Shown: positions 1-64,000 of the stretch, piece by piece
Numbering within the stretch: the first letter of the stretch is position 1
Layout of the letters: each line of letters begins with the position of its first letter
Assembly (NCBI RefSeq): GCF_002835935.1
Contig: NZ_PJCF01000006.1
Location: 434,001-498,000 of the forward strand
Origin: Paraglaciecola sp. MB-3u-78
GTDB taxonomy: Bacteria; Pseudomonadota; Gammaproteobacteria; Enterobacterales; Alteromonadaceae
DNA length: 64,000 bases
Direction of reading: 5' to 3'
The notes under the pieces: model-generated
Told to the model about the DNA's origin: nothing
The model's database searches: none
What the model saw: only the letters and a program-made list of their open reading frames with translations
Position numbers and translations under genes: made by a program

Positions 1-72
1 TTGCAGAAGCAGAACTTTAGTATTCGTTACTTAGATTATGATTGGCGGTTGAATGACATCTCGACTTTTTAG
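1..72 (+). CDS. 3' end of an unidentified upstream gene (partial)
   Basis: Frame 1 is open from the window edge to a TAG at 70-72. It encodes about 23 residues ending in WRLNDISTF and overlaps the start of the next gene by 20 bases. Such an overlap suits the ynj-type operon that follows, but the fragment is too short to identify. It could also be a chance open frame. Confidence 0.4.
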   Translation: MQKQNFSIRYLDYDWRLNDISTF

Positions 73-1231
73 ATCTTTAAGCAATATTTTTAGTGTATGT
101 TTTGTACTTGTTTCTGTGGCAACGGCCAACGCTAACCCAGAATTTAAGCGCATCACCACTATTGAAGAAAATAGTGCCCAATGGCAACAAACCCTAAAAG
201 CAGCTAAAGGCCAGTCGGTCTACTTTTACGCTTGGGGTGGTTCAAAAGCCGTCAATGATTATATACGCTGGGCAACACGAGAAATTGCACAGCAATATCG
301 TGTAAAATTAATCCACGTTAAAGTCACCGACCCATCTGAGCCAGTCTCTCGACTCAAAGCTGAAAATGGCCGAACCAGTGCGATTGATTTGATGTGGGTT
401 AACGGTGAAAACTTTGCGTATCTGAAGCAGCAAGAATTTTTACTCGGCAAATTATGGTCAACCATTCCCAATGCTGCTTTTTTAGTAGTAGATAGTTTAC
501 CTATCACAGTGGATTTTGGTGAGCCGATGGATGGCTTTGAAGTACCTTGGGGTATTGGTCAATTTAACTTGATTGCTGAAAATGGGGTATTTCAACAATC
601 ACAAGTCAGCGCCACGTCATTGTTAGATATTGCGAAAAAAAATCCAAACACAGTCACTTATCCTCGGCCACCAGAATTCCATGGCACTACTTTTTTAAAG
701 CAGCTGTTAGTCAACTTAACCGATGCCGACCCGCACTTGTATCAGTCAGCCACCCAGCAAGCTCAAGACGAATTATTACCCGTCTTATGGCAATACTTAG
801 ATCAGCTACACCCATATTTGTGGCAACAAGGAAAAGCGTTTCCGAGTTCGGCAGCTGAACAGCTGTTGTTGTATCAACAAAAAGTGCTTTCAATGACCGT
901 GAGTTTTAACCCAAATCAATGGTTAAAAGAAAAAAGTACTCAACAAATTTCTGAATCGAGCGTGAGACGCTATTTTACTGATGGGGCGATCACCAATAGT
1001 CATAACCTAGCGGTCCCAAAATCGGCGCCTAGCCCAGATGCGGCTAAAGTAGTGATTAACTTTATGTTGAGTGAAAAGGCACAGAAAGAAAAATTCACTG
1101 GTGTATGGGGTGACCCTTCCGTGATTACTTCTTTGTTCTATGAAAAAGCAACTATGCCTGCTCATCCCGAACTTCACAGTTCATGGCATGTATTGATTGA
1201 GGACGCATGGCAGCAACGATACGGCGGGTAG
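53..1231 (+). CDS. ynjB: ABC transporter substrate-binding protein, YnjB-like
   Basis: This 392-residue protein has a signal peptide (residues 1-27, cleavage likely after ANA) and the body of an extracellular solute-binding protein of the YnjB family. It would bind the substrate of the importer in the periplasm. The next gene is a two-domain permease that overlaps it by 25 bases, followed by an ATPase and a CDP-alcohol phosphatidyltransferase, the same order as E. coli ynjB-ynjC-ynjD and ynjF. The family name rests on this context plus overall sequence style. The substrate is unknown; relatives are only loosely grouped with iron or thiamine binding proteins. Confidence 0.8.
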   Translation: MTSRLFRSLSNIFSVCFVLVSVATANANPEFKRITTIEENSAQWQQTLKAAKGQSVYFYAWGGSKAVNDYIRWATREIAQQYRVKLIHVKVTDPSEPVSRLKAENGRTSAIDLMWVNGENFAYLKQQEFLLGKLWSTIPNAAFLVVDSLPITVDFGEPMDGFEVPWGIGQFNLIAENGVFQQSQVSATSLLDIAKKNPNTVTYPRPPEFHGTTFLKQLLVNLTDADPHLYQSATQQAQDELLPVLWQYLDQLHPYLWQQGKAFPSSAAEQLLLYQQKVLSMTVSFNPNQWLKEKSTQQISESSVRRYFTDGAITNSHNLAVPKSAPSPDAAKVVINFMLSEKAQKEKFTGVWGDPSVITSLFYEKATMPAHPELHSSWHVLIEDAWQQRYGG

Positions 1232-2859
1232 CGCCGTTAGCGCGAATACGGCAAATAGCACTCTCAAGCGGATGGTTGCTGGTGTTTTTAATTTCATTGT
1301 TACCAATCTTAGGCATTGTGGTTGGTTTGTGGCCACCTGAGCATATTACATTTGCCGACATTGAGGCTTTCTTAGGGTACCAAGGTCTGTCTGCTTCAGT
1401 CTTTATGACCTTATTCAGTGCGATATTTAGTACCTTAATATCCTTGTATATCGCGTTTATGGTGTATAGCCAGTATCACTTAAGTCGACGTTTACAGTCC
1501 TTTGAAAAATACCTCGCGCCGCTTTTATCCTTACCTCATCTTGCGATCGCCTTAGGGTTAGTGTTTTTGTTCAGTGATGGTAGTGTGTTTTTTATAGATT
1601 CAGGATTACCTCGTAAAGGATTATCCACCCTGATCATTGCCATAGTGATAAAAGAGGTGCCCTTTTTTCTACTGATTTTTAGTGCCATTGGTCGCCAGTT
1701 ACCCATCAAATATTGGTTGTTGCAGGGCCAAGCTTTGGGATACCAAGATTATCGTTGCTGGTGGTTTTTAGTGTTCCCGGCACTACTCAAACAATCCCGA
1801 TTAGCACTGCTCGCAGCTACGGCTTATACCCTATCGGCGGTAGATGTCAGTTTGTTAGTGGGACCGAATATACCTGAGCTATTTGCAGTATCAGTTTATC
1901 GTTGGCAAACCAGTTTTGCTGCAGGTGATCAGGCTCTCGCTTTTTGGGCTAACGCTTTGTTGCTGATACTGCTGGCCGTTTCAGTATTGATTTTATATGG
2001 GCATGAAAAGCTTGCTCATGCTGGATGTAAGGCGTTAGCAACAACAGGTAGTCGTTTCCAGATTGGTAAAATCAATCCAGTATTTAAAGCCTGGTTACCT
2101 ATGTTAGGCCTGTTAACCACCATGATGGTGCTGGTATTCGCATTGTGGTCATTGGGATTCAATTGGCACAGTGATAGCTTCGCTGTAACACAACTCACCA
2201 CTAGGTTATGGCAAGATGAATGGTTATTTTTTGCCTTGCCATTACAAAATTCATGGCTGATTGGTGTGTTCTCAGGTTTGCTTGGTGTTGCTTCTGCTTT
2301 ATTGGCATTAGAATTACAACGGCAAAAGGGCAAGTATTGGCCTGACTATTATTGGCTGTTAGCCATCATTTTACCGCAACTGAGTATGGTATTAGGATGG
2401 CAGATTATGCATATTTGGTCACAAGGCGGTTACCATAGTGGTTGGATTGTTTTATCTCACTTACCTTTTACCTTTGCCTATGCATATTTGGTATTAAAAG
2501 GCCCGTTTCAGAGTGTTGAACCACGTTATGAATTATTAGCTGCCAGTTTTGGGTATTCACCATGGCAGAGCTGGTGGCAGGTGCGATTTAGGCTACTATT
2601 ACCCGCTATTTTCACTGCCTTTGCGATAGCGTTTTCGGTGAGTATTGCTCAATATATACCTACCCTAATGTTGGGAGCTGGGCGAGTGCCTACCATTACA
2701 ACCGAAGCCGTCGCTATTGGCTCAGGTAGTCAGCAAGACCTAATAGCGCTATATGTGTTGTTACAATCCATATTACCTTTTATGGCATTTTTTGTTGCGG
2801 CGTTGTTAGCCCGTAGATTTCGTGGAAGTATGGGAGGGCAAGATGCTAGAGATTATTAA
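1207..2859 (+). CDS. ynjC: ABC transporter permease, fused two-domain, YnjC-like
   Basis: A 550-residue polytopic membrane protein made of two tandem binding-protein-dependent permease domains, with about twelve hydrophobic segments. Each half ends in an EAA-like loop that would contact the ATPase; the clearer one is the AASFGYSPWQ region near residue 445. One polypeptide therefore supplies both membrane domains, as in ThiP, FbpB and YnjC. The ATG at 1207 lies inside the 3' end of the binding-protein gene behind a GAGG at 1199-1202, so translation is probably coupled. Its stop overlaps the ATPase gene by 17 bases. Confidence 0.85.
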   Translation: MAATIRRVAPLARIRQIALSSGWLLVFLISLLPILGIVVGLWPPEHITFADIEAFLGYQGLSASVFMTLFSAIFSTLISLYIAFMVYSQYHLSRRLQSFEKYLAPLLSLPHLAIALGLVFLFSDGSVFFIDSGLPRKGLSTLIIAIVIKEVPFFLLIFSAIGRQLPIKYWLLQGQALGYQDYRCWWFLVFPALLKQSRLALLAATAYTLSAVDVSLLVGPNIPELFAVSVYRWQTSFAAGDQALAFWANALLLILLAVSVLILYGHEKLAHAGCKALATTGSRFQIGKINPVFKAWLPMLGLLTTMMVLVFALWSLGFNWHSDSFAVTQLTTRLWQDEWLFFALPLQNSWLIGVFSGLLGVASALLALELQRQKGKYWPDYYWLLAIILPQLSMVLGWQIMHIWSQGGYHSGWIVLSHLPFTFAYAYLVLKGPFQSVEPRYELLAASFGYSPWQSWWQVRFRLLLPAIFTAFAIAFSVSIAQYIPTLMLGAGRVPTITTEAVAIGSGSQQDLIALYVLLQSILPFMAFFVAALLARRFRGSMGGQDARDY

Positions 2860-3520
2860 TTGCCAAATCGAAGCCAAAACATGGCGTATAACCTTGCCGG
2901 ACATTGATGTTCAGAAAGGTGAATTACTGGTGATCACTGGCCCCAGCGGGATTGGAAAATCGACATTATTACATTGGTTATTAGGAAATATCCCGCAGCA
3001 TGTGGCTATTAAAGGTCAAATTATACTATCGGGTATCAATATCACCCATTTGGCCATTGAGCAAAGACGCGTTGGGTTATTGATGCAAGATGTATATCTA
3101 TTTCCTCATCTCAATGTACAAGACAATATATGTTTCGCCTTACCTAAAAATCCACAGCTCTCTTCAAAAAAGCCGCCGCGCTCCTCTAAAAAACAAAGAC
3201 GCGCTGCGGCTATGAATATGCTCGAACAAATCAACTTAGAGCATCTTGCCACTCGTTACCCACAAAACCTCAGTGGTGGAGAACGTTCAAGAGTGGGATT
3301 GATTAGAGCCTTAGCCAATCAGCCACAAGTCATGTTACTTGACGAGCCGTTTGCAGCACTAGACCCCAGTACTCGAGAACAAATGGGAGCTTGGGCATTC
3401 CAACAACTAGCAGAACAGAACATTCCCAGTGTCATGGTGTCTCATGATGTAGAAGACATCCCTGCATCAGCCAAACAGATATGTCTAGCTGATTATTATC
3501 AAGCTTCTGAGCAAAAATAA
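2843..3520 (+). CDS. ynjD: ABC transporter ATP-binding protein, YnjD-like
   Basis: A 225-residue ABC ATPase. Walker A (GPSGIGKST) is at residues 33-41, the LSGGE signature at 143-147, Walker B (VMLLDEP) at 163-169 and the switch histidine at 201. The start at 2843 is preferred over a GTG at 2822 because a GGGAGG lies just upstream and the first strand (MLEIINCQI) begins there. A lysine/serine-rich insert at residues 105-120 is unusual but in frame. It would power the YnjBC importer and is followed after 3 bases by the phosphatidyltransferase gene. Confidence 0.88.
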   Translation: MLEIINCQIEAKTWRITLPDIDVQKGELLVITGPSGIGKSTLLHWLLGNIPQHVAIKGQIILSGINITHLAIEQRRVGLLMQDVYLFPHLNVQDNICFALPKNPQLSSKKPPRSSKKQRRAAAMNMLEQINLEHLATRYPQNLSGGERSRVGLIRALANQPQVMLLDEPFAALDPSTREQMGAWAFQQLAEQNIPSVMVSHDVEDIPASAKQICLADYYQASEQK

Positions 3521-3523
3521 CCG

Positions 3524-4138
3524 ATGATTGACCCCTTACTGAATAAAATACTCAGGCCACCATTAGCACTGGCAGCCAAACCTTTGATACGCTTGGGTAT
3601 TTCGGCAAACCAAGTCACTATTTTTGGTTTTGTTTTAGGTATATTGGCCGTGCCTGCCATTATTGCTGAACAATTTAATCTTGCTTTAGTATTGATACTG
3701 CTGAATCGAGCGTGCGACGGATTAGATGGGGCAGTTGCCCGACAAACTCGCGCCACAGATGCCGGTGGATTTTTAGATATTAGCTTGGATTTTATTTTCT
3801 ACTCAGCCATTGTTTTTGCTTTTATTGTCAGCCACCCAGAACAAAATGCAGTAGCCGGCAGCTTATTAATGTTGTCTTTCACCGCCACCGGCAGTTGTTT
3901 CTTAGCCTTTGCCGTCATGGCCAGCAAACACAAAATCGACAATCCCCAATACCCGAATAAAAGTATGCATTATATGGGGGGCTTAGCCGAAGGTTTTGAA
4001 ACCATAGTGGTGTTGTGTTTGTTTTGTTTATTTCCAGAGAACTTTATACCTATCGCATTAGTCTATACTGCAGCTTGTAGCATAACGGCTGGAGTGAGAA
4101 TTGTGACGGGCTACCAAACACTTATCAGGCTAGGCTAA
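3524..4138 (+). CDS. ynjF: CDP-alcohol phosphatidyltransferase family protein, YnjF-like
   Basis: A 204-residue membrane protein with the CDP-alcohol phosphatidyltransferase motif between residues 65 and 89: D65, D68-G69, A72-R73, a glycine pair at 81-82, then D85 and D89. These aspartates bind the metal ions and the CDP-linked substrate. About six hydrophobic segments follow the family layout. It starts 3 bases after the ATPase gene, so it is the last gene of the importer operon. In this superfamily the enzyme joins an alcohol to a diacylglycerol or similar CDP-activated group. The acceptor is not known for YnjF; the imported solute is a possible candidate, which is inference. Confidence 0.8.
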   Translation: MIDPLLNKILRPPLALAAKPLIRLGISANQVTIFGFVLGILAVPAIIAEQFNLALVLILLNRACDGLDGAVARQTRATDAGGFLDISLDFIFYSAIVFAFIVSHPEQNAVAGSLLMLSFTATGSCFLAFAVMASKHKIDNPQYPNKSMHYMGGLAEGFETIVVLCLFCLFPENFIPIALVYTAACSITAGVRIVTGYQTLIRLG

Positions 4139-4182
4139 AAACGGTAAAGTGCAGAACGAGAACTTCATTAAACAGGATTGTC

Positions 4183-4320
4183 ATGAAAAAAATATTTGTC
4201 TTCTTTTTTATTGTTATTGCTAGTCAGGCTAAAGCAGATGTTGACTTTGTTCCTTTGGATATGGAACTAGGGTATTGGGAAATCATAACTCAAGTAAACC
4301 TTGATGAAATGTTGGCATAG
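4183..4320 (+). pseudogene. 5' fragment of a DUF3617-like exported protein
   Basis: An ATG at 4183 opens a 45-codon frame that ends at TAG 4318-4320. It has a signal peptide (MKKIFVFFFIVIASQAKA) followed by a stretch ending in PLDMELGYWEI, which resembles the start of DUF3617 periplasmic proteins (PGxWEI pattern). A full family member is well over 100 residues, so this is a truncated 5' end. It runs directly into the amidohydrolase fragment in another frame, which suggests a deletion joined two genes. The family call is from memory of the pattern and is moderate. Confidence 0.5.
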
Positions 4321-4765
4321 AGGATTGGAGCCAAGCACCATAAAAGATATTAAGGCATCTTTAAACAACGTGGGACAGTTGGATTATATGCAACTCACGC
4401 CACTACGTAAGCCGACGCTTAAAAACAAAATCCAACAACTCAAAGACGCAGGTGTTGTTATGTTAATAGGTACTGATAGCGGTATCCCCACTAAATTTCA
4501 TTGTCAAAGTACGTGGAATGACATGGCCTTTTGGGTTAACGAAATGAATATATCGGCAATGGATACGATAAGAGCTGCAACTTATTGGCCGGCCGTACTA
4601 ATGAACGTCAATGATAAATCGGGTACGGTTACTGAAGGTAAATACGCCGATATTATTGCTGTAAAAGGTGATGTACTTCGTTACATTAACTTACTGCAAA
4701 ACGTTGATATGGTTATGAAAGGTGGCAAGGTCTATAAACTTGATGGCAGAGCGACTATTGATTAA
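4301..4765 (+). pseudogene. C-terminal fragment of a metal-dependent amidohydrolase
   Basis: This frame codes for about 150 residues matching only the C-terminal third of imidazolonepropionase-like amidohydrolases. Visible are the metal-site GTDSG segment, the helix with TIRAATYWPA, and the terminal beta-sandwich strand GTVTEGKYADIIAV. The N-terminal HxH metal ligands and most of the barrel are absent, so it cannot be active. The ATG at 4301 lies inside the preceding DUF3617-like fragment and is probably accidental. Both fragments are best explained as the two sides of a deletion. Confidence 0.75.
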
Positions 4766-4904
4766 GCACTGGCACTTCCTGATGGGCTAATTATCTATGG
4801 GCAATGGTATTGAACGTTCGTTTAAGGTCTGTTGCTGTTATCGATTGTTAAATTAATGAGATTGTTCTGCAGTCAGCTGCAATCTTTTATAGTGCAGTGA
4901 GTTG

Positions 4905-5291
4905 TCAAGGATTGCCTTTAGACATGAGGTATCGATTCAGGACTTTATCTAACTGGTCATGATCGAGTGGTTTAGCGAGATGTGAATTCATGCCAGCATC
5001 CAACGCTTTTTGAACTTCATCTTTTAATACCGCGGCGGTCAGAGCCACGATAGGAATATCGGGATTTGTCAGCCTTATTATTGAGCAGGCTTCGAATCCA
5101 TCGATATTTGGCATATGTAAATCTATAAACACCAGATCATAGTCTGCGTGTTTAAGGGCCTCTATACATTGTTGTCCATCAGACGCGAGATCGACTTGCA
5201 GCCCATATGAAAGCAGCGTTTGCTCAACTTCCTTGATATTGGCAGCAGGCCCTGCAGATACCTCTAGATCTAGCGAAGCAGATTTAAGCAT
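4905..5291 (-). pseudogene. Response-regulator receiver domain fragment
   Basis: The 128-residue frame carries the second half of a receiver domain: the phospho-acceptor strand and loop (LVFIDLHMPNIDGFEA), the conserved threonine strand (IVALTAAV) and the lysine loop (HLAKPLD). The N-terminal strand with the two acidic metal ligands is missing; in its place stands VSAGPAANI, where VEDNAANI would be expected. Nothing kinase-like precedes it. It is most likely the last domain of a lost hybrid histidine kinase. A stand-alone divergent receiver is the alternative but unlikely. Confidence 0.6.
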
Positions 5292-5403
5292 GTTTGGGCA
5301 CAGTGTTGTCTGGCAATTTGATCGCAGTCTTAATCTGCGGGTTGTAAGGTCTAGCGGTGAGTTATCTATGTTAAAGATAAAAATCTCTATCTTGTTCGGT
5401 TAC

Positions 5404-6201
5404 TTAGTGTGGCTTTTGTTTAAACGGCATCAACAACAAAGCTTTCAGACTGGTATTAGTTTGAGGGCTTGAATATTCTTTCAGGCCCAATTTAATACCA
5501 TCGTCGCCGTTCTGGGCTTCTTCTATATAACTACCAAATAGCCTGTCCCATATAGATAAGTTGAAACCAAAATTACTGTCTGTTTCAGCTACAACCTGGC
5601 TGTGATGAATGCGGTGCATCGCTTGAGTTACGATTAACGTTCTCAATAACTTGTCGAGCTTAACAGCAAGTTTAATGTTGCTATGATTGAAAATAGACGT
5701 GGCATTAAGTAATACTTCAAAAATCAAAATAGCTAATACAGGAGCGCCCAATACCAATACAGCAGAAATTTTCACGACTAAACTCAGGGCTATTTCTAAT
5801 GGATGAAATCGCAACCCCGTTGATGCGTCGAGATGAGGATCCGCATGGTGAACCCTATGAATGCGCCAAAACAGTGGAATCCGATGAAAAAGTCGGTGTT
5901 GCCAGTAAATTAAACAATCAAATAATAATACCGAGATAGGGATGCTTAGCCAAACACTAGCTGAAACATGATTCCACAAACCAATGTGATTGCTTTGGGC
6001 GAAGATAGCCATAGCCGCCAAGCCTGTTGGTATCATCAATCTAGCCACCACTGACCCAAGTAAAATCATGGAGAAATTACTAAACCAGCGTTTACCTATG
6101 CTAACTGGCGACACCCGGTTGGGTTTTAGTCCTTCCCAAAGCATCATTACGGCGAGTACGGTAATGAAAACGCCTAGCTTAATCCACGTATTATTTATCA
6201 T
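5404..6201 (-). CDS. Sterol desaturase / fatty acid hydroxylase family protein
   Basis: A 265-residue integral membrane protein with the histidine clusters of the di-iron fatty acid hydroxylase superfamily: HRLFH, HRVHH followed by HLD, FHP, and a distal HRIHHS. Several hydrophobic helices surround them. The family hydroxylates or desaturates lipid chains, sterols or carotenoids using oxygen at a membrane-facing di-iron site. The substrate cannot be read from the sequence. It is encoded alone, divergent from the DUF1499 gene. Confidence 0.85.
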   Translation of the reverse strand: MINNTWIKLGVFITVLAVMMLWEGLKPNRVSPVSIGKRWFSNFSMILLGSVVARLMIPTGLAAMAIFAQSNHIGLWNHVSASVWLSIPISVLLFDCLIYWQHRLFHRIPLFWRIHRVHHADPHLDASTGLRFHPLEIALSLVVKISAVLVLGAPVLAILIFEVLLNATSIFNHSNIKLAVKLDKLLRTLIVTQAMHRIHHSQVVAETDSNFGFNLSIWDRLFGSYIEEAQNGDDGIKLGLKEYSSPQTNTSLKALLLMPFKQKPH

Positions 6202-6310
6202 AGTGAGTGATGGTATTCCTTTAAGTGAATCAATTAGAAATATATAATTAAATTCTATATTATCATCGTGTTAATAAATTTCAGGACACTTATTTAAAGG
6301 ACATTGTTTT

Positions 6311-7021
6311 ATGAAAATTCTAACGTTAATTGCAGGTATTTTGGCTTTATTATTGTTGCTAGCTTCTGGCCCCTTATATCAAGCAGAAATACTTGGCCTG
6401 ATGAACGCATTTTTAGCTATGCGAATTGCACTAATAGTGGGTGCTGTGGCTATTGTCCTGGCGCTAATTCAAGTCATTTTTATGCGCAAAACCATCTCTT
6501 GGCCAGTTACTGGAGTTGCAGTTTTATGTGCTGCTGTGGCAATTTTTATGCCCCTAAGCATGATGAATAAAGCCAAGTCAGTACCGCCTATTCACGATAT
6601 TACAACTGATTTAGTTAACCCGCCAAAATTCATGGCAATTCTAGCACTGCGGGCTGATGCTCCGAATCCTGCTGCGTATCAAGGTGAAGAAATAGCTAGC
6701 CAACAGCGCAAAGCATACCCTGAATTACAAACCCAAAAATATCCGCAAACAACAGAACAGGTATTTGATGCAGCTTTAGCGGCCGTTAAGAGTATGGGAC
6801 TAGAAGTGGTCACTTCTGATAAATCACTTGGTTTGATTGAAGCTTACGACACCACCACTTGGTTTGGTTTTGTTGATGATGTGGTTATTCGTATTCAAAG
6901 CGCAGAGCAGATGACCATGCTCGATGCGCGCAGTAAATCCCGCGTTGGCATGAGTGATATAGGAAAAAATGCAGAGCGTCTTAATACCTTAATTGCCGGT
7001 GTTAAAAATAATCTAAACTAG
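6311..7021 (+). CDS. DUF1499 domain-containing membrane protein
   Basis: A 236-residue protein with three hydrophobic segments in the first 90 residues, followed by a soluble DUF1499 domain (about residues 95-235). Typical pieces are the YPELQTQKYP stretch, the LEVVTSDKSLGLIEAYDTT core and the WFGFVDDVVIRI strand. An AAAGGA sits upstream of the ATG. DUF1499 has no established function; members are usually membrane-anchored in proteobacteria. A hairpin follows the stop codon. Confidence 0.8.
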   Translation: MKILTLIAGILALLLLLASGPLYQAEILGLMNAFLAMRIALIVGAVAIVLALIQVIFMRKTISWPVTGVAVLCAAVAIFMPLSMMNKAKSVPPIHDITTDLVNPPKFMAILALRADAPNPAAYQGEEIASQQRKAYPELQTQKYPQTTEQVFDAALAAVKSMGLEVVTSDKSLGLIEAYDTTTWFGFVDDVVIRIQSAEQMTMLDARSKSRVGMSDIGKNAERLNTLIAGVKNNLN

Positions 7022-7033
7022 ATTGTGTTACAT

Positions 7034-7058
7034 ACCTGCCTTTAACTAAAAGGCAGGT
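7034..7058 (+). terminator. Hairpin after the DUF1499 gene
   Basis: A perfect 10-bp inverted repeat (7034-7043 with 7049-7058) with a 5-base loop lies 13 bases past the stop codon. There is no clear T-run, so it is a probable terminator or mRNA 3'-end stabiliser. Confidence 0.5.
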
Positions 7059-7232
7059 AGTCTCTACGTAGTTGAAGCGAGAATACTTACCGTTAGGGTG
7101 GATAAAAACTTCTCGTTGGCAACATATCTGCAGCACGTTTAGTCGCAAATAAAGCTTAAACGGCGAAGGCGACCTAACAACTCAAACGCAGCAAAACCTA
7201 GCTCAAGTGGCCAAGCACCTGAAGCGATCAAG

Positions 7233-7501
7233 CTAGATATATTGCAGTCTGACACCACAGACTTAATCAGACCTATCAGTCGTGCCGTCACTGGCGGCAT
7301 AATCATGATCCCCTTATATTTGGCATTGGCTTGGTCTTCTTTAACTCGAAAAACATTCTTGGTTGGCTGTTAACCCTTGGTTCAATCACCGCCTTAAGCT
7401 TTGGCGTGATTTCATCTGTTAGATTTAACCCGCGCACTATGACGACTTTTGAGTTAATGGTGCTTTTTATTATCTTTATTAACAGTCAAATTATCTGGTG
7501 A
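7233..7501 (+). pseudogene. Frameshifted small membrane protein gene
   Basis: Two adjacent frames together read like one small membrane protein. Frame A, from 7233, gives LIRPISRAVTGGIIMIPLYLA. Frame B, from about 7328 to the TGA at 7499-7501, continues GLVFFNSKNILGWLLTLGS and ends with another hydrophobic helix. The switch near 7325-7330 is a one-base frameshift. Neither piece has a convincing start. The family was not recognised. Confidence 0.5.
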
Positions 7502-7722
7502 ATATAAGTGCTAGGGTGAAGTGAAAAACTTAGTTGTTGTTGATTTTTGCAATTGCGAAGACAGAAATGATAACTATTCGGTCTACCTTGTATTTACCAT
7601 TGTCGGTTTTTTTTACATTTTAGTTAATTACAAAACCATCATGCTAATTATAATTTGAACCAAATTGACTTCGTTAAGTGTATAACAACAGCAAGGTTGA
7701 TTTGCTTCTGTGGGAAATTTTA

Positions 7723-8562
7723 ATGACTAAGTTAAACGAAACAACAATTAAACAAGTTGTCGAAGGTATGTCGACCTCAGACGGTGCAGGCGTGAAATTA
7801 AAAAGAGTGTTAGGGCAACCTTCACTGCAAAGGCTTGATCCCTTTTTAATGTTGGATGAGTTTGGTTCAGAAGAAGCCCAAGATTACATTGCCGGTTTCC
7901 CAAAACATCCGCACAGAGGTTTTCAAACAGTTACCTATATGTTGAATGGTAAAATGGGACATAAGGACTCTGTAGGTAATGAGGGGCTGATTGAAGATGG
8001 TGGCTTGCAGTGGATGAATGCGGGTAAAGGTATTATTCATGAAGAAATGCCGAAACAAATTGCAGGTAAAATGCGTGGTTTTCAATTATGGGTAAACTTA
8101 CCTGCGATTGAAAAAATGTCAGAACCGGGCTACCAAGATATCCCAACCACAAACATACCAGAGTTAACTAGCGATAAAGGTTCGTTGATAAGGATATTGG
8201 CTGGCAATTACCACGGTCAAGAAGGCGCGGTCACTACTCAAGCTGTTAAACCTCAATTTTTTGACTTTCATTTGGTAGCAAATGAGTCACTGATGCTGGC
8301 TACCCAAAATACCCATAACGGCTTTTTATATGTGTATGAGGGCGAAGTTGACATTAGCGGTAAAACCCTTAAAAAAGGCCAGTTGGGCGTATTGGATTTT
8401 GCCGACCAATTAACCTTAACAACTACTGAAGTTGCTAGGGCGATTTTTGTGAGTGGTGAGCCAATCAATGAACCTGTAGTACAATACGGGCCTTTTGTCA
8501 TGAACACTGAAGAGGAAATTAATCAGGCACTTCGTGACTTTCAACAGGGCGTTTTGGCTTAG
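7723..8562 (+). CDS. Pirin family protein
   Basis: A 279-residue bicupin. The pirin metal site is visible: H62 and H64 in KHPHRGFQTVTY, then H106 and E108 in GKGIIHEEMP. The second cupin half and the PxxxYGPFVMN end are also present. Pirins bind iron; some have quercetin dioxygenase activity and others act in redox-linked regulation. The start was set at 7723 (MTKLNE) rather than an in-frame GTG at 7678, because family members begin near this point; the upstream Shine-Dalgarno is weak. The gene stands alone and is closed by a strong hairpin at 8621. Confidence 0.88.
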   Translation: MTKLNETTIKQVVEGMSTSDGAGVKLKRVLGQPSLQRLDPFLMLDEFGSEEAQDYIAGFPKHPHRGFQTVTYMLNGKMGHKDSVGNEGLIEDGGLQWMNAGKGIIHEEMPKQIAGKMRGFQLWVNLPAIEKMSEPGYQDIPTTNIPELTSDKGSLIRILAGNYHGQEGAVTTQAVKPQFFDFHLVANESLMLATQNTHNGFLYVYEGEVDISGKTLKKGQLGVLDFADQLTLTTTEVARAIFVSGEPINEPVVQYGPFVMNTEEEINQALRDFQQGVLA

Positions 8563-8620
8563 TTATGATTGACGGGGCAAACTGATTTCACAGTGAGAAT
8601 TTAAAAAAGTTGGTTGTGCA

Positions 8621-8640
8621 AAAAGCGCCGAAGCGCTTTT
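8621..8640 (+). terminator. Rho-independent terminator after pirin (copy 1 of a repeated hairpin)
   Basis: Perfect 8-bp stem AAAAGCGC / GCGCTTTT with a CGAA loop, followed by a T-rich tract. An identical 20-base hairpin lies at 9430-9449 on the other side of the toxin-antitoxin pair. Confidence 0.85.
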
Positions 8641-8806
8641 ATTTTATCTATTAAATAACGGGACCAGTTAGCTGTTTTTTCTAGAGCGATTGCACTAAAA
8701 CACGAAGATAGTCATGATAATTAGTTTGATGTTCTTTTAACGTAAAAGGTGCAATTTAACCCGACACGGATTGGTATAACTACTAACTTCAGTATTTTAT
8801 GCTAGA

Positions 8807-8823
8807 GTATTACTTAGTAATAC
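8807..8823. promoter_or_regulatory. Palindromic operator upstream of the antitoxin gene
   Basis: A perfect palindrome with two 8-base arms (GTATTACT / AGTAATAC) around a central T lies 19 bases before the antitoxin ATG. Ribbon-helix-helix antitoxins autorepress through such sites, so this is the likely operator. That role is inferred. Confidence 0.6.
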
Positions 8824-8842
8824 CAAGTGTAGAGAAATACAA

Positions 8843-9115
8843 ATGGCTGTATCAATCAAGCTCAACGATGAGTTAAAAAACAAAGTTCAAAAAATTGCAG
8901 AAAATAATCAGCGTTCGCCTCATTGGATAATGTGTGAGGCAATACGTGATTATGTTGAGCGACAAGAGAAAAAACAAATATTCAAACAAGAAGCACTGGC
9001 TTCTTGGGCGTCATATAAAGAAACGGGGCAACATCTCACTGGCGAAGAAGTGAATCATTGGTTAAGCACATGGGGCACTGATAATGAAACGTTAGTACCA
9101 GCATGTCACAAATAG
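8843..9115 (+). CDS. Ribbon-helix-helix antitoxin (ParD/CopG-like)
   Basis: A 90-residue protein whose first 50 residues form a ribbon-helix-helix DNA-binding domain (strand MAVSIKLNDEL, then helices ending in EAIRDYVERQ). The charged C-terminal tail would wrap the toxin. It overlaps the toxin gene by 13 bases, the usual antitoxin-first arrangement. It should neutralise the toxin and repress the operon through the palindrome at 8807-8823. The pair lies between two identical terminator hairpins. Confidence 0.85.
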   Translation: MAVSIKLNDELKNKVQKIAENNQRSPHWIMCEAIRDYVERQEKKQIFKQEALASWASYKETGQHLTGEEVNHWLSTWGTDNETLVPACHK

Positions 9116-9396
9116 TTGTTACTCAAAATGCGGCGCAGGGATTAGAAATTTGTCGATTGTTTCTTGCAGAAAAAAATCCTCTTGCTGCTACTCATGCTGG
9201 TCAAATTATTATTAAACACTTCCAATTACTTGAACAAAATCCACAGTTGGGAAAGTCTCTAAACGACGATTCAGAATTGTACGAGTTGATTATTGGATTC
9301 GGTGATTCGGGATATGTGGCTCTATATCGATATGACCCTGTATCAGACGTGGTCTATCTACTTGCTTTTAAGCACCAAAAACAAGCGGGTTATTAA
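9103..9396 (+). CDS. RelE/ParE family toxin
   Basis: A 97-residue protein with the RelE/ParE fold pattern: N-terminal helices (AAQGLEICRLFLAEKNP), then the strands ELYELIIGFGDSGYVALYRY and VVYLLAFKHQKQAGY. It overlaps the antitoxin gene by 13 bases. The terminal FKHQKQAGY resembles ParE more than ribosome-dependent RelE, so gyrase may be the target, which is an inference. The gene is intact, so the module could be active. Confidence 0.85.
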   Translation: MSQIVVTQNAAQGLEICRLFLAEKNPLAATHAGQIIIKHFQLLEQNPQLGKSLNDDSELYELIIGFGDSGYVALYRYDPVSDVVYLLAFKHQKQAGY

Positions 9397-9429
9397 ATTT
9401 TGCACGGATAAATTTTGGCAGTAATCAGA

Positions 9430-9449
9430 AAAAGCGCCGAAGCGCTTTT
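9430..9449. terminator. Bidirectional terminator between the toxin gene and purD (copy 2)
   Basis: The same 20-base AAAAGCGC-CGAA-GCGCTTTT hairpin as at 8621-8640, with A-runs on one side and T-runs on the other. It can serve both the toxin gene (+) and purD (-), which converge here. Confidence 0.85.
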
Positions 9450-9478
9450 TACTTAATTCAATACACCACTTGTTTTAG

Positions 9479-10765
9479 TTAATTATTTTGCTCGCGAGCA
9501 ATTGCACGATAGGCGATATCATCGCGATAAAACATACCGTTGCAGCTAATTGTTTTAGCCAGCTTATAAGCATTCTGTTGGGCTTCGGTGACAGTGTTAC
9601 CTAAAGCGGTAGCACACAGGATTCGACCACCGTTAGTTGTCACATTGCCATCAACATTTTTGGTGCCTGCGTGAAAAATTTTGCTACTGGCATTGCCAAG
9701 CTCTAAACCCTCAATCACGTCACCCTTAACGTAACTATCTGGATAACCACCTGCAGCAAGTACCACGCCAACAGCAGCTCTGGTATCAAATGCAGCTCGA
9801 ATCTGGTCAAGTTTGCCGTCTAAGGCTGCTTCAACTAATTCAACTAAGTCAGACTGCAAACGCAGCATAATAGGTTGGGTTTCTGGGTCACCAAAGCGGC
9901 AATTGTATTCAATCACTTTAGGTGTGCCATCTGCCATGATCATCAAACCCGCATATAGAAAGCCTACATAGGTATTGCCTTCAGCAGCCATGCCTTCCAC
10001 TGTGGGATAAATCACTTCTTTCATCACGCGCTCATGGATATCTGCTGTGACCACCGGTGCAGGTGAATAAGCACCCATTCCGCCAGTATTTGGGCCGGTA
10101 TCACCATTGCCAACACGTTTATGATCTTGGCTGGTGGCAAAAGGTAAAACGTTTTTGCCATCCACCATCACAATAAAACTGGCTTCTTCACCATCGAGGA
10201 ATTCTTCGATAACTACGCGGCTACCTGCTTCGCCAAAAGCGTTACCCGCTAACATGTCACGAATCGCATCTTCTGCATCGGTTAATGTCATGGCGACAAT
10301 CACGCCTTTACCTGCTGCTAGCCCATCAGCCTTTACCACAATAGGCGCTCCTTTTTCTCGCACATAGGCAAGGGCAGGCTCAATTTCGGTAAAGTTTTGG
10401 TAGTCAGCGGTGGGAATATTGTGACGTTCTAAAAAGTCTTTGGTAAAGGCTTTTGAGCCCTCTAGCTGGGCTGCAGCTTGAGAAGGGCCAAAGATTTTTA
10501 GTCCTTTAGCCTGAAACTCATCCACCACACCTAACACTAGTGGCACTTCTGGGCCCACTATCGTTAAGTCTATTTGGTTTTGTTCAGCAAAGGCCACCAA
10601 AGCAGGTACGTCTTCTGCACCCACATCCACATTGGTTAATTTATCTTCAAGTGCTGTGCCAGCATTACCTGGTGCTAGAAACACTTGGGATACTTTTGCC
10701 GATTGCGCTGCTTTCCAAGCCAGTGCATGTTCGCGACCACCGCCGCCAATAATCAATACATTCAT
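9479..10765 (-). CDS. purD: Phosphoribosylamine-glycine ligase (GARS)
   Basis: A 428-residue ATP-grasp enzyme, close to the 429 of E. coli PurD. Seen are the N-terminal GGGGREHALAW loop, the VKADGLAAGKGV ATP-grasp segment and the NCRFGDPETQ metal-binding segment. It joins glycine to phosphoribosylamine, the second step of purine synthesis, in the cytosol. It lies downstream of purH on the same strand, but an unrelated exported methyltransferase gene separates them. Confidence 0.97.
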   Translation of the reverse strand: MNVLIIGGGGREHALAWKAAQSAKVSQVFLAPGNAGTALEDKLTNVDVGAEDVPALVAFAEQNQIDLTIVGPEVPLVLGVVDEFQAKGLKIFGPSQAAAQLEGSKAFTKDFLERHNIPTADYQNFTEIEPALAYVREKGAPIVVKADGLAAGKGVIVAMTLTDAEDAIRDMLAGNAFGEAGSRVVIEEFLDGEEASFIVMVDGKNVLPFATSQDHKRVGNGDTGPNTGGMGAYSPAPVVTADIHERVMKEVIYPTVEGMAAEGNTYVGFLYAGLMIMADGTPKVIEYNCRFGDPETQPIMLRLQSDLVELVEAALDGKLDQIRAAFDTRAAVGVVLAAGGYPDSYVKGDVIEGLELGNASSKIFHAGTKNVDGNVTTNGGRILCATALGNTVTEAQQNAYKLAKTISCNGMFYRDDIAYRAIAREQNN

Positions 10766-10807
10766 AGGGTTTGTTATTCTTTAGTCATTTATTTAGGGCT
10801 TAACAAA

Positions 10808-11617
10808 TTAGGGCTTAATAAACTTAAGTGTCATACGTGAGCTTTCACCGATAGCTAAATATTTTGCGCGCTCTTTTTCGCCCAAACGTAATCCAGGGGG
10901 CAGGGTCCATACGCCTTTTTCATGCTCAGAGGTATCGAGTGGGTTAAGGTTGACATCGCTGTGTGCAAGTAATTTAAATCCTGCTTTTTCAGCAGCAGCA
11001 ATCACAAAGGACTGTTTCATATATCCTGAGCTTTGTTGTGCTTCATCAGTCAAACCTTCTGGCAGTTTATGTTCAACTACACCTAACACCCCGCCTTTTT
11101 TAAGGGCTTTAAAAAAGCTTGAAAACGCGCTATCAACACCTTCTTGTCCAGTTTGCATATACCAATTATGTACGTTGCGGAAAGTCAGTACTCTATCCAG
11201 TGAGTTTGCAGGAGCAAAATCCATGGCTTTAGTAGGATGAAATGCCGTCACTTTAGTATTTTTGTAGCTATCATCCTGACTAATCTTTTGCATAAAACCA
11301 TCGAGAGACTTTTTGTAGTATGCGTTGCCGCCTTCTTCTATATAAAAATGCGCAGCATAAAATTGTCCCTTCTCATTTAAAAGAGGAGCAAGAATACTAC
11401 TGTACCAACCGCCACCAGGAGAAATTTCTGCGACAGCCATCTCTGGTTGCACATCGAAAAAACGCAACGTTTGTTGAGGGTGGCGATATTCATCCCGAGA
11501 ACGTTCTTTAACAGAGCGATTTTCGTTATTAACTGCATCGCTAATGCTGTCAGCAAATACTTGGGGTGAACTGAATAAAGATAAGGTAATCGCAACTTTC
11601 AAGGCTTTTTTAAACAT
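10808..11617 (-). CDS. Exported class I methyltransferase-like protein
   Basis: This 269-residue protein has a signal peptide (residues 1-22, ending QVFA) and a methyltransferase-like fold. A glycine-rich SAM-loop-like motif (EISPGGGWYSS) follows the conserved ERSRDEYRHPQQTLRFF lead-in. Related proteins are annotated as class I SAM-dependent methyltransferases with a signal peptide. Export is puzzling because SAM is not expected in the periplasm, so the real ligand or reaction is open. It sits between purH and purD on the same strand, with 42 bases to purD. Confidence 0.75.
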   Translation of the reverse strand: MFKKALKVAITLSLFSSPQVFADSISDAVNNENRSVKERSRDEYRHPQQTLRFFDVQPEMAVAEISPGGGWYSSILAPLLNEKGQFYAAHFYIEEGGNAYYKKSLDGFMQKISQDDSYKNTKVTAFHPTKAMDFAPANSLDRVLTFRNVHNWYMQTGQEGVDSAFSSFFKALKKGGVLGVVEHKLPEGLTDEAQQSSGYMKQSFVIAAAEKAGFKLLAHSDVNLNPLDTSEHEKGVWTLPPGLRLGEKERAKYLAIGESSRMTLKFIKP

Positions 11618-11704
11618 AATTCTCTCAGATTGTTAGTGTGTAAAGGTGAACAAAAAATATCTAAATAGATTGTAGCGACATTGAACCTCAGAGTTAACAA
11701 AAAC

Positions 11705-11733
11705 CGCAGTCAATATTTTTGACACTGACTGCG
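11705..11733 (-). terminator. Terminator after purH
   Basis: An 8-bp stem (CGCAGTCA at 11705-11712 with TGACTGCG at 11726-11733) has T-runs on both sides and stops 18 bases from the purH stop. It probably ends purH transcription, leaving the methyltransferase and purD under separate control. Confidence 0.75.
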
Positions 11734-11751
11734 TTTTTTAGATCCAAGCTA

Positions 11752-13359
11752 TTAGTGTTTAAAGTGACGGATACCTGTGAAGACCATGGCAATACCATGT
11801 TCGTCTGCAGCGTCTATGACTTCTTGATCGCGCATTGAACCACCCGGTTGGATAATGGCACTGATACCTGCGGCAGCAGCGGCGTCAATACCATCACGGA
11901 ACGGAAAAAACGCATCAGACGCCATCACCGATCCTACCACTTGCAAACCTTCATCCGCGGCTTTAATGCCAGCCACTTTGGCAGAATAAACACGGCTCAT
12001 TTGACCTGCGCCTACACCGATAGTCATACTGTCATTGCAATATACAATAGCGTTTGATTTAACGTATTTGGCTACTTTCCAAGTGAACATTAAATCTTTT
12101 AACTGTTGTTCAGTGGGTTTTACTTTAGTCACCACTTGTAGCTCTTCTTCTTCAACCATACCAAAATCACGGTCTTGGACTAATAAACCGCCATTAACAC
12201 GCTTAAAATCATGACCTTCGGTAAGTTGACCTTGCCAATCACCGCAAGCTAATAGACGTAGGTTTTTCTTAGCAGACACAACTTTGATAGCCGCATCACT
12301 AATGGTTGGCGCGATAATCACTTCTACAAATTGACGGTCAACAATGGCTTGTGCCGTGGCTGCATCGAGTTCGCGGTTAAAGGCGATAATGCCACCAAAG
12401 GCTGAAGTCGGGTCGGTTTTGTACGCGCGGTTATATGCACTTAGGATGTCGTCACCCAAGGCAACACCACAAGGGTTAGCGTGTTTAACAATTACGCAGG
12501 CCGGTACATCAAATTCTTTGACACATTCTAAAGCGGCATCGGTATCAGCAATATTGTTGAAAGATAATTCTTTACCTTGCAACTGAATTGCTGTGGCAAC
12601 TGAAGCTTCTTGGATATCATTTTCAACATAAAAAGCAGCGCTTTGATGACTGTTTTCACCGTAGCGCAAATCCTGTTTTTTAGTGAATTGCATATTAAAA
12701 GTACGAGGAAATTCGCTGTGCTGATGGCCACAGTCTGTTTCGCATTCACTGGACTCAATCATGGCACCAAAGTAGTTGGCAATCATGCCATCGTATTCAG
12801 CTGTGTGTTCAAATGCGGCAATGGCTAAATCAAAACGTGTGCTTTTGGTGACAGCATTGTTGTTGGCCTGCATCTCGGCAGTAACCCGAGCATAATATTT
12901 AGTATTAACCACAATAGTGACATCATTATGGTTTTTAGCCGCAGCGCGAACCATAGTGGGGCCCCCAATATCGATATTTTCGATAGCGTCTTCTAAGCTG
13001 CAATCGTCATTGGCAACGGTGGCGGCAAAGGGGTACAAGTTCACGACTACCAAATCGATAGGCAGAATATTGTTTTCAGCCATGACTTGTTCGTCTTGTC
13101 CACGGCGAGCCAGAATGCCACCATGAATTTTGGGATGTAAGGTTTTCACTCGGCCGTCCATAATTTCAGGATGCCCTGTGTAATCTGATGCTTCAATAAC
13201 GTTTAGGCCATTGTCCCTAAGTAATTTTGCGGTGCCACCGGTAGATAATAGTTCTATACCTTGGCTGGCCAAGAACTGAGCAAACTCAAGTAGGCCGGAT
13301 TTATCAGATACGCTTAATAATGCGCGACGAATAGGTGTTGCTGGTAAGTCTTGTTGCAT
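11752..13359 (-). CDS. purH: Bifunctional AICAR formyltransferase / IMP cyclohydrolase
   Basis: A 535-residue protein (E. coli 529). The N-terminal MGS-like IMP cyclohydrolase domain covers about residues 1-150 ([22 protein letters not shown]). The C-terminal formyltransferase domain carries the [10 protein letters not shown] catalytic segment and ends FTGIRHFKH. It performs the last two steps of IMP synthesis. Its gene follows fis and dusB on the same strand, an order common in Alteromonadales. Confidence 0.97.
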
Positions 13360-13459
13360 GTTTGTTCCATGTTAGGTCCACTTTTTAAGTGGCAAAGATT
13401 TTGGCAATTTAATTCGTATGCTTGTTTGTTGACTATTTGGTCATGGTCAACACAAACAA

Positions 13460-13483
13460 AAAGAGCACCATAAGGTGCTCTTT
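13460..13483 (-). terminator. Terminator after fis
   Basis: A perfect 10-bp stem (AAAGAGCACC / GGTGCTCTTT) with an ATAA loop lies 17 bases beyond the fis stop. Runs of A and T on both sides make it a standard Rho-independent terminator. Confidence 0.8.
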
Positions 13484-13500
13484 ATTTTAGACAAAAACTC

Positions 13501-13800
13501 TTAGTTCATGCCGTATTGTTTTAGCTTCTTACGTAAGGTGCCACGGTTGATACCTAACATAGTTGACGCTTTAGTTTGGTTGCCACGTGTGAAAGTCATT
13601 ATTTCTTCTAACATTGGCGCTTCTACTTCGGCCATGACTAGCTCGTATAAATTTTCGATGTTGGTGTTATCAAGTTGTTTTAAATACTTGTTTACCGCTT
13701 GTTTAACAGAATCGCGAAGAGGCTTTTGAGCCTGAGTTTGCGAAGGAGTCGTTACCGTAGTGGTAAATGGAGAAGTTACATTTTGTTCGAACATATACAA
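13501..13800 (-). CDS. fis: Nucleoid-associated DNA-binding protein Fis
   Basis: A 99-residue protein, near the 98 of E. coli Fis. The C-terminal helix-turn-helix ([21 protein letters not shown]) is almost identical to the family consensus, and the N-terminal part shows the dimerisation helices. Fis bends DNA and controls rRNA, tRNA and many growth-phase genes. It follows dusB after 23 bases, the widely conserved dusB-fis operon. Confidence 0.97.
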
Positions 13801-13823
13801 TCTTGCTCTTTAAGTTAGTCATA

Positions 13824-14837
13824 TTAAGCAGCAGGTGAAACTAGCTCAGACACAAATGAAAGTGCTGGTTCGCCTGCCAATTTATCAAAGTACATCGTTA
13901 ACGCATCAAGTTGCTGTCCTGCATCTTCGATGGCGTTGAACTTTGCACGGAACAGTTTTTGCTGGTCGTGTTCGGTCAAATACCAGCCCACATGCTTGCG
14001 GGCAATCCTGCAACCCTTTATACCACCATAAAACTGATGGACATTGGCGACGTGTTCTAGCAAAACGCTACTCACCTCGTCAATGCTAGGTGCAGCCAGT
14101 ACTTGGCCAGTTTGCAGATAGTGCAAAATCTCGCGGAATATCCAAGGGTGACCCTGAGCACCCCGACCGATCATTAGCGCATCTGCGCCGGTGTATTCCA
14201 AAACGTGCTTTGCTTTTTGCGCGCTTGTTATATCACCGTTAGCAACAACAGGTATCGACACGGCTTGTTTAATAGCCTTTATGGTGTCGTATTCTGCGTC
14301 ACCTTTGTACATACAGGCTTTGGTGCGACCATGCACCACTAATGATTGAATGCCGTTGTCCTGTGCAATTTGAGCTATTAATAACCCATTGCGATTTTCA
14401 ACATTCCAACCTGTGCGTATTTTTAAGGTAACAGGTACATCGACTGCTTTTACTACCGCTTGAATGATTTTCTCAACCAAGGGTGGGTCTTGCAGCAATG
14501 CCGATCCTGCTAACTTTTTATTCACTTTTTTAGCTGGGCAACCCATGTTGATATCAACAATTTGCGCGCCATTACCCACATTAAACTGTGCCGCTTGTGC
14601 CATTAATTCAGGATCTGACCCTGCAATTTGCACTGAACGCACCCCCTCTTCACCCTCGTGATCCATCCGTTGTCGGGATTTATCCGAATCCCAAACCCTA
14701 GGATTGGACGAGAGCATCTCTGATACCACCAAACCTGCCCCAAGACGTTTACATAGTTGTCTAAAAGGTCGGTCTGTCACTCCCGCCATGGGAGCCAGTA
14801 TCAAATTGTTTTCTAACGCATATGGACCAATCTGCAT
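13824..14837 (-). CDS. dusB: tRNA-dihydrouridine synthase B
   Basis: A 337-residue flavoprotein. The FMN-barrel start (LAPMAGVTDRPFRQLC), the catalytic C100 in NMGCPAKKV and the IGRGAQGHPWIF phosphate-binding segment match DusB. It reduces uridine to dihydrouridine in the D-loop of tRNAs. Its ATG is preceded by about 200 bases without a gene on this strand, where the dusB-fis promoter probably lies; promoter boxes could not be fixed. Confidence 0.96.
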   Translation of the reverse strand: MQIGPYALENNLILAPMAGVTDRPFRQLCKRLGAGLVVSEMLSSNPRVWDSDKSRQRMDHEGEEGVRSVQIAGSDPELMAQAAQFNVGNGAQIVDINMGCPAKKVNKKLAGSALLQDPPLVEKIIQAVVKAVDVPVTLKIRTGWNVENRNGLLIAQIAQDNGIQSLVVHGRTKACMYKGDAEYDTIKAIKQAVSIPVVANGDITSAQKAKHVLEYTGADALMIGRGAQGHPWIFREILHYLQTGQVLAAPSIDEVSSVLLEHVANVHQFYGGIKGCRIARKHVGWYLTEHDQQKLFRAKFNAIEDAGQQLDALTMYFDKLAGEPALSFVSELVSPAA

Positions 14838-15052
14838 AATATAGAATGATTATCCTTCACATTTAATTGTGCAAAAATCGACCGTGCTCTAAAAAGGGGC
14901 GCAAGTTTAAGGGTTTTTTGTTGTCTTGGAAAGGCTAGTAAACAAACAATTTTGTACTTTTTTTAATCAAACCATATTGACTTTAAAAAAAGCAGGCTAT
15001 TTAAACTGATTTACCAGTATTTTAGAGAAAATCGTTACCGAAAAGTAAACAG

Positions 15053-15370
15053 CTAGCGTTTTATGTTGCCAAGTAACATATCTTTATACATTACCCAATC
15101 ACCTAATAAACTGTAAAAAGGATACTTAAAGGTAGCGGGTTTATTGTGTTCAAAAAAGAAATGTCCTGCCCAAGCAAAGCCATAACCTAAAACAGGTACA
15201 AACCATAACAACATCCATTGCTCAGTCATAAGGGAGTAAGCCAGCAAAGCTAAGATCAAAGTAGAACCAACAAAATGTAAACGCCGACAGGTTAGGTTTT
15301 GATGTTCAGACAGGTAATAAGGATAAAACTGGGCAAAACTGTTAAATTCAGAGGGGGCTTGTTGAGTCAT
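15053..15370 (-). CDS. DUF962 (Mpo1-like) membrane protein
   Basis: A 105-residue membrane protein with the DUF962 pattern: an early RRLHFVGST, then GYGFAWAGHFFFEHNKPATFKYP, and GDWVMYKDM near the end. The yeast relative Mpo1 is an iron-dependent dioxygenase acting on 2-hydroxy fatty acids. The two histidines in the LHF and GHFFFEH segments, conserved in the family, are present. A role in lipid oxidation is therefore possible but inferred. The gene is monocistronic. Confidence 0.8.
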   Translation of the reverse strand: MTQQAPSEFNSFAQFYPYYLSEHQNLTCRRLHFVGSTLILALLAYSLMTEQWMLLWFVPVLGYGFAWAGHFFFEHNKPATFKYPFYSLLGDWVMYKDMLLGNIKR

Positions 15371-15535
15371 GGCGATGAGCTTTTAGCTTGATGTTTAAAC
15401 ATAAATTTAGCATAACGAATGCCCATTAAATGTCTACTTGGCGACAGTTTATATTTATGACTAAATCAATAATTAGCTTGATTTTCAATGATTTGACCCC
15501 ATTCCCAATTCAAGCAAATGTATATGGACTCTATT

Positions 15536-16381
15536 ATGAATAACGTGATTGATATTACCCCAGAAAATTTCCAGCAAGTCATATTACAAGACTCGCAAAC
15601 ACAAGTGGTGATGGTAGAGTTTTGGGCCGAAGGTTACGAACCAAGCCAGCAATTGGCTCCAGTGTTAGCCAATGTGGCCGCTAAATATAGCGGTAACTTG
15701 ATCCACGCTCGTGTTGATTGCCAGCAACAGCAAGAAATCGCTGGGCAATTTGGTGTGGAAAACTTACCTACAGTGATTCTGGTAAAAGAAGGTCAACCCA
15801 TTGATGGTTTTGCTGGTGTGCAAACTGAAGCAGAAATTATAGCCACATTTGAAAAACACTTGCCCAAGCCAGAAGACACTTTATATGAACAAGGGGTCGA
15901 GTTAGTCAGCGCGGGCGATTATCAGCAAGCTTATACTGTGCTGAAACAAGCTCATGACATGAATGTTGGACGGGCTGATATCAAGTTGTTACTAGCTGAT
16001 TGCCAAGTAGAGTTAGGCCAAATAAAACAAGCTAAAGCTTTGTTAGACACAATTGGCTTAGTTGACCAAGACGCCTTATACAATAGTATTTTAGGAAAAA
16101 TTGAGTTGGCCGAACAAGCGGCTGATTCACCTGAAATCAAGGCCTTGCAAGAGCTACTGCTGCACAACTCTGATGACCTAGAGATAAAAGTCAAACTTGC
16201 GGTGCAATTGCATCAAGCTAATCAAATAGAAGAAGCGCTAGAGCTGATTTTGTCGGTCTTATACAAAGATCTGAATTTTGGTGACGCGAAGAAATTAACG
16301 TTGGATATGATCAATGCCTTGCCCGATGGGGATCCATTGAAATCGAAGTTTAGACGTAAGGTTTATGGGTTGTTGTATTAG
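15536..16381 (+). CDS. ybbN: Thioredoxin-like TPR co-chaperone YbbN (CnoX)
   Basis: A 281-residue protein with an N-terminal thioredoxin fold (about 1-110) and C-terminal TPR repeats. The redox site of thioredoxin is gone: WAEGYEPSQ replaces WCxxC, so both cysteines are absent. E. coli CnoX likewise lacks a CxxC but keeps one cysteine there. The protein probably works as a holdase chaperone rather than a reductase. The start at 15536 (MNNVIDI) was chosen over 15518 by family alignment. A hairpin terminator follows. Confidence 0.9.
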   Translation: MNNVIDITPENFQQVILQDSQTQVVMVEFWAEGYEPSQQLAPVLANVAAKYSGNLIHARVDCQQQQEIAGQFGVENLPTVILVKEGQPIDGFAGVQTEAEIIATFEKHLPKPEDTLYEQGVELVSAGDYQQAYTVLKQAHDMNVGRADIKLLLADCQVELGQIKQAKALLDTIGLVDQDALYNSILGKIELAEQAADSPEIKALQELLLHNSDDLEIKVKLAVQLHQANQIEEALELILSVLYKDLNFGDAKKLTLDMINALPDGDPLKSKFRRKVYGLLY

Positions 16382-16431
16382 CTACAACAGGGTTTAGCTA
16401 CGAGCTATTAAATCTAAAAGTATAAAGAGAG

Positions 16432-16452
16432 ACCGGCGCTAGCCGGTTTTTT
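16432..16452 (+). terminator. Terminator after ybbN
   Basis: ACCGGC / GCCGGT stem (16432-16437 with 16442-16447), GCTA loop and a T-run to 16452, 50 bases after the ybbN stop. Confidence 0.85.
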
Positions 16453-16794
16453 GTTGGTTATACCAAATTTAGAACCACAAGCATCGGCTTTGCTGACTGA
16501 GAGATTCAGGCAGATACAAAATTCATATTCTGGGTGATGAGTAATAGTTGGGCTTCTTTTATGGCAATTTAAATCAGAAAATGAAAATGGTATAATAATG
16601 ATTAAAAAGCTACCGTTCTCAGACCAAGTCAGTCATTTATTTTCATAGTTTATCTTGTCATTATAGCGAGTGTAAAAATTGACTGTTTTTAGGTACAGTA
16701 AACCTAATAATCTTCTAATTCCGACTGCAACTCGCTACGCCCTTTCCGTCGGCTTAATGTGGCGTAGTACACTCAATCTAAGCTAGGACGTTAT
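16453..16794. other. Gene-free stretch with an attC-like segment
   Basis: No coding signal is visible. Near 16727-16768 there is a CCGAC...GTCGG stem and a CTACGCC...GGCGTAG inverted pair, ending in CTTAATGTGGCGTAG. This resembles the right half of an integron attC site with one T missing. The following gene starts immediately after a GTTAT at 16790-16794. The symmetry is imperfect, so this is a suggestion only. Confidence 0.25.
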
Positions 16795-17310
16795 ATGAAA
16801 AATCTTATTTACCTATCACTTTTTGTCATTCTATTACCCACAATGAGTTTTGGAGGGGATAAGCATCAACTTGAAGAACATGAAGAGAAACATCAACAGT
16901 CTTCCGGGGTTGAAGCACTTTCTCATGAATTACGTGAATTGCTCTCTCAAGAAATGAGAGCCTTGGAAGGTGGAATGATGTCCATTATCCCTGCGTATAT
17001 TTCTGGAAATTGGGATGAAATCGCAACCATTGCAGGAAAAATACAAAATAGTTATATTTTGAAACAGCAACTAACAGAAGAACAAATAAAAGAACTAAAG
17101 TCAGTGTTACCCCTTGAATTTATTGCAAAAGATCAAAATTTTCATTATCTAGCTGGAATGCTTGAACATGCTGCTAAGAACAAAAAATCTGAATTAATCA
17201 ATTTCTATTTTTCTGAAATGAGCGAATCTTGTGTCAGTTGCCATACTGCATTTGCAACACATAAGTTTCCAGCATTAGCGCCAAAAGAAAAAAATGAGCA
17301 TGTGCACTAA
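16795..17310 (+). CDS. Exported c-type cytochrome (cytochrome c'-like)
   Basis: A 171-residue protein with a signal peptide (residues about 1-19) and a single heme-binding CVSCH at residues 146-150, near the C-terminus. A helical body precedes it. This C-terminal heme site is the layout of cytochrome c' / class II cytochromes, which bind small gases or shuttle electrons in the periplasm. Histidines cluster after the signal peptide and at the C-terminus and may bind metals. The ATG directly follows GTTAT, and the gene sits alone, as cassette genes often do. Confidence 0.75.
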   Translation: MKNLIYLSLFVILLPTMSFGGDKHQLEEHEEKHQQSSGVEALSHELRELLSQEMRALEGGMMSIIPAYISGNWDEIATIAGKIQNSYILKQQLTEEQIKELKSVLPLEFIAKDQNFHYLAGMLEHAAKNKKSELINFYFSEMSESCVSCHTAFATHKFPALAPKEKNEHVH

Positions 17311-17561
17311 AAAGAATAACCAGAGCAATCATCCAGATCGGTTTAAAGTAACTTCTGTTTTGATACTGCAACTTAAATCGTGGAGTGTTATATGCAAATT
17401 AAGTGTGAGAGATAAATATTGAAAAATACTAAGTCACTCAAGAAAATAAAGAACACTGTAAGTCATTGCATATAACAAGCACTGTCAAAAATACACTTGG
17501 CAGTTTTGAATATTAACAAGGCAGTCACGTTAATGATGGTTATGGTCATGGTCACGGCTTC

Positions 17562-17948
17562 ATGGCCACTCTTGATCCTGATGGGCAGTTGAGCCATTGG
17601 TTAAAGGTGAGTAAAGAACTTCAGGACGCTGCTAGCGTAATGGCAGGGGATTTAGTCACATTAGATATCGAACCTGTAGATAAAGAGCCAGAGCCTGAGA
17701 TCCCTTTAAATTTGCAACAAGCACTGGCCGCAACTCCCGCAACACAGAGTGTTGGGGACGATACAACAACGATTGCTGGCTTGGATTGGATACACTGGGT
17801 TATATCAGCCAAACAGTCTAAGACTCGCGCAAAGCGAATTAGTGACGCTTGTAATATGCTTTCTTCGGGAAAGCGGCGGGTTTGCTGTTTCGACCCATCT
17901 GGTTTCTACAGTAAGGCTTTTTGTGCGCCACAGGCTGCAGAGTGTTAG
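17562..17948 (+). pseudogene. Truncated YdeI / DUF1905-like protein
   Basis: The frame encodes the end of a DUF1905 domain (MATLDPDGQLSHWLKVSKEL, GDLVTLDIEP) followed by a YdeI-like helical domain (DWIHWVISAKQSKTRAKRI, GKRRVCCFD). The first 40 or so residues of DUF1905 are missing; the in-frame upstream codons give only a glycine/histidine-rich VNDGYGHGHGF before the ATG. The C-terminus stops after FCAPQAAEC. It is best called a 5'-truncated remnant, although a short protein could still be made. Confidence 0.65.
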
Positions 17949-18007
17949 GTTGTTTAATGCCTACAATTTATTACTGATGGAAGTTTCGTTACATTGTTGT
18001 GATTAAA

Positions 18008-18460
18008 ATGCTGCTGGTGGTTTTTATTTTATGCTTTGCAGATAAAAGCCAGGGTCAAGTCGATCCCCAATGGTTATAGAGTTGGAACCAAGCAGTAGAT
18101 TCACGCCCTAAAAACTTGAGCTCAATTAGTATCACTGTTTCGCAAGATGAACCTGGTATCCCTCTTGTTGAGCATGGGCAAATTTTTAAACCCAATGGGC
18201 GCGAAGTAGCTAATAACACGCTTGTTCATCTATATCATAGAGATCATGCTGGGTTTGATTTTGGACTCAATGACAATGAATCGTCTACTTGGAGATTACA
18301 AGGTTGGGCAAAAACTGATGCTCAAGGAAAATTTGAATTTCATACCATCGGACTCGCTCCCGATCACATCGCTCGTGAATCTGATAAACATCATCTTCAT
18401 ATTTCTGACCGAGATTTGGTTGTCAAAAGTATAAAAGAACTATTGGGTATTAAGAATTAA
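18008..18460 (+). pseudogene. Intradiol dioxygenase-like exported protein with an internal amber codon
   Basis: An ATG at 18008 starts a signal-peptide-like stretch (MLLVVFILCFADKSQGQ) that reaches TAG at 18077-18079 after DPQWL. The same frame then continues without a break to 18460 for another 126 codons. The downstream part resembles the beta-sandwich of intradiol ring-cleavage dioxygenases (NTLVHLYHRDHAGFDF, RLQGWAKTDAQGKFEF, HHLHI). It is shorter than those enzymes and lacks their full tyrosine/histidine iron site. Replacing one base of the TAG would restore a continuous gene, so this looks like a recent nonsense mutation. Confidence 0.6.
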
Positions 18461-18547
18461 TCCGTAGGCATGGTAATTTATATTTAGCTGCTAAATCTGT
18501 CATTAAAGGTTTAAGGGTATTGTGATTAAACAATCACTACCTTGGAT

Positions 18548-18577
18548 AAAAACTGTTAGTTAGTACTAACAGTTTTT
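18548..18577 (+). terminator. Strong hairpin terminator
   Basis: A perfect 13-bp stem (18548-18560 with 18565-18577) with a TAGT loop and a T-run ends transcription after the dioxygenase-like gene. The remaining bases to 18806 are AT-rich and show no gene; they presumably hold the sulP promoter. Confidence 0.85.
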
Positions 18578-18806
18578 TTGCATGTTAAATGAATTGAGTT
18601 GTTGGGTTTCAAACATCAATCAATTTTGCATTTATCTGCTACCACTACTTTTCTTGGAATTGTAAACGTCAAATTGATAAATGTTTTTCATTTGTTCTTT
18701 TATGCGAGTTAGTTTTCTATTTTGTGCAGTTGTATCGGAGTATTTTTACGGAATTAAAATGGGTACCTATTTTAATATTAGTTAGAGCACATTAAAGGAG
18801 TACAGA

Positions 18807-20498
18807 TTGTTTTCAGCATTAACAAAATCTTTAGCTAGCAAAACTACATTTTCAGATATTCAAACTAATGTGCTTGCAGGTTTAACTGTTGGGGTCATTG
18901 CTCTGCCTCTTTCTATGGCTCTTGCCATTGCAAGCGGAGTTCCTCCACAGCATGGTTTATACACCGCTATAGTTGCTGGCATCGTTATCGCCATTGGTGG
19001 CGGATCGAAAGTTAATATATCAGGTCCCACCGCCGCGTTTGTGGTTGTGTTATTGCCGATTGTTCATCAGTTTGGCATAGGGGGTTTACTGGTTAGTGGT
19101 TTTATGGCCGGTATCATTTTGATAATGATGGGTTTAGGCAAGTTCGGCAAGCTTATCGAAATTGTTCCTTATCCCGTCATAATCGGATTTACAGCAGGCA
19201 TAGGTGTGGTTATTGGCACCTTTCAAATAAAAGATTTTCTAGGCTTGGATATCGAATCTCTAAATGGAGATTATGTCGATAAACTTATATTGATAATGAA
19301 TTCACTACCAACCATCGACTGGCAGGAGCTTTTAATTGGTGGGTTAACAATTACCACATTATTACTGTGGCCACGCATACGCTCAAAAATACCTGGCCAT
19401 CTAATAGCCCTCCTTTTAGGCTCTGTCATTGCATGGTTACTTAGCCAATTCTCTCAGGATTTTTCTATTGCGACAATCGGCAGTCGGTTTCACTATGAGA
19501 TAAATGGCATAACAGGTAACGGTATTCCGGCAATATTGCCAAGTTTCGAGTGGCCATGGAATTTACCGGGAGCCGACGGTACACCCATTGGTCTCAGCTT
19601 TGAACTTATCAAACTGCTATTACCATCAGCCATTACAATTGCGATTTTAGGCTCCCTTGAATCGCTGTTATGTGCAGTGGTTGCCGATGGTATGACAGGA
19701 AAGAAACATAATTCGAATGATGAGCTGATTGGACAGGGTATCGGGAATCTTATCGCTCCACTATTTGGAGGAATACCTGCTACTGCAGCCATTGCCCGCA
19801 CCGCAGCAAGTATTAGGGCAGGCAGTACTTCTCCACTAGCTTCGGTGGTGCATGGTTTGTTTATTCTTGGGGCAATATTGGCGCTTACACCTTTGCTAGC
19901 ATATATACCTATGGCTTCGATGGCGGCACTATTATTAGTGGTTGCATGGAATATGAGTGAACCAAAACAGTTTATACGGACGATTAAAATTGCCCCTAGG
20001 GATGATGTCATTGTTCTGATCTTGTGTTTTTTACTAACAGTCTTTTTTGATATGACTGTTGCCGTTGCGGTAGGCATAGGATTAGCCTCAATGTTGTTTA
20101 TTCGCAGAAGCATCACCATAACCAGTACAACTAAGGTTGAAAAAAACCATGCAAGTTATGGTGATCTGCCTGATAGTATTACTATATATGACATTAACGG
20201 TTCATTGTTCTTTGGCTCTGCACAAAAAGCACTGCAAGCCATTTCCACAGTGACGCCAAATCTCCGAGTGGTGATACTCGATATGACAGAAGTCAACATG
20301 CTTGATATGAGCGCTATTGTTGCAATGGAGTCAATAAAAGAGAGCCTCGCTAAACAGCACATTCATCTAATCATCAGTAACTTACATGAACGAATGGCAG
20401 CAAAACTACATCGTGTTGGTATTAGTGATAAACCACAAGAGATACAATTTTCTGGGTCGATAGATGAGGCTATTACTATGGCCAACAAAATGCTCTAG
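18807..20498 (+). CDS. SulP family inorganic anion transporter with STAS domain
   Basis: A 563-residue permease. The N-terminal signature region (LAGLTVGVIALPLSMALAIA, SGVPPQHGLYTA) and GPTAAF are typical SulP pieces, and 10-12 transmembrane helices follow. A cytoplasmic STAS domain fills about residues 440-560 (VVILDMTEVNMLDMSAIVAM). The gene starts with TTG at 18807, supported by AAAGGAG seven bases upstream. SulP proteins move sulfate, bicarbonate, C4-dicarboxylates or other anions; the substrate is undetermined. No carbonic anhydrase gene is adjacent. Confidence 0.93.
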   Translation: MFSALTKSLASKTTFSDIQTNVLAGLTVGVIALPLSMALAIASGVPPQHGLYTAIVAGIVIAIGGGSKVNISGPTAAFVVVLLPIVHQFGIGGLLVSGFMAGIILIMMGLGKFGKLIEIVPYPVIIGFTAGIGVVIGTFQIKDFLGLDIESLNGDYVDKLILIMNSLPTIDWQELLIGGLTITTLLLWPRIRSKIPGHLIALLLGSVIAWLLSQFSQDFSIATIGSRFHYEINGITGNGIPAILPSFEWPWNLPGADGTPIGLSFELIKLLLPSAITIAILGSLESLLCAVVADGMTGKKHNSNDELIGQGIGNLIAPLFGGIPATAAIARTAASIRAGSTSPLASVVHGLFILGAILALTPLLAYIPMASMAALLLVVAWNMSEPKQFIRTIKIAPRDDVIVLILCFLLTVFFDMTVAVAVGIGLASMLFIRRSITITSTTKVEKNHASYGDLPDSITIYDINGSLFFGSAQKALQAISTVTPNLRVVILDMTEVNMLDMSAIVAMESIKESLAKQHIHLIISNLHERMAAKLHRVGISDKPQEIQFSGSIDEAITMANKML

Positions 20499-20924
20499 TC
20501 ATGTAGCCAGAGACTCCTCCGACCCCACAAAACCCAGCCAGCGGGGCATAATGTCAATGCCAAGGGCGTTTTATTTTAAATGATAAAGCGATCCTTGGAG
20601 TTAATATTGGCCAAGGTAAATTCTGGCAATAGAATTGATACAGGATTGTCTCTTTGCCAAACTTGGCTTTGAATGTCTATCAGTAGTGAATTTTACTGAT
20701 CCTGTTTAGATGTGGAAACAGCAGCATCGTAAACATCAGTATTGTTAATTTGAATATTTTTTTAATTTTGAGAATTGGAAAGTCACTTAGGTTGTGACTA
20801 TACATATCCTGATAGGAAGTGTTTTTATTGTTTTGCATAGACAGATTTGCAACACCGTAGTGATAGTGTTTGTTGTTACATGAATACTTTCCTCCTGTAG
20901 AGATTGAGTCCATTGAGGTGTATT
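20499..20924. other. Gene-free stretch after the SulP gene
   Basis: No convincing frame, repeat or terminator was seen in these roughly 425 bases. Short open frames on the minus strand (about 20680-21131) lack start signals and protein-like composition. Confidence 0.5.
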
Positions 20925-21455
20925 TTGAATAAAAGTAGTGTGATTATTTTGTTTTTCGTATTTTTTTTGGGCTGTACCAATACAAACTGGCGCGAAGCAA
21001 GCCGAGAGCCTGCGGGTATCGCAGCTGATCCAACAACACAGAAAAGTGCCGTGATTGAGGTGTATGCCGCCGATGCTTTTAGTTGGCGAGGTTGGTTTGC
21101 AGTGCATACTTGGATAGCGGTTAAACCTCAAGATGCGGCCGAGTATACTGTTTACGAAGTTGTGGGTTGGCGAGTAAAAAGCGGCCTGCCTGCGTTGCGT
21201 GAGTTTAAAACGGCCACACCAGACCGTTATTGGTACGGTGCAAAACCAGAAAAACTTTTATCAATACAAGGCGATAAAGCCCGAAGACTGATCCCACAAA
21301 TTTCTGATGCAATTGCCCTTTACCCTTGGGCCAATGAATACACTCTGTTCCCTGGCCCCAATAGCAATACGTTTCCCCAATGGGTTGGACTGCAAATACC
21401 CGAACTTGGTTTAGAACTGCCTTTTCGTGCTTTAGGTAGCGGTTATGCTGATTAG
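20925..21455 (+). CDS. DUF3750 domain-containing lipoprotein
   Basis: A 176-residue lipoprotein with a lipobox ending in FLGC (Cys17). The DUF3750 core follows: VHTWIAVKPQDAAEYTVYEVVGWR, PDRYWYGAKPE and LFPGPNSNTFPQWV. The TTG at 20925 is preferred to TTG 20904, because GAGGTG sits at the right distance and the lipoprotein signal then begins correctly. DUF3750 has no assigned activity. The conserved H, W and PGPNSNTF residues suggest a catalytic surface, by inference. Confidence 0.8.
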   Translation: MNKSSVIILFFVFFLGCTNTNWREASREPAGIAADPTTQKSAVIEVYAADAFSWRGWFAVHTWIAVKPQDAAEYTVYEVVGWRVKSGLPALREFKTATPDRYWYGAKPEKLLSIQGDKARRLIPQISDAIALYPWANEYTLFPGPNSNTFPQWVGLQIPELGLELPFRALGSGYAD

Positions 21456-21561
21456 CACTAGTGTTTATCAATTCGTATTCTTTTTGTGATACTTTCGCGA
21501 CTTCTTCGCTCCATACTCTATCTCGCAACGTCAATATAATTAATTTAACGCGGGAAATCCT

Positions 21562-21957
21562 ATGAACAAACTTACTAAAATTTGCGCCGCTAGCGCTTTG
21601 GTTTTTGCAAGCAACCACTCTTTTGCTGCAGATGTCACAATTACAATTCAAAATCTTACCCAAGGTATGTACTTCACGCCTATTGCGGCAGTAGCGCATA
21701 CACCTGATACAAGTTTATTTGAAGTGGGTGAAGAAGACAGTCCAGAGATCCAAGAAATGGCAGAGGGTGTTAGTTTAGCCGGACTCACCACTTTAGCTAC
21801 TTCTATCAGTGCAGATGTATTATCAGAACCTACTGCAGGGCCTTTAGGGCCGACCGAATCAGTTTCAGGTGCATTTATGACGTCTGATGGCAATACAGTG
21901 TTGTCAGTTGTTGCGATGATTTCACCTTCAAACGATGGTTTTATTGGCCTTGGCTAA
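21562..21957 (+). pseudogene. 3'-truncated spondin-domain protein
   Basis: The 131-residue frame has a signal peptide (ending SFAAD) and most of a bacterial spondin domain (ITIQNLTQGMYFTPIAAVAH, SLFEVGEEDSPEIQEMAEG, LSVVAMISPSNDGFIGL). The domain ends abruptly after NDGFIGL, where relatives continue for several dozen residues. The next bases read, in another frame, as the middle of a response regulator. The 3' end was therefore removed by a deletion. A shortened secreted product is still possible. Confidence 0.75.
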
Positions 21958-22555
21958 TGAATATTCGTTACTTATTTTAGATGTTATGTTGCCAGGAGTC
22001 AGTGGTTTAGACATTTGCTGTCAAGTACGAGAGCAAAAACCATCTCAAGCGATTATCATGCTCACTGCAAAAAGCTCAGAGACAGATCGGGTGCTGGGAT
22101 TAGAGTTGGGTGCAGATGACTATATGACTAAACCTTTTAGCGTGCGTGAGTTGCAGGCTAGAGTGCGCTCACAATTGCGTAAAGTGCATGTGATACAGGC
22201 TGCCTGCAATGCTCATGTTATAGAAGATGACGGACCTTTAGTGATTGGTGCATTGCATATCAATCAAAAGAACCACCAAGTCGTCTTTCAAGAAAACGTA
22301 CTTGAGCTGACAGCCACAGAGTTTGAATTGCTGCATCACCTAGCTAGCCATCCGAATCAGGTTTTTAGTCGCAGTCAATTGTTGGCGTCAGTGTGGGGTT
22401 ATCATCATAGTGGATATGAACATACATTGAATTCCCATATCAATCGGTTGCGCGCTAAAATCGAACAAGATGCCACGTCACCACAAATAGTGCAGACTGT
22501 TTGGGGAGTGGGTTATAAATTTAATCCTCAGGGCGTAGAATTGCTAAAAGTCTAA
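21944..22555 (+). pseudogene. 5'-truncated OmpR-family response regulator
   Basis: From about 21944 the frame encodes the second half of a receiver domain (EYSLLILDVMLPGVSGLDI with the phospho-acceptor Asp, then MLTAKSS and DDYMTKPF) and a complete winged-helix DNA-binding domain (TATEFELLHHLASHPN to VGYKFNP). The first 40-45 residues, including the acidic pair that binds magnesium, are missing. The ATG at 21935 belongs to the spondin gene. No kinase gene follows. A DNA-binding fragment could be made, but phospho-regulation should be lost. Confidence 0.8.
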
Positions 22556-22632
22556 AGTGTGTTACACCCACTACTTGTGTTAGCCGACAATCGTATTATC
22601 CTAGCGTTAAAAATATGACTTATGGTTTATAA

Positions 22633-22827
22633 ATGTTTTCATTTGGTGAAGTAATTCTGGTGGCGTTGGCTATGGTTCTCATAGTCGAGGGGATTGGCCC
22701 GATGTTATTTGCCAATAAATGGCAACGTTTTTTGCAGCAAATATCGCAACAACCTGTTAACCAACTTCGCACTATGGGAGGCATTTTGGTCACTATTGGT
22801 GTGGTCAGTTTGATTTATTTACTTTGA
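22633..22827 (+). CDS. yjeT: DUF2065 small membrane protein, YjeT-like
   Basis: A 64-residue protein with two hydrophobic helices and the DUF2065 core (VALAMVLIVEGIGPMLFANKW). It lies 120 bases upstream of purA, as in E. coli and many other gammaproteobacteria (there between hflC and purA). Its function is unknown. Confidence 0.85.
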   Translation: MFSFGEVILVALAMVLIVEGIGPMLFANKWQRFLQQISQQPVNQLRTMGGILVTIGVVSLIYLL

Positions 22828-22869
22828 TTTTATGCCTGTCTTTATTCGCCGTAATACAATTGATTATAA

Positions 22870-24246
<1,377 letters not shown>

Positions 24247-24491
24247 TTGTAATAACTAAAGAAGGCCGCAATTTGCGTAATGCCTTCATTTAAGGTCAAC
24301 GGCATGATTGCTTTTAGCGATTGCATATCGGTTTTTTGTTACTTTCAAGCACCGGGGGTAACTTCGTTCTCGCTTTTCTTCCAGTTTACATCAAAGAACA
24401 AAACGCCAAGCAGTTGGGTCTGTTTTAAAACTCGGTCGCTTGCGGCCCCTTTTTTTATTAAACTTATCAACATTTTTATAGGTGATAAATA

Positions 24492-24908
24492 ATGCTTACT
24501 CCCTTCCATCTTGCTATTCCCGTTGCAGATTTAGAGCAGGCTAAAGCCTTTTATGGTGGCTTGTTGGGTTGTGAAAAAGGCCGCTGGTCTGAACAATGGA
24601 TCGATTGGAACTTTTTTGGACACCAGTTGGTGACACATCTAGTGACACAAATGCCTAGTTTACCCAAACATAATCAAGTGGATAACCATGCCGTGCCTAT
24701 TCCACACTTCGGTGTGGTTTTAAATTGGAGTGATTGGCAAGAGCTGGCGAGTACGCTTAGTGCCGCCAATGTTGATTTTATTATTAAGCCTCATATACGA
24801 TTTGAAGGGCAAGCCGGTGAGCAGGCGACCATGTTTTTTGTCGATCCTTGTGGTAACGCATTAGAGTTTAAGGCCTTTCAAGACATGCATCAGTTGTTTG
24901 CAAGCTAA
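24492..24908 (+). CDS. VOC family (glyoxalase-like) protein
   Basis: A 138-residue protein of the vicinal-oxygen-chelate superfamily. It opens FHLAIPVADLEQAKAFYGGLLGC with a conserved histidine, has HFGVVL in the middle and ends FVDPCGNALEFKAF with the conserved glutamate. These residues usually coordinate a divalent metal. Members range from glyoxalases to dioxygenases, so no reaction is assigned. It lies alone downstream of purA. Confidence 0.85.
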   Translation: MLTPFHLAIPVADLEQAKAFYGGLLGCEKGRWSEQWIDWNFFGHQLVTHLVTQMPSLPKHNQVDNHAVPIPHFGVVLNWSDWQELASTLSAANVDFIIKPHIRFEGQAGEQATMFFVDPCGNALEFKAFQDMHQLFAS

Positions 24909-25039
24909 TATTAATAAACTGTTAGAACTTTTTACATTGATTAGTTAAAGCGATTGCGCAGTTTAATAATCTTCATTAGCCATCAAGCCTCATTAGGATT
25001 ATTGTTGATTCACACTCTCAACCCACAAGGGAACAAATA

Positions 25040-25507
25040 ATGAGTAATATTAATATTGGTATCAATGAACAAGACAGAGAAGTCATTGCACAAGGCTTAA
25101 AGTGTTTGTTAGCAGACTCTTATACGCTGTATTTACAAACCCATAATTTCCACTGGAATGTAACCGGACCTCAGTTCAGAGAATTACATCTTATGTTCGA
25201 GGAGCATTATACCGAGTTAGCGATAGCGGTGGATGATATTGCTGAGCGCATTCGTACTTTAGACGTGGCTGCACCTGGCACCTATAAAGAGTTTGCTAAG
25301 CTTAGTTCAATTCAAGAAGTCGACGGCGTACCCACTGGAACCGAAATGGTTAAGATCCTACTAAACGGGCACGAAGCAGTGGTTAAAACGTGTCGCAAGG
25401 TATTGGCATCGGCGCAACAAGCAGACGACGAATCCTCTGCAGCATTAGTGTCAGACAGAATGCGTATTCATGAAAAAACCGCATGGATGCTAAGGGCTTT
25501 GAGTTAA
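25040..25507 (+). CDS. dps: Dps family ferritin-like DNA-protection protein
   Basis: A 155-residue ferritin-like protein. The intersubunit di-iron residues are all present: H38, H50, E54, D65 and E69, in the motifs NFHWNVTG and IAVDDIAER. It would store iron with peroxide as oxidant and protect DNA in stress. The N-terminal tail has little positive charge, so strong DNA binding is not evident. A GGGAACAA ribosome-binding region precedes the ATG. OxyR control is common for the family, but no site was identified. Confidence 0.92.
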
Positions 25508-25560
25508 GCCAATATTAAAATAAAATGTATCATTAAAACTTATTGATACTCCAGATCACA

Positions 25561-25596
25561 AAAAAGCCGAAGTGGGTAAGTACACTTCGGCTTTTT
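25561..25596. terminator. Bidirectional terminator between dps and the yitT-like gene
   Basis: A perfect 14-bp stem (25561-25574 with 25583-25596) with an 8-base loop lies between convergent genes. A- and T-runs flank it on both sides. Confidence 0.85.
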
Positions 25597-25685
25597 TTAC
25601 ACCTGCTGTCTACCCAGCGTAAGCCTCAGAATTGCATGTGAAATTCGATAGGAGCGCTATTTAAACTACAGTACTAGATTGGGAC

Positions 25686-26357
25686 CTACTCAACCGCACT
25701 TAATAGTTTTTCCTCTAAGGCTGCATCTTTGTGAATGCTTTTAGTCTTTTTAGACTCAATGTAAGCCTGATAACGGCCAGGCTTATGGTTAACTGCAATG
25801 AGTATGTTGAGCGTGATGGCACCCATCACTGATAAAATCACCAAATCAATACTAAAGATAAAGATCGAAGAGGTCAGAATGACAGCGTCTACCAACAAGC
25901 CAAAATTGCCTGCTCGAATATTAAACTTGTTCTGGAGATAAAGGGCTAAAATGCCTAAACCCCCTAGGCTGGATTTATGCCTAAACATAATTAATATACC
26001 TACACCAATCAACATACCGCCAGCCAATGCAGCAAAGATTGGATGAATGCTTTCAATTTTGATCACTTGCGGCATTTGTTCTGTCATAACCGACACCATA
26101 GATACTGAGATAAACGTATTGATAGTGAAACGCTTACTTAATTGAGTCCAAGCAATGAAGTAAAAGGGTATATTGACCAAAAAAAATAATAGTCCAAAGC
26201 TCATATCAAAAAGGTGGGTGCCAATAATAGCAATACCAGCAGTGCCGCCAGTCAGTAAATTATGCGTTCCAAACAACACCACACCAAAAGATACCAATAC
26301 ACCTGCACAAAAAAGTGCCAGTACGTCTTCATAAAATCTGTGTGTTGGGAAATTCAC
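25686..26357 (-). CDS. YitT family membrane protein
   Basis: A 223-residue membrane protein with about five helices and the YitT repeats (LLTGGTAGIAIIGTHLF, HKSSLGGLGILALYLQNKFN). The C-terminal DUF2179 domain seen in many Firmicutes members is absent; instead there is a short charged tail. The family is annotated as a membrane transporter of unknown substrate. It converges with dps and shares its terminator. Confidence 0.85.
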   Translation of the reverse strand: MNFPTHRFYEDVLALFCAGVLVSFGVVLFGTHNLLTGGTAGIAIIGTHLFDMSFGLLFFLVNIPFYFIAWTQLSKRFTINTFISVSMVSVMTEQMPQVIKIESIHPIFAALAGGMLIGVGILIMFRHKSSLGGLGILALYLQNKFNIRAGNFGLLVDAVILTSSIFIFSIDLVILSVMGAITLNILIAVNHKPGRYQAYIESKKTKSIHKDAALEEKLLSAVE

Positions 26358-26707
26358 TGCTTTACCTCTATCTCTTTAATTATTTGAAAATTGCTCTGAT
26401 CCGACGAGGCGCGGATTTTACAGATTTACACTTATATTGTTAGGCCAACAGACTGATCATGTTGCTGTGGGTTTAAGTGCTTCAGTAGCGGAAACTTTAC
26501 GACTTGGGTTGGTTTTGTAAACAGGCTGTACCTAAGATGTTTCCTGAGTTGTTGGACAAGTTCGTCACCAATCTAGGACCGGTTACTAATGAGTGAAATT
26601 AAGCTGTTTTTGGTTTACCCATTGTTGAAGTTAAAGCATAGATGATCTTTATCGGTGCTTTTCAACTATGATTATGACTAAATTCATTGCCTAACAGAGA
26701 GAGCTTT
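26358..26707. other. Gene-free stretch between divergent genes
   Basis: These bases contain the divergent promoters of the yitT-like gene and the dienelactone hydrolase gene. A short open frame (about 26438-26520) reads like protein (VGLSASVAETLRLGLVL) but has no start and was not recognised. It may be a gene relic. Confidence 0.3.
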
Positions 26708-27598
26708 ATGTCACATATTTCGCCAAAACAGATCCCACAACAAGCCTTTGATTGGTATGACGATTATGCCCATGGTGATATTGACAGACGCACTTTTCTA
26801 AGTCGTTTAGGCTCATTATCTGTTGCAGGGCTGACCCTTGGCGCAGTGACGAGTGCGCTTACGCCAAATTACGCATTAGCTGAACAAATCTCTTTTAACG
26901 ATCAAGATATAAAAGCGACCTATCAAGAATTTGAGTCACCCAATGGTCACGGAAAAGGGCGAGGTTATTTGGTTGTTCCTAGTCAGATGGATAGCAAAGC
27001 GCCGAGTGTGTTAGTGGTGCATGAAAACCGTGGGCTTAACCCTTATGTCCGAGATGTGGCAAGACGCTTAGCTAAGCAGGGTTTTGTGGCGTTTGCTCCA
27101 GATGCGCTGTTTCCTTTAGGTGGTTATCCAGGTAATGATGATGATGGTCGTGTTATGCAGCGCAGTATGGACAGCGAAAAAATTGATCAAGATTTTATAG
27201 CTGCGGCCGGTTATCTGAAAAAGCATGAAGCAAGTACGGGTAAATTAGGTGTAGTCGGCTTTTGTTTTGGAGGTTATGTAAGCAACATGCTGGCAGCAAC
27301 TGCACCAGCACTTATCGATGCCGCTGTGCCATTTTATGGCACTCCAGCAACAGGCGATTTAGTTAAAAATGTCAAAGGGCCAATTATGCTGCAATTCGCT
27401 GAAAACGATAAACGTGTGAATGCCACTTGGCCTGACTATGAAGTTATTTTAAAAGCTAATAATGTGAATTATACCGCCCACTTTTATCCGAGTACCCAAC
27501 ATGGTTTCCATAATGATTCTACCAGCCGTTATGATCCCAAAGCGGCTGAACTTGGATGGTCGCGAACGCTGGAATTTTTTAAACAACACTTAGCCTGA
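26708..27598 (+). CDS. Dienelactone hydrolase family protein, probably exported
   Basis: A 296-residue alpha/beta hydrolase. The dienelactone hydrolase features are E106 (HENRG), the nucleophile C186 in GFCFGGY, D234 and H265 (QHGFHND). The N-terminal 60 residues hold a DRRTFLSRLG segment and a hydrophobic helix ending ALA, which looks like a twin-arginine export signal. The start at 26708 follows an AGAGAG stretch; an in-frame TTG at 26687 would add seven residues. The family cleaves lactones and esters; the substrate is unknown. Confidence 0.87.
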   Translation: MSHISPKQIPQQAFDWYDDYAHGDIDRRTFLSRLGSLSVAGLTLGAVTSALTPNYALAEQISFNDQDIKATYQEFESPNGHGKGRGYLVVPSQMDSKAPSVLVVHENRGLNPYVRDVARRLAKQGFVAFAPDALFPLGGYPGNDDDGRVMQRSMDSEKIDQDFIAAAGYLKKHEASTGKLGVVGFCFGGYVSNMLAATAPALIDAAVPFYGTPATGDLVKNVKGPIMLQFAENDKRVNATWPDYEVILKANNVNYTAHFYPSTQHGFHNDSTSRYDPKAAELGWSRTLEFFKQHLA

Positions 27599-27633
27599 TT
27601 ATCCTGTCTTCTAATGTGTTTTACTTTATTAAG

Positions 27634-27657
27634 AGCCAGCTACATTAGCTGGCTTTT
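27634..27657 (+). terminator. Terminator after the dienelactone hydrolase gene
   Basis: AGCCAGCTA / TAGCTGGCT 9-bp stem with a 3-base loop and T-run to 27657. Confidence 0.85.
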
Positions 27658-27731
27658 CTGATCTTTACCTGTAATCCATTCTGGTCTTAAAGACGTATTA
27701 GATGAAACTGATTGTAGAGTTAAAAATTATA

Positions 27732-28253
27732 ATGAAAAATTTTTTCATGTTGTTTTTATTAAGCCTACTACTGCAAGGCTGCGCTAATTACGATTATCCC
27801 AGTCAGGTTGTATTGGGTGAGAACATTATTGAATTTAAAGGCGAAAGCTTAGCAGGTGAAGCCACTTCTATCCCTCAAGTATTTTCAGGTCGCAATACCT
27901 TGTTGTTGTTTGGCTATGTACATAAATCGCAATTTGATATCGACCGCTGGTTGATTGGGTTAGACCAAACCAACACACAAGTTGCGGCCTACGAAATCCC
28001 CACCATTAAAGGCATGATTCCACAGATGTTTAGCACAGTGTTTGACGATGCTATGCGCGAAGGGATCCCAAAGGAAATATGGCAAGGCGTGATCACTGTG
28101 TATAAAGATGGCGAGAAAGTACAAAAATACACTGGCAATATAAAGCCAAAAAATGCCCGTGTGCTGTTGATAAATGCCCAAGGTGAAGTGACACATTTTT
28201 ATGATAGAGGTTTTTCAGTTGAGGCTTTAAACGCTCTGAGAGACAAGCTTTAA
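27732..28253 (+). CDS. Lipoprotein with a thioredoxin-like fold (function unknown)
   Basis: A 173-residue lipoprotein with signal peptide and lipobox LLQGC (Cys17). The body (NTLLLFGYVHKSQFDIDRW, YEIPTIKG, ARVLLINAQGEVTHFYDRGFS) looks like a thioredoxin fold without a CxxC and is reminiscent of the ATP10-like family. That similarity is a low-confidence impression. The start at 27732 gives a normal lipoprotein signal; the ATG at 27702 would add ten charged residues in front of it. Confidence 0.6.
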   Translation: MKNFFMLFLLSLLLQGCANYDYPSQVVLGENIIEFKGESLAGEATSIPQVFSGRNTLLLFGYVHKSQFDIDRWLIGLDQTNTQVAAYEIPTIKGMIPQMFSTVFDDAMREGIPKEIWQGVITVYKDGEKVQKYTGNIKPKNARVLLINAQGEVTHFYDRGFSVEALNALRDKL

Positions 28254-28361
28254 AAACAGATTGAGTGTTTTGTTTAGACGTTGATAAATTTAGTTACATT
28301 TTTAGTAGTGACCTAAGTGTGAGGGTAAGCCATGCTTAACTGCTTAAATAAGGAATAAACA

Positions 28362-28583
28362 ATGAATAAAGATATCAAAGGCTTGTGCTTGTTTTTGGGA
28401 ATGATTGGTTTAGCTTATGCTGCAATACTGGTATTGACCATGTTGTTTACTGGCGTGAAAATTCTAAAAAGCATTGTATTTATCTCCGCTTTTTCATCAT
28501 TTTTAGTCAGCCTTGGCCTAACACCTCAGGTTAAACAACGCTTAATGCAAGTGCTTAAGCAAAAAACTGCATTCTACAAATAG
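28362..28583 (+). CDS. Small two-helix membrane protein, unknown
   Basis: A 73-residue protein with two hydrophobic helices (about residues 7-30 and 37-52) and a basic C-terminal tail. An AAGGAATAAAC Shine-Dalgarno stands before the ATG. No family was recognised. A short inverted-repeat element begins 8 bases after its stop codon. Confidence 0.6.
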   Translation: MNKDIKGLCLFLGMIGLAYAAILVLTMLFTGVKILKSIVFISAFSSFLVSLGLTPQVKQRLMQVLKQKTAFYK

Positions 28584-28590
28584 ACTATTT

Positions 28591-28703
28591 AACCTGAAAA
28601 TCTGGTTAAGATGTGCCGCTGCCCTTAAAATAACTTCAATAATAACAGTATGTTAGATTGTAATAGTGGCGCTGGACGGTATGACTTATCCAGAGCTCAG
28701 GTT
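28591..28703. mobile_element. Short MITE-like inverted-repeat element (copy A)
   Basis: The ends AACCTGA...TCTGG.TAAG (28591-28610) and the reverse complement at 28685-28703 form imperfect terminal inverted repeats of about 20 bases. The element is 113 bases long and has no frame. ATTT stands on both sides (28587-28590 and 28704-28707), a possible 4-bp target duplication, though the region is AT-rich. The first 70 bases match those at 36560, so this is a repeat family. Confidence 0.6.
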
Positions 28704-28707
28704 ATTT

Positions 28708-29052
28708 AATAAGGTGTGTTAAAACATGTCTTTATATTATTCATTTAGCAGATTTTATCTAGAACGGTCATTCATTTAGCCCAAATAGCCGAATAGTCAC
28801 CACCGCTATTGAGTCTTTCGTCTGTCTCTTGCGGGTTGTATATCACATCATGGTAAGTGAATAAGGCCATGTTTGAACAATATGGCGGTAGAGTGAAATT
28901 TTAACAGGCAGGTTGTGAGCCTGTAGATGCTTGGGCACGTCCCTTAGATGAGAAATAATCGATTTAATACATATACTTTTTCTAGTAGCTGTAGATAATT
29001 GCATAACAATAATAATCTCATTAAAGTTGTCACAAAGGTAAAGGATAACACT
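28708..29052. other. Gene-free stretch before the LEA2-like gene
   Basis: No coding frame, RNA gene or strong hairpin was found here. It presumably contains the promoter of the LEA2-like lipoprotein gene. Confidence 0.4.
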
Positions 29053-29520
29053 TTGAAACTGTTCACATTTCGTCTAGCTACGCTATTTATTATGCTTATA
29101 TTAACGAGCTGCGCTGCCTTAAATCCTAATTTTGAGAAGCCCAAAGTCAGTGTTAATTCCTTTAAAATACTGCCAAGGGGAAGTATCAATCCTACTTTTG
29201 AAATTGGTTTGCGAGTGGTTAATCCCAACAGTATCCCATTGAATTTAAAAGGCATGTCATACACTGCGAGTATTGAAGACAACAAGATTTTTTCGGGTGT
29301 GGCTAATCAACTCCCTATCGTGCAGGCTTATGGAGAAGAAGACATAAAACTAAATGCACAAGCAGATTTATTTGGGGGTATTCGGTTATTTGCGGATCTA
29401 ATGAAGAAAAGGGATACACCGATTTCTTACACTTTAAAAGTCAAATTGGATGTCGGCACTTTTGCTCTGCCTATTTACATCACTCGAGAGGGAAATTTGA
29501 CTATTCCAACCACTCATTAA
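29053..29520 (+). CDS. LEA type 2 family lipoprotein
   Basis: A 155-residue lipoprotein (lipobox LTSC, Cys20) with a LEA2/WHy-like beta-sandwich: strands KVSVNSFKILP, TFEIGLRVVNPNSIPLNLKGMSY and TYTLKVKLDV-like repeats. The TTG at 29053 is chosen because AAAGGA precedes it and the lipoprotein signal begins there. LEA2 domains in bacteria are linked to stress or desiccation, with no defined reaction. Confidence 0.75.
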   Translation: MKLFTFRLATLFIMLILTSCAALNPNFEKPKVSVNSFKILPRGSINPTFEIGLRVVNPNSIPLNLKGMSYTASIEDNKIFSGVANQLPIVQAYGEEDIKLNAQADLFGGIRLFADLMKKRDTPISYTLKVKLDVGTFALPIYITREGNLTIPTTH

Positions 29521-29529
29521 TCCAAAAAA

Positions 29530-29558
29530 AAGCACTACCTTTATCAGAGGTAGTGCTT
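29530..29558. terminator. Bidirectional terminator between the LEA2-like gene and fadA
   Basis: AAGCACTACCT / AGGTAGTGCTT 11-bp perfect stem, 7-base loop, with A- and T-runs, between convergent genes. Confidence 0.85.
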
Positions 29559-29582
29559 TATTCACATAGGATTTTGAGTTAG

Positions 29583-32926
<3,344 letters not shown>

Positions 32927-33204
32927 TATCATCTCCTGTGGCTATCGCCAAAGCGTGGGTGTGGAAGAGGCCAACGGCTCTCCGAGTACAGATTATATGA
33001 ATTGTTGTTAAAAAAAATGGAAAGGGCAACCTAACCTTTAACAAAACAAACTATGAGTTATTACATGTGGGTGAATAGAGTCAATTCAACTGGTCATGCC
33101 AGTTAATGTATGAAATATTCAAAATACTCGCATTTATCATTACGCAAGTTTGTTAGTATCAGGACTTGTACATTAGTTGGCCCCCCTTTTATGTTTTGGA
33201 ACTT

Positions 33205-35133
33205 GTGACTATTCGCTATTTACTATGCCTGGTCGTTGCTACCGCGTTGTTTACTCAGATTGTAGTGGCAGCACCTACGTTCGATCGTGAGCAACAAAGA
33301 ATCCTTTTTCTTAAAGCAGAGAGGCTTGCATATAATCCAAATAGTAGTGCCTTTAAAGAGATAATGGAACAACTGGAAGGTTATCCATTAAAGCCTTACG
33401 TTGAATTAAAAACGTTAAGTAAGTTCCCTTTTATGGCGAATAAAAAACAAATAGAAGGTTTTTTAGGCAAATACGGATCATCTCCTTTAGACAGACCTTT
33501 GCGCAAAAAATGGTTGGTCTATTTGGCCAAACAAAATCAACCTGAACTGTTTATGCATTTTTATCGAGATATGGGTAATGTCGCTTTGAACTGCACTTAT
33601 GCAGAAATGTTGCTGCAAAAAGACTCGTCTAATGCTGAAGCATTGAAGCTGGCAGAAAATCTGTGGGTCGTGGGTAAATCACAGCCAAATGACTGTGATG
33701 AATTATTCAAGACCTGGCAAAAGGCTGGTAAACGTACATTAGAATTAGTATGGAAAAGGATGTCCTTGGCGGCTGACGGTGGCAATCACACCTTGATCCC
33801 CTATTTAAAAACATTGATGCCCAAGGAACAGCAATATTTAGCTGATCTTTGGTTAAAGGTGCGTCGCTCACCTAGCCAGGTTTCTCGGCTATCTAATTTT
33901 CCGGGCAAATACCCAGAAAAGGAAACTGAGATACTGGTTTACGGTTTACAACGCCTTATCAGTAATAATAGGGATTTAGCGTTACGTAGTTGGGAAAAAC
34001 TGTCGAGTAAATTTGCTTTTTCGACATCACAACAAAAACAAATTTCACATAGGTTTGCTATTTTTTTAGCCCTAGCAGATCATGAACAAGCTGAAGTTTG
34101 GCTAGAAAAAGCCACAAGCTTTGAACCAGATGCCGAATTATTACGTTGGCATTTAGCCCATGTTTTAAGGCAAAAAAACTGGCAAGATGCCTTAGATGTC
34201 ATAAGCCTCGTGCCCGCCAACTCAGCCGACGATAATGTATTTCAATACTGGAAAGCCCTGGCTTACGAGAAGGTAGGCGCCCAAAAATTAGCGGACGAAG
34301 GCTTACATAAATTAGCTAAACAACGTCATTATTATGGTTTTTTGGCAAGCGGGAAATTATCTGAAATGCCTAGCTTAAATGACAATCCATTACTCATCCC
34401 CCAGGAGGAAATAGACAAGGTGGCTTCACTGCCTAGTGCACAAAGAGCTTTTGAATTCAGAAAGTTAGGACGTAATCTTAGTGCAAGGCGAGAGTGGTTT
34501 TCTTTACAAGGTCAATTGACCGATCAACAGAACGTAACCGCAGCTGTGCTTGCCAGTCAGCAGAACTGGCATGACCAAGCCATTTTTGGTTTTTCCAAAT
34601 CAGGCTATCTGGATGACTTGAGCCGACGTTTCCCCATGCCGTTTGATAGTCAACTGCAAAGCAATGCTAAAAAAAATAATATTGATGTCGCTTGGGCATA
34701 TGCCATCGTCAGACGTGAAAGTTCTTTTATGCCAGACGCAGCCTCTCACGCCGGCGCTTTGGGCTTGATGCAAGTGATGCCGGGTACGGCTCGTTATCTC
34801 GCCAAGAAAAAAATCAGAAGAAATAGTTTATTTAATCCCAACAGAAATGTTGAACTGGGTACGCAATATATGCGTTACCTGATGGATAAAATGGATAACA
34901 ATGCCATATTGGCCACTGCGTCTTATAATGCCGGTTGGCGAAGGGTTCAACAGTGGCTGCCTGAAAAAGGTAATATGCCCTTGGACTTATGGATAGAAAC
35001 CATTCCCTACAAAGAAACCCGAAATTACGTTAAGGCAGTGTTGGCTTATCAGCAAATATACAGCCAACATTTAGGTGGCAGTGAGAACCTATTTAAGAAA
35101 TTAGCCACTATGGAAATACAACCAAAAAGTTAG
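33205..35133 (+). CDS. slt: Soluble lytic murein transglycosylase
   Basis: A 642-residue periplasmic enzyme, near the 645 of E. coli Slt70. A signal peptide (TIRYLLCLVVATALFTQIVVAA) is followed by a long alpha-solenoid ring (about residues 25-450). The catalytic SLT domain has its glutamate in VRRESSFMPDAASHAGA and the GLMQVMPGTA and ATASYNAGW motifs. It cleaves peptidoglycan to anhydromuropeptides. The GTG at 33205 is the likely start; an earlier in-frame codon at 33166 would put 13 residues before the signal. Confidence 0.93.
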   Translation: MTIRYLLCLVVATALFTQIVVAAPTFDREQQRILFLKAERLAYNPNSSAFKEIMEQLEGYPLKPYVELKTLSKFPFMANKKQIEGFLGKYGSSPLDRPLRKKWLVYLAKQNQPELFMHFYRDMGNVALNCTYAEMLLQKDSSNAEALKLAENLWVVGKSQPNDCDELFKTWQKAGKRTLELVWKRMSLAADGGNHTLIPYLKTLMPKEQQYLADLWLKVRRSPSQVSRLSNFPGKYPEKETEILVYGLQRLISNNRDLALRSWEKLSSKFAFSTSQQKQISHRFAIFLALADHEQAEVWLEKATSFEPDAELLRWHLAHVLRQKNWQDALDVISLVPANSADDNVFQYWKALAYEKVGAQKLADEGLHKLAKQRHYYGFLASGKLSEMPSLNDNPLLIPQEEIDKVASLPSAQRAFEFRKLGRNLSARREWFSLQGQLTDQQNVTAAVLASQQNWHDQAIFGFSKSGYLDDLSRRFPMPFDSQLQSNAKKNNIDVAWAYAIVRRESSFMPDAASHAGALGLMQVMPGTARYLAKKKIRRNSLFNPNRNVELGTQYMRYLMDKMDNNAILATASYNAGWRRVQQWLPEKGNMPLDLWIETIPYKETRNYVKAVLAYQQIYSQHLGGSENLFKKLATMEIQPKS

Positions 35134-35205
35134 ACGCGTCTTTGCAACATATGCAAGGCCAACAGCCCTAAGCTTATGTTAATCTACTATTCTATTCTTT
35201 GATGA

Positions 35206-36559
<1,354 letters not shown>

Positions 36560-36561
<2 letters not shown>

Positions 36562-36628
36562 CCTGAACTCTGGATAAGACGTGCCGCAACACGAAAAGTA
36601 ATTATAACAAAAACAGTATGTTTGATAA
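36560..36628. repeat. Solo end of the 28591-type repeat (copy B)
   Basis: About 70 bases starting AACCTGAACTCTGGATAAG match the left part of the element at 28591-28703, through GTGCCGC and ACAGTATGTT. No matching right end follows, so this copy is truncated or decayed. It begins within the pepQ stop codon. Confidence 0.6.
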
Positions 36629-36702
36629 GGGCTTTTGAAATCTGCTAAAATTGACCTGCTACAAAGTGAAGCACTTGTTTAGTCTTTATTGTAAAAACTA
36701 GC

Positions 36703-36739
36703 GACCAACAGAAACACTTATGAAGTGTTTCTGTTGGTC
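36703..36739. repeat. Perfect 37-base palindromic hairpin
   Basis: A 17-bp arm (36703-36719) pairs perfectly with 36723-36739 around a 3-base loop, and the pairing extends outward (ACTA with TAGT) past a 2-base bulge. There is no clear T-run. It lies between pepQ and the DUF5916 gene and could be a terminator, an mRNA-end structure or a mobile palindrome. No gene was seen in the other bases from 36630 to 36988. Confidence 0.7.
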
Positions 36740-36988
36740 TAGTGATTTTCAATATTTGTGTGGCACAATGTCAAGCTGACACATCTGATAGTGATACCTT
36801 CTCCATTGCTGAAAAAGTGTTGTATATAGCCAAACATAGAGTCCCTTACAGTGGCATATGCAACTTGTCTGGCTAACAGGTTGATTTAACGCATAAATAT
36901 GTTTTTACTGCACATTTAGTTTACCCTTTTTCGATTTGTCAAAAACGCCATGTTGGATGAATGCTTTTGTTAATCGGAACCTTTATAC

Positions 36989-39316
36989 ATGCTTCGACTT
37001 TTTTTCTGTCTACTACTTTTTCTGGTATTCACTCACAACACTTATGCACAACAAACTACTTCTAAAGAGGATATTTCAAATGACTTCGCCAAACTAGATA
37101 TTCCAAATTTAGGTGGAGAAATAAAAGTTGATGGTGAGCTTGATGATATCCAGTGGCAACAAGCGAAAGAGTTAGAGCTTAACTATGTTACACGTCCATT
37201 TGAAAATACCCGCCCTCCGGTGACCACTAGAGTCAAAATATTTGAGAATGGCGATACCCTATATGTGGCATTTATTGCTCAAGATCCCAGGGTAGAAAAC
37301 ATCAGTGCGTTTTATCGAGACCGAGATGGCATATGGAGTGATGATTTAGTCGGGATTAAGCTTGATACTTTTAATGATAGTCGTTTAGCTTACCAGTTTT
37401 TTGTGAATCCTCATGGTATTCAAGCAGATTCTATTCAAAATGAAATGACTGGCGGCGAAAGTGATAGTTGGGATGGTATCTGGCAATCGGCAGGTAAAAT
37501 TGTTGCTGATGGTTATCAGGTGGAAATGGCTATTCCGTTGCGTATTTTAAACTTTGAAGAGGGTAACGAGAATAAAGTTTGGGGCGCTGAACTTGTTCGT
37601 TATTATCCAAGAGCGGATCGTTTACGTATTTCGAATATGCCTCGAGACCGCAACAACTCCTGTAATTTGTGTCAAATGGGCGCTATTGTTGGTTTCAAAC
37701 AAGCCAAACAAGGTAAAAATTTAGCCTTAGTGCCCACATTGGTATTGGGTAAAGGGCAGAGCCGTGACCCAGAAGAAAGCTTTGAATGGGAAGACTCAGA
37801 TAACCAAGAAATAGGCTTGGACGTGAAGTGGGGCATTACCCCAGAAATATCTTTACAAGCCACACTTAATCCAGATTTTTCTCAGGTGGAAGCCGATGTG
37901 GCTCAGCTGAGTATTAACGACACCTTTGCACTTTTCTTTGATGAAAAACGGACATTTTTTTTAGAAAATGCCGATTACTTTTCGAGCAACTACAATCTCG
38001 TTTATACCCGTAATGTGGGGGCGCCTGATTATGGTGCTAAAGTAACTGGGCGAATTGATCAACATACCTTTGGTATTTTTGTTGCCAATGATGAATCCAC
38101 AACTTTCTTAGTACCAGGGAATTTGGGCTCCAGTATTGCTAATGTTGAACAGGAGTCACTTAATCTAGCTTTACGTTATCGATATGATTTATCCGAGCAT
38201 CTATCCATCGGCTGGACCGGCACTTTGCGTGATGCACAGGGGTATTACAATTACGTCAATGCTATTGATGCTAAATATCAACTTACAGATAACGATACCT
38301 TTCGTGCACAAATATTACGTTCAGATACGCAATATCCAATTGACCTATACACAGAGTTTTGCGACAACAACTGTGAGCAGGACGAGGACTATTCAGAGAC
38401 CGCCTTACGCTTGAAAAATACCGACGCTTTTAGCGGTAAAGCTTATCGTGTCAGTTATACCCACGAGGAGCGTAATTGGAATGTTTTTTTAAACCGAAAT
38501 AGCCGTGGATCAGGTATTCGCACTGATTTAGGTTTTGGCTCTTTGGCTGACCGTCATCAGTCGGTAGTGGGCGGTGGTTACAACTGGTACAGTGAAAACA
38601 CTTGGTGGAATAAAGTCAGATTATCCGGTGACTGGGATATCAGCCATAACGATAATAACGAACTGATCGAGAAAGAGTCTGAAGTGCATCTGAGCATGAA
38701 TGGTCGATTGCAGTCCTACTTTGAAATAAGCTTTTTAAAGCGAGATAAAGTGGGGCTTCGTGCTGACTCAAGTATTCTGAGTATCACTGACAACAGCACA
38801 TTATTCACCGAGCAGCAAGGCAGTTTTTATTTTGAAATGCGTCCAAGTCCATCGTGGTATTTTAGTACATTTATGCGTTTTGGAGACCATATTGACTACG
38901 ACAACAACCGCTTGGGTAAACAATGGTTAGTGCGTCCTACTATAAACTGGAATATTGGCAAAAGTTTGCAGTTTAAACTGCGTCACACTTATCAAAACCT
39001 TGATGTGCATAATCAGCAACTGTTTACCGCCAACCTATCTGATTTTCGTACTACTTATCAGTTCAATCAACGCCAGTTCTTGCGTCTAATTTTGGTGTAT
39101 TCTGATATTGAACGTAACCAACAAAATTATACTTTTGATGTTGACGCCAACAGTATAGGATTAGGCACGCAACTTTTATATTCGTACAAACTCAATCCAC
39201 TCACCAAATTTTTTGTAGGTTATTCAGACTCTGCCTATCAAGATGATGTACTCACTTCATTGACCAAAAGTGGGCGTTCTGTGTTTATGAAATTCAGTTA
39301 TGCATGGCTAAACTAG
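36989..39316 (+). CDS. DUF5916 outer-membrane protein with CBM9-like N-terminal domain
   Basis: A 775-residue secreted protein. A signal peptide (ending HNTYAQ) leads into a CBM9-like beta-sandwich (about residues 30-220; IKVDGELDDIQWQQA, YVAFIAQDPRVENI). A DUF5916 region with many amphipathic strands follows and ends in a terminal aromatic strand (FMKFSYAWLN). The C-terminal two thirds probably form an outer-membrane barrel. The conserved DFSQVEADVAQLSINDTFALFF-type segment is characteristic. Members are common in marine Alteromonadales, with unknown ligands; carbohydrate binding is inferred from the CBM9 likeness. Confidence 0.85.
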   Translation: MLRLFFCLLLFLVFTHNTYAQQTTSKEDISNDFAKLDIPNLGGEIKVDGELDDIQWQQAKELELNYVTRPFENTRPPVTTRVKIFENGDTLYVAFIAQDPRVENISAFYRDRDGIWSDDLVGIKLDTFNDSRLAYQFFVNPHGIQADSIQNEMTGGESDSWDGIWQSAGKIVADGYQVEMAIPLRILNFEEGNENKVWGAELVRYYPRADRLRISNMPRDRNNSCNLCQMGAIVGFKQAKQGKNLALVPTLVLGKGQSRDPEESFEWEDSDNQEIGLDVKWGITPEISLQATLNPDFSQVEADVAQLSINDTFALFFDEKRTFFLENADYFSSNYNLVYTRNVGAPDYGAKVTGRIDQHTFGIFVANDESTTFLVPGNLGSSIANVEQESLNLALRYRYDLSEHLSIGWTGTLRDAQGYYNYVNAIDAKYQLTDNDTFRAQILRSDTQYPIDLYTEFCDNNCEQDEDYSETALRLKNTDAFSGKAYRVSYTHEERNWNVFLNRNSRGSGIRTDLGFGSLADRHQSVVGGGYNWYSENTWWNKVRLSGDWDISHNDNNELIEKESEVHLSMNGRLQSYFEISFLKRDKVGLRADSSILSITDNSTLFTEQQGSFYFEMRPSPSWYFSTFMRFGDHIDYDNNRLGKQWLVRPTINWNIGKSLQFKLRHTYQNLDVHNQQLFTANLSDFRTTYQFNQRQFLRLILVYSDIERNQQNYTFDVDANSIGLGTQLLYSYKLNPLTKFFVGYSDSAYQDDVLTSLTKSGRSVFMKFSYAWLN

Positions 39317-39403
39317 CGGATTGGTGAAGCTTGATAATTGTTTGCTTTGGCCATATATATTAACTTGCGGCAAGTCTAGCCGTGTCGAAGAAGGAAGGCA
39401 GTG

Positions 39404-40339
39404 ATGGAAGTATTACTCGATTATATTTTGACCGCACAAACACTCGTTTTAGTTTTTGTGGTGGTGTTACTTAAAACCTCAATTAAATTTGTCCCACAAA
39501 ACCGTGCCTATGTAATAGAACGATTTGGTAAATATCAGTCAACTAAAGAAGCTGGGTTAAATTTTATTGTACCCTTTATTGATCGTATTTCCGCGGATCG
39601 TTCGTTGAAAGAGAAGGCTGTAGATGTACCTGAACAAAGCGCCATTACCAAAGACAATATCTCGCTGTCAGTTGATGGTGTTTTGTATTTTCGAGTGCTT
39701 GACCCTTATAAGGCCACCTATGGAATAGATGATTACGAGTTTGCCGTGACTCAACTAGCACAGACCACTATGCGTTCTGAATTAGGCAAAATGGAACTCG
39801 ATAAAACCTTTGAAGAAAGAGACGTGTTAAACATCAATATCGTCTCGGCGATCAATGATGCTGCGGGTCCATGGGGTATCCAAGTTCTTCGTTATGAAAT
39901 CAAAGATATTGTGCCGCCTCAATCTGTAATGGAAGCGATGGAAGCGCAAATGAAGGCCGAACGAGTCAAACGGGCACAAATTTTAGAGTCTGAAGGTGAC
40001 AGACAGGCCGCCATTAATCGCGCCGAAGGTCAGAAAGCCTCAGTAGTCTTAGCCGCAGAAGCCGATAAAGAAGAACAAGTATTACGTGCAGAAGGCGAAG
40101 CCAAAGCGATAGTTGCAGTCGCTGCCGCTCAGGCAGAAGCCCTCAGACAAGTAGGTGAAGCCGCTGTCACCCCTGAAGGACAAAAAGCCATACAATTGGA
40201 TTTAGCCACTAAGGCCATTGAGGCCAAACATGCGATTGCTAAAGAATCCTCTGTGGTGTTATTGCCTGATAGCAGTACTGAAGCCGCGAGTGTTGTAGCC
40301 CAAGCGATGACCATTATTAATCAGTTGAATAAGGGGTAG
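39404..40339 (+). CDS. qmcA: SPFH/Band 7 membrane protease-associated protein, QmcA-like
   Basis: A 311-residue protein with one N-terminal membrane anchor, then the stomatin/Band 7 domain (VPQNRAYVIERFGKYQ to ELGKMELDKTFEERD) and an alanine/glutamate-rich coiled coil (AIVAVAAAQAEALRQ). It would form membrane microdomain scaffolds linked to FtsH. GTG 39401 and ATG 39404 are adjacent; the ATG fits the AAGGAAGG better. It is followed after 3 bases by the NfeD gene, the usual SPFH-NfeD pair. Confidence 0.92.
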   Translation: MEVLLDYILTAQTLVLVFVVVLLKTSIKFVPQNRAYVIERFGKYQSTKEAGLNFIVPFIDRISADRSLKEKAVDVPEQSAITKDNISLSVDGVLYFRVLDPYKATYGIDDYEFAVTQLAQTTMRSELGKMELDKTFEERDVLNINIVSAINDAAGPWGIQVLRYEIKDIVPPQSVMEAMEAQMKAERVKRAQILESEGDRQAAINRAEGQKASVVLAAEADKEEQVLRAEGEAKAIVAVAAAQAEALRQVGEAAVTPEGQKAIQLDLATKAIEAKHAIAKESSVVLLPDSSTEAASVVAQAMTIINQLNKG

Positions 40340-40342
40340 TGT

Positions 40343-40795
40343 ATGGACTGGGCATTCAATAATTTAGCTGAAAGTTTGCTCATTCTCGGCATACTTTTAT
40401 TAGTGATTGAAGTGGCAGTGTTGGGTTTTTCAACCTTTGTACTGTTTTTTGTAGGCTGCGCTGCTGTGGTCACCGCAGGTTTATTGTATGTGGGTTTTAT
40501 TCCAGATACTTGGTTGTCAGCAATGTTGAGCACAGGCGTGCTCACTGGGTTATCCGCTGTTTTGTTATGGAAGCCTTTAAAAAATATGCAAACGCAGGTG
40601 GACACTACAAAAGCACAAGGCGATTTGGTCGGACACCGTTTTATATTATTGGAAGATGTGGCTCCTGAGTTGACCCCTGAATATCATTATTCAGGGATCG
40701 ACTGGAAGCTAAAGTCCAATGAACATTTGGTAGCTGGCACTCAGGTAGAAGTGACACAAGCTGATGTTGGCGAATTCCACATCAAAGCTAGCTAA
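40343..40795 (+). CDS. NfeD family membrane protein
   Basis: A 150-residue short-type NfeD. Three to four hydrophobic helices fill the first 75 residues, followed by an OB-fold domain (GDLVGHRFILLEDVAPE, DWKLKSNEHLVAGTQVEVTQ). Short NfeD proteins partner SPFH proteins such as QmcA at the membrane. It is cotranscribed with qmcA and closed by the hairpin at 40823. Confidence 0.9.
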   Translation: MDWAFNNLAESLLILGILLLVIEVAVLGFSTFVLFFVGCAAVVTAGLLYVGFIPDTWLSAMLSTGVLTGLSAVLLWKPLKNMQTQVDTTKAQGDLVGHRFILLEDVAPELTPEYHYSGIDWKLKSNEHLVAGTQVEVTQADVGEFHIKAS

Positions 40796-40822
40796 CTTTT
40801 ACACTGCGAGTGTCTTTTATGT

Positions 40823-40848
40823 AAGTCGGGTTGATCCCGACTTTTTTT
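40823..40848 (+). terminator. Terminator of the qmcA-nfeD operon
   Basis: AAGTCGGG / CCCGACTT 8-bp stem with a 5-base loop and a T-run to 40848. Confidence 0.88.
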
Positions 40849-40938
40849 ATTGTTTTAGGGTCATTGCTTGTAATTTTTTGTGCAAGCTCATATAAATAAT
40901 CAGCAGCCAATCACACGCAATACATCTATTAGAAATTT

Positions 40939-42066
40939 ATGCTTAAGCACAGACCACTTTTTAAATACATTCGAAATCACGATACGCTTTTTAGTGAGCT
41001 GGCGATGGCCAGAAACTCTTATGCGCAAAGTCTTGGTCTGAACGATTATGCCTATCACAAAACCCCCAAATTTATCACTGCTGATGGCCGTAGGCTGACC
41101 ATTGAGCCAGAGAGAAGTTTGATAGTGCAAGACTACCAATCCTTTTTAGGTGTGAAGAGTCTTTTGCAGCGAGAAATTCCGGGCTTTTATATTGTCAATA
41201 ACAGCGATATTGGGTTTCGCTACCCCACTGCCGCGATTGCAGGTCAAGATGCGCCCTTTATTAAACGTTTTCGGTCGGAGTTTTTTCATAAGGTTGATGA
41301 AGATAGAAGTATTTGCCGACCACGGAATCTGTCTTATGGGATTAAAAGTCGTGGCAAAGGTGACAACAGACAGGAATACGAAGTGTGGGTGCCAGATGAG
41401 CATGTTCAACTCGATCCCACTCCGTTATTTATTGATAAGTATGGTGAGGATTTGCCTGATGATGTGCGCGATTTTGCAAGCCTGACACCTGTTGTCTATG
41501 GTTGGATGGGGGTTAAACGCGCTGCATTTGAAGCTATATATGTGAATAAGAAAAGTATGGGTGATATTGCCATCAATATAGGTTTGTCGGTTGACGCTTA
41601 TAATATTGGTGCTATGCCAGATTTGTCTTATTCTCCTGTGATTGGTAGTTCGATAGCCGTGAGTAACGCTGAACTGGAATGGGAAGTGATGGGGTATTAC
41701 GCCCCAAAAGGCGATCACCCTGATCACGATCACATCTGGTCTGCTATAAATCATGTTATTGAAGCCGTGGGAACCGCGACTAGTGATATCTATAACAAGA
41801 TAGCTATTCCTACTAGCGAGAGTAAAACAGAACGTATTCTTAGCGCTATACAAGAGCAACACATTTCCACAGAGCAAGTTCTCCAATGGGATTTAAAACC
41901 GTGGGAGTTTTTACAAGATGCCAGTATTCATAGGCGTAAATCACACGATCCTAGTCGCTCAGTGAACTTGTTAGGCAGACTCAACCGGCTTTTTTATCAA
42001 GAATCCTTTAAACTGCCATCGCTCAAAAAGATACACGATTTGATTGCTCAGCCCGTTAAGCGATAG
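40939..42066 (+). CDS. Conserved hypothetical protein, 375 residues
   Basis: An intact gene for a soluble 375-residue protein with no signal peptide or membrane segment. I do not recognise the family. Visible features are a basic N-terminus (MLKHRPLFKYIRN), a histidine/aspartate cluster (KGDHPDHDHIW, about residues 258-268) that could bind a metal, and a basic C-terminal third. It lies alone between nfeD and pmbA with its own upstream region. Base usage is like that of its neighbours, so it is not obviously foreign. Confidence 0.7.
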   Translation: MLKHRPLFKYIRNHDTLFSELAMARNSYAQSLGLNDYAYHKTPKFITADGRRLTIEPERSLIVQDYQSFLGVKSLLQREIPGFYIVNNSDIGFRYPTAAIAGQDAPFIKRFRSEFFHKVDEDRSICRPRNLSYGIKSRGKGDNRQEYEVWVPDEHVQLDPTPLFIDKYGEDLPDDVRDFASLTPVVYGWMGVKRAAFEAIYVNKKSMGDIAINIGLSVDAYNIGAMPDLSYSPVIGSSIAVSNAELEWEVMGYYAPKGDHPDHDHIWSAINHVIEAVGTATSDIYNKIAIPTSESKTERILSAIQEQHISTEQVLQWDLKPWEFLQDASIHRRKSHDPSRSVNLLGRLNRLFYQESFKLPSLKKIHDLIAQPVKR

Positions 42067-42259
42067 CTCAATGCAATCGGTATACACTTCCTTGGCTATC
42101 AATAACTTTCCTCTTTGTGATAGCTTTGTTGTTGATACTGCTCAAATACTCGCGAGTAAAATAAAAATAAGATACTCATTGTTACTCAGTTATTCGTTGT
42201 ATGTTGTTGAAAATATATAAGCAATTTGACTGTTCTTTTCAGTAACTGCTTATATCGTC

Positions 42260-43585
42260 TTATTCTCCCGCCACCTGCATTTGTTCAATTAAAATTGAAC
42301 CTGTTTGCACACTACCGCGGGTCTCTTGTACAGCACCTATAGCCACAATATTCTTTAACATGTCGCTTAAGTTACCTGCAATGGTAATTTCGTGAACCGG
42401 ATATTGGATCACGCCATTTTCAACCCAAAAGCCTGCTGCGCCTCTAGAGTAGTCTCCGGTAACAATATTAACACCTTGACCCATCAGTTCAGTGACTAAC
42501 AAACCTGTGCCTAGTTTGGCCAGCATTTCTTTATCTGAGTCACCGGTATGTTGAATAAACCAATTGTGAATACCACCTGCATGACCTGTGGTTTGCATCT
42601 TGAGCTTTCGAGCTGAGTAACTGGTTAATAGATAGTGATTGAGTAATCCGTTTGTGACTACATCCATATCTTGGGTTTTGACACCTTCATGATCAAAGGG
42701 GGAGCTGGCTAATCCCTTCAATATATGTGGGCGTTCAGTAATATTGAGCCAACTTGGTAGTACTTGCTGGCCTAATTGATCTAACAAGAAAGATGATTTT
42801 CGATACAGATTACCACCACTTATGGCGCTGATAAAATGGCCGAATAGACCTGCAGCAATTTCGCGATCAAACAATACTGGTACTTTACAGGTCTTCACTG
42901 TTCTAGCACCGAGTCTGCCCAAGGTAAATTGTGCAGCTTCAATACCTAATTGTTCTGGGCTGCTTAACATGCCTACTTCACGGCCGACAGAATAGCTATA
43001 ATCTCTCTGCATTTCACCGTCTTGTTCACCAATCACTACGCAACTCATGCTGTAACGACTGCTGTTATATCCTGCGACTAGGCCATGGCTATTACCATAT
43101 ACTTTAGTGCCTAAGTTGGCGTTGTAGGACGCGCCATCTGAATTGGTAATACGGGGATCTACGTTTAAGGCACTTGTTTCAGCGGCAATCACTTGTCGAA
43201 TGGCAGATTCGGTGTCTAGTTCTATTGGATGAAATAAATCCAGATCAGGGAAGTCATAAGCCATCAGTTCTTTATCAGCCAAACCAGAACAATCATCGTC
43301 ACCAGTATGTTTGGCTATTTCTATGGCTTTTTCTACTGTGAGTTTTAACGCTTGGGGCGATAAATCTGCAGTCGAGGCGCTGCCTTTTTTCTTACCATGG
43401 TATACGGTGATACCCAAACCGCCATCGTTCGTAAATTCAACGGTTTCCACTTCTTTGAGTCGAGAAGATACTGCAATGCCTTCTACTTTAGACATGCTCG
43501 CTTCGGCCTGAGTCGCGCCTTTGTCCTTGGCTAATTTTAAAACGTCTTCTACTATGCTTTGTATTTCAGCTAATTGTTGTTGCAT
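42260..43585 (-). CDS. pmbA: Metalloprotease PmbA (TldE)
   Basis: A 441-residue TldE/PmbA protein (E. coli 450). The N-terminal AKDKGATQAEAS, the central VPVLFDREIAAGLFGHFISAISGGN and the GDYSRGAAGFWVENG segment near the C-terminus are characteristic. TldE pairs with TldD, whose HExxxH subunit does the cleavage, to process peptides such as microcin B17 and to act on CcdA. tldD is not in the window. It is divergent from darP, the same arrangement as in E. coli. Confidence 0.95.
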   Translation of the reverse strand: MQQQLAEIQSIVEDVLKLAKDKGATQAEASMSKVEGIAVSSRLKEVETVEFTNDGGLGITVYHGKKKGSASTADLSPQALKLTVEKAIEIAKHTGDDDCSGLADKELMAYDFPDLDLFHPIELDTESAIRQVIAAETSALNVDPRITNSDGASYNANLGTKVYGNSHGLVAGYNSSRYSMSCVVIGEQDGEMQRDYSYSVGREVGMLSSPEQLGIEAAQFTLGRLGARTVKTCKVPVLFDREIAAGLFGHFISAISGGNLYRKSSFLLDQLGQQVLPSWLNITERPHILKGLASSPFDHEGVKTQDMDVVTNGLLNHYLLTSYSARKLKMQTTGHAGGIHNWFIQHTGDSDKEMLAKLGTGLLVTELMGQGVNIVTGDYSRGAAGFWVENGVIQYPVHEITIAGNLSDMLKNIVAIGAVQETRGSVQTGSILIEQMQVAGE

Positions 43586-43670
43586 AAGGCCTTCATTATT
43601 TGGCTACACTGTAGTTTATTATTGCTTGGGGGGTTACAATCTTCATTAGTGTATCACTAAAGATAATGTC

Positions 43671-44210
43671 ATGGTCGCCCCGAAAAAAAACAAAGATGTT
43701 GAAGTTGAATTCGACGTAAGTGAAGAAGACGAACAACTCAGTAAAACCCAAATAAAAGCCCAAATGGTTGCAATGCAAAAGTTAGGGGAGTCTTTGGTTC
43801 ATCTTGGTCAATCCTCTTTAGCCAAGGTTCCTATGGAGGAAGAATTGCTCGATGCAGTGATGCTTGCCCGTAAAATTTTACGCAAAAAAGAAGGTTATCG
43901 ACGTCAATTGCAGTTGATTGGCAAGATCATGCGTAATACAGATATCGCCGCTATAGAACATGCTTTGAGTAATATTAAATCTGCCCATAAAAAATTAAAT
44001 GATGCTTTTCATGGAACAGAAATGCTCAGAGATGATATTTTGCTGCAAGGTGATAGCAAAATTGAATCGACTATTGTTGATTATCCCCTGCTTGATCGGC
44101 AAAAATTGCGACAATATGTGCGTCAGGCTAATAAACAGCTAGCTGATAATAAACCACCCAAAGCCTCTCGTGAGCTTTTCCAATATCTAAAACAGATTAT
44201 AAACGGATAA
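43671..44210 (+). CDS. darP: Ribosome biogenesis factor DarP (YjgA)
   Basis: A 179-residue acidic-then-basic helical protein of the DUF615 family, starting MVAPKKNKDVEVEFD and containing AQMVAMQKLGESLVHL and RKEGYRRQLQLIGKIMR-like segments. DarP binds late 50S precursors near the peptidyl-transferase centre. It is divergent from pmbA with 85 bases between the starts. Confidence 0.92.
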   Translation: MVAPKKNKDVEVEFDVSEEDEQLSKTQIKAQMVAMQKLGESLVHLGQSSLAKVPMEEELLDAVMLARKILRKKEGYRRQLQLIGKIMRNTDIAAIEHALSNIKSAHKKLNDAFHGTEMLRDDILLQGDSKIESTIVDYPLLDRQKLRQYVRQANKQLADNKPPKASRELFQYLKQIING

Positions 44211-44575
44211 TATTTATATATGTTTGCCTTGTATTTGTTGGGTTAATTCAAATTGAGACTGAGAGCGGATCTCACCTTGATTTGTAAGATAACGAGCAAC
44301 TTCGACGGCAATCAATATCTACCCTGGGCTTTAACAGGCTTAGCCCTATAGACAGATAAGTGACTCACCTTGTTCTTGCTTAAAAGACCGTTCTGGCTCG
44401 TTAATAAGACTTTTTACCGTATAAAAAATTGTTCTAACATCGGTTATGATATTTAAAATAATTTTAAGAGTTTCCACCGTCGGTACAGTAAGTACAAATA
44501 AAAATGGGCGGCATGTCACGTAAAAATGTGACGTATTGAGCACTAAACTACACTTTCTTACAGGATTAATTGACC
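44211..44575. other. Gene-free stretch after darP
   Basis: A short inverted pair GGGCT...AGCCC (near 44327-44347) and a GTCAC...GTGAC pair (near 44516-44533) are visible. Neither has a T-run. A 65-codon minus-strand frame at 44346-44543 lacks support. This stretch borders the decayed island that follows. Confidence 0.4.
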
Positions 44576-45316
44576 ATGCAATGTTTCAGAACCGTGTGCC
44601 TATGGGCCATCTTCTCGCTATTTTTGGCGGCATGTGGCGGCGGGTCTGATACACCTATACCTTCACCTGATGTGCAAGACGATGATAATGACGGCGTGAA
44701 TAATGATACTGATAGCTGTCCCAACACACCGTCTGGCACAACGATCGATGCCCAAGGCTGTGAAGTAAGTGCAAACAGGCGGTAATGTATCAATTCTCGT
44801 TCAGGCTGAGGACTACACAAACTACTATGATACCACCCCGGGTAATACCGGCGGCGCCTATAAATCAGATGATGTTGATATAGAAGTCACTTCTGATAAC
44901 GGCGGCGGACATAACGTTGGGTTTATTGTTGCTAACGAATTCTTAGAATATTCACTTGATTTACCCGCAGGTATTTATGCTATCAGTGCTCGGGTCGCCT
45001 CTGAAGTGAGTAGCGGTGAGTATGCAGTGAGCCTTAATGAGCAAGTTGTGGGTACGGCTTCTGTTTCTGCAACAGGAGGTTGGCAAACGTTTATTACGCA
45101 AACCTTGGGTTCAATGCAACTCTCGGCAGCTACTACCTTTACCCTGAAATTCTATGCTATTGCGGGTGACTTTAATCTTAATTGGCTATTGATTGAGACT
45201 GTTTTTGATAGCGACCTTTCCGTCCCTGGCGCCAGTGCCTGCAATGGCAGCTGTGCCCAGAACTGGCCGCCATTACTGGTAACGGATGGCCTTGCATCCG
45301 GGGTGTCCGGGCTGGG
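44576..45316 (+). pseudogene. Broken lipoprotein: thrombospondin type 3 repeat, CBM6 domain and an unfinished secreted domain
   Basis: The first frame (44576-44783) has a lipobox (LAACG) and a calcium-binding thrombospondin type 3 repeat (DDDNDGVNNDTDSCPNTPSG). It is cut by a frameshift near 44765-44785. The second frame continues with a CBM6 module (VQAEDYTNYYDTTPGNTGGA to FNLNWLLIE). It ends in a CNGSCAQNWPPLLVTDG segment typical of secreted lipoproteins with Yx(FWY)xxD repeats. That domain stops after SGLGT and the frame switches again near 45317. It was probably a large surface protein for polysaccharide binding. Confidence 0.7.
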
Positions 45317-46079
45317 TACAATTATAGCGAGGAGCCTGCGGGCCGTTTCATCGAGATGGCAACCAACCTGAGTCCGGGCAATGCCCAGCCTTTTGTGCGC
45401 GGTCGACGAGTACACCACACCAACTTTGAAGATGGCAGCCATGATGAACGCAACGACAACCCCATCTGGACAGAGCAAATTGGCAAGGCTGGCAATCATT
45501 ATGTCAACCTGTCCTGCGCAAATTGCCATGTTCGAAATGGCCGTGCTTTGGTCGAGAATGTGGGCAATAACCTGACTAAGTGGGTCTTCAAGGTCGGTGA
45601 CGCCGATGGCAATCCGGACCCACTGATAGGCAGCGTCTTACAGCCGGACCAGACTGGCTCAGCTACACCAGAAGGTACGGTAATGCTCAGCCCATGGACT
45701 GAATTATCCAATGGTCTGCGATCCCCAAACTATGTATTCAGCAATGGCGAACCTGCACGATTCTCCGCCCGAATTGCGCCGCAATTAGTGGGTGTCGGTT
45801 TGCTGGAAGCAATAGATGAGGCAACTATACTCGAGTGGGCCGAGCAGGATAATGTCGATCACAATGGAAATGGTATTACCGGACGGGCGTCGCTCGTAAC
45901 CGATCCTGAAACGGGAGAAGTGCGTCTGGGTCGTTTCGGCTATAAAGCAGCTACGGCGAGCGTTAGGCACCAGGTCGCATCAGAACTGAATACCGATATT
46001 GGGGTTATGACCAGCGTGCTTCCGGATCCCGATTGTGGCCGCGAGCAAACCGGCTGTGGAGAGAGCGGCGCGGAGCTCT
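45317..46079 (+). pseudogene. Truncated di-heme oxidoreductase (DUF1111 / MauG-like)
   Basis: The frame from about 45317 gives YNYSEEPAGRFIEMA, then RRVHHTNFEDGSH and the first heme motif CANCH (near 45512-45526). The DUF1111 body follows (PWTELSNGLRSPNY, RIAPQLVGVGLLEAI, DHNGNGITGRAS, GRFGYKAATASVRHQVASE). The second CxxCH and the C-terminal third are missing: the frame leaves the family after GCGESGAEL near 46079. Its bases look richer in G and C than the flanks, which hints at a foreign origin. I did not count the composition. Confidence 0.75.
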
Positions 46080-46208
46080 GGTATTCAAGGGGCAGACTAT
46101 GTTTATGCAGTATGGACGGGGGCCACCGATGTGCCGGCACCTGGAACGGTTATTTTGTTGTCGCTTGGTATAGCAGGCTTGTTTTTGTCTCGACACAGAA
46201 AACAATAA
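46080..46208 (+). pseudogene. C-terminal tail of a PEP-CTERM-type exported protein
   Basis: In the frame starting at 46080, 42 codons run to TAA 46206-46208 and end VPAPGTVILLSLGIAGLFLSR followed by HRKQ. A proline-rich motif, one hydrophobic helix and a basic tail together define a PEP-CTERM sorting signal (variant VPAPG). The di-heme oxidoreductase remnant is joined directly upstream in another frame. It is the orphan end of a different gene. Confidence 0.65.
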
Positions 46209-46219
46209 AATCGGTTTTT

Positions 46220-46593
46220 CAATTAGTCCTGCATTTACCCATCGTAACCAGCGGGTAATATAGTCATCAAGCATCGCGGCTCTTTTGGGGGCCGCTAACT
46301 TTTGCTCATAAAGCTGACGTACTTTATTGACCGCGTTAGTTATCGTCTTCTCTGCTAACCTTAAGTCTGATAAACCAAATCGATAACCCAAAAAATTACA
46401 AATTTGTCAGGAAAAATTTTGAACAGCTTTAGCTGGCCCTAAGTGTTTGCAGCAGCTCACCTCGAATTGTGTGCCAATGAAAACGCAGATGCCAAATATC
46501 GGCATTGGCGGGAAAGTTACGCCGCTGCTTACATAGCCAACGGTGGGCCGTATCGAGTGAGGTTGAGTTGAAGATGTCGTTAAGGTTTTGCAT
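46220..46593 (-). pseudogene. Reverse transcriptase remnant with internal deletion
   Basis: Two minus-strand pieces look like the two ends of one reverse transcriptase. The N-terminal piece (46593-46429) reads LDTAHRWLCKQRRNFPANAD and IWHLRFHWHTIRGELLQTLR, then stops. The C-terminal piece (from about 46396) reads FLGYRFGLSDLRLAEKTI, LYEQKLAAP and ITRWLRWVNAG, the thumb-region pattern of the same proteins. The palm domain with YxDD, some 200 residues, is deleted. The family assignment comes from remembered RNA-directed DNA polymerase sequences and is moderate. Confidence 0.55.
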
Positions 46594-46626
46594 GGTTTAA
46601 GTGTAGCTGAACGGCCGGTATTGCCA

Positions 46627-46785
46627 CAGGCTGTGTAAAAACTCCAATTTATGGATTTTCGTCTTTAACTTTGACTTAAAAACCTTCTCTACAATGAATA
46701 TTGATGGTGATTTGCGGTTAATCCTTTGTTTCATCGACACAGCAACGCATTGTCAACGGCGGAAAATTAGTTTTTACACAGCCTG
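46627..46785. mobile_element. 159-bp element with 17-bp perfect terminal inverted repeats
   Basis: CAGGCTGTGTAAAAACT at 46627-46643 is repeated in inverse at 46769-46785. The 125 bases between hold no full gene; on the minus strand a short ATG frame (MKQRINRKSPSIFIVEK) could be the start of a transposase. No clear target duplication was seen. It is most likely a MITE or an internally deleted insertion sequence. Confidence 0.65.
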
Positions 46786-46831
46786 GGCACATTAGAGCCA
46801 ATCAGTTCTAGCTCCTTAACCAAATCTATGC

Positions 46832-47107
46832 TTAGTTTCGATAAAGGGTCTTAATCAAATGATAGCCAAACTGGGTTTTCACTGGCCCATGTACCGTCAA
46901 AATTTCTTTTGTAAACACCACATTATCAAATGCTTTGACCATAGTACCGGGGCTGAACTCGCCTAAGTCTCCATCTTTTTTGCCAGATGGACAGATGGAA
47001 TGTTTTTTGGCCAACTGCTGAAAGTTTCCACCTTTGTCGAGTTGGCTTTTGAGTTTTTCGGCGAGGGCTTTGTCTTTGACTAAAATGTGGCAGGCGCAGG
47101 CTTTCAT
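46832..47107 (-). CDS. ppiC: Parvulin-type peptidyl-prolyl isomerase
   Basis: A 91-residue single-domain parvulin (E. coli PpiC 93). The active-site pattern is complete: [39 protein letters not shown] and [11 protein letters not shown]. It catalyses cis-trans isomerisation of prolyl bonds in the cytosol. The gene stands alone, downstream of glnN and its terminator. Confidence 0.93.
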
Positions 47108-47172
47108 GTAGTATGACCCAATAAACGTTTGCTAATGAATTGACGGGTAAGTTTAGCAGTTAGCAGAGTCAA

Positions 47173-47206
47173 AAAAAGAAAAAGAGCTTCAGCTCTTTTT
47201 CTTTTT
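47173..47206 (-). terminator. Terminator after glnN
   Basis: A perfect 16-bp stem (47173-47188 with 47191-47206) with a 2-base loop lies 33 bases past the glnN stop. A and T runs are part of the stem, so it can work in both directions. Confidence 0.85.
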
Positions 47207-47238
47207 GGTTCATTTTTGATTTATTTATAGGTTATTGC

Positions 47239-49413
47239 TTATTTAATAAATAACATTTCTTGATACTTAGGTAAGGGCCACAAATCGTCAGATACCACTA
47301 ACTCTAACGCATCTGCATGGAAACGCACTTCCAACATGAGTGGGCATAACACATCTGCACAATGGTTCATATGCGCTTCAGTGCTATCAAATTCTTCGAT
47401 ATTTAAGGCGTGTTTGAGTTTGCTAACGGCGGCCATCATGGCGTCAGTTTCAGCGGCAATTTCATCAATACTATTATGGCTAATGATAATGTTCAGTTTG
47501 CTTAGGTTAGTCGCGGCGCTTGAAAGGCTGTCTAAATATTCTATGGTGGCTGGATATATTCTAGTATTGGCGATGCCAATCACTAATTTTGATTCCATCT
47601 CTATAGACAGAATGTATTGTTCTGCATATACCTCAAATCGACTAGCAAGTTCGGCGGGTGAAAGCACGCCTGTTGATTCAAACAGTTTTATCACTGATTC
47701 TTCTTTAAAGGCAGGCAATGCATCGGCACTAGTAGGAATGTTCTTCAGACCACGTTTTTCAACTGCCTCTTTATGCCATTCGCTAGAATAGCCATCGCCA
47801 CCGAAGATAACATTGCCGTGCAGCTTCATTAACTCTTGCAATACAGTGATGACAGCAGCCGTTTGGTCTTCACCTTTGGCCAGAACCGCTTCAAGCTTTT
47901 CGGCTATCCAATTGAGTGAATCGGCTAACATAGTATTCATTGCAACTAGTGGACCTGATACAGATTGCGATGAGCCTACTGCTCTAAATTCAAAGCGATT
48001 TCCGGTAAAGGCGAAGGGCGATGTACGATTACGATCACCTGGATCCCGTTCAAATTTAAGAATTTGTGATAAACCAAGATCCATCAAGCCTCCTTTGGCT
48101 TTTTCTAATAATTTACCGTCTTTGATATCGTTAAAAACACTTTCTAATTGATGGCCTAAATAGACAGACAGTATAGCGGGTGGTGCTTCATTTGCTCCTA
48201 AGCGATGATCATTTGCGGCAGAGGCGATCACTGCTCTTAACAGCGGCCCATGTAAGTGAACACCACGAATGACTGCACCACAAAACAATAAGAAGTTGAG
48301 GTTGTCGTGAGGTGTGCTGCCGGGGTCGAGTAAATTACCTTGGGTACCATTGCCTACAGACCAGTTAACGTGTTTACCAGAACCATTTATTCCGGCAAAA
48401 GGTTTTTCATGTAATAAACATAAGAAACCATGTTCTTTAGCGGTACTTTTCATCAGTGTCATTAATAATTGCTGATGGTCGGCTGCAACATTGGCTGCTT
48501 CGTAATAGGGGGCGATTTCAAATTGACCGGGCGCCACTTCATTGTGGTGAGTTTTAGCTGGAATGCCTAAACGGTAGAGCTTGTTTTCAAAGTCTTGCAT
48601 GAACACTTGGACTCTGGCCGGTATTGCACCAAAATAGTGATCATCGAATTGCTGCCCTTTAGCCGGTGGTGCACCAAATAGGGTGCGGCCGGCTAATAAT
48701 AAGTCTGGACGAGCGTTAGCAAAATGTTCATCTACTAAAAAGTATTCTTGCTCGGCACCACAACTTGAATTGAGTGTGGCTATTTCTGTTTCACCCATTA
48801 GGCTTAATACTTTTTGTGCCGCTTTATCCATGGCTTTGTTTGAGCGTAGCAAAGGTATCTTTTTATCTAAGGCTTCGCCCGTCCAAGACATAAATACGCT
48901 GGGGATCATCAAGGTGGCGCCATTGGCCGTGTGCATCACATAAGCTGGGCTGGTGGGGTCCCAAGCTGTGTAGCCTCTGGCTGCGTTGGTCATGCGCAAG
49001 CTACCATTAGGGAATGAAGAACCGTCAGGCTCTCCTTTAATTAATAAACTGCCGGTAAATTCAGTTATGGCACCGCCATCAGAATTGGTAATGATAAAAC
49101 CGTCGTGTTTTTCAGCGGTAATGTTGGTCATTGGATAGAAAATGTGGGAGAAGAATTTAACTCCTTTCTTCATCGCCCAAGTTTTCATTGCTGCAGCTAC
49201 AACATCTGCCGTTGCCGGATCTAGAGACGCCCCTGTTTTAACGGTGTTTTTTATGGCTTTAAAGGCATTTTTTGACAACGCTTCTTCCATCGCTGCCAAA
49301 CTGAATACATCTATTGCCCATATTTTGTTCAATGGATCAGGCATGTCACACACTTTTGGTGCACGATTTGTGATTTCAGTTATTGCATTTTTACGTGATG
49401 TTAATCCACTCAT
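47239..49413 (-). CDS. glnN: Glutamine synthetase type III
   Basis: A 724-residue GSIII, far longer than the roughly 470 residues of GlnA. The N-terminal GSIII domain is followed by the catalytic barrel with CGAEQEYFLVDEHF, HHNEVAPGQFEIAPYYE and GINGSGKHVNWSVGNG. The C-terminal GSIII extension is also complete (DALELVVSDDLWPLPKYQEMLF). It makes glutamine from glutamate and ammonia. No NtrC or NtcA site could be defined upstream. No PII gene is adjacent. Confidence 0.95.
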   Translation of the reverse strand: MSGLTSRKNAITEITNRAPKVCDMPDPLNKIWAIDVFSLAAMEEALSKNAFKAIKNTVKTGASLDPATADVVAAAMKTWAMKKGVKFFSHIFYPMTNITAEKHDGFIITNSDGGAITEFTGSLLIKGEPDGSSFPNGSLRMTNAARGYTAWDPTSPAYVMHTANGATLMIPSVFMSWTGEALDKKIPLLRSNKAMDKAAQKVLSLMGETEIATLNSSCGAEQEYFLVDEHFANARPDLLLAGRTLFGAPPAKGQQFDDHYFGAIPARVQVFMQDFENKLYRLGIPAKTHHNEVAPGQFEIAPYYEAANVAADHQQLLMTLMKSTAKEHGFLCLLHEKPFAGINGSGKHVNWSVGNGTQGNLLDPGSTPHDNLNFLLFCGAVIRGVHLHGPLLRAVIASAANDHRLGANEAPPAILSVYLGHQLESVFNDIKDGKLLEKAKGGLMDLGLSQILKFERDPGDRNRTSPFAFTGNRFEFRAVGSSQSVSGPLVAMNTMLADSLNWIAEKLEAVLAKGEDQTAAVITVLQELMKLHGNVIFGGDGYSSEWHKEAVEKRGLKNIPTSADALPAFKEESVIKLFESTGVLSPAELASRFEVYAEQYILSIEMESKLVIGIANTRIYPATIEYLDSLSSAATNLSKLNIIISHNSIDEIAAETDAMMAAVSKLKHALNIEEFDSTEAHMNHCADVLCPLMLEVRFHADALELVVSDDLWPLPKYQEMLFIK

Positions 49414-49527
49414 ATCTTTTCCTTAGCTTATTTTTAAAGGGGCAGCAGGGATTTACTCATTTGTTTTAACGTAAATCTCTACAGGTCTAAGATTTGAGAA
49501 AGCAGCTTTTAGGCCAGATATGTGTTT

Positions 49528-50235
49528 TCAAAATTCGTATTCTAGGGCAAACCTAAGGGTGTGGTCTTTAGAATCGCCGTTTAAGCCGGCTATAAACGCC
49601 AATTCCCATTTTAGTTGTTTCTGCCCTTCGTATCGATGAATCCCCATAAAACCGGGGCCAATACCAATAAAATCCTCACCAGTATAGATTTCGATAGAGG
49701 GTTGTAAGGCAGGCAAATACCGATAGCGATATTTGAGTCTAAACTCTGTTTCAAATTCATTTTGAATGTTGGTACCCCATTCATAAACGAGCAATGCATT
49801 AATAGTTAAACTGGTTCGAGTAAATTCTTTTTCAAACAACAGACCGCTGGTAAATTCGAAGGTATCTTCTTTATGTTGTTTTTCAAGCTCAAACAACATG
49901 CCCCAATCGGCCCATAATTCGCCTTGGTCGGTTAACATCCAGCGAACTTCAATTTCATAGGCTTGGAGACCAAAATCGCCGGTGTCGTCTCTTTCTCCTA
50001 CTATATAACCTTCAATCGTCCAATATTCTGAAACGGCATGTCCGTAGGCAAAACGTTGCGCCAATACATTGCCATCGTCATTTTGTCTGGAAGTTAAACG
50101 CCATTCTAATTCCCGCTCATTAGCTAATACATAAGGATGATACACTTTGTCCACTTGAATGCCGTCAGCCCAACTTATTGATATCGAGAATAGGCAGTAT
50201 AAAAGCGCACCTGATATGCGAAAAAAGGTTTTCAT
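49528..50235 (-). CDS. Predicted outer-membrane beta-barrel protein
   Basis: A 235-residue protein with a signal peptide (ending SISWADG) and alternating amphipathic strands rich in aromatic residues, ending with a short strand and terminal Phe (TLRFALEYEF). This is the pattern of a small outer-membrane barrel. It overlaps the FTR1-like permease gene by 4 bases, so it is the last gene of the five-gene operon. A pore or receptor role for the operon's ligand is inferred. Confidence 0.7.
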   Translation of the reverse strand: MKTFFRISGALLYCLFSISISWADGIQVDKVYHPYVLANERELEWRLTSRQNDDGNVLAQRFAYGHAVSEYWTIEGYIVGERDDTGDFGLQAYEIEVRWMLTDQGELWADWGMLFELEKQHKEDTFEFTSGLLFEKEFTRTSLTINALLVYEWGTNIQNEFETEFRLKYRYRYLPALQPSIEIYTGEDFIGIGPGFMGIHRYEGQKQLKWELAFIAGLNGDSKDHTLRFALEYEF

Positions 50236-51011
50236 TGTTTGTGACCTGTGTGGGAAGCTGAATATAGCTTGAGGGAATAAAAAATAGCCAATGGGATCAA
50301 TAGGGCGAGCACATATACAATCACTTGAGCAATAGAGGGGGTTGCCTGATAGCCGAATAACACGTTAAACAAATGACCAAATTCAAATTCATTGCTAACC
50401 AAATGTTGACTACTCCAAGCTGTGGCTGATGCATCAATAAAGTCAACCTGTACCAGCAAAGGTAAAGCGTTGACGAGTTGGCCAGTAACGTAAATAAGAA
50501 CTAATAACCAAGTTGACCAAGGACCTAACCGCTGTCTTAACCACTGTGCGGTTAGATACAACAATATGGCTAAGCTTAGACAAATACCTAGACCCAAAAA
50601 TGTGCCCAGTAACATGGATTGAATCGCATTGCTTTGGTTCAAATAGCCATCGAAGTACAAAATAAAGTTACTGCCTTTAGACACTAAGGTTAGGCTCACC
50701 ATTAAGCCTGCGACCCAAGACAAATAATGCTTTTTCGAAGCTTGATTTTGGCTTAATCCATAGCCCAAAATGAGGGTTAGCAAGTAGACAGATATCTGAT
50801 ATATCCACAATGATAATTCAATGCCTTTACCATCGAACCATTGACCGATGACATGGATTTGATTGATGTAGATTAGGCTCAAAAGGGCACCTGCAACAAC
50901 ACTCAACAATAGCCATAATTTAGTCGCGGGCAAGTGTACATATAGATACACAACCAATACAAATATCGGCAACGCATCCCGTAAAAATAAAATAACCGTA
51001 TTAATTAGCAT
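50232..51011 (-). CDS. FTR1-like permease lacking the REGLE motifs
   Basis: A 259-residue protein with about seven helices. The C-terminal segment (FEFGHLFNVLFGYQATPSIAQVIVY) matches FTR1/EfeU iron permeases. The two REGLE iron motifs are degenerate: RDALP stands in helix 1 and SKGSN in helix 4, so ferric iron transport of the usual type is doubtful. The start at 51011 (MLINTVILF) overlaps the cupredoxin gene by 11 bases. The ligand may be another metal, or the protein may be a sensor partner; both are inference. Confidence 0.75.
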   Translation of the reverse strand: MLINTVILFLRDALPIFVLVVYLYVHLPATKLWLLLSVVAGALLSLIYINQIHVIGQWFDGKGIELSLWIYQISVYLLTLILGYGLSQNQASKKHYLSWVAGLMVSLTLVSKGSNFILYFDGYLNQSNAIQSMLLGTFLGLGICLSLAILLYLTAQWLRQRLGPWSTWLLVLIYVTGQLVNALPLLVQVDFIDASATAWSSQHLVSNEFEFGHLFNVLFGYQATPSIAQVIVYVLALLIPLAIFYSLKLYSASHTGHKQ

Positions 51012-51372
51012 CTGCAGCCTTTTGCTTTTGATGTTCAACGATCACAGTGCCCCGTGCAGTATTAGGGTTATACTCCCCAAAAAAATCGTATTCGCCAGGC
51101 TGCAGTGGTCCAATAAATATAGTGGCTTTATTATTCGCAAAAATGACCTTATCTCTATTCAGTGAAAAGCTATCGAATTCCTCTGGGGTATCGTCTTGAT
51201 TATGGATCACTAGTTTCACTTTTTGATTTGCGGGAATGGTGATCTGTGATGGGAAAAACAGGTGATCTTTGAGCTGGACTTGATATTCAGCAACAGCCGC
51301 CAGCAGTGATTGGCAAAATAAACCAAAGCATAGTGCGGTTCCGCCTACGACTTTATTCACCGATTTATTCAT
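51001..51372 (-). CDS. Exported cupredoxin-domain protein (EfeO-like domain)
   Basis: A 123-residue periplasmic protein with a signal peptide and a Cupredoxin_1-type domain (FPSQITIPANQKVKLVIHNQDDTPEEF, LQPGEYDFFGEYNPNTARG). The expected copper ligands Cys, His and Met are not seen; acidic residues line the same loops. It resembles the N-terminal domain of the iron-uptake protein EfeO. It overlaps the kinase gene by 8 bases and the FTR1-like gene by 11, so it is translationally coupled to both. Confidence 0.8.
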   Translation of the reverse strand: MNKSVNKVVGGTALCFGLFCQSLLAAVAEYQVQLKDHLFFPSQITIPANQKVKLVIHNQDDTPEEFDSFSLNRDKVIFANNKATIFIGPLQPGEYDFFGEYNPNTARGTVIVEHQKQKAADAN

Positions 51373-52690
51373 TGGATTGGCCTTGTGGCAATATCAGTTC
51401 TACCGACAAGCCTGATAATTGCTCAGAGCGGCTTAGTTGCAATGAAGCATTATGCAGCTCGGCAATATGTTTGGAAATGGCTAAACCTAAACCACATCCT
51501 GGCGTATTGCTCGTATGACGATCACCACCAATTCTGTAAAAACGTTCAAACACTCGTTGATATTCTGATTTATCAATTCCTGGGCCTGAATCTTCTACTT
51601 GGATAATCACTTGTTTATTCACCGTCTTTAATACCACTCTAATTAATGTTTCTTCAGGGGAATACTTACTGGCATTAGAGATTAAATTTTGCAGCAATAT
51701 GCCAAGAGAAAATTCATCACCTTGAATGTTTGCTCCTTGACCGATGAGTTCGATATCTTGTTTTTTTGCTTCAATTTGTGGGAATAGACTGGCTATAACA
51801 TTTTGGCAAAGTGAAGCCGTATGTATTTGTTTAAACTGACCTTGATATTGTTCGGGATTGGTTCGGTTGAGCAGTAAAATTTGTTCTACTACATGGCTCA
51901 TTCGCTCAATACCTTCTTGCAGGTATTGCATATTGGTGTTTGCAGTACTGTTATTGTTTAGCTCTAACTTTAGGTTGTGGGCATTGATTTTTAACACGCT
52001 CAATGGGGTACGTAATTCATGGGCTGCGTCTGAGGCAAAGCGTTTTTCTCGTGAAAAGGCTGCGTTTAGTCGTTCAAATAATTGATTCAAGGTTTCTAAA
52101 ACTGGGCTGAGTTCGTTTTGCTGATTTTGCTGGGTGATTGGACTAAGGTCATCGGCTTTTTTGGCGCGCAAGTTGTCAGATAAAAGCCTCAATGGCCGCA
52201 ACCCCGTGCTGACCAACAAAAATATAATAATGGCTAACAACGGAATACACAAAATCAGTGGTGTAACCGCAGCCAAGATCATTTTTTCTGCTAGCTCAAA
52301 GCGCCGGTTTAAGGGTTGTGCAACCAAGACCCATTTATTATCTGATTCAAAAAAATGCCCATAGGTACGCCAACGTTGAGATAAAAAATTATGTTCTGCG
52401 AATTCATTTTTGAAATCACTTATAGCGGCTTTAAGCTCGGGATGGGAGCTAACAATTAATCTGTTGTGTTGCCATATTTGGTAGATAAAAGCTGTGTCAG
52501 GTTGTGGCGCTAGGGATTGAGTACTCATATCGGTAATATTAACCAATACATAGGTCAATGAACGCAATTCATTGTCAAATACGCTGGTTGCCTTCGCCAT
52601 ACTGCCGCGATAACCCTGAATGGCAGCCGCGAAGGTGACTAATGTAATCACCGATAACAAAATCAGCGTTAGATAACGACGAATAGACAA
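51365..52690 (-). CDS. Sensor histidine kinase, QseC-like
   Basis: A 441-residue kinase. One helix at about residues 7-27 and one at 137-160 enclose a periplasmic sensor region of about 110 residues. A HAMP-like segment follows, then HELRTPLS with the phospho-acceptor H224, the N box, DSGPGID and GCGLGLAISKHIAE. It starts 2 bases after the regulator gene and overlaps the cupredoxin gene, so it most likely senses the state of that transport system. Confidence 0.92.
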   Translation of the reverse strand: MSIRRYLTLILLSVITLVTFAAAIQGYRGSMAKATSVFDNELRSLTYVLVNITDMSTQSLAPQPDTAFIYQIWQHNRLIVSSHPELKAAISDFKNEFAEHNFLSQRWRTYGHFFESDNKWVLVAQPLNRRFELAEKMILAAVTPLILCIPLLAIIIFLLVSTGLRPLRLLSDNLRAKKADDLSPITQQNQQNELSPVLETLNQLFERLNAAFSREKRFASDAAHELRTPLSVLKINAHNLKLELNNNSTANTNMQYLQEGIERMSHVVEQILLLNRTNPEQYQGQFKQIHTASLCQNVIASLFPQIEAKKQDIELIGQGANIQGDEFSLGILLQNLISNASKYSPEETLIRVVLKTVNKQVIIQVEDSGPGIDKSEYQRVFERFYRIGGDRHTSNTPGCGLGLAISKHIAELHNASLQLSRSEQLSGLSVELILPQGQSNE

Positions 52691-52692
52691 AT

Positions 52693-53367
52693 TTAGGACC
52701 CTATACTGGGGCTAGTTTTAACACTGTAACCTACACCGCGGATTGTTTTAATAAAAGCCTCAGGTAATTTTTTGCGTAGATGATGAATATGTACCTCAAC
52801 CGCATTACTCGCAACCTCTTCACCCCACTCGTATAATTTAGACTCAAGTTGTTCTCTGGATTGAATGCGACCAGCTTGTTCTAACAGCACCTTCAACAAC
52901 ATAAATTCTTTGCGCGACAACTCAACCACCTGACCTGCGACACTTAACTGATGAGACGCGGAGTCAAGGCATACCTCGCCAATAGTAATAGTTGAAGTGT
53001 TGGCAGTACCCAATCTTCTCTCAATTACCCGTAAACGTGCGATAAGTTCGTTTACATCAAAAGGCTTACTGAGATAATCATCTGCACCTTGGTCTAGTCC
53101 TTTAATTTTGTCCTCAATGGAGTCTCTTGCGGTGAGCACCAGAACTGGGATATTCACCTTCATTTGCCTGATTTTTTTAAGTAGCGTTAGGCCATCCATA
53201 TCTGGCAAGCCTAAATCTAATATTAACATGTCACATTCATTGGTTTTTATGGTTAACAGTGCTGATTTAGCATTGGTGACGTGATTGGCGGTAAATCCTT
53301 CCGACCGAAGGGACTGGTGCAGGCCTCTGGCCAATTGCACATCATCTTCGACTAATAAAATTCGCAT
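52693..53367 (-). CDS. OmpR-family response regulator, QseB-like
   Basis: A 224-residue regulator. The receiver domain has acidic residues at 8-9, the phospho-acceptor D51 and the DDYLSKPF lysine; the winged-helix domain runs from LDSASHQLSVAG to GVGYSVKT. It heads the five-gene operon (regulator, kinase, cupredoxin, FTR1-like, barrel). Autoregulation is likely but no direct repeat was defined in the 57 bases upstream. Confidence 0.93.
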   Translation of the reverse strand: MRILLVEDDVQLARGLHQSLRSEGFTANHVTNAKSALLTIKTNECDMLILDLGLPDMDGLTLLKKIRQMKVNIPVLVLTARDSIEDKIKGLDQGADDYLSKPFDVNELIARLRVIERRLGTANTSTITIGEVCLDSASHQLSVAGQVVELSRKEFMLLKVLLEQAGRIQSREQLESKLYEWGEEVASNAVEVHIHHLRKKLPEAFIKTIRGVGYSVKTSPSIGS

Positions 53368-53424
53368 TTTGATTACTCTATTTAAAGTCCACTACATTAC
53401 GCCGTTAAGGTAGCCCAAACCTTT

Positions 53425-54099
53425 CTAGTTTGAAAGGTCAAGGTTGTTTAGGTAGCTGTTTCTATTGTGTATTTTTGTTAGCATTTGGTCTGTGAGTTGT
53501 TTTTTATGTAGACTCCAGCTTTGATTGTACGGTTCACTAGGACTGTGTTGTTTAATTGCCTGCAAAGTGGCTTCAAAGAAAGCCTCTGCTTGAGCATAGT
53601 TTTCTTGGTCAAACCAATACTCAGCGTAGCGAAAATTCGCTGTTATGCTGCTTGGGTTAATGTTTACAGCTTTGTTCAGCAGATGCTTAGCCATTTTGTC
53701 GCTACCAAAAGAAAATGGCCACCCTGGCGTGCGGTGATAAAGCCAACCTAACTCGGCGTAAGCCACACCATAAAAAACGGATGGATCGATAGACAAGGCC
53801 TTCTGTAACATATTTTTAGCCTGTTTGGCTAACTTCAGCCCTTCTAAACCACTGACTAAACGTGCTTGTTGGGCTTTTATCATACCCTGTAAGGCCCACC
53901 CATCTGCACACAGAGGGTATTGTTTTGTGAGTATTTCAGCGTGGTTGGATAGGGTAATTAATTTCGGTAGTTGTTCATGTGTTTGTACTTGCAGCACCAA
54001 CCATCGTTGATAAAGCTCTGATACTGAATGCTCTTGATTCTCAAATCCCTGAGCTGATAAGCAAATAAACAGACTACAAACCAAACAACGCCAAAACAT
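53425..54099 (-). CDS. Exported TPR-repeat protein, unknown
   Basis: A 224-residue protein with a signal peptide (ending SAQGFE) and TPR-like helical repeats (WALQGMIKAQQARLVSGLEGL, AKQAKNMLQKALSIDPSVF, AEYWFDQENYAQAEAFFEATL). It ends 57 bases before the response-regulator gene on the same strand and could belong to that operon. TPR proteins scaffold other proteins; no specific role is visible. Confidence 0.75.
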   Translation of the reverse strand: MFWRCLVCSLFICLSAQGFENQEHSVSELYQRWLVLQVQTHEQLPKLITLSNHAEILTKQYPLCADGWALQGMIKAQQARLVSGLEGLKLAKQAKNMLQKALSIDPSVFYGVAYAELGWLYHRTPGWPFSFGSDKMAKHLLNKAVNINPSSITANFRYAEYWFDQENYAQAEAFFEATLQAIKQHSPSEPYNQSWSLHKKQLTDQMLTKIHNRNSYLNNLDLSN

Positions 54100-54142
54100 T
54101 AGATCCTACCCGCTAAAGGTTATTGAATATGTAATGCATAGG

Positions 54143-54658
54143 TTAGTCTGGCTTTCTTAAGTCATCCTTAAGAGCCGGGTTTTCTGGTGATTTATCTTGA
54201 CGTTCAAATTCACCTTCGATGACATCGTCAGATTGATCTTTTGAATGAGGTGGCTGCTGGTATTGCTGTTGAGAAAAGTCACTATTAAAGGATGGATTTA
54301 CCACCCTGACAGATAAATTTTTAACTAACCCTTTGGCTATCAGCGGACGAGTGACAGGCAAACTCAATAAAAAACCAATGCCGTCTGTGATAAATCCTGG
54401 GGTTACTAACAACACACCAGCAATCACCAATAATAAACCTTCAGCCATTTCTTGACCCGGCATGATGCCAGCTTGCATTTTTTGTTGGGCTTGCATCAAG
54501 GTGTTGAGCCCCTGTTGTCTGACTAAATGCGCGCCAGCAAAAGCGGTTAGGATAACGATAGCTACTGTATACCAACCCCCTATTTGTTCACCCACATTGA
54601 TGAGTATGGCGATTTCGACAATAGGTAAAATGGCGAATAATAAAAATAATTTAAACAA
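54143..54658 (-). CDS. fxsA: FxsA family membrane protein
   Basis: A 171-residue protein with the FxsA domain: FLLFAILPIVEIAILINVGEQIG, the GAHLVRQQGL turn and ILLVTPGFITDGIGFLL. In E. coli FxsA counters phage T7 exclusion by the F plasmid when overexpressed; its normal role is unknown. The C-terminal 50 residues are hydrophilic and glutamine-rich. A TTG start at 54658 with GAGG upstream is preferred, because upstream in-frame codons add a stretch with no family match. Confidence 0.85.
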   Translation of the reverse strand: MFKLFLLFAILPIVEIAILINVGEQIGGWYTVAIVILTAFAGAHLVRQQGLNTLMQAQQKMQAGIMPGQEMAEGLLLVIAGVLLVTPGFITDGIGFLLSLPVTRPLIAKGLVKNLSVRVVNPSFNSDFSQQQYQQPPHSKDQSDDVIEGEFERQDKSPENPALKDDLRKPD

Positions 54659-55009
54659 AAAAGCCTCGTTATTTGAGCTATACGCAACAAGCTTTACGTA
54701 TACCTTCAATGATAATGTGTTTGTTATGATACTGGGACTAAACAATAGAAACCCAAGTGACGTATTGTTACAGAGTATTACTTGGTTTGTCTAACGAGTT
54801 TGGTTACTAGGGTCTATTTATCTCAAACTCAGATTATTTAAGGAAATAGTGAAATTTGAGTGTCTAAGCTTAGGTCTTTAAACAAAGTAATGTGCAGTCT
54901 TAATAATTTGTTAAGATTTGTGTTTTAAAGTGTAAAAATCCCCCTTGGCCCATTGTATTGGTATAATAAAAATAGTGCCAAGTTACCTTTTATATAAGAA
55001 GTATTGTTA

Positions 55010-56845
55010 ATGAATTTGAGTGTTAGATATTTTGTTTTACTGCTTGGTTTTTGTTTTTACTCATCTTTGAGTATAGCGCAAACTCCCGCTCCCTTAGCTG
55101 ATCTGTTTGCTGACGAACCAGAGTTTTTGCAAGTAGACGACGCGTTCCAATTCGATTTCGCCCAACAAGGTGATCACGTCACCCTGAGTTGGAAAATAGC
55201 AGATGGATACTACTTATATAAAAAGCAGTTTAAGACAGTGGTTAAACAAGCCGAGTTAGGTATGCCGGTTTTTCCTGTTGCAGAGCAAGTGGAAGATGAG
55301 TTTTTTGGGCTGTCAGATGTATTTCGTGGGCAACTAGATGTTACCTACCCCATAATATCCTCAGTGCAAGATGGCATAGTTAAAATTCGTTATCAGGGTT
55401 GTGCTGATGCGGGGCTGTGTTACCCACCCACCACCAAAGAGGTGTATCTAAATAAAGTGGGAACTGCTTCAGTAGCGGGGTCTAACCAAGATGCAAAAAA
55501 ATCGATAACTGACTCAAAACTTTTAGCAGCCAAATCATCAACTGATATACCCATTTCAGAGCAGTTTGAATTAGCCAGTCTGTTGTCTAGTGAGCAGAGT
55601 TTGCTCATCACACTTTTATTATTTTTAGGCTTAGGCATTGGTTTAGCTTTTACACCTTGTGTGTTTCCTATGTACCCGATTTTGTCTGGTATTGTGATCG
55701 GTCAAGGCAAAACCATTAGCACATCTCGAGCGTTTACTTTGTCATTTGTCTACGTGCAAGGCATGGCGATTACCTACTCGTTGTTGGGATTGATTGTGGC
55801 TTCAGCTGGTGTGCAGTTTCAGGCTTGGTTACAACATCCAGCCATTTTAATTGGTCTAATTGTCTTATTTGTCTTACTCGCCGTGGTGATGTTTGGTGCC
55901 TATGAATTGCAATTACCGTCTAAATGGCAAGAGAAGCTCAATGCGATGAGCAACAACCAAACCCGTGGAAGTTATTTTGGTGTATTGGTAATGGGCGCGA
56001 TTTCTGGTTTAGTAGCATCTCCTTGCACCACAGCGCCGTTGACCGGGATTTTGCTATTTATCGCCCAAAGTGGTGATTTAGTCTTAGGTTTTAGTGCGCT
56101 ATATGTGCTGAGTTTAGGCATGGGTATACCTTTGATATTATTTGGTATTACTGGTGGTAAGTTGTTACCTAAAGCAGGTAATTGGATGAACGTGGTTAAA
56201 GTCACTTTTGGATTTATGATGTTAGCCGTTGCCATTATGTTTGTTGAACGTTTAGTCACCCATGTTGCGACAGACTTTGCTTGGGCGTTACTTGGTTTGA
56301 TGACCTTTACCTACTTTTATGTGATGAACCAAAATAGCCCAGTATCCTTTTTCAAAGGTCTCCGTGCGTTTTTAATCTTCATCGGACTATTCGTTTCAGC
56401 TGGGTATGGTTATCAGGCATTTAATGGAATAGGACACAGCTCAGTGCAAGGGCAATCAAACAATAATGCCATAGCACACCCAGAATTTCTTAAAGTCAGC
56501 AGTTTAGAGGAGTTTAATCAGGCACTATCCGAGGCCAATGCTCAAGGTCAAACTGTGATGTTAGATCTGTATGCAGATTGGTGCGTGGCATGTAAAGAGT
56601 TTGAAAAATATACCTTCTCAGATGAAAACGTAATCAAGGCATTAAGTAACAGTGTGTTGATGCAGATTGATCTCACCGACAGTAGTGAAGCCAATCTTGA
56701 GTTTCAAAAACGTTTTTCTGTTCTTGGCCTGCCTACTATCATGTTCTTTGATACCCAAGGACAAGAGCTCGACACTGCCAGAGTGACAGGTTTTATGCGT
56801 GCCGCGCCTTTTGCTCAACACATTAATAGCCTTTTTGCTAAGTAA
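55010..56845 (+). CDS. dsbD: Thiol:disulfide interchange protein DsbD
   Basis: A 611-residue protein (E. coli precursor 565). It has a signal peptide, an N-terminal periplasmic alpha domain with its cysteine pair (GCADAGLCYPP), eight membrane helices with the buried pair (FTPCVFP and SPCTTAP), and a C-terminal thioredoxin domain with WCVACK. It carries electrons from cytosolic thioredoxin to periplasmic DsbC and CcmG. The start at 55010 was chosen over TTG 55004. The M23 peptidase gene follows after 2 bases. Confidence 0.95.
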   Translation: MNLSVRYFVLLLGFCFYSSLSIAQTPAPLADLFADEPEFLQVDDAFQFDFAQQGDHVTLSWKIADGYYLYKKQFKTVVKQAELGMPVFPVAEQVEDEFFGLSDVFRGQLDVTYPIISSVQDGIVKIRYQGCADAGLCYPPTTKEVYLNKVGTASVAGSNQDAKKSITDSKLLAAKSSTDIPISEQFELASLLSSEQSLLITLLLFLGLGIGLAFTPCVFPMYPILSGIVIGQGKTISTSRAFTLSFVYVQGMAITYSLLGLIVASAGVQFQAWLQHPAILIGLIVLFVLLAVVMFGAYELQLPSKWQEKLNAMSNNQTRGSYFGVLVMGAISGLVASPCTTAPLTGILLFIAQSGDLVLGFSALYVLSLGMGIPLILFGITGGKLLPKAGNWMNVVKVTFGFMMLAVAIMFVERLVTHVATDFAWALLGLMTFTYFYVMNQNSPVSFFKGLRAFLIFIGLFVSAGYGYQAFNGIGHSSVQGQSNNNAIAHPEFLKVSSLEEFNQALSEANAQGQTVMLDLYADWCVACKEFEKYTFSDENVIKALSNSVLMQIDLTDSSEANLEFQKRFSVLGLPTIMFFDTQGQELDTARVTGFMRAAPFAQHINSLFAK

Positions 56846-56847
56846 CC

Positions 56848-57681
56848 GTGTCTTGCCCTTTTACTCTGCATTTTATCAGTAAATTTTTTGCAGCCATATC
56901 TTGTGTGTTGGTTACCTGCAGTTCTCTAGCGAACTCAGGTAGCTACTGCATGGATGATTGGGCCTGTGTTGAGAAAGTAGAACAAAACAAACAGGTTAGT
57001 TATTGGTTATACAATAAAAAACCCTTTGTGGTGACTGTCACTTTGGAAGTGGACACCAGTAACCTAAAAACTACCGCCTCAAACCAGCGCCAACATATTG
57101 TTAACCAAGTGCTTCAAGGGTATCAGCGAGTTAAAGTGCTTGAGTTGCACCCTATCAACACTAAGGGAAGAATTTGGTACGACGAATCCTTTTATTGGAC
57201 ACCAGGCAATATGCTGGCGCAGCATCAAAAGGATGCTGTTTATCAATATCCATATGCTGACGGTGATTATTTCCCCATAGTGCAAGGTTTTGGTGGCGGC
57301 TATAGCCATAGTGGTGCGTCTCAGTATGCTGTCGACTTTGCTATGCCTATAGGTACACCGATACATGCGGCAAGGGCAGGGATGGTGATTGATTTGGTTG
57401 AACAGCATTCACGTGGAGGTGCTAGTCGCAAATACGCTAAATATGCTAACTACGTAGTGATTTTGCATGGTGATGACACAACCGGTGAGTATTATCATCT
57501 AAGAAAGGATGGCGTTGCCGTGACCCAAGGTGAGCGCGTTGCTGCAGGTCAATTAATAGGTTATTCGGGTAATACAGGCTTTTCTTCTTTGCCACATTTA
57601 CACTTTGCGGTTTATCACGCAAAACCCTTTGGTAAGTATCAATCATTGCCTTTTGCGTTTGAACCTAGATCCCGCAGTTAA
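56848..57681 (+). CDS. M23 family metallopeptidase (C-terminus changed by an insertion)
   Basis: A 277-residue exported peptidase with a signal peptide (GTG start) and an M23/LytM domain. The zinc ligands are H154 and D163 (HSGASQYAVD) and H252 in PHLHF, with H250 as partner. It should cut peptidoglycan cross-bridges, or act as a non-catalytic activator if degenerate, but all ligands are present. A MITE inserted at the original stop codon: codon 272 (GAA) was followed by TAA, and the element now adds PRSRS and supplies a new TAA. Function is probably unaffected. Confidence 0.88.
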   Translation: MSCPFTLHFISKFFAAISCVLVTCSSLANSGSYCMDDWACVEKVEQNKQVSYWLYNKKPFVVTVTLEVDTSNLKTTASNQRQHIVNQVLQGYQRVKVLELHPINTKGRIWYDESFYWTPGNMLAQHQKDAVYQYPYADGDYFPIVQGFGGGYSHSGASQYAVDFAMPIGTPIHAARAGMVIDLVEQHSRGGASRKYAKYANYVVILHGDDTTGEYYHLRKDGVAVTQGERVAAGQLIGYSGNTGFSSLPHLHFAVYHAKPFGKYQSLPFAFEPRSRS

Positions 57682-57826
57682 ACCACGAGAAATAGCGGCA
57701 TCCACTGATGCGCCTAGCTATGGGAAAAAAGTTCTCATCACCAATAAGGTGACTACGAATTTTTTCCCTACGCCAGTCACACCATTGGCTACCACTCTTC
57801 CCACGAGTTCAACTGCGGAATCTAGG
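57664..57826. mobile_element. 163-bp palindromic MITE with IS1380-like ends
   Basis: The element starts CCTAGATCCCGCAGTT and ends in the near-inverse (AACTGCGGAATCTAGG). It is one long imperfect palindrome centred on 57745. TTGAA is duplicated on both sides (57659-57663 and 57827-57831), a 5-bp target duplication. The CCTAGAT end resembles IS1380-family termini such as ISEcp1. No transposase is encoded, so it would move only in trans. Confidence 0.85.
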
Positions 57827-57856
57827 TTGAATAAAGACTAAGGATTGTGCCTATAT

Positions 57857-59196
57857 TTACCAAGTTGTTGCTAATAGTGCTAGGATCTTTTCTGCCGGAA
57901 CCGGTTTAGAAAAGTAATAATCTTGTAAATGTCGACATTTGTTCTTTTTGAAAAATTCGACTTGCTCAATAGTTTCAATACCTTCAGCTACGCAGCTCAT
58001 TTTTAATTGTTTGGCCATACTTAGCGTGGTGAGGATAATGGTCTCATTATTTTGATTTTTAGAGGATCAAAAAAGATGAGGCCTTTTGGTGAGCCGTAAA
58101 CCATACGCCCATCCAATAGCGTTAAACTGGTGTCTGAATTAAATTCACTATTGGCTAAACCTTGTTCTTGGTCAAATTTTTGTATCTGATGGTTTTGAGA
58201 CGAAAATTTAATCAGACCAGAGTTAGAGCCTAACCAAATATTGCCTTTGGTATCTAGTTGCATATCAAAGATTGCATTATTTGGCAGTAAATTTTGTTTG
58301 TTATAAAAAAACTTTTTTCATGTGTCAGTGCATCAATACCCACCAATCCATAGCCTGGATAAATTATCCACATAATGTTATTAGCGTCTATTAATACGTC
58401 ACTGGGATACACCTTTGATTTTAATTGTTGCAGAGGGGGTTCATGGATTGATGTAACTTGTGTCTGCATACAACATCTTAACATTTAGGCTATCTATTGT
58501 TGTTGCGACTGATTGCGCATAGTTAATTAAAAGAGGTGTGTTGCTTCCTCTTTCAACCGCAAATAAACCATCTCTTGTGCCTATAAAAAGAATGTTCTGT
58601 GACAATAAATGGGCTCTTACATAATTCCCGTTAGCAATCATTGTATCTGACAACGAATACTCAACAGAAAGCTTATCGGTGACGTAAGAATAGGAATAAA
58701 CACCCTCATCCATCGAGAATAATATGTCTCCCTTTTCGTCTTCGCTAATGTAACTCGCTTCTTGAGTTAGTTGATTATCCCGTTGTAACCTTAAATTGAT
58801 AACGTGTTTGGTAGTATTATTTATGAGGTTATATTGGTGAACGCCTTTGACAGAGTCACAGACCCAAAGATTTCTTTTTGAATCTTGAAATAAGTAATTG
58901 ATCGGAGCATCATTGAATTCATTGTTCGGGCCCAGTACATGTTGGTTTTGATAGCCATCAAACCGGTTTAACCCCTCAGCAGTGCCCAGCCATAAAAAAC
59001 CTTCATTATCTAGCAATAACGAGTTGATAGTATTCTGAGATAAACCATTTTCTGTGGATAAACGAGAAAATGTCGGATCTGCGATCAACGGCTTACTTTG
59101 ACTCACAAATGAAATGAGCAGTAATAACACGAGAACTGAAAGATAATACTTCTTTGGCCCAAAGTAGAGGCTATTTATCGATTTGTATTGGTACAT
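57857..59196 (-). pseudogene. Broken sensor: two-component-type beta-propeller fused to an EAL tail
   Basis: From 59196 down, a signal anchor and Reg_prop propeller repeats are read (LSTENGLSQNTINSLLLDNE, GFLWLGTAEGLNRFDG). Frameshifts near 58450 and 58280 interrupt them; the later repeats are in other frames (GNIWLGSNSGLIKF). Near 58050 the sequence jumps to the C-terminus of an EAL phosphodiesterase domain (LKMSCVAEGIETIEQVEFF, DYYFSKPVPAEKI), ending at 57857. The Y_Y_Y, membrane, GGDEF and most of the EAL regions are deleted. The parent was a propeller-GGDEF-EAL c-di-GMP sensor. Confidence 0.8.
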
Positions 59197-59291
59197 ATTT
59201 ATCTACGTTCAAATAATAAAAAAATAAATGGCGCTAACTTAAACACATATATATCTTTCATTTTACAAAGCGACATTTAATCTGATTAGAC

Positions 59292-59921
59292 TTACCGAGT
59301 ACCAAAAATTTTATCACCCGCATCACCGAGTCCTGGCAATATGTAACCGCGTTCATTAAGCCTTTCATCTATTGCAGCGATATAAATTTCAACGTCTGGG
59401 TGCGCAGCTTGAACTGCCTCTAAACCCTCTGGAGCCGCAACTAGAAATAGCCCCATTATATGTTTACAGCCTTTTTGTTTGAGTAAATCAATAGTGGCGA
59501 TAAGGGTGCCACCAGTGGCTAACATGGGATCTACGATTAATGCAGTACGCTTTGCTGCGTCTTTTACGACTTTATCAAAATAGGCCACTGGTTGCAGGGT
59601 TTCTTCATCACGATACAAACCTACCACGCTAATTTTTGCATTAGGAATAAGCCTCAAGACTCCGTCTAACATACCTAAACCAGCACGTAAGATAGGTACT
59701 ACCGTTATCTTTTTACCTTTTATTTTTTGTATATTAATTTTTTTCCCATTCCAAGCTGTAGTTTCAACAACCTCGGTTTGTAGCCCTCTGGTGGCTTCAT
59801 AAGTTAAAAGATTACCCACCTCGCTGGCTAATTCCCGAAAATCTTTGCTGCTAATACCTTCTTCACGCATTAAGCCTATTTTATGGTGTATCAAAGGGTG
59901 GTGAATTTCATGTACGGGCAT
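59292..59921 (-). CDS. upp: Uracil phosphoribosyltransferase
   Basis: A 209-residue enzyme (E. coli 208). It has the [18 protein letters not shown] start, [15 protein letters not shown] and the PRPP loop DPMLATGGT, and it ends [13 protein letters not shown]. It salvages uracil to UMP. It follows acpH after 2 bases. No uraA permease gene is next to it, unlike in E. coli. Confidence 0.97.
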
Positions 59922-59923
59922 AC

Positions 59924-60553
59924 TTATTTCTCGCAGTTATTGTTGAGACTGTAGTCTTGGACAAATTTCAGCCCGTGATCAAGGCACTCAGGATAGAACT
60001 GTTGAAAGCTAGACTCAAGCTGATCGCCATGTTGAAGTATAAAAAATTGTGCTTTTTTAGCAAACATCACTTTATTTTTTAATCGGTTCTCAATGCTGAC
60101 AAATGCTCGGAAACAAGTTTCAATATTAATATATTCATTTAGCCATTGATGGTTTATCAAGTTTTCAGCAAGTTTACTAAAATGTGGATTATCAGGTAAT
60201 GAAAATTGTTCAAGTTGCTGATAAAAATTAGCAAAGACAATATTAAAGTGAGTGTTAGAGTAACGTTTCCACGTTTGCATCAGTAAGTAATCAAAATAGA
60301 TATCGATAATCACCCCCGCCATCCTGCGTAAATCTATGGGGAAACATCGCCTTAATTCAATTATCAGTGGATGTGAATCAGTGAACACGTCAATGCTACG
60401 ATGCAAACGGATACCCTGCTCAATCTCAAAAGGTAAGTGTTGCAGTTGACTACCTTTAACAAAGTCCCCAAGAAAATTTCCTAACAAGTTGGTTTGAGTA
60501 TGTGTGCCTATGTGGATATGGGCGATATAGTTCAAATTAAAAATCCATTCCAA
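59924..60553 (-). CDS. acpH: Acyl carrier protein phosphodiesterase (DUF479)
   Basis: A 209-residue protein with the AcpH/DUF479 pattern: [37 protein letters not shown] and [16 protein letters not shown]. The histidines and aspartates form a metal site used to remove phosphopantetheine from acyl carrier protein. The ATG start adds about seven residues relative to E. coli; the TTG before NYIAHIH is an alternative. It overlaps nothing and leads directly into upp. Confidence 0.88.
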
Positions 60554-60774
60554 TTAAGTAGATAATAAGTCCTAATTAAAGCCTAAAATTCGTTAACTTT
60601 GCGGCAATCTTCGCTGATAAGACCAGTATTTTGCTGTTAATTTCTATTTGCTCTCTATAATGGATGAATAATTTAAGTTAATGTACATTTAGTTTACGAA
60701 AAGTAATTTTGAAATAATGTTTTTCATATGCTTAAACACTCATCAGAATCATTACTAATTAAAACGGCGACCCA

Positions 60775-61209
60775 GTGAAAGTATTAGTTATCAATGGCCC
60801 AAATCTAAACATGTTGGGCAAACGCGAGCCCGCAACTTATGGCTCACAAAACCTACAACAAATTGTGAGTAAGCTAAGCACTTATGCAGACTCAATAGGT
60901 ATGAGTTTAACGCACCTGCAGTCAAATGCTGAACACGAGTTAATTGATACTATCCATAATGCTTTTGAACAAATAGACTTTATTGTCATCAACCCAGGTG
61001 CATTTACCCATACCAGCGTTGCATTGAGAGACGCGCTTTTGAGCGTGTCTATCCCTTTTATCGAAGTGCATTTATCTAATGTACACGCCAGAGAAGCGTT
61101 CAGACAGCATTCTTATCTATCCGACATTGCCCAAGGGGTGATTTGTGGATTAGGCGCACAAGGTTATGAATTCGCTTTAGCGGCGGCCAAACAATATTTA
61201 ACAAAATAA
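60775..61209 (+). CDS. aroQ: 3-dehydroquinate dehydratase, type II
   Basis: A 144-residue enzyme with the catalytic tyrosine and lid ([17 protein letters not shown]), [12 protein letters not shown] and the [15 protein letters not shown] histidine. It performs the third step of the shikimate pathway and forms a dodecamer in the family. The start is GTG at 60775. The downstream accBC genes are the usual partners in gammaproteobacteria. Confidence 0.95.
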
Positions 61210-61211
61210 AC

Positions 61212-61234
61212 ATCAGCAAAATTTGCTTGCTGAT
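61212..61234 (+). terminator. Hairpin between aroQ and accB
   Basis: ATCAGCAA / TTGCTGAT perfect 8-bp stem with a 7-base loop directly after aroQ. There is no T-run, so it may attenuate transcription or protect the mRNA rather than fully stop it. Confidence 0.45.
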
Positions 61235-61255
61235 TAACTAATTAGAGAGAAAAAA

Positions 61256-61714
61256 ATGGACATTCGTAAAATTAAAAAGTTGATAGAGCTAGTGGAAGAG
61301 TCTGGCATATCTGAGCTAGAAATTACTGAAGGCGAAGAATCGGTTCGCATTCACCGCGGTGTGACGGCGGCGCAGCTTGCTGCACCTATGCAATTCGCAC
61401 CACAACCACAATTCGCACCTGTTGCTGCTGCACCTCCAGCTGCAGCAGCTCCAACACCTGAAGCCGCGCCCGCGGTTAGTGGTCACACTATGTGTTCACC
61501 TATGGTCGGTACTTTTTATCGTTCTTCATCTCCGGGTGTTAAATCCTTTGTAGAAGTCGGTCAAAAAGTGAATGTAGGTGACACGCTTTGTATTATAGAA
61601 GCGATGAAAATGATGAATCAAATCGAGTCTGACAAATCCGGTGTGGTTAAACAAATTTTAATTGAAAACCAAGATCCAGTAGAATTTGACCAACCTATGT
61701 TTGTGATTGAATAA
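61256..61714 (+). CDS. accB: Biotin carboxyl carrier protein of acetyl-CoA carboxylase
   Basis: A 152-residue protein with an N-terminal helix pair, an Ala/Pro-rich linker (residues about 45-77) and a biotinyl domain with the EAMKMM motif (biotin on K118). It carries CO2 between AccC and AccAD in fatty acid synthesis. A GAGAGAAAAAA ribosome-binding region precedes the ATG. accC follows within 13 bases. Confidence 0.97.
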
Positions 61715-61727
61715 AAGGTCTATGACA

Positions 61728-63077
61728 ATGTTAAAAAAAGTGCTTATTGCAAACCGCGGCGAAATCGCCCTGCGAATTTTGCGTGCCTGTAAAGAGTTAG
61801 GCATTAAGACTGTGGCAGTGCATTCGACTGCCGACGAGTCACTCAAACATGTATTGTTAGCTGATGAAACAATTTGTATCGGCAAAGCGTCGGCCACAGA
61901 GAGCTATCTTAATATTCCTCGTATTATCGCCGCTGCTGAAATAACAAACGCAGATGCCATTCATCCCGGTTATGGATTTTTAGCCGAAAACGCTGACTTT
62001 GCTGAAGCCGTTGAAAAAAGTGGTTTTACCTTTATTGGCCCAACCGCTGAAACCATTAACTTGATGGGTGATAAGGTCTCAGCAATTAGATCGATGAAAA
62101 GTGCCGGTGTACCTTGTGTTCCGGGTTCGGATGGGCCTTTGGATGAAAACGAAGCTCGCAATAAAAAGCTTGCTGAAGGTATCGGATACCCCATTATTAT
62201 TAAAGCAGCAGGGGGCGGCGGTGGTCGTGGCATGCGCGTGGTCCGCAGTGAAGATGAACTTATTTCATCCATTGCCATGACTAAAAGTGAAGCCGGCGCG
62301 GCATTTAATAATGATGTTGTTTACATGGAAAAATTCCTTGAAAATCCCCGTCATGTGGAAATTCAAATATTGGCTGATGGCCAAGGCAGCGCCATTCACT
62401 TAGGTGAACGCGACTGCTCTATGCAACGCCGTCACCAAAAAGTGGTAGAAGAGGCGCCAGCGCCGGGCATTACCCCAGAAATGCGCGCGGCAATTGGTGC
62501 AAGGTGCTGCCAAGCCTGTATTGATATCAACTATCGGGGTGCTGGTACCTTTGAGTTTTTGTTTGAAAATAATGAGTTTTATTTTATTGAAATGAATACC
62601 CGTATTCAGGTTGAACACCCTGTGTCTGAAATGATTACTGGTATTGATTTAATTAAAGAGCAACTCAGAGTAGCTGCAGGGCAAAAGCTGTCTTTCACTC
62701 AAGATCAGATACAAGTCAAAGGTCATGCGATTGAATGTCGTATCAACGCCGAAGATTCAAAAACCTTTATTCCCAGCCCGGGTAAAATTACCAAGTTTCA
62801 TTCACCGGGTGGATTGGGCGTGAGATGGGATTCGCATATCTACACCGATTACGTAGTGCCACCTTACTACGATTCAATGATTGGTAAATTGATCACCTAC
62901 GGTGAGACCAGAGAAGTGGCTATCGCCCGAATGCGTCATGCTTTAGACGAGCTAGTCATCGGTGGAATTAAAACCAATGTTGATTTGCAGAAAAGTATCA
63001 TGGCAGATGAGGCCTTTGCTGCTGGTGGAGCAAATATTCACTACCTAGAGAAAAAATTAGGTATGGGTGGACATTAG
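61728..63077 (+). CDS. accC: Biotin carboxylase subunit of acetyl-CoA carboxylase
   Basis: A 449-residue ATP-grasp enzyme, the same length as E. coli AccC. It starts [17 protein letters not shown], has the [13 protein letters not shown] loop, [18 protein letters not shown], and [14 protein letters not shown]. It carboxylates biotin on AccB. The start at 61728 is chosen because it matches E. coli and has AAAAGG 9 bases upstream; ATG 61722 is possible. Confidence 0.97.
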
Positions 63078-63106
63078 TTGAATCGCCAATCAGCTAAAAC
63101 ATGATT

Positions 63107-63134
63107 AAAAAAGAGCGATGTATCGCTCTTTTTT
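63107..63134 (+). terminator. Terminator after accC
   Basis: A 13-bp perfect stem (63107-63119 with 63122-63134), 2-base loop, then Ts. It ends the aroQ-accBC transcript before prmA. Confidence 0.9.
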
Positions 63135-63140
63135 TTGCTC

Positions 63141-63146
63141 TATAAT
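63141..63146 (+). promoter_or_regulatory. Candidate -10 box for prmA
   Basis: A consensus TATAAT lies 30 bases upstream of the prmA ATG and just after the accC terminator. A -35 box is not clear because the terminator occupies that region. Confidence 0.4.
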
Positions 63147-63175
63147 GCGGCAAATTTCAAGTGTGACTTACGTTT

Positions 63176-64000
63176 ATGCCCTGGATCCAACTAAAAATAA
63201 ACAGCCAAGCAGAATACGCAGAACAAATCGGCGAAATGTTATCGGCTAATGGTGCACAAGCCGTGACTTTTGTGGATGCAAAAGACACGCCTATGTATGA
63301 ACCTAAGCCAGGTGAAGTGATGCTCTGGCCAGACACCCAAATAGTGGGGTTGTATGATGCACAATACGATATGTCTCGTGTGGTCAGCCAACTAAGTAAG
63401 TCCAAGCTTTTAGGCAAAAACTTCAATCATAAATTAGACCAATTAGAAGACAAAGACTGGGAAAGAGAATGGATGGTGAATTTTCATCCTATGCAATTTG
63501 GTGAACGTTTATGGATTTGCCCCAGCTGGCGTGATGTACCGGATCCAACCGCAGTGAACGTCATGCTCGACCCCGGGTTAGCTTTTGGCACTGGCACACA
63601 TGCCACAACGAGTTTGTGTCTAAGATGGTTAGATAGTTTAGAGCTGTCTCAGGCAACCGTGGTTGATTTTGGTTGTGGTTCAGGCATTCTGGGTATAGCT
63701 GCACTTAAATTAGGTGCCAAGCGTGTGGTAGGCATTGATATCGATCCTCAGGCCTTATTAGCCAGCCAAGACAATGCCAATCGTAATGATATAGGCGAAA
63801 GAATTGAATTATATCTGCCGGAACATCAACCAGAGCTAAAAGCTGATGTGGTGTTAGCCAATATTCTAGCCGCACCATTACGTGAATTAAGAACCGTAAT
63901 CACCGGTTATTGTAAGCCAGGTGGAAAATTAGTACTTTCCGGAATTTTAGATAACCAAGCCCAAGAAATTAATGATCTATACAGCCAAGATTTTGTTATG
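63176..64000 (+). CDS. prmA: Ribosomal protein L11 methyltransferase (3' end outside window)
   Basis: The frame is open from ATG 63176 to the window edge, 275 codons of an expected 293 or so. The N-terminal domain starts [20 protein letters not shown]. The methyltransferase domain has the [20 protein letters not shown] and [20 protein letters not shown] motifs and [10 protein letters not shown]. PrmA trimethylates L11. It follows accC, as in E. coli where accBC and prmA are also near each other. Confidence 0.95.

Follow-up and report, generated by a model that had tools for sequence, protein, structure and literature searches.

A MITE with IS1380-type ends at the stop codon of an M23 peptidase gene in Paraglaciecola, and a tip-anchored palindrome in related elements

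IS1380-family elements duplicate 4–5 bp of their target, and ISEcp1-like elements can mobilise adjacent DNA by means of poor right ends. A partner transposase in the same genome is common for MITEs but not required. MITEs are already known to make new C-termini: the accessible parts of two papers describe this for RU-1 (ERIC) in an amidase gene and for QMITE2 in enhC (PMC2759123, PMC5896051). Internal palindromes lie near the tips of piggyBac and piggyBat; the piggyBac complexes show C-terminal domains bound to the internal palindrome as a dimer, at just one of the two ends, and in cells the ends have to be asymmetric (accessible text of PMC7351741 and PMC11707139). The transposases of the IS1380 family are related to piggyBac just distantly, according to the part of PMC10140906 that is accessible.

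We analysed a stretch of 64,000 nucleotides from Paraglaciecola sp. MB-3u-78 (the window). An earlier note had claimed that a 163-bp imperfect palindrome with CCTAGATYCCGCAGTT ends and TTGAA on both sides is inserted here at the former stop codon of an M23 peptidase gene, and our analysis confirmed this arrangement. The element (57664–57826) is an imperfect palindrome with a left terminal inverted repeat of CCTAGATCCCGCAGTTAAA (57664–57682, plus strand) and a right one that reads CCTAGATTCCGCAGTTGAA on the minus strand (57808–57826). It is preceded by one copy of the target duplication TTGAA (57659–57663) and followed by the other (57827–57831), after which comes a TAA on the plus strand (57832–57834), the former stop codon of the gene. 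The present M23 reading frame (56848–57681, plus strand) encodes 277 amino acids, has the peptidase domain PF01551 at residues 159–258 (E 1e-21) and ends with FAFE-PRSRS. Its last five residues (PRSRS, 273–277) and its new stop codon (TAA, 57679–57681, within the left terminal repeat) are element sequence. The five-residue tail lies beyond the peptidase domain and probably has little effect on the enzyme.

The ancestral state predicted in the same note was found in relatives. Among 22 genomes of the genus searched for the peptidase, an orthologue was readable through its C-terminus in 12 besides the own genome; the PRSRS tail is absent from all 12, and the closest orthologues show the predicted empty site. 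Both G001 and G019 read TTTGAATAAAGA there, which is the window sequence minus the element and one TTGAA, while G015 reads TTTGAATAAC, and the position of the stop codon is equal in all three. The window insertion is a clean example of a mobile element giving a gene a tail and a stop codon, with the ancestral state still readable in relatives. An in-frame, RPE-like role was considered, one frame of the element being open and the element plus the duplication measuring 168 bp, and was dropped because 162-bp relatives would not keep the frame. The converging neighbour on the minus strand (57860–59196) looks broken; it includes a Reg_prop sensor fragment (PF07494) and, on the side nearer the element, short frames with stops, which we take to resemble the end of an EAL-domain protein.

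The element is a MITE: it is 163 bp long, has repeats at both ends, contains no transposase gene and exists in multiple copies flanked by target duplications. Three copies lie on a single contig of the own genome (100, 98–99 and 92% identity), with the duplications TTGAA, TTTAA and ATTAT; the best two sit at different sites and show 2 differences over 163 bases, so movement was recent. Six of 147 genomes matched the element: the own genome, four with a full copy flanked by an exact 5-bp duplication (TTTAA in G019, ATCAT in G060, ATAAA in G017, TTCAA in G146), and G115, whose match was dropped as it is 26 bp long. The earlier note had made the insertion model depend on duplications at further copies, and exact 5-bp duplications were present at 7/7 close full copies in five genomes. 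The own genome also has a fourth IS1380-type MITE (L309:2571–2806, C23:530570–530805; 236 bp), which belongs to another subfamily; it has a TTGAA/TTCAA-type duplication, a one-mismatch copy at 77 bp of the palindrome described below, and a downstream reading frame that presumably begins like cca. Of the same subfamily there is also a lone end (L011/L310, C4:167013–167031), followed by a frame which we take to begin like yacG.

The proposal that an IS1380-family transposase gene with the same ends might be found was borne out in other genomes but not in the own genome. PF13701 (DDE_Tnp_1_4), the domain present in the IS1380-family transposases analysed here, had no match in the own genome, and the element is therefore an orphan MITE whose mobilising partner is absent or lost. 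In the 295 genomes of the family, 7 matched PF13701 at E ≤ 0.001 and just 1 over the cut-off; given this and its absence from the own genome, a partner was not identified. Within the order, 7 of 394 genomes contained the end pattern (one mismatch allowed). A terminal-repeat search of genome contigs matched at least 117 stretches; the 80 matches listed came from MAGs and genomes of several phyla, foremost Ectothiorhodospiraceae, other Gammaproteobacteria and Verrucomicrobia, and PF13701 was over the cut-off in 8 of 16 genomes carrying such matches. Two complete IS1380-family elements have ends of like kind on either side of a PF13701 transposase gene: L191 (1581 bp, ATAAA duplication, transposase of 499 amino acids) and L193 (1517 bp, TTGAT duplication, 475 amino acids), the right end of the latter being identical to that of the window element over 19 letters. 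The IS1380 reading of the note is thus supported by terminal repeats that IS1380-family elements elsewhere share, and the 5-bp duplication of the MITEs, L191 and L193 agrees with the value for the family. All three checks that the note had suggested came out in favour of insertion. Two MAGs, G660 and G661 (loci L071–L150), bear a heavy MITE load, with 105 and 127 such ends when as many as two mismatches are allowed; PF13701 had no match in G661, and no such ends were found at L190, the intact transposase of G660. For most class-level transposases the inverted repeats that could be guessed did not convince and were set aside.

The ends formed 105 distinct pairs, of which the 64 with an exact 5-bp duplication were kept for target counts (at least 29 of these copies come from one MAG), and the other 41, among them 22 that are one mismatch off, were left out of the target and gene-end counts. 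Position 2 of the duplication is T and position 4 is A in 64/64 copies, and both outer positions are A or T in 63/64; WTNAW fits 63 of the 64 exact duplications, and the TTGAA noticed earlier is one case of this target. One of the seven close copies, L018 (G017), missed the end pattern and stands outside the 64; its ATAAA fits WTNAW as well. The claim that the element brought its own stop codon also held with a refinement, as the stop is built into the terminal repeat and is not special to the M23 gene. Its first frame encodes P-R-F/S-R-S, or a variant of these five residues, ahead of a stop, and in another frame it gives TAG immediately. As TAG or TRA thus occurs in two of the three frames, a gene into which the element inserts close to the end stops no more than five residues later. 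Among ORFs of 100 codons or more, nine run into one of the 64 elements, and three of them gained a five-residue tail: PRSRS (window, L015), PKSSS (L019, G146) and PRFRS (L134). The PxxxS tail thus arose at three separate copies.

MITEs with unlike interiors have a palindrome in common, TCACC-N5-GGTGA. The best match per element was exact in 42 of the 64 MITEs, had one mismatch in 14, two in 4 and more in 4, giving 60/64 at up to two mismatches (a separate count gave 62/64; 60 is used here). In single-letter shuffles of the interiors, exact matches occurred at 0.01% and one-mismatch matches at 0.37%. Within one mismatch the palindrome was found in 56 of 64 MITEs, mostly 75–77 bp from one tip; at up to two mismatches, 50 of 60 palindromes lie 74–78 bp from the nearer tip, and three further ones, in 124-bp elements, are 77 bp from the other tip. 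Around 145 ends (related copies included), exact palindromes peaked inward at 75–77 bp (33) and at 145–148 bp (26), the second peak being the same site viewed from the far tip, with 6 scattered ones outward. In the window element the palindrome (TCACC-AATAA-GGTGA, 57738–57752) is the exact centre, 75 bp from each tip. A literature search, with subscription literature mostly outside its range, found no report of TCACC-N5-GGTGA in the titles and abstract openings of the top-ranked matches, and none was found in those of the top-ranked matches on IS1380 MITEs; one MITE paper among the IS1380 matches ascribes its MITE, in its accessible part, to IS1182 (PMC11578231).

The same palindrome is present in some full IS1380 elements and missing from others. 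It lies at 90, 89 and 88 bp in L191, L193 and L192 (the last with a worn tip and without a matching duplication), at 77 bp in the Polaromonas element L311, at 78 bp in two Aliarcobacter elements (L312, with one mismatch, and L320), and 76 bp inside the transposase-proximal end of ISEcp1 (L321) and ISEnca1 (L314); right ends were not located in L312, L314 and L321. L194 also bears it, its tip being cut off by the contig edge. Each of the five full elements inspected over its whole length (L191, L192, L193, L311, L320) has exactly one palindrome, at a fixed distance from one tip as in the MITEs. Five of 11 plasmid-borne IS1380 elements had no palindrome within one mismatch (L313, L316, L317, L318, L319; L315 is unsure), and the duplications of L317, L318 and L319 are 4 bp long (CTAG, CTAT and CTAG); L225 had none and L224 has one with two mismatches. 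On a tree of 29 transposases the nine palindrome carriers, two of which are near-copies, need 3 changes compared to a shuffled mean of 7.8, and 0 of 500 shuffles were as low. Just past the Polaromonas element, at the right edge of L311 (2782–2796 and the last bases), there is a second CCTAGAAACAGCAGTT end with a palindrome at 77 bp.

Could the tail and the palindrome be an old part of the M23 gene, with TTGAA flanking them by chance? We found no evidence favouring this, and its probability is close to nil: the lack of PRSRS in every readable orthologue refutes it, and seven copies at differing sites with matching 5-bp duplications also speak against it. To look at gene ends, insertions were compared with WTNAW sites in the same flanks (63 of the 64 entered, one lying too near a locus end). 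ORF interiors were avoided (11/63 insertions vs 50.2 expected, ORFs of at least 80 amino acids). Of the 52 insertions at non-coding sites, 8 have a duplication that overlaps a stop codon (2.30 expected, p 0.0015) and 12 have one that lies within ∼5 nt of a stop codon (3.65 expected, p 0.0005). This stop-adjacent excess was seen in close copies (3/6, 0.44 expected), in the Ectothiorhodospiraceae MAG (5/22, 1.80) and in the rest (4/23, 1.41). Start codons within 15 bp showed no clear excess (9/52 vs 7.66), and within 100 bp the excess was mild for both starts (31 vs 24.7, p 0.03) and stops (26 vs 20.1, p 0.04; n = 52). All these p-values are rough, given mechanical ORF calling and the relatedness of copies from the same MAG. 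The stop-codon enrichment exceeds what the WTNAW motif and avoidance of genes account for. It could mean that the element is retained as a transcription terminator or mRNA 3′ stabiliser, with which its strong RNA fold (z = −7.86; 0/200 shuffles equally good) also agrees. We regard such a role as improbable, as strong folding needs no function in a palindromic MITE (such a fold is what one expects of a long imperfect palindrome), insertions do least harm at gene ends, and a terminator scan of 57500–58000 gave just two weak sites, on the minus strand (shuffle mean 0.6, sd 0.7). A promoter scan found none, and two Rfam matches far under gathering scores were taken as chance.

The palindrome itself may be a second transposase site, which we propose by analogy with the internal palindrome of piggyBac. 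We judge it an even chance that ISEcp1-like IS1380 elements and the MITEs share a previously unrecognised module, TCACC-N5-GGTGA mostly 75–78 or 87–90 bp from one tip (two distance classes that differ by roughly one turn of the helix), to which a transposase dimer binds in the manner of piggyBac. The main rival, possible though rather unlikely, is that the palindrome controls the transposase gene, either as an operator or as a hairpin at the start codon, and survives in MITEs only because they are internal-deletion derivatives of full elements. In several elements it does sit on or close to the start of the transposase gene: its first base precedes the annotated start by 7 nt in L311, L312 and L320, and in L311 and L320 the start is inside it. 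However, its distance follows the tip and not the gene, the called start being 26–29 nt upstream of the palindrome in L193 and L191 and 111 nt downstream in ISEcp1 and ISEnca1. Moreover, across 18 clusters the stretches beside the conserved palindrome carry little information; since only rows with the palindrome were included, the conservation score of the palindrome there is inflated. If the palindrome is a transposase site, it would offer a handle on end asymmetry in bacterial piggyBac relatives and a better way to find such elements. A shared module would render one end strong and leave the other permissive, could explain how neighbouring DNA is carried off with poor right ends, and would tie the bacterial IS1380 family mechanistically to piggyBac. 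More widely, the family to which ISEcp1 belongs gains a testable rule set, made up of a WTNAW target, a bias towards stop codons and a tip-anchored buried palindrome.

Taken as a whole, we are highly confident in the following explanation of the locus. An IS1380-family transposase, now missing from this genome, is predicted to have moved the non-autonomous element in trans, and the element entered the M23 gene at its last codon, duplicating TTGAA. The data show the insertion, the duplication, the empty site, the shared ends and the WTNAW targets. The terminal repeat closes such a gene within five residues, here by PRSRS-TAA. Weighing against the explanation are the missing PF13701 match in the own genome, the lack of such ends at L190 and the IS1380 elements that lack the palindrome. 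The transposase may recognise both the tip repeat and the TCACC-N5-GGTGA palindrome ∼75 or 88 bp inside one end, the latter bound perhaps by a dimer, in a similar way to the internal palindrome of piggyBac. Selection, an insertion-attracting feature of gene 3′ ends, or both may produce the gene-end bias.

Compared with known systems, the window element shares CCTAGATTC-type tips with the ISEcp1-like elements of the IS1380 family and an internal palindrome with ISEcp1 and ISEnca1, whereas ISEcp1 departs from it after CCTAGATTC (CCTAGATTCTACGTCAGT) and the window element, unlike ISEcp1-like elements, has no transposase gene. The layout of TCACC-N5-GGTGA recalls the piggyBac and piggyBat ends, with their internal palindrome near the tip (accessible text of PMC7351741 and PMC11707139); those elements are eukaryotic, differ in palindrome sequence and distance, and target TTAA. 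Like ERIC (RU-1) and QMITE2 at gene 3′ ends, the window element is a small non-autonomous element that gives a new C-terminus, although those tails, as far as the accessible parts of the papers tell, are tens of residues long and the window tail is five (PMC2759123, PMC5896051). Their sequences and target duplications are unlike those of the window element, yet the window case is of the same kind as the C-termini made by RU-1 (ERIC) and QMITE2.
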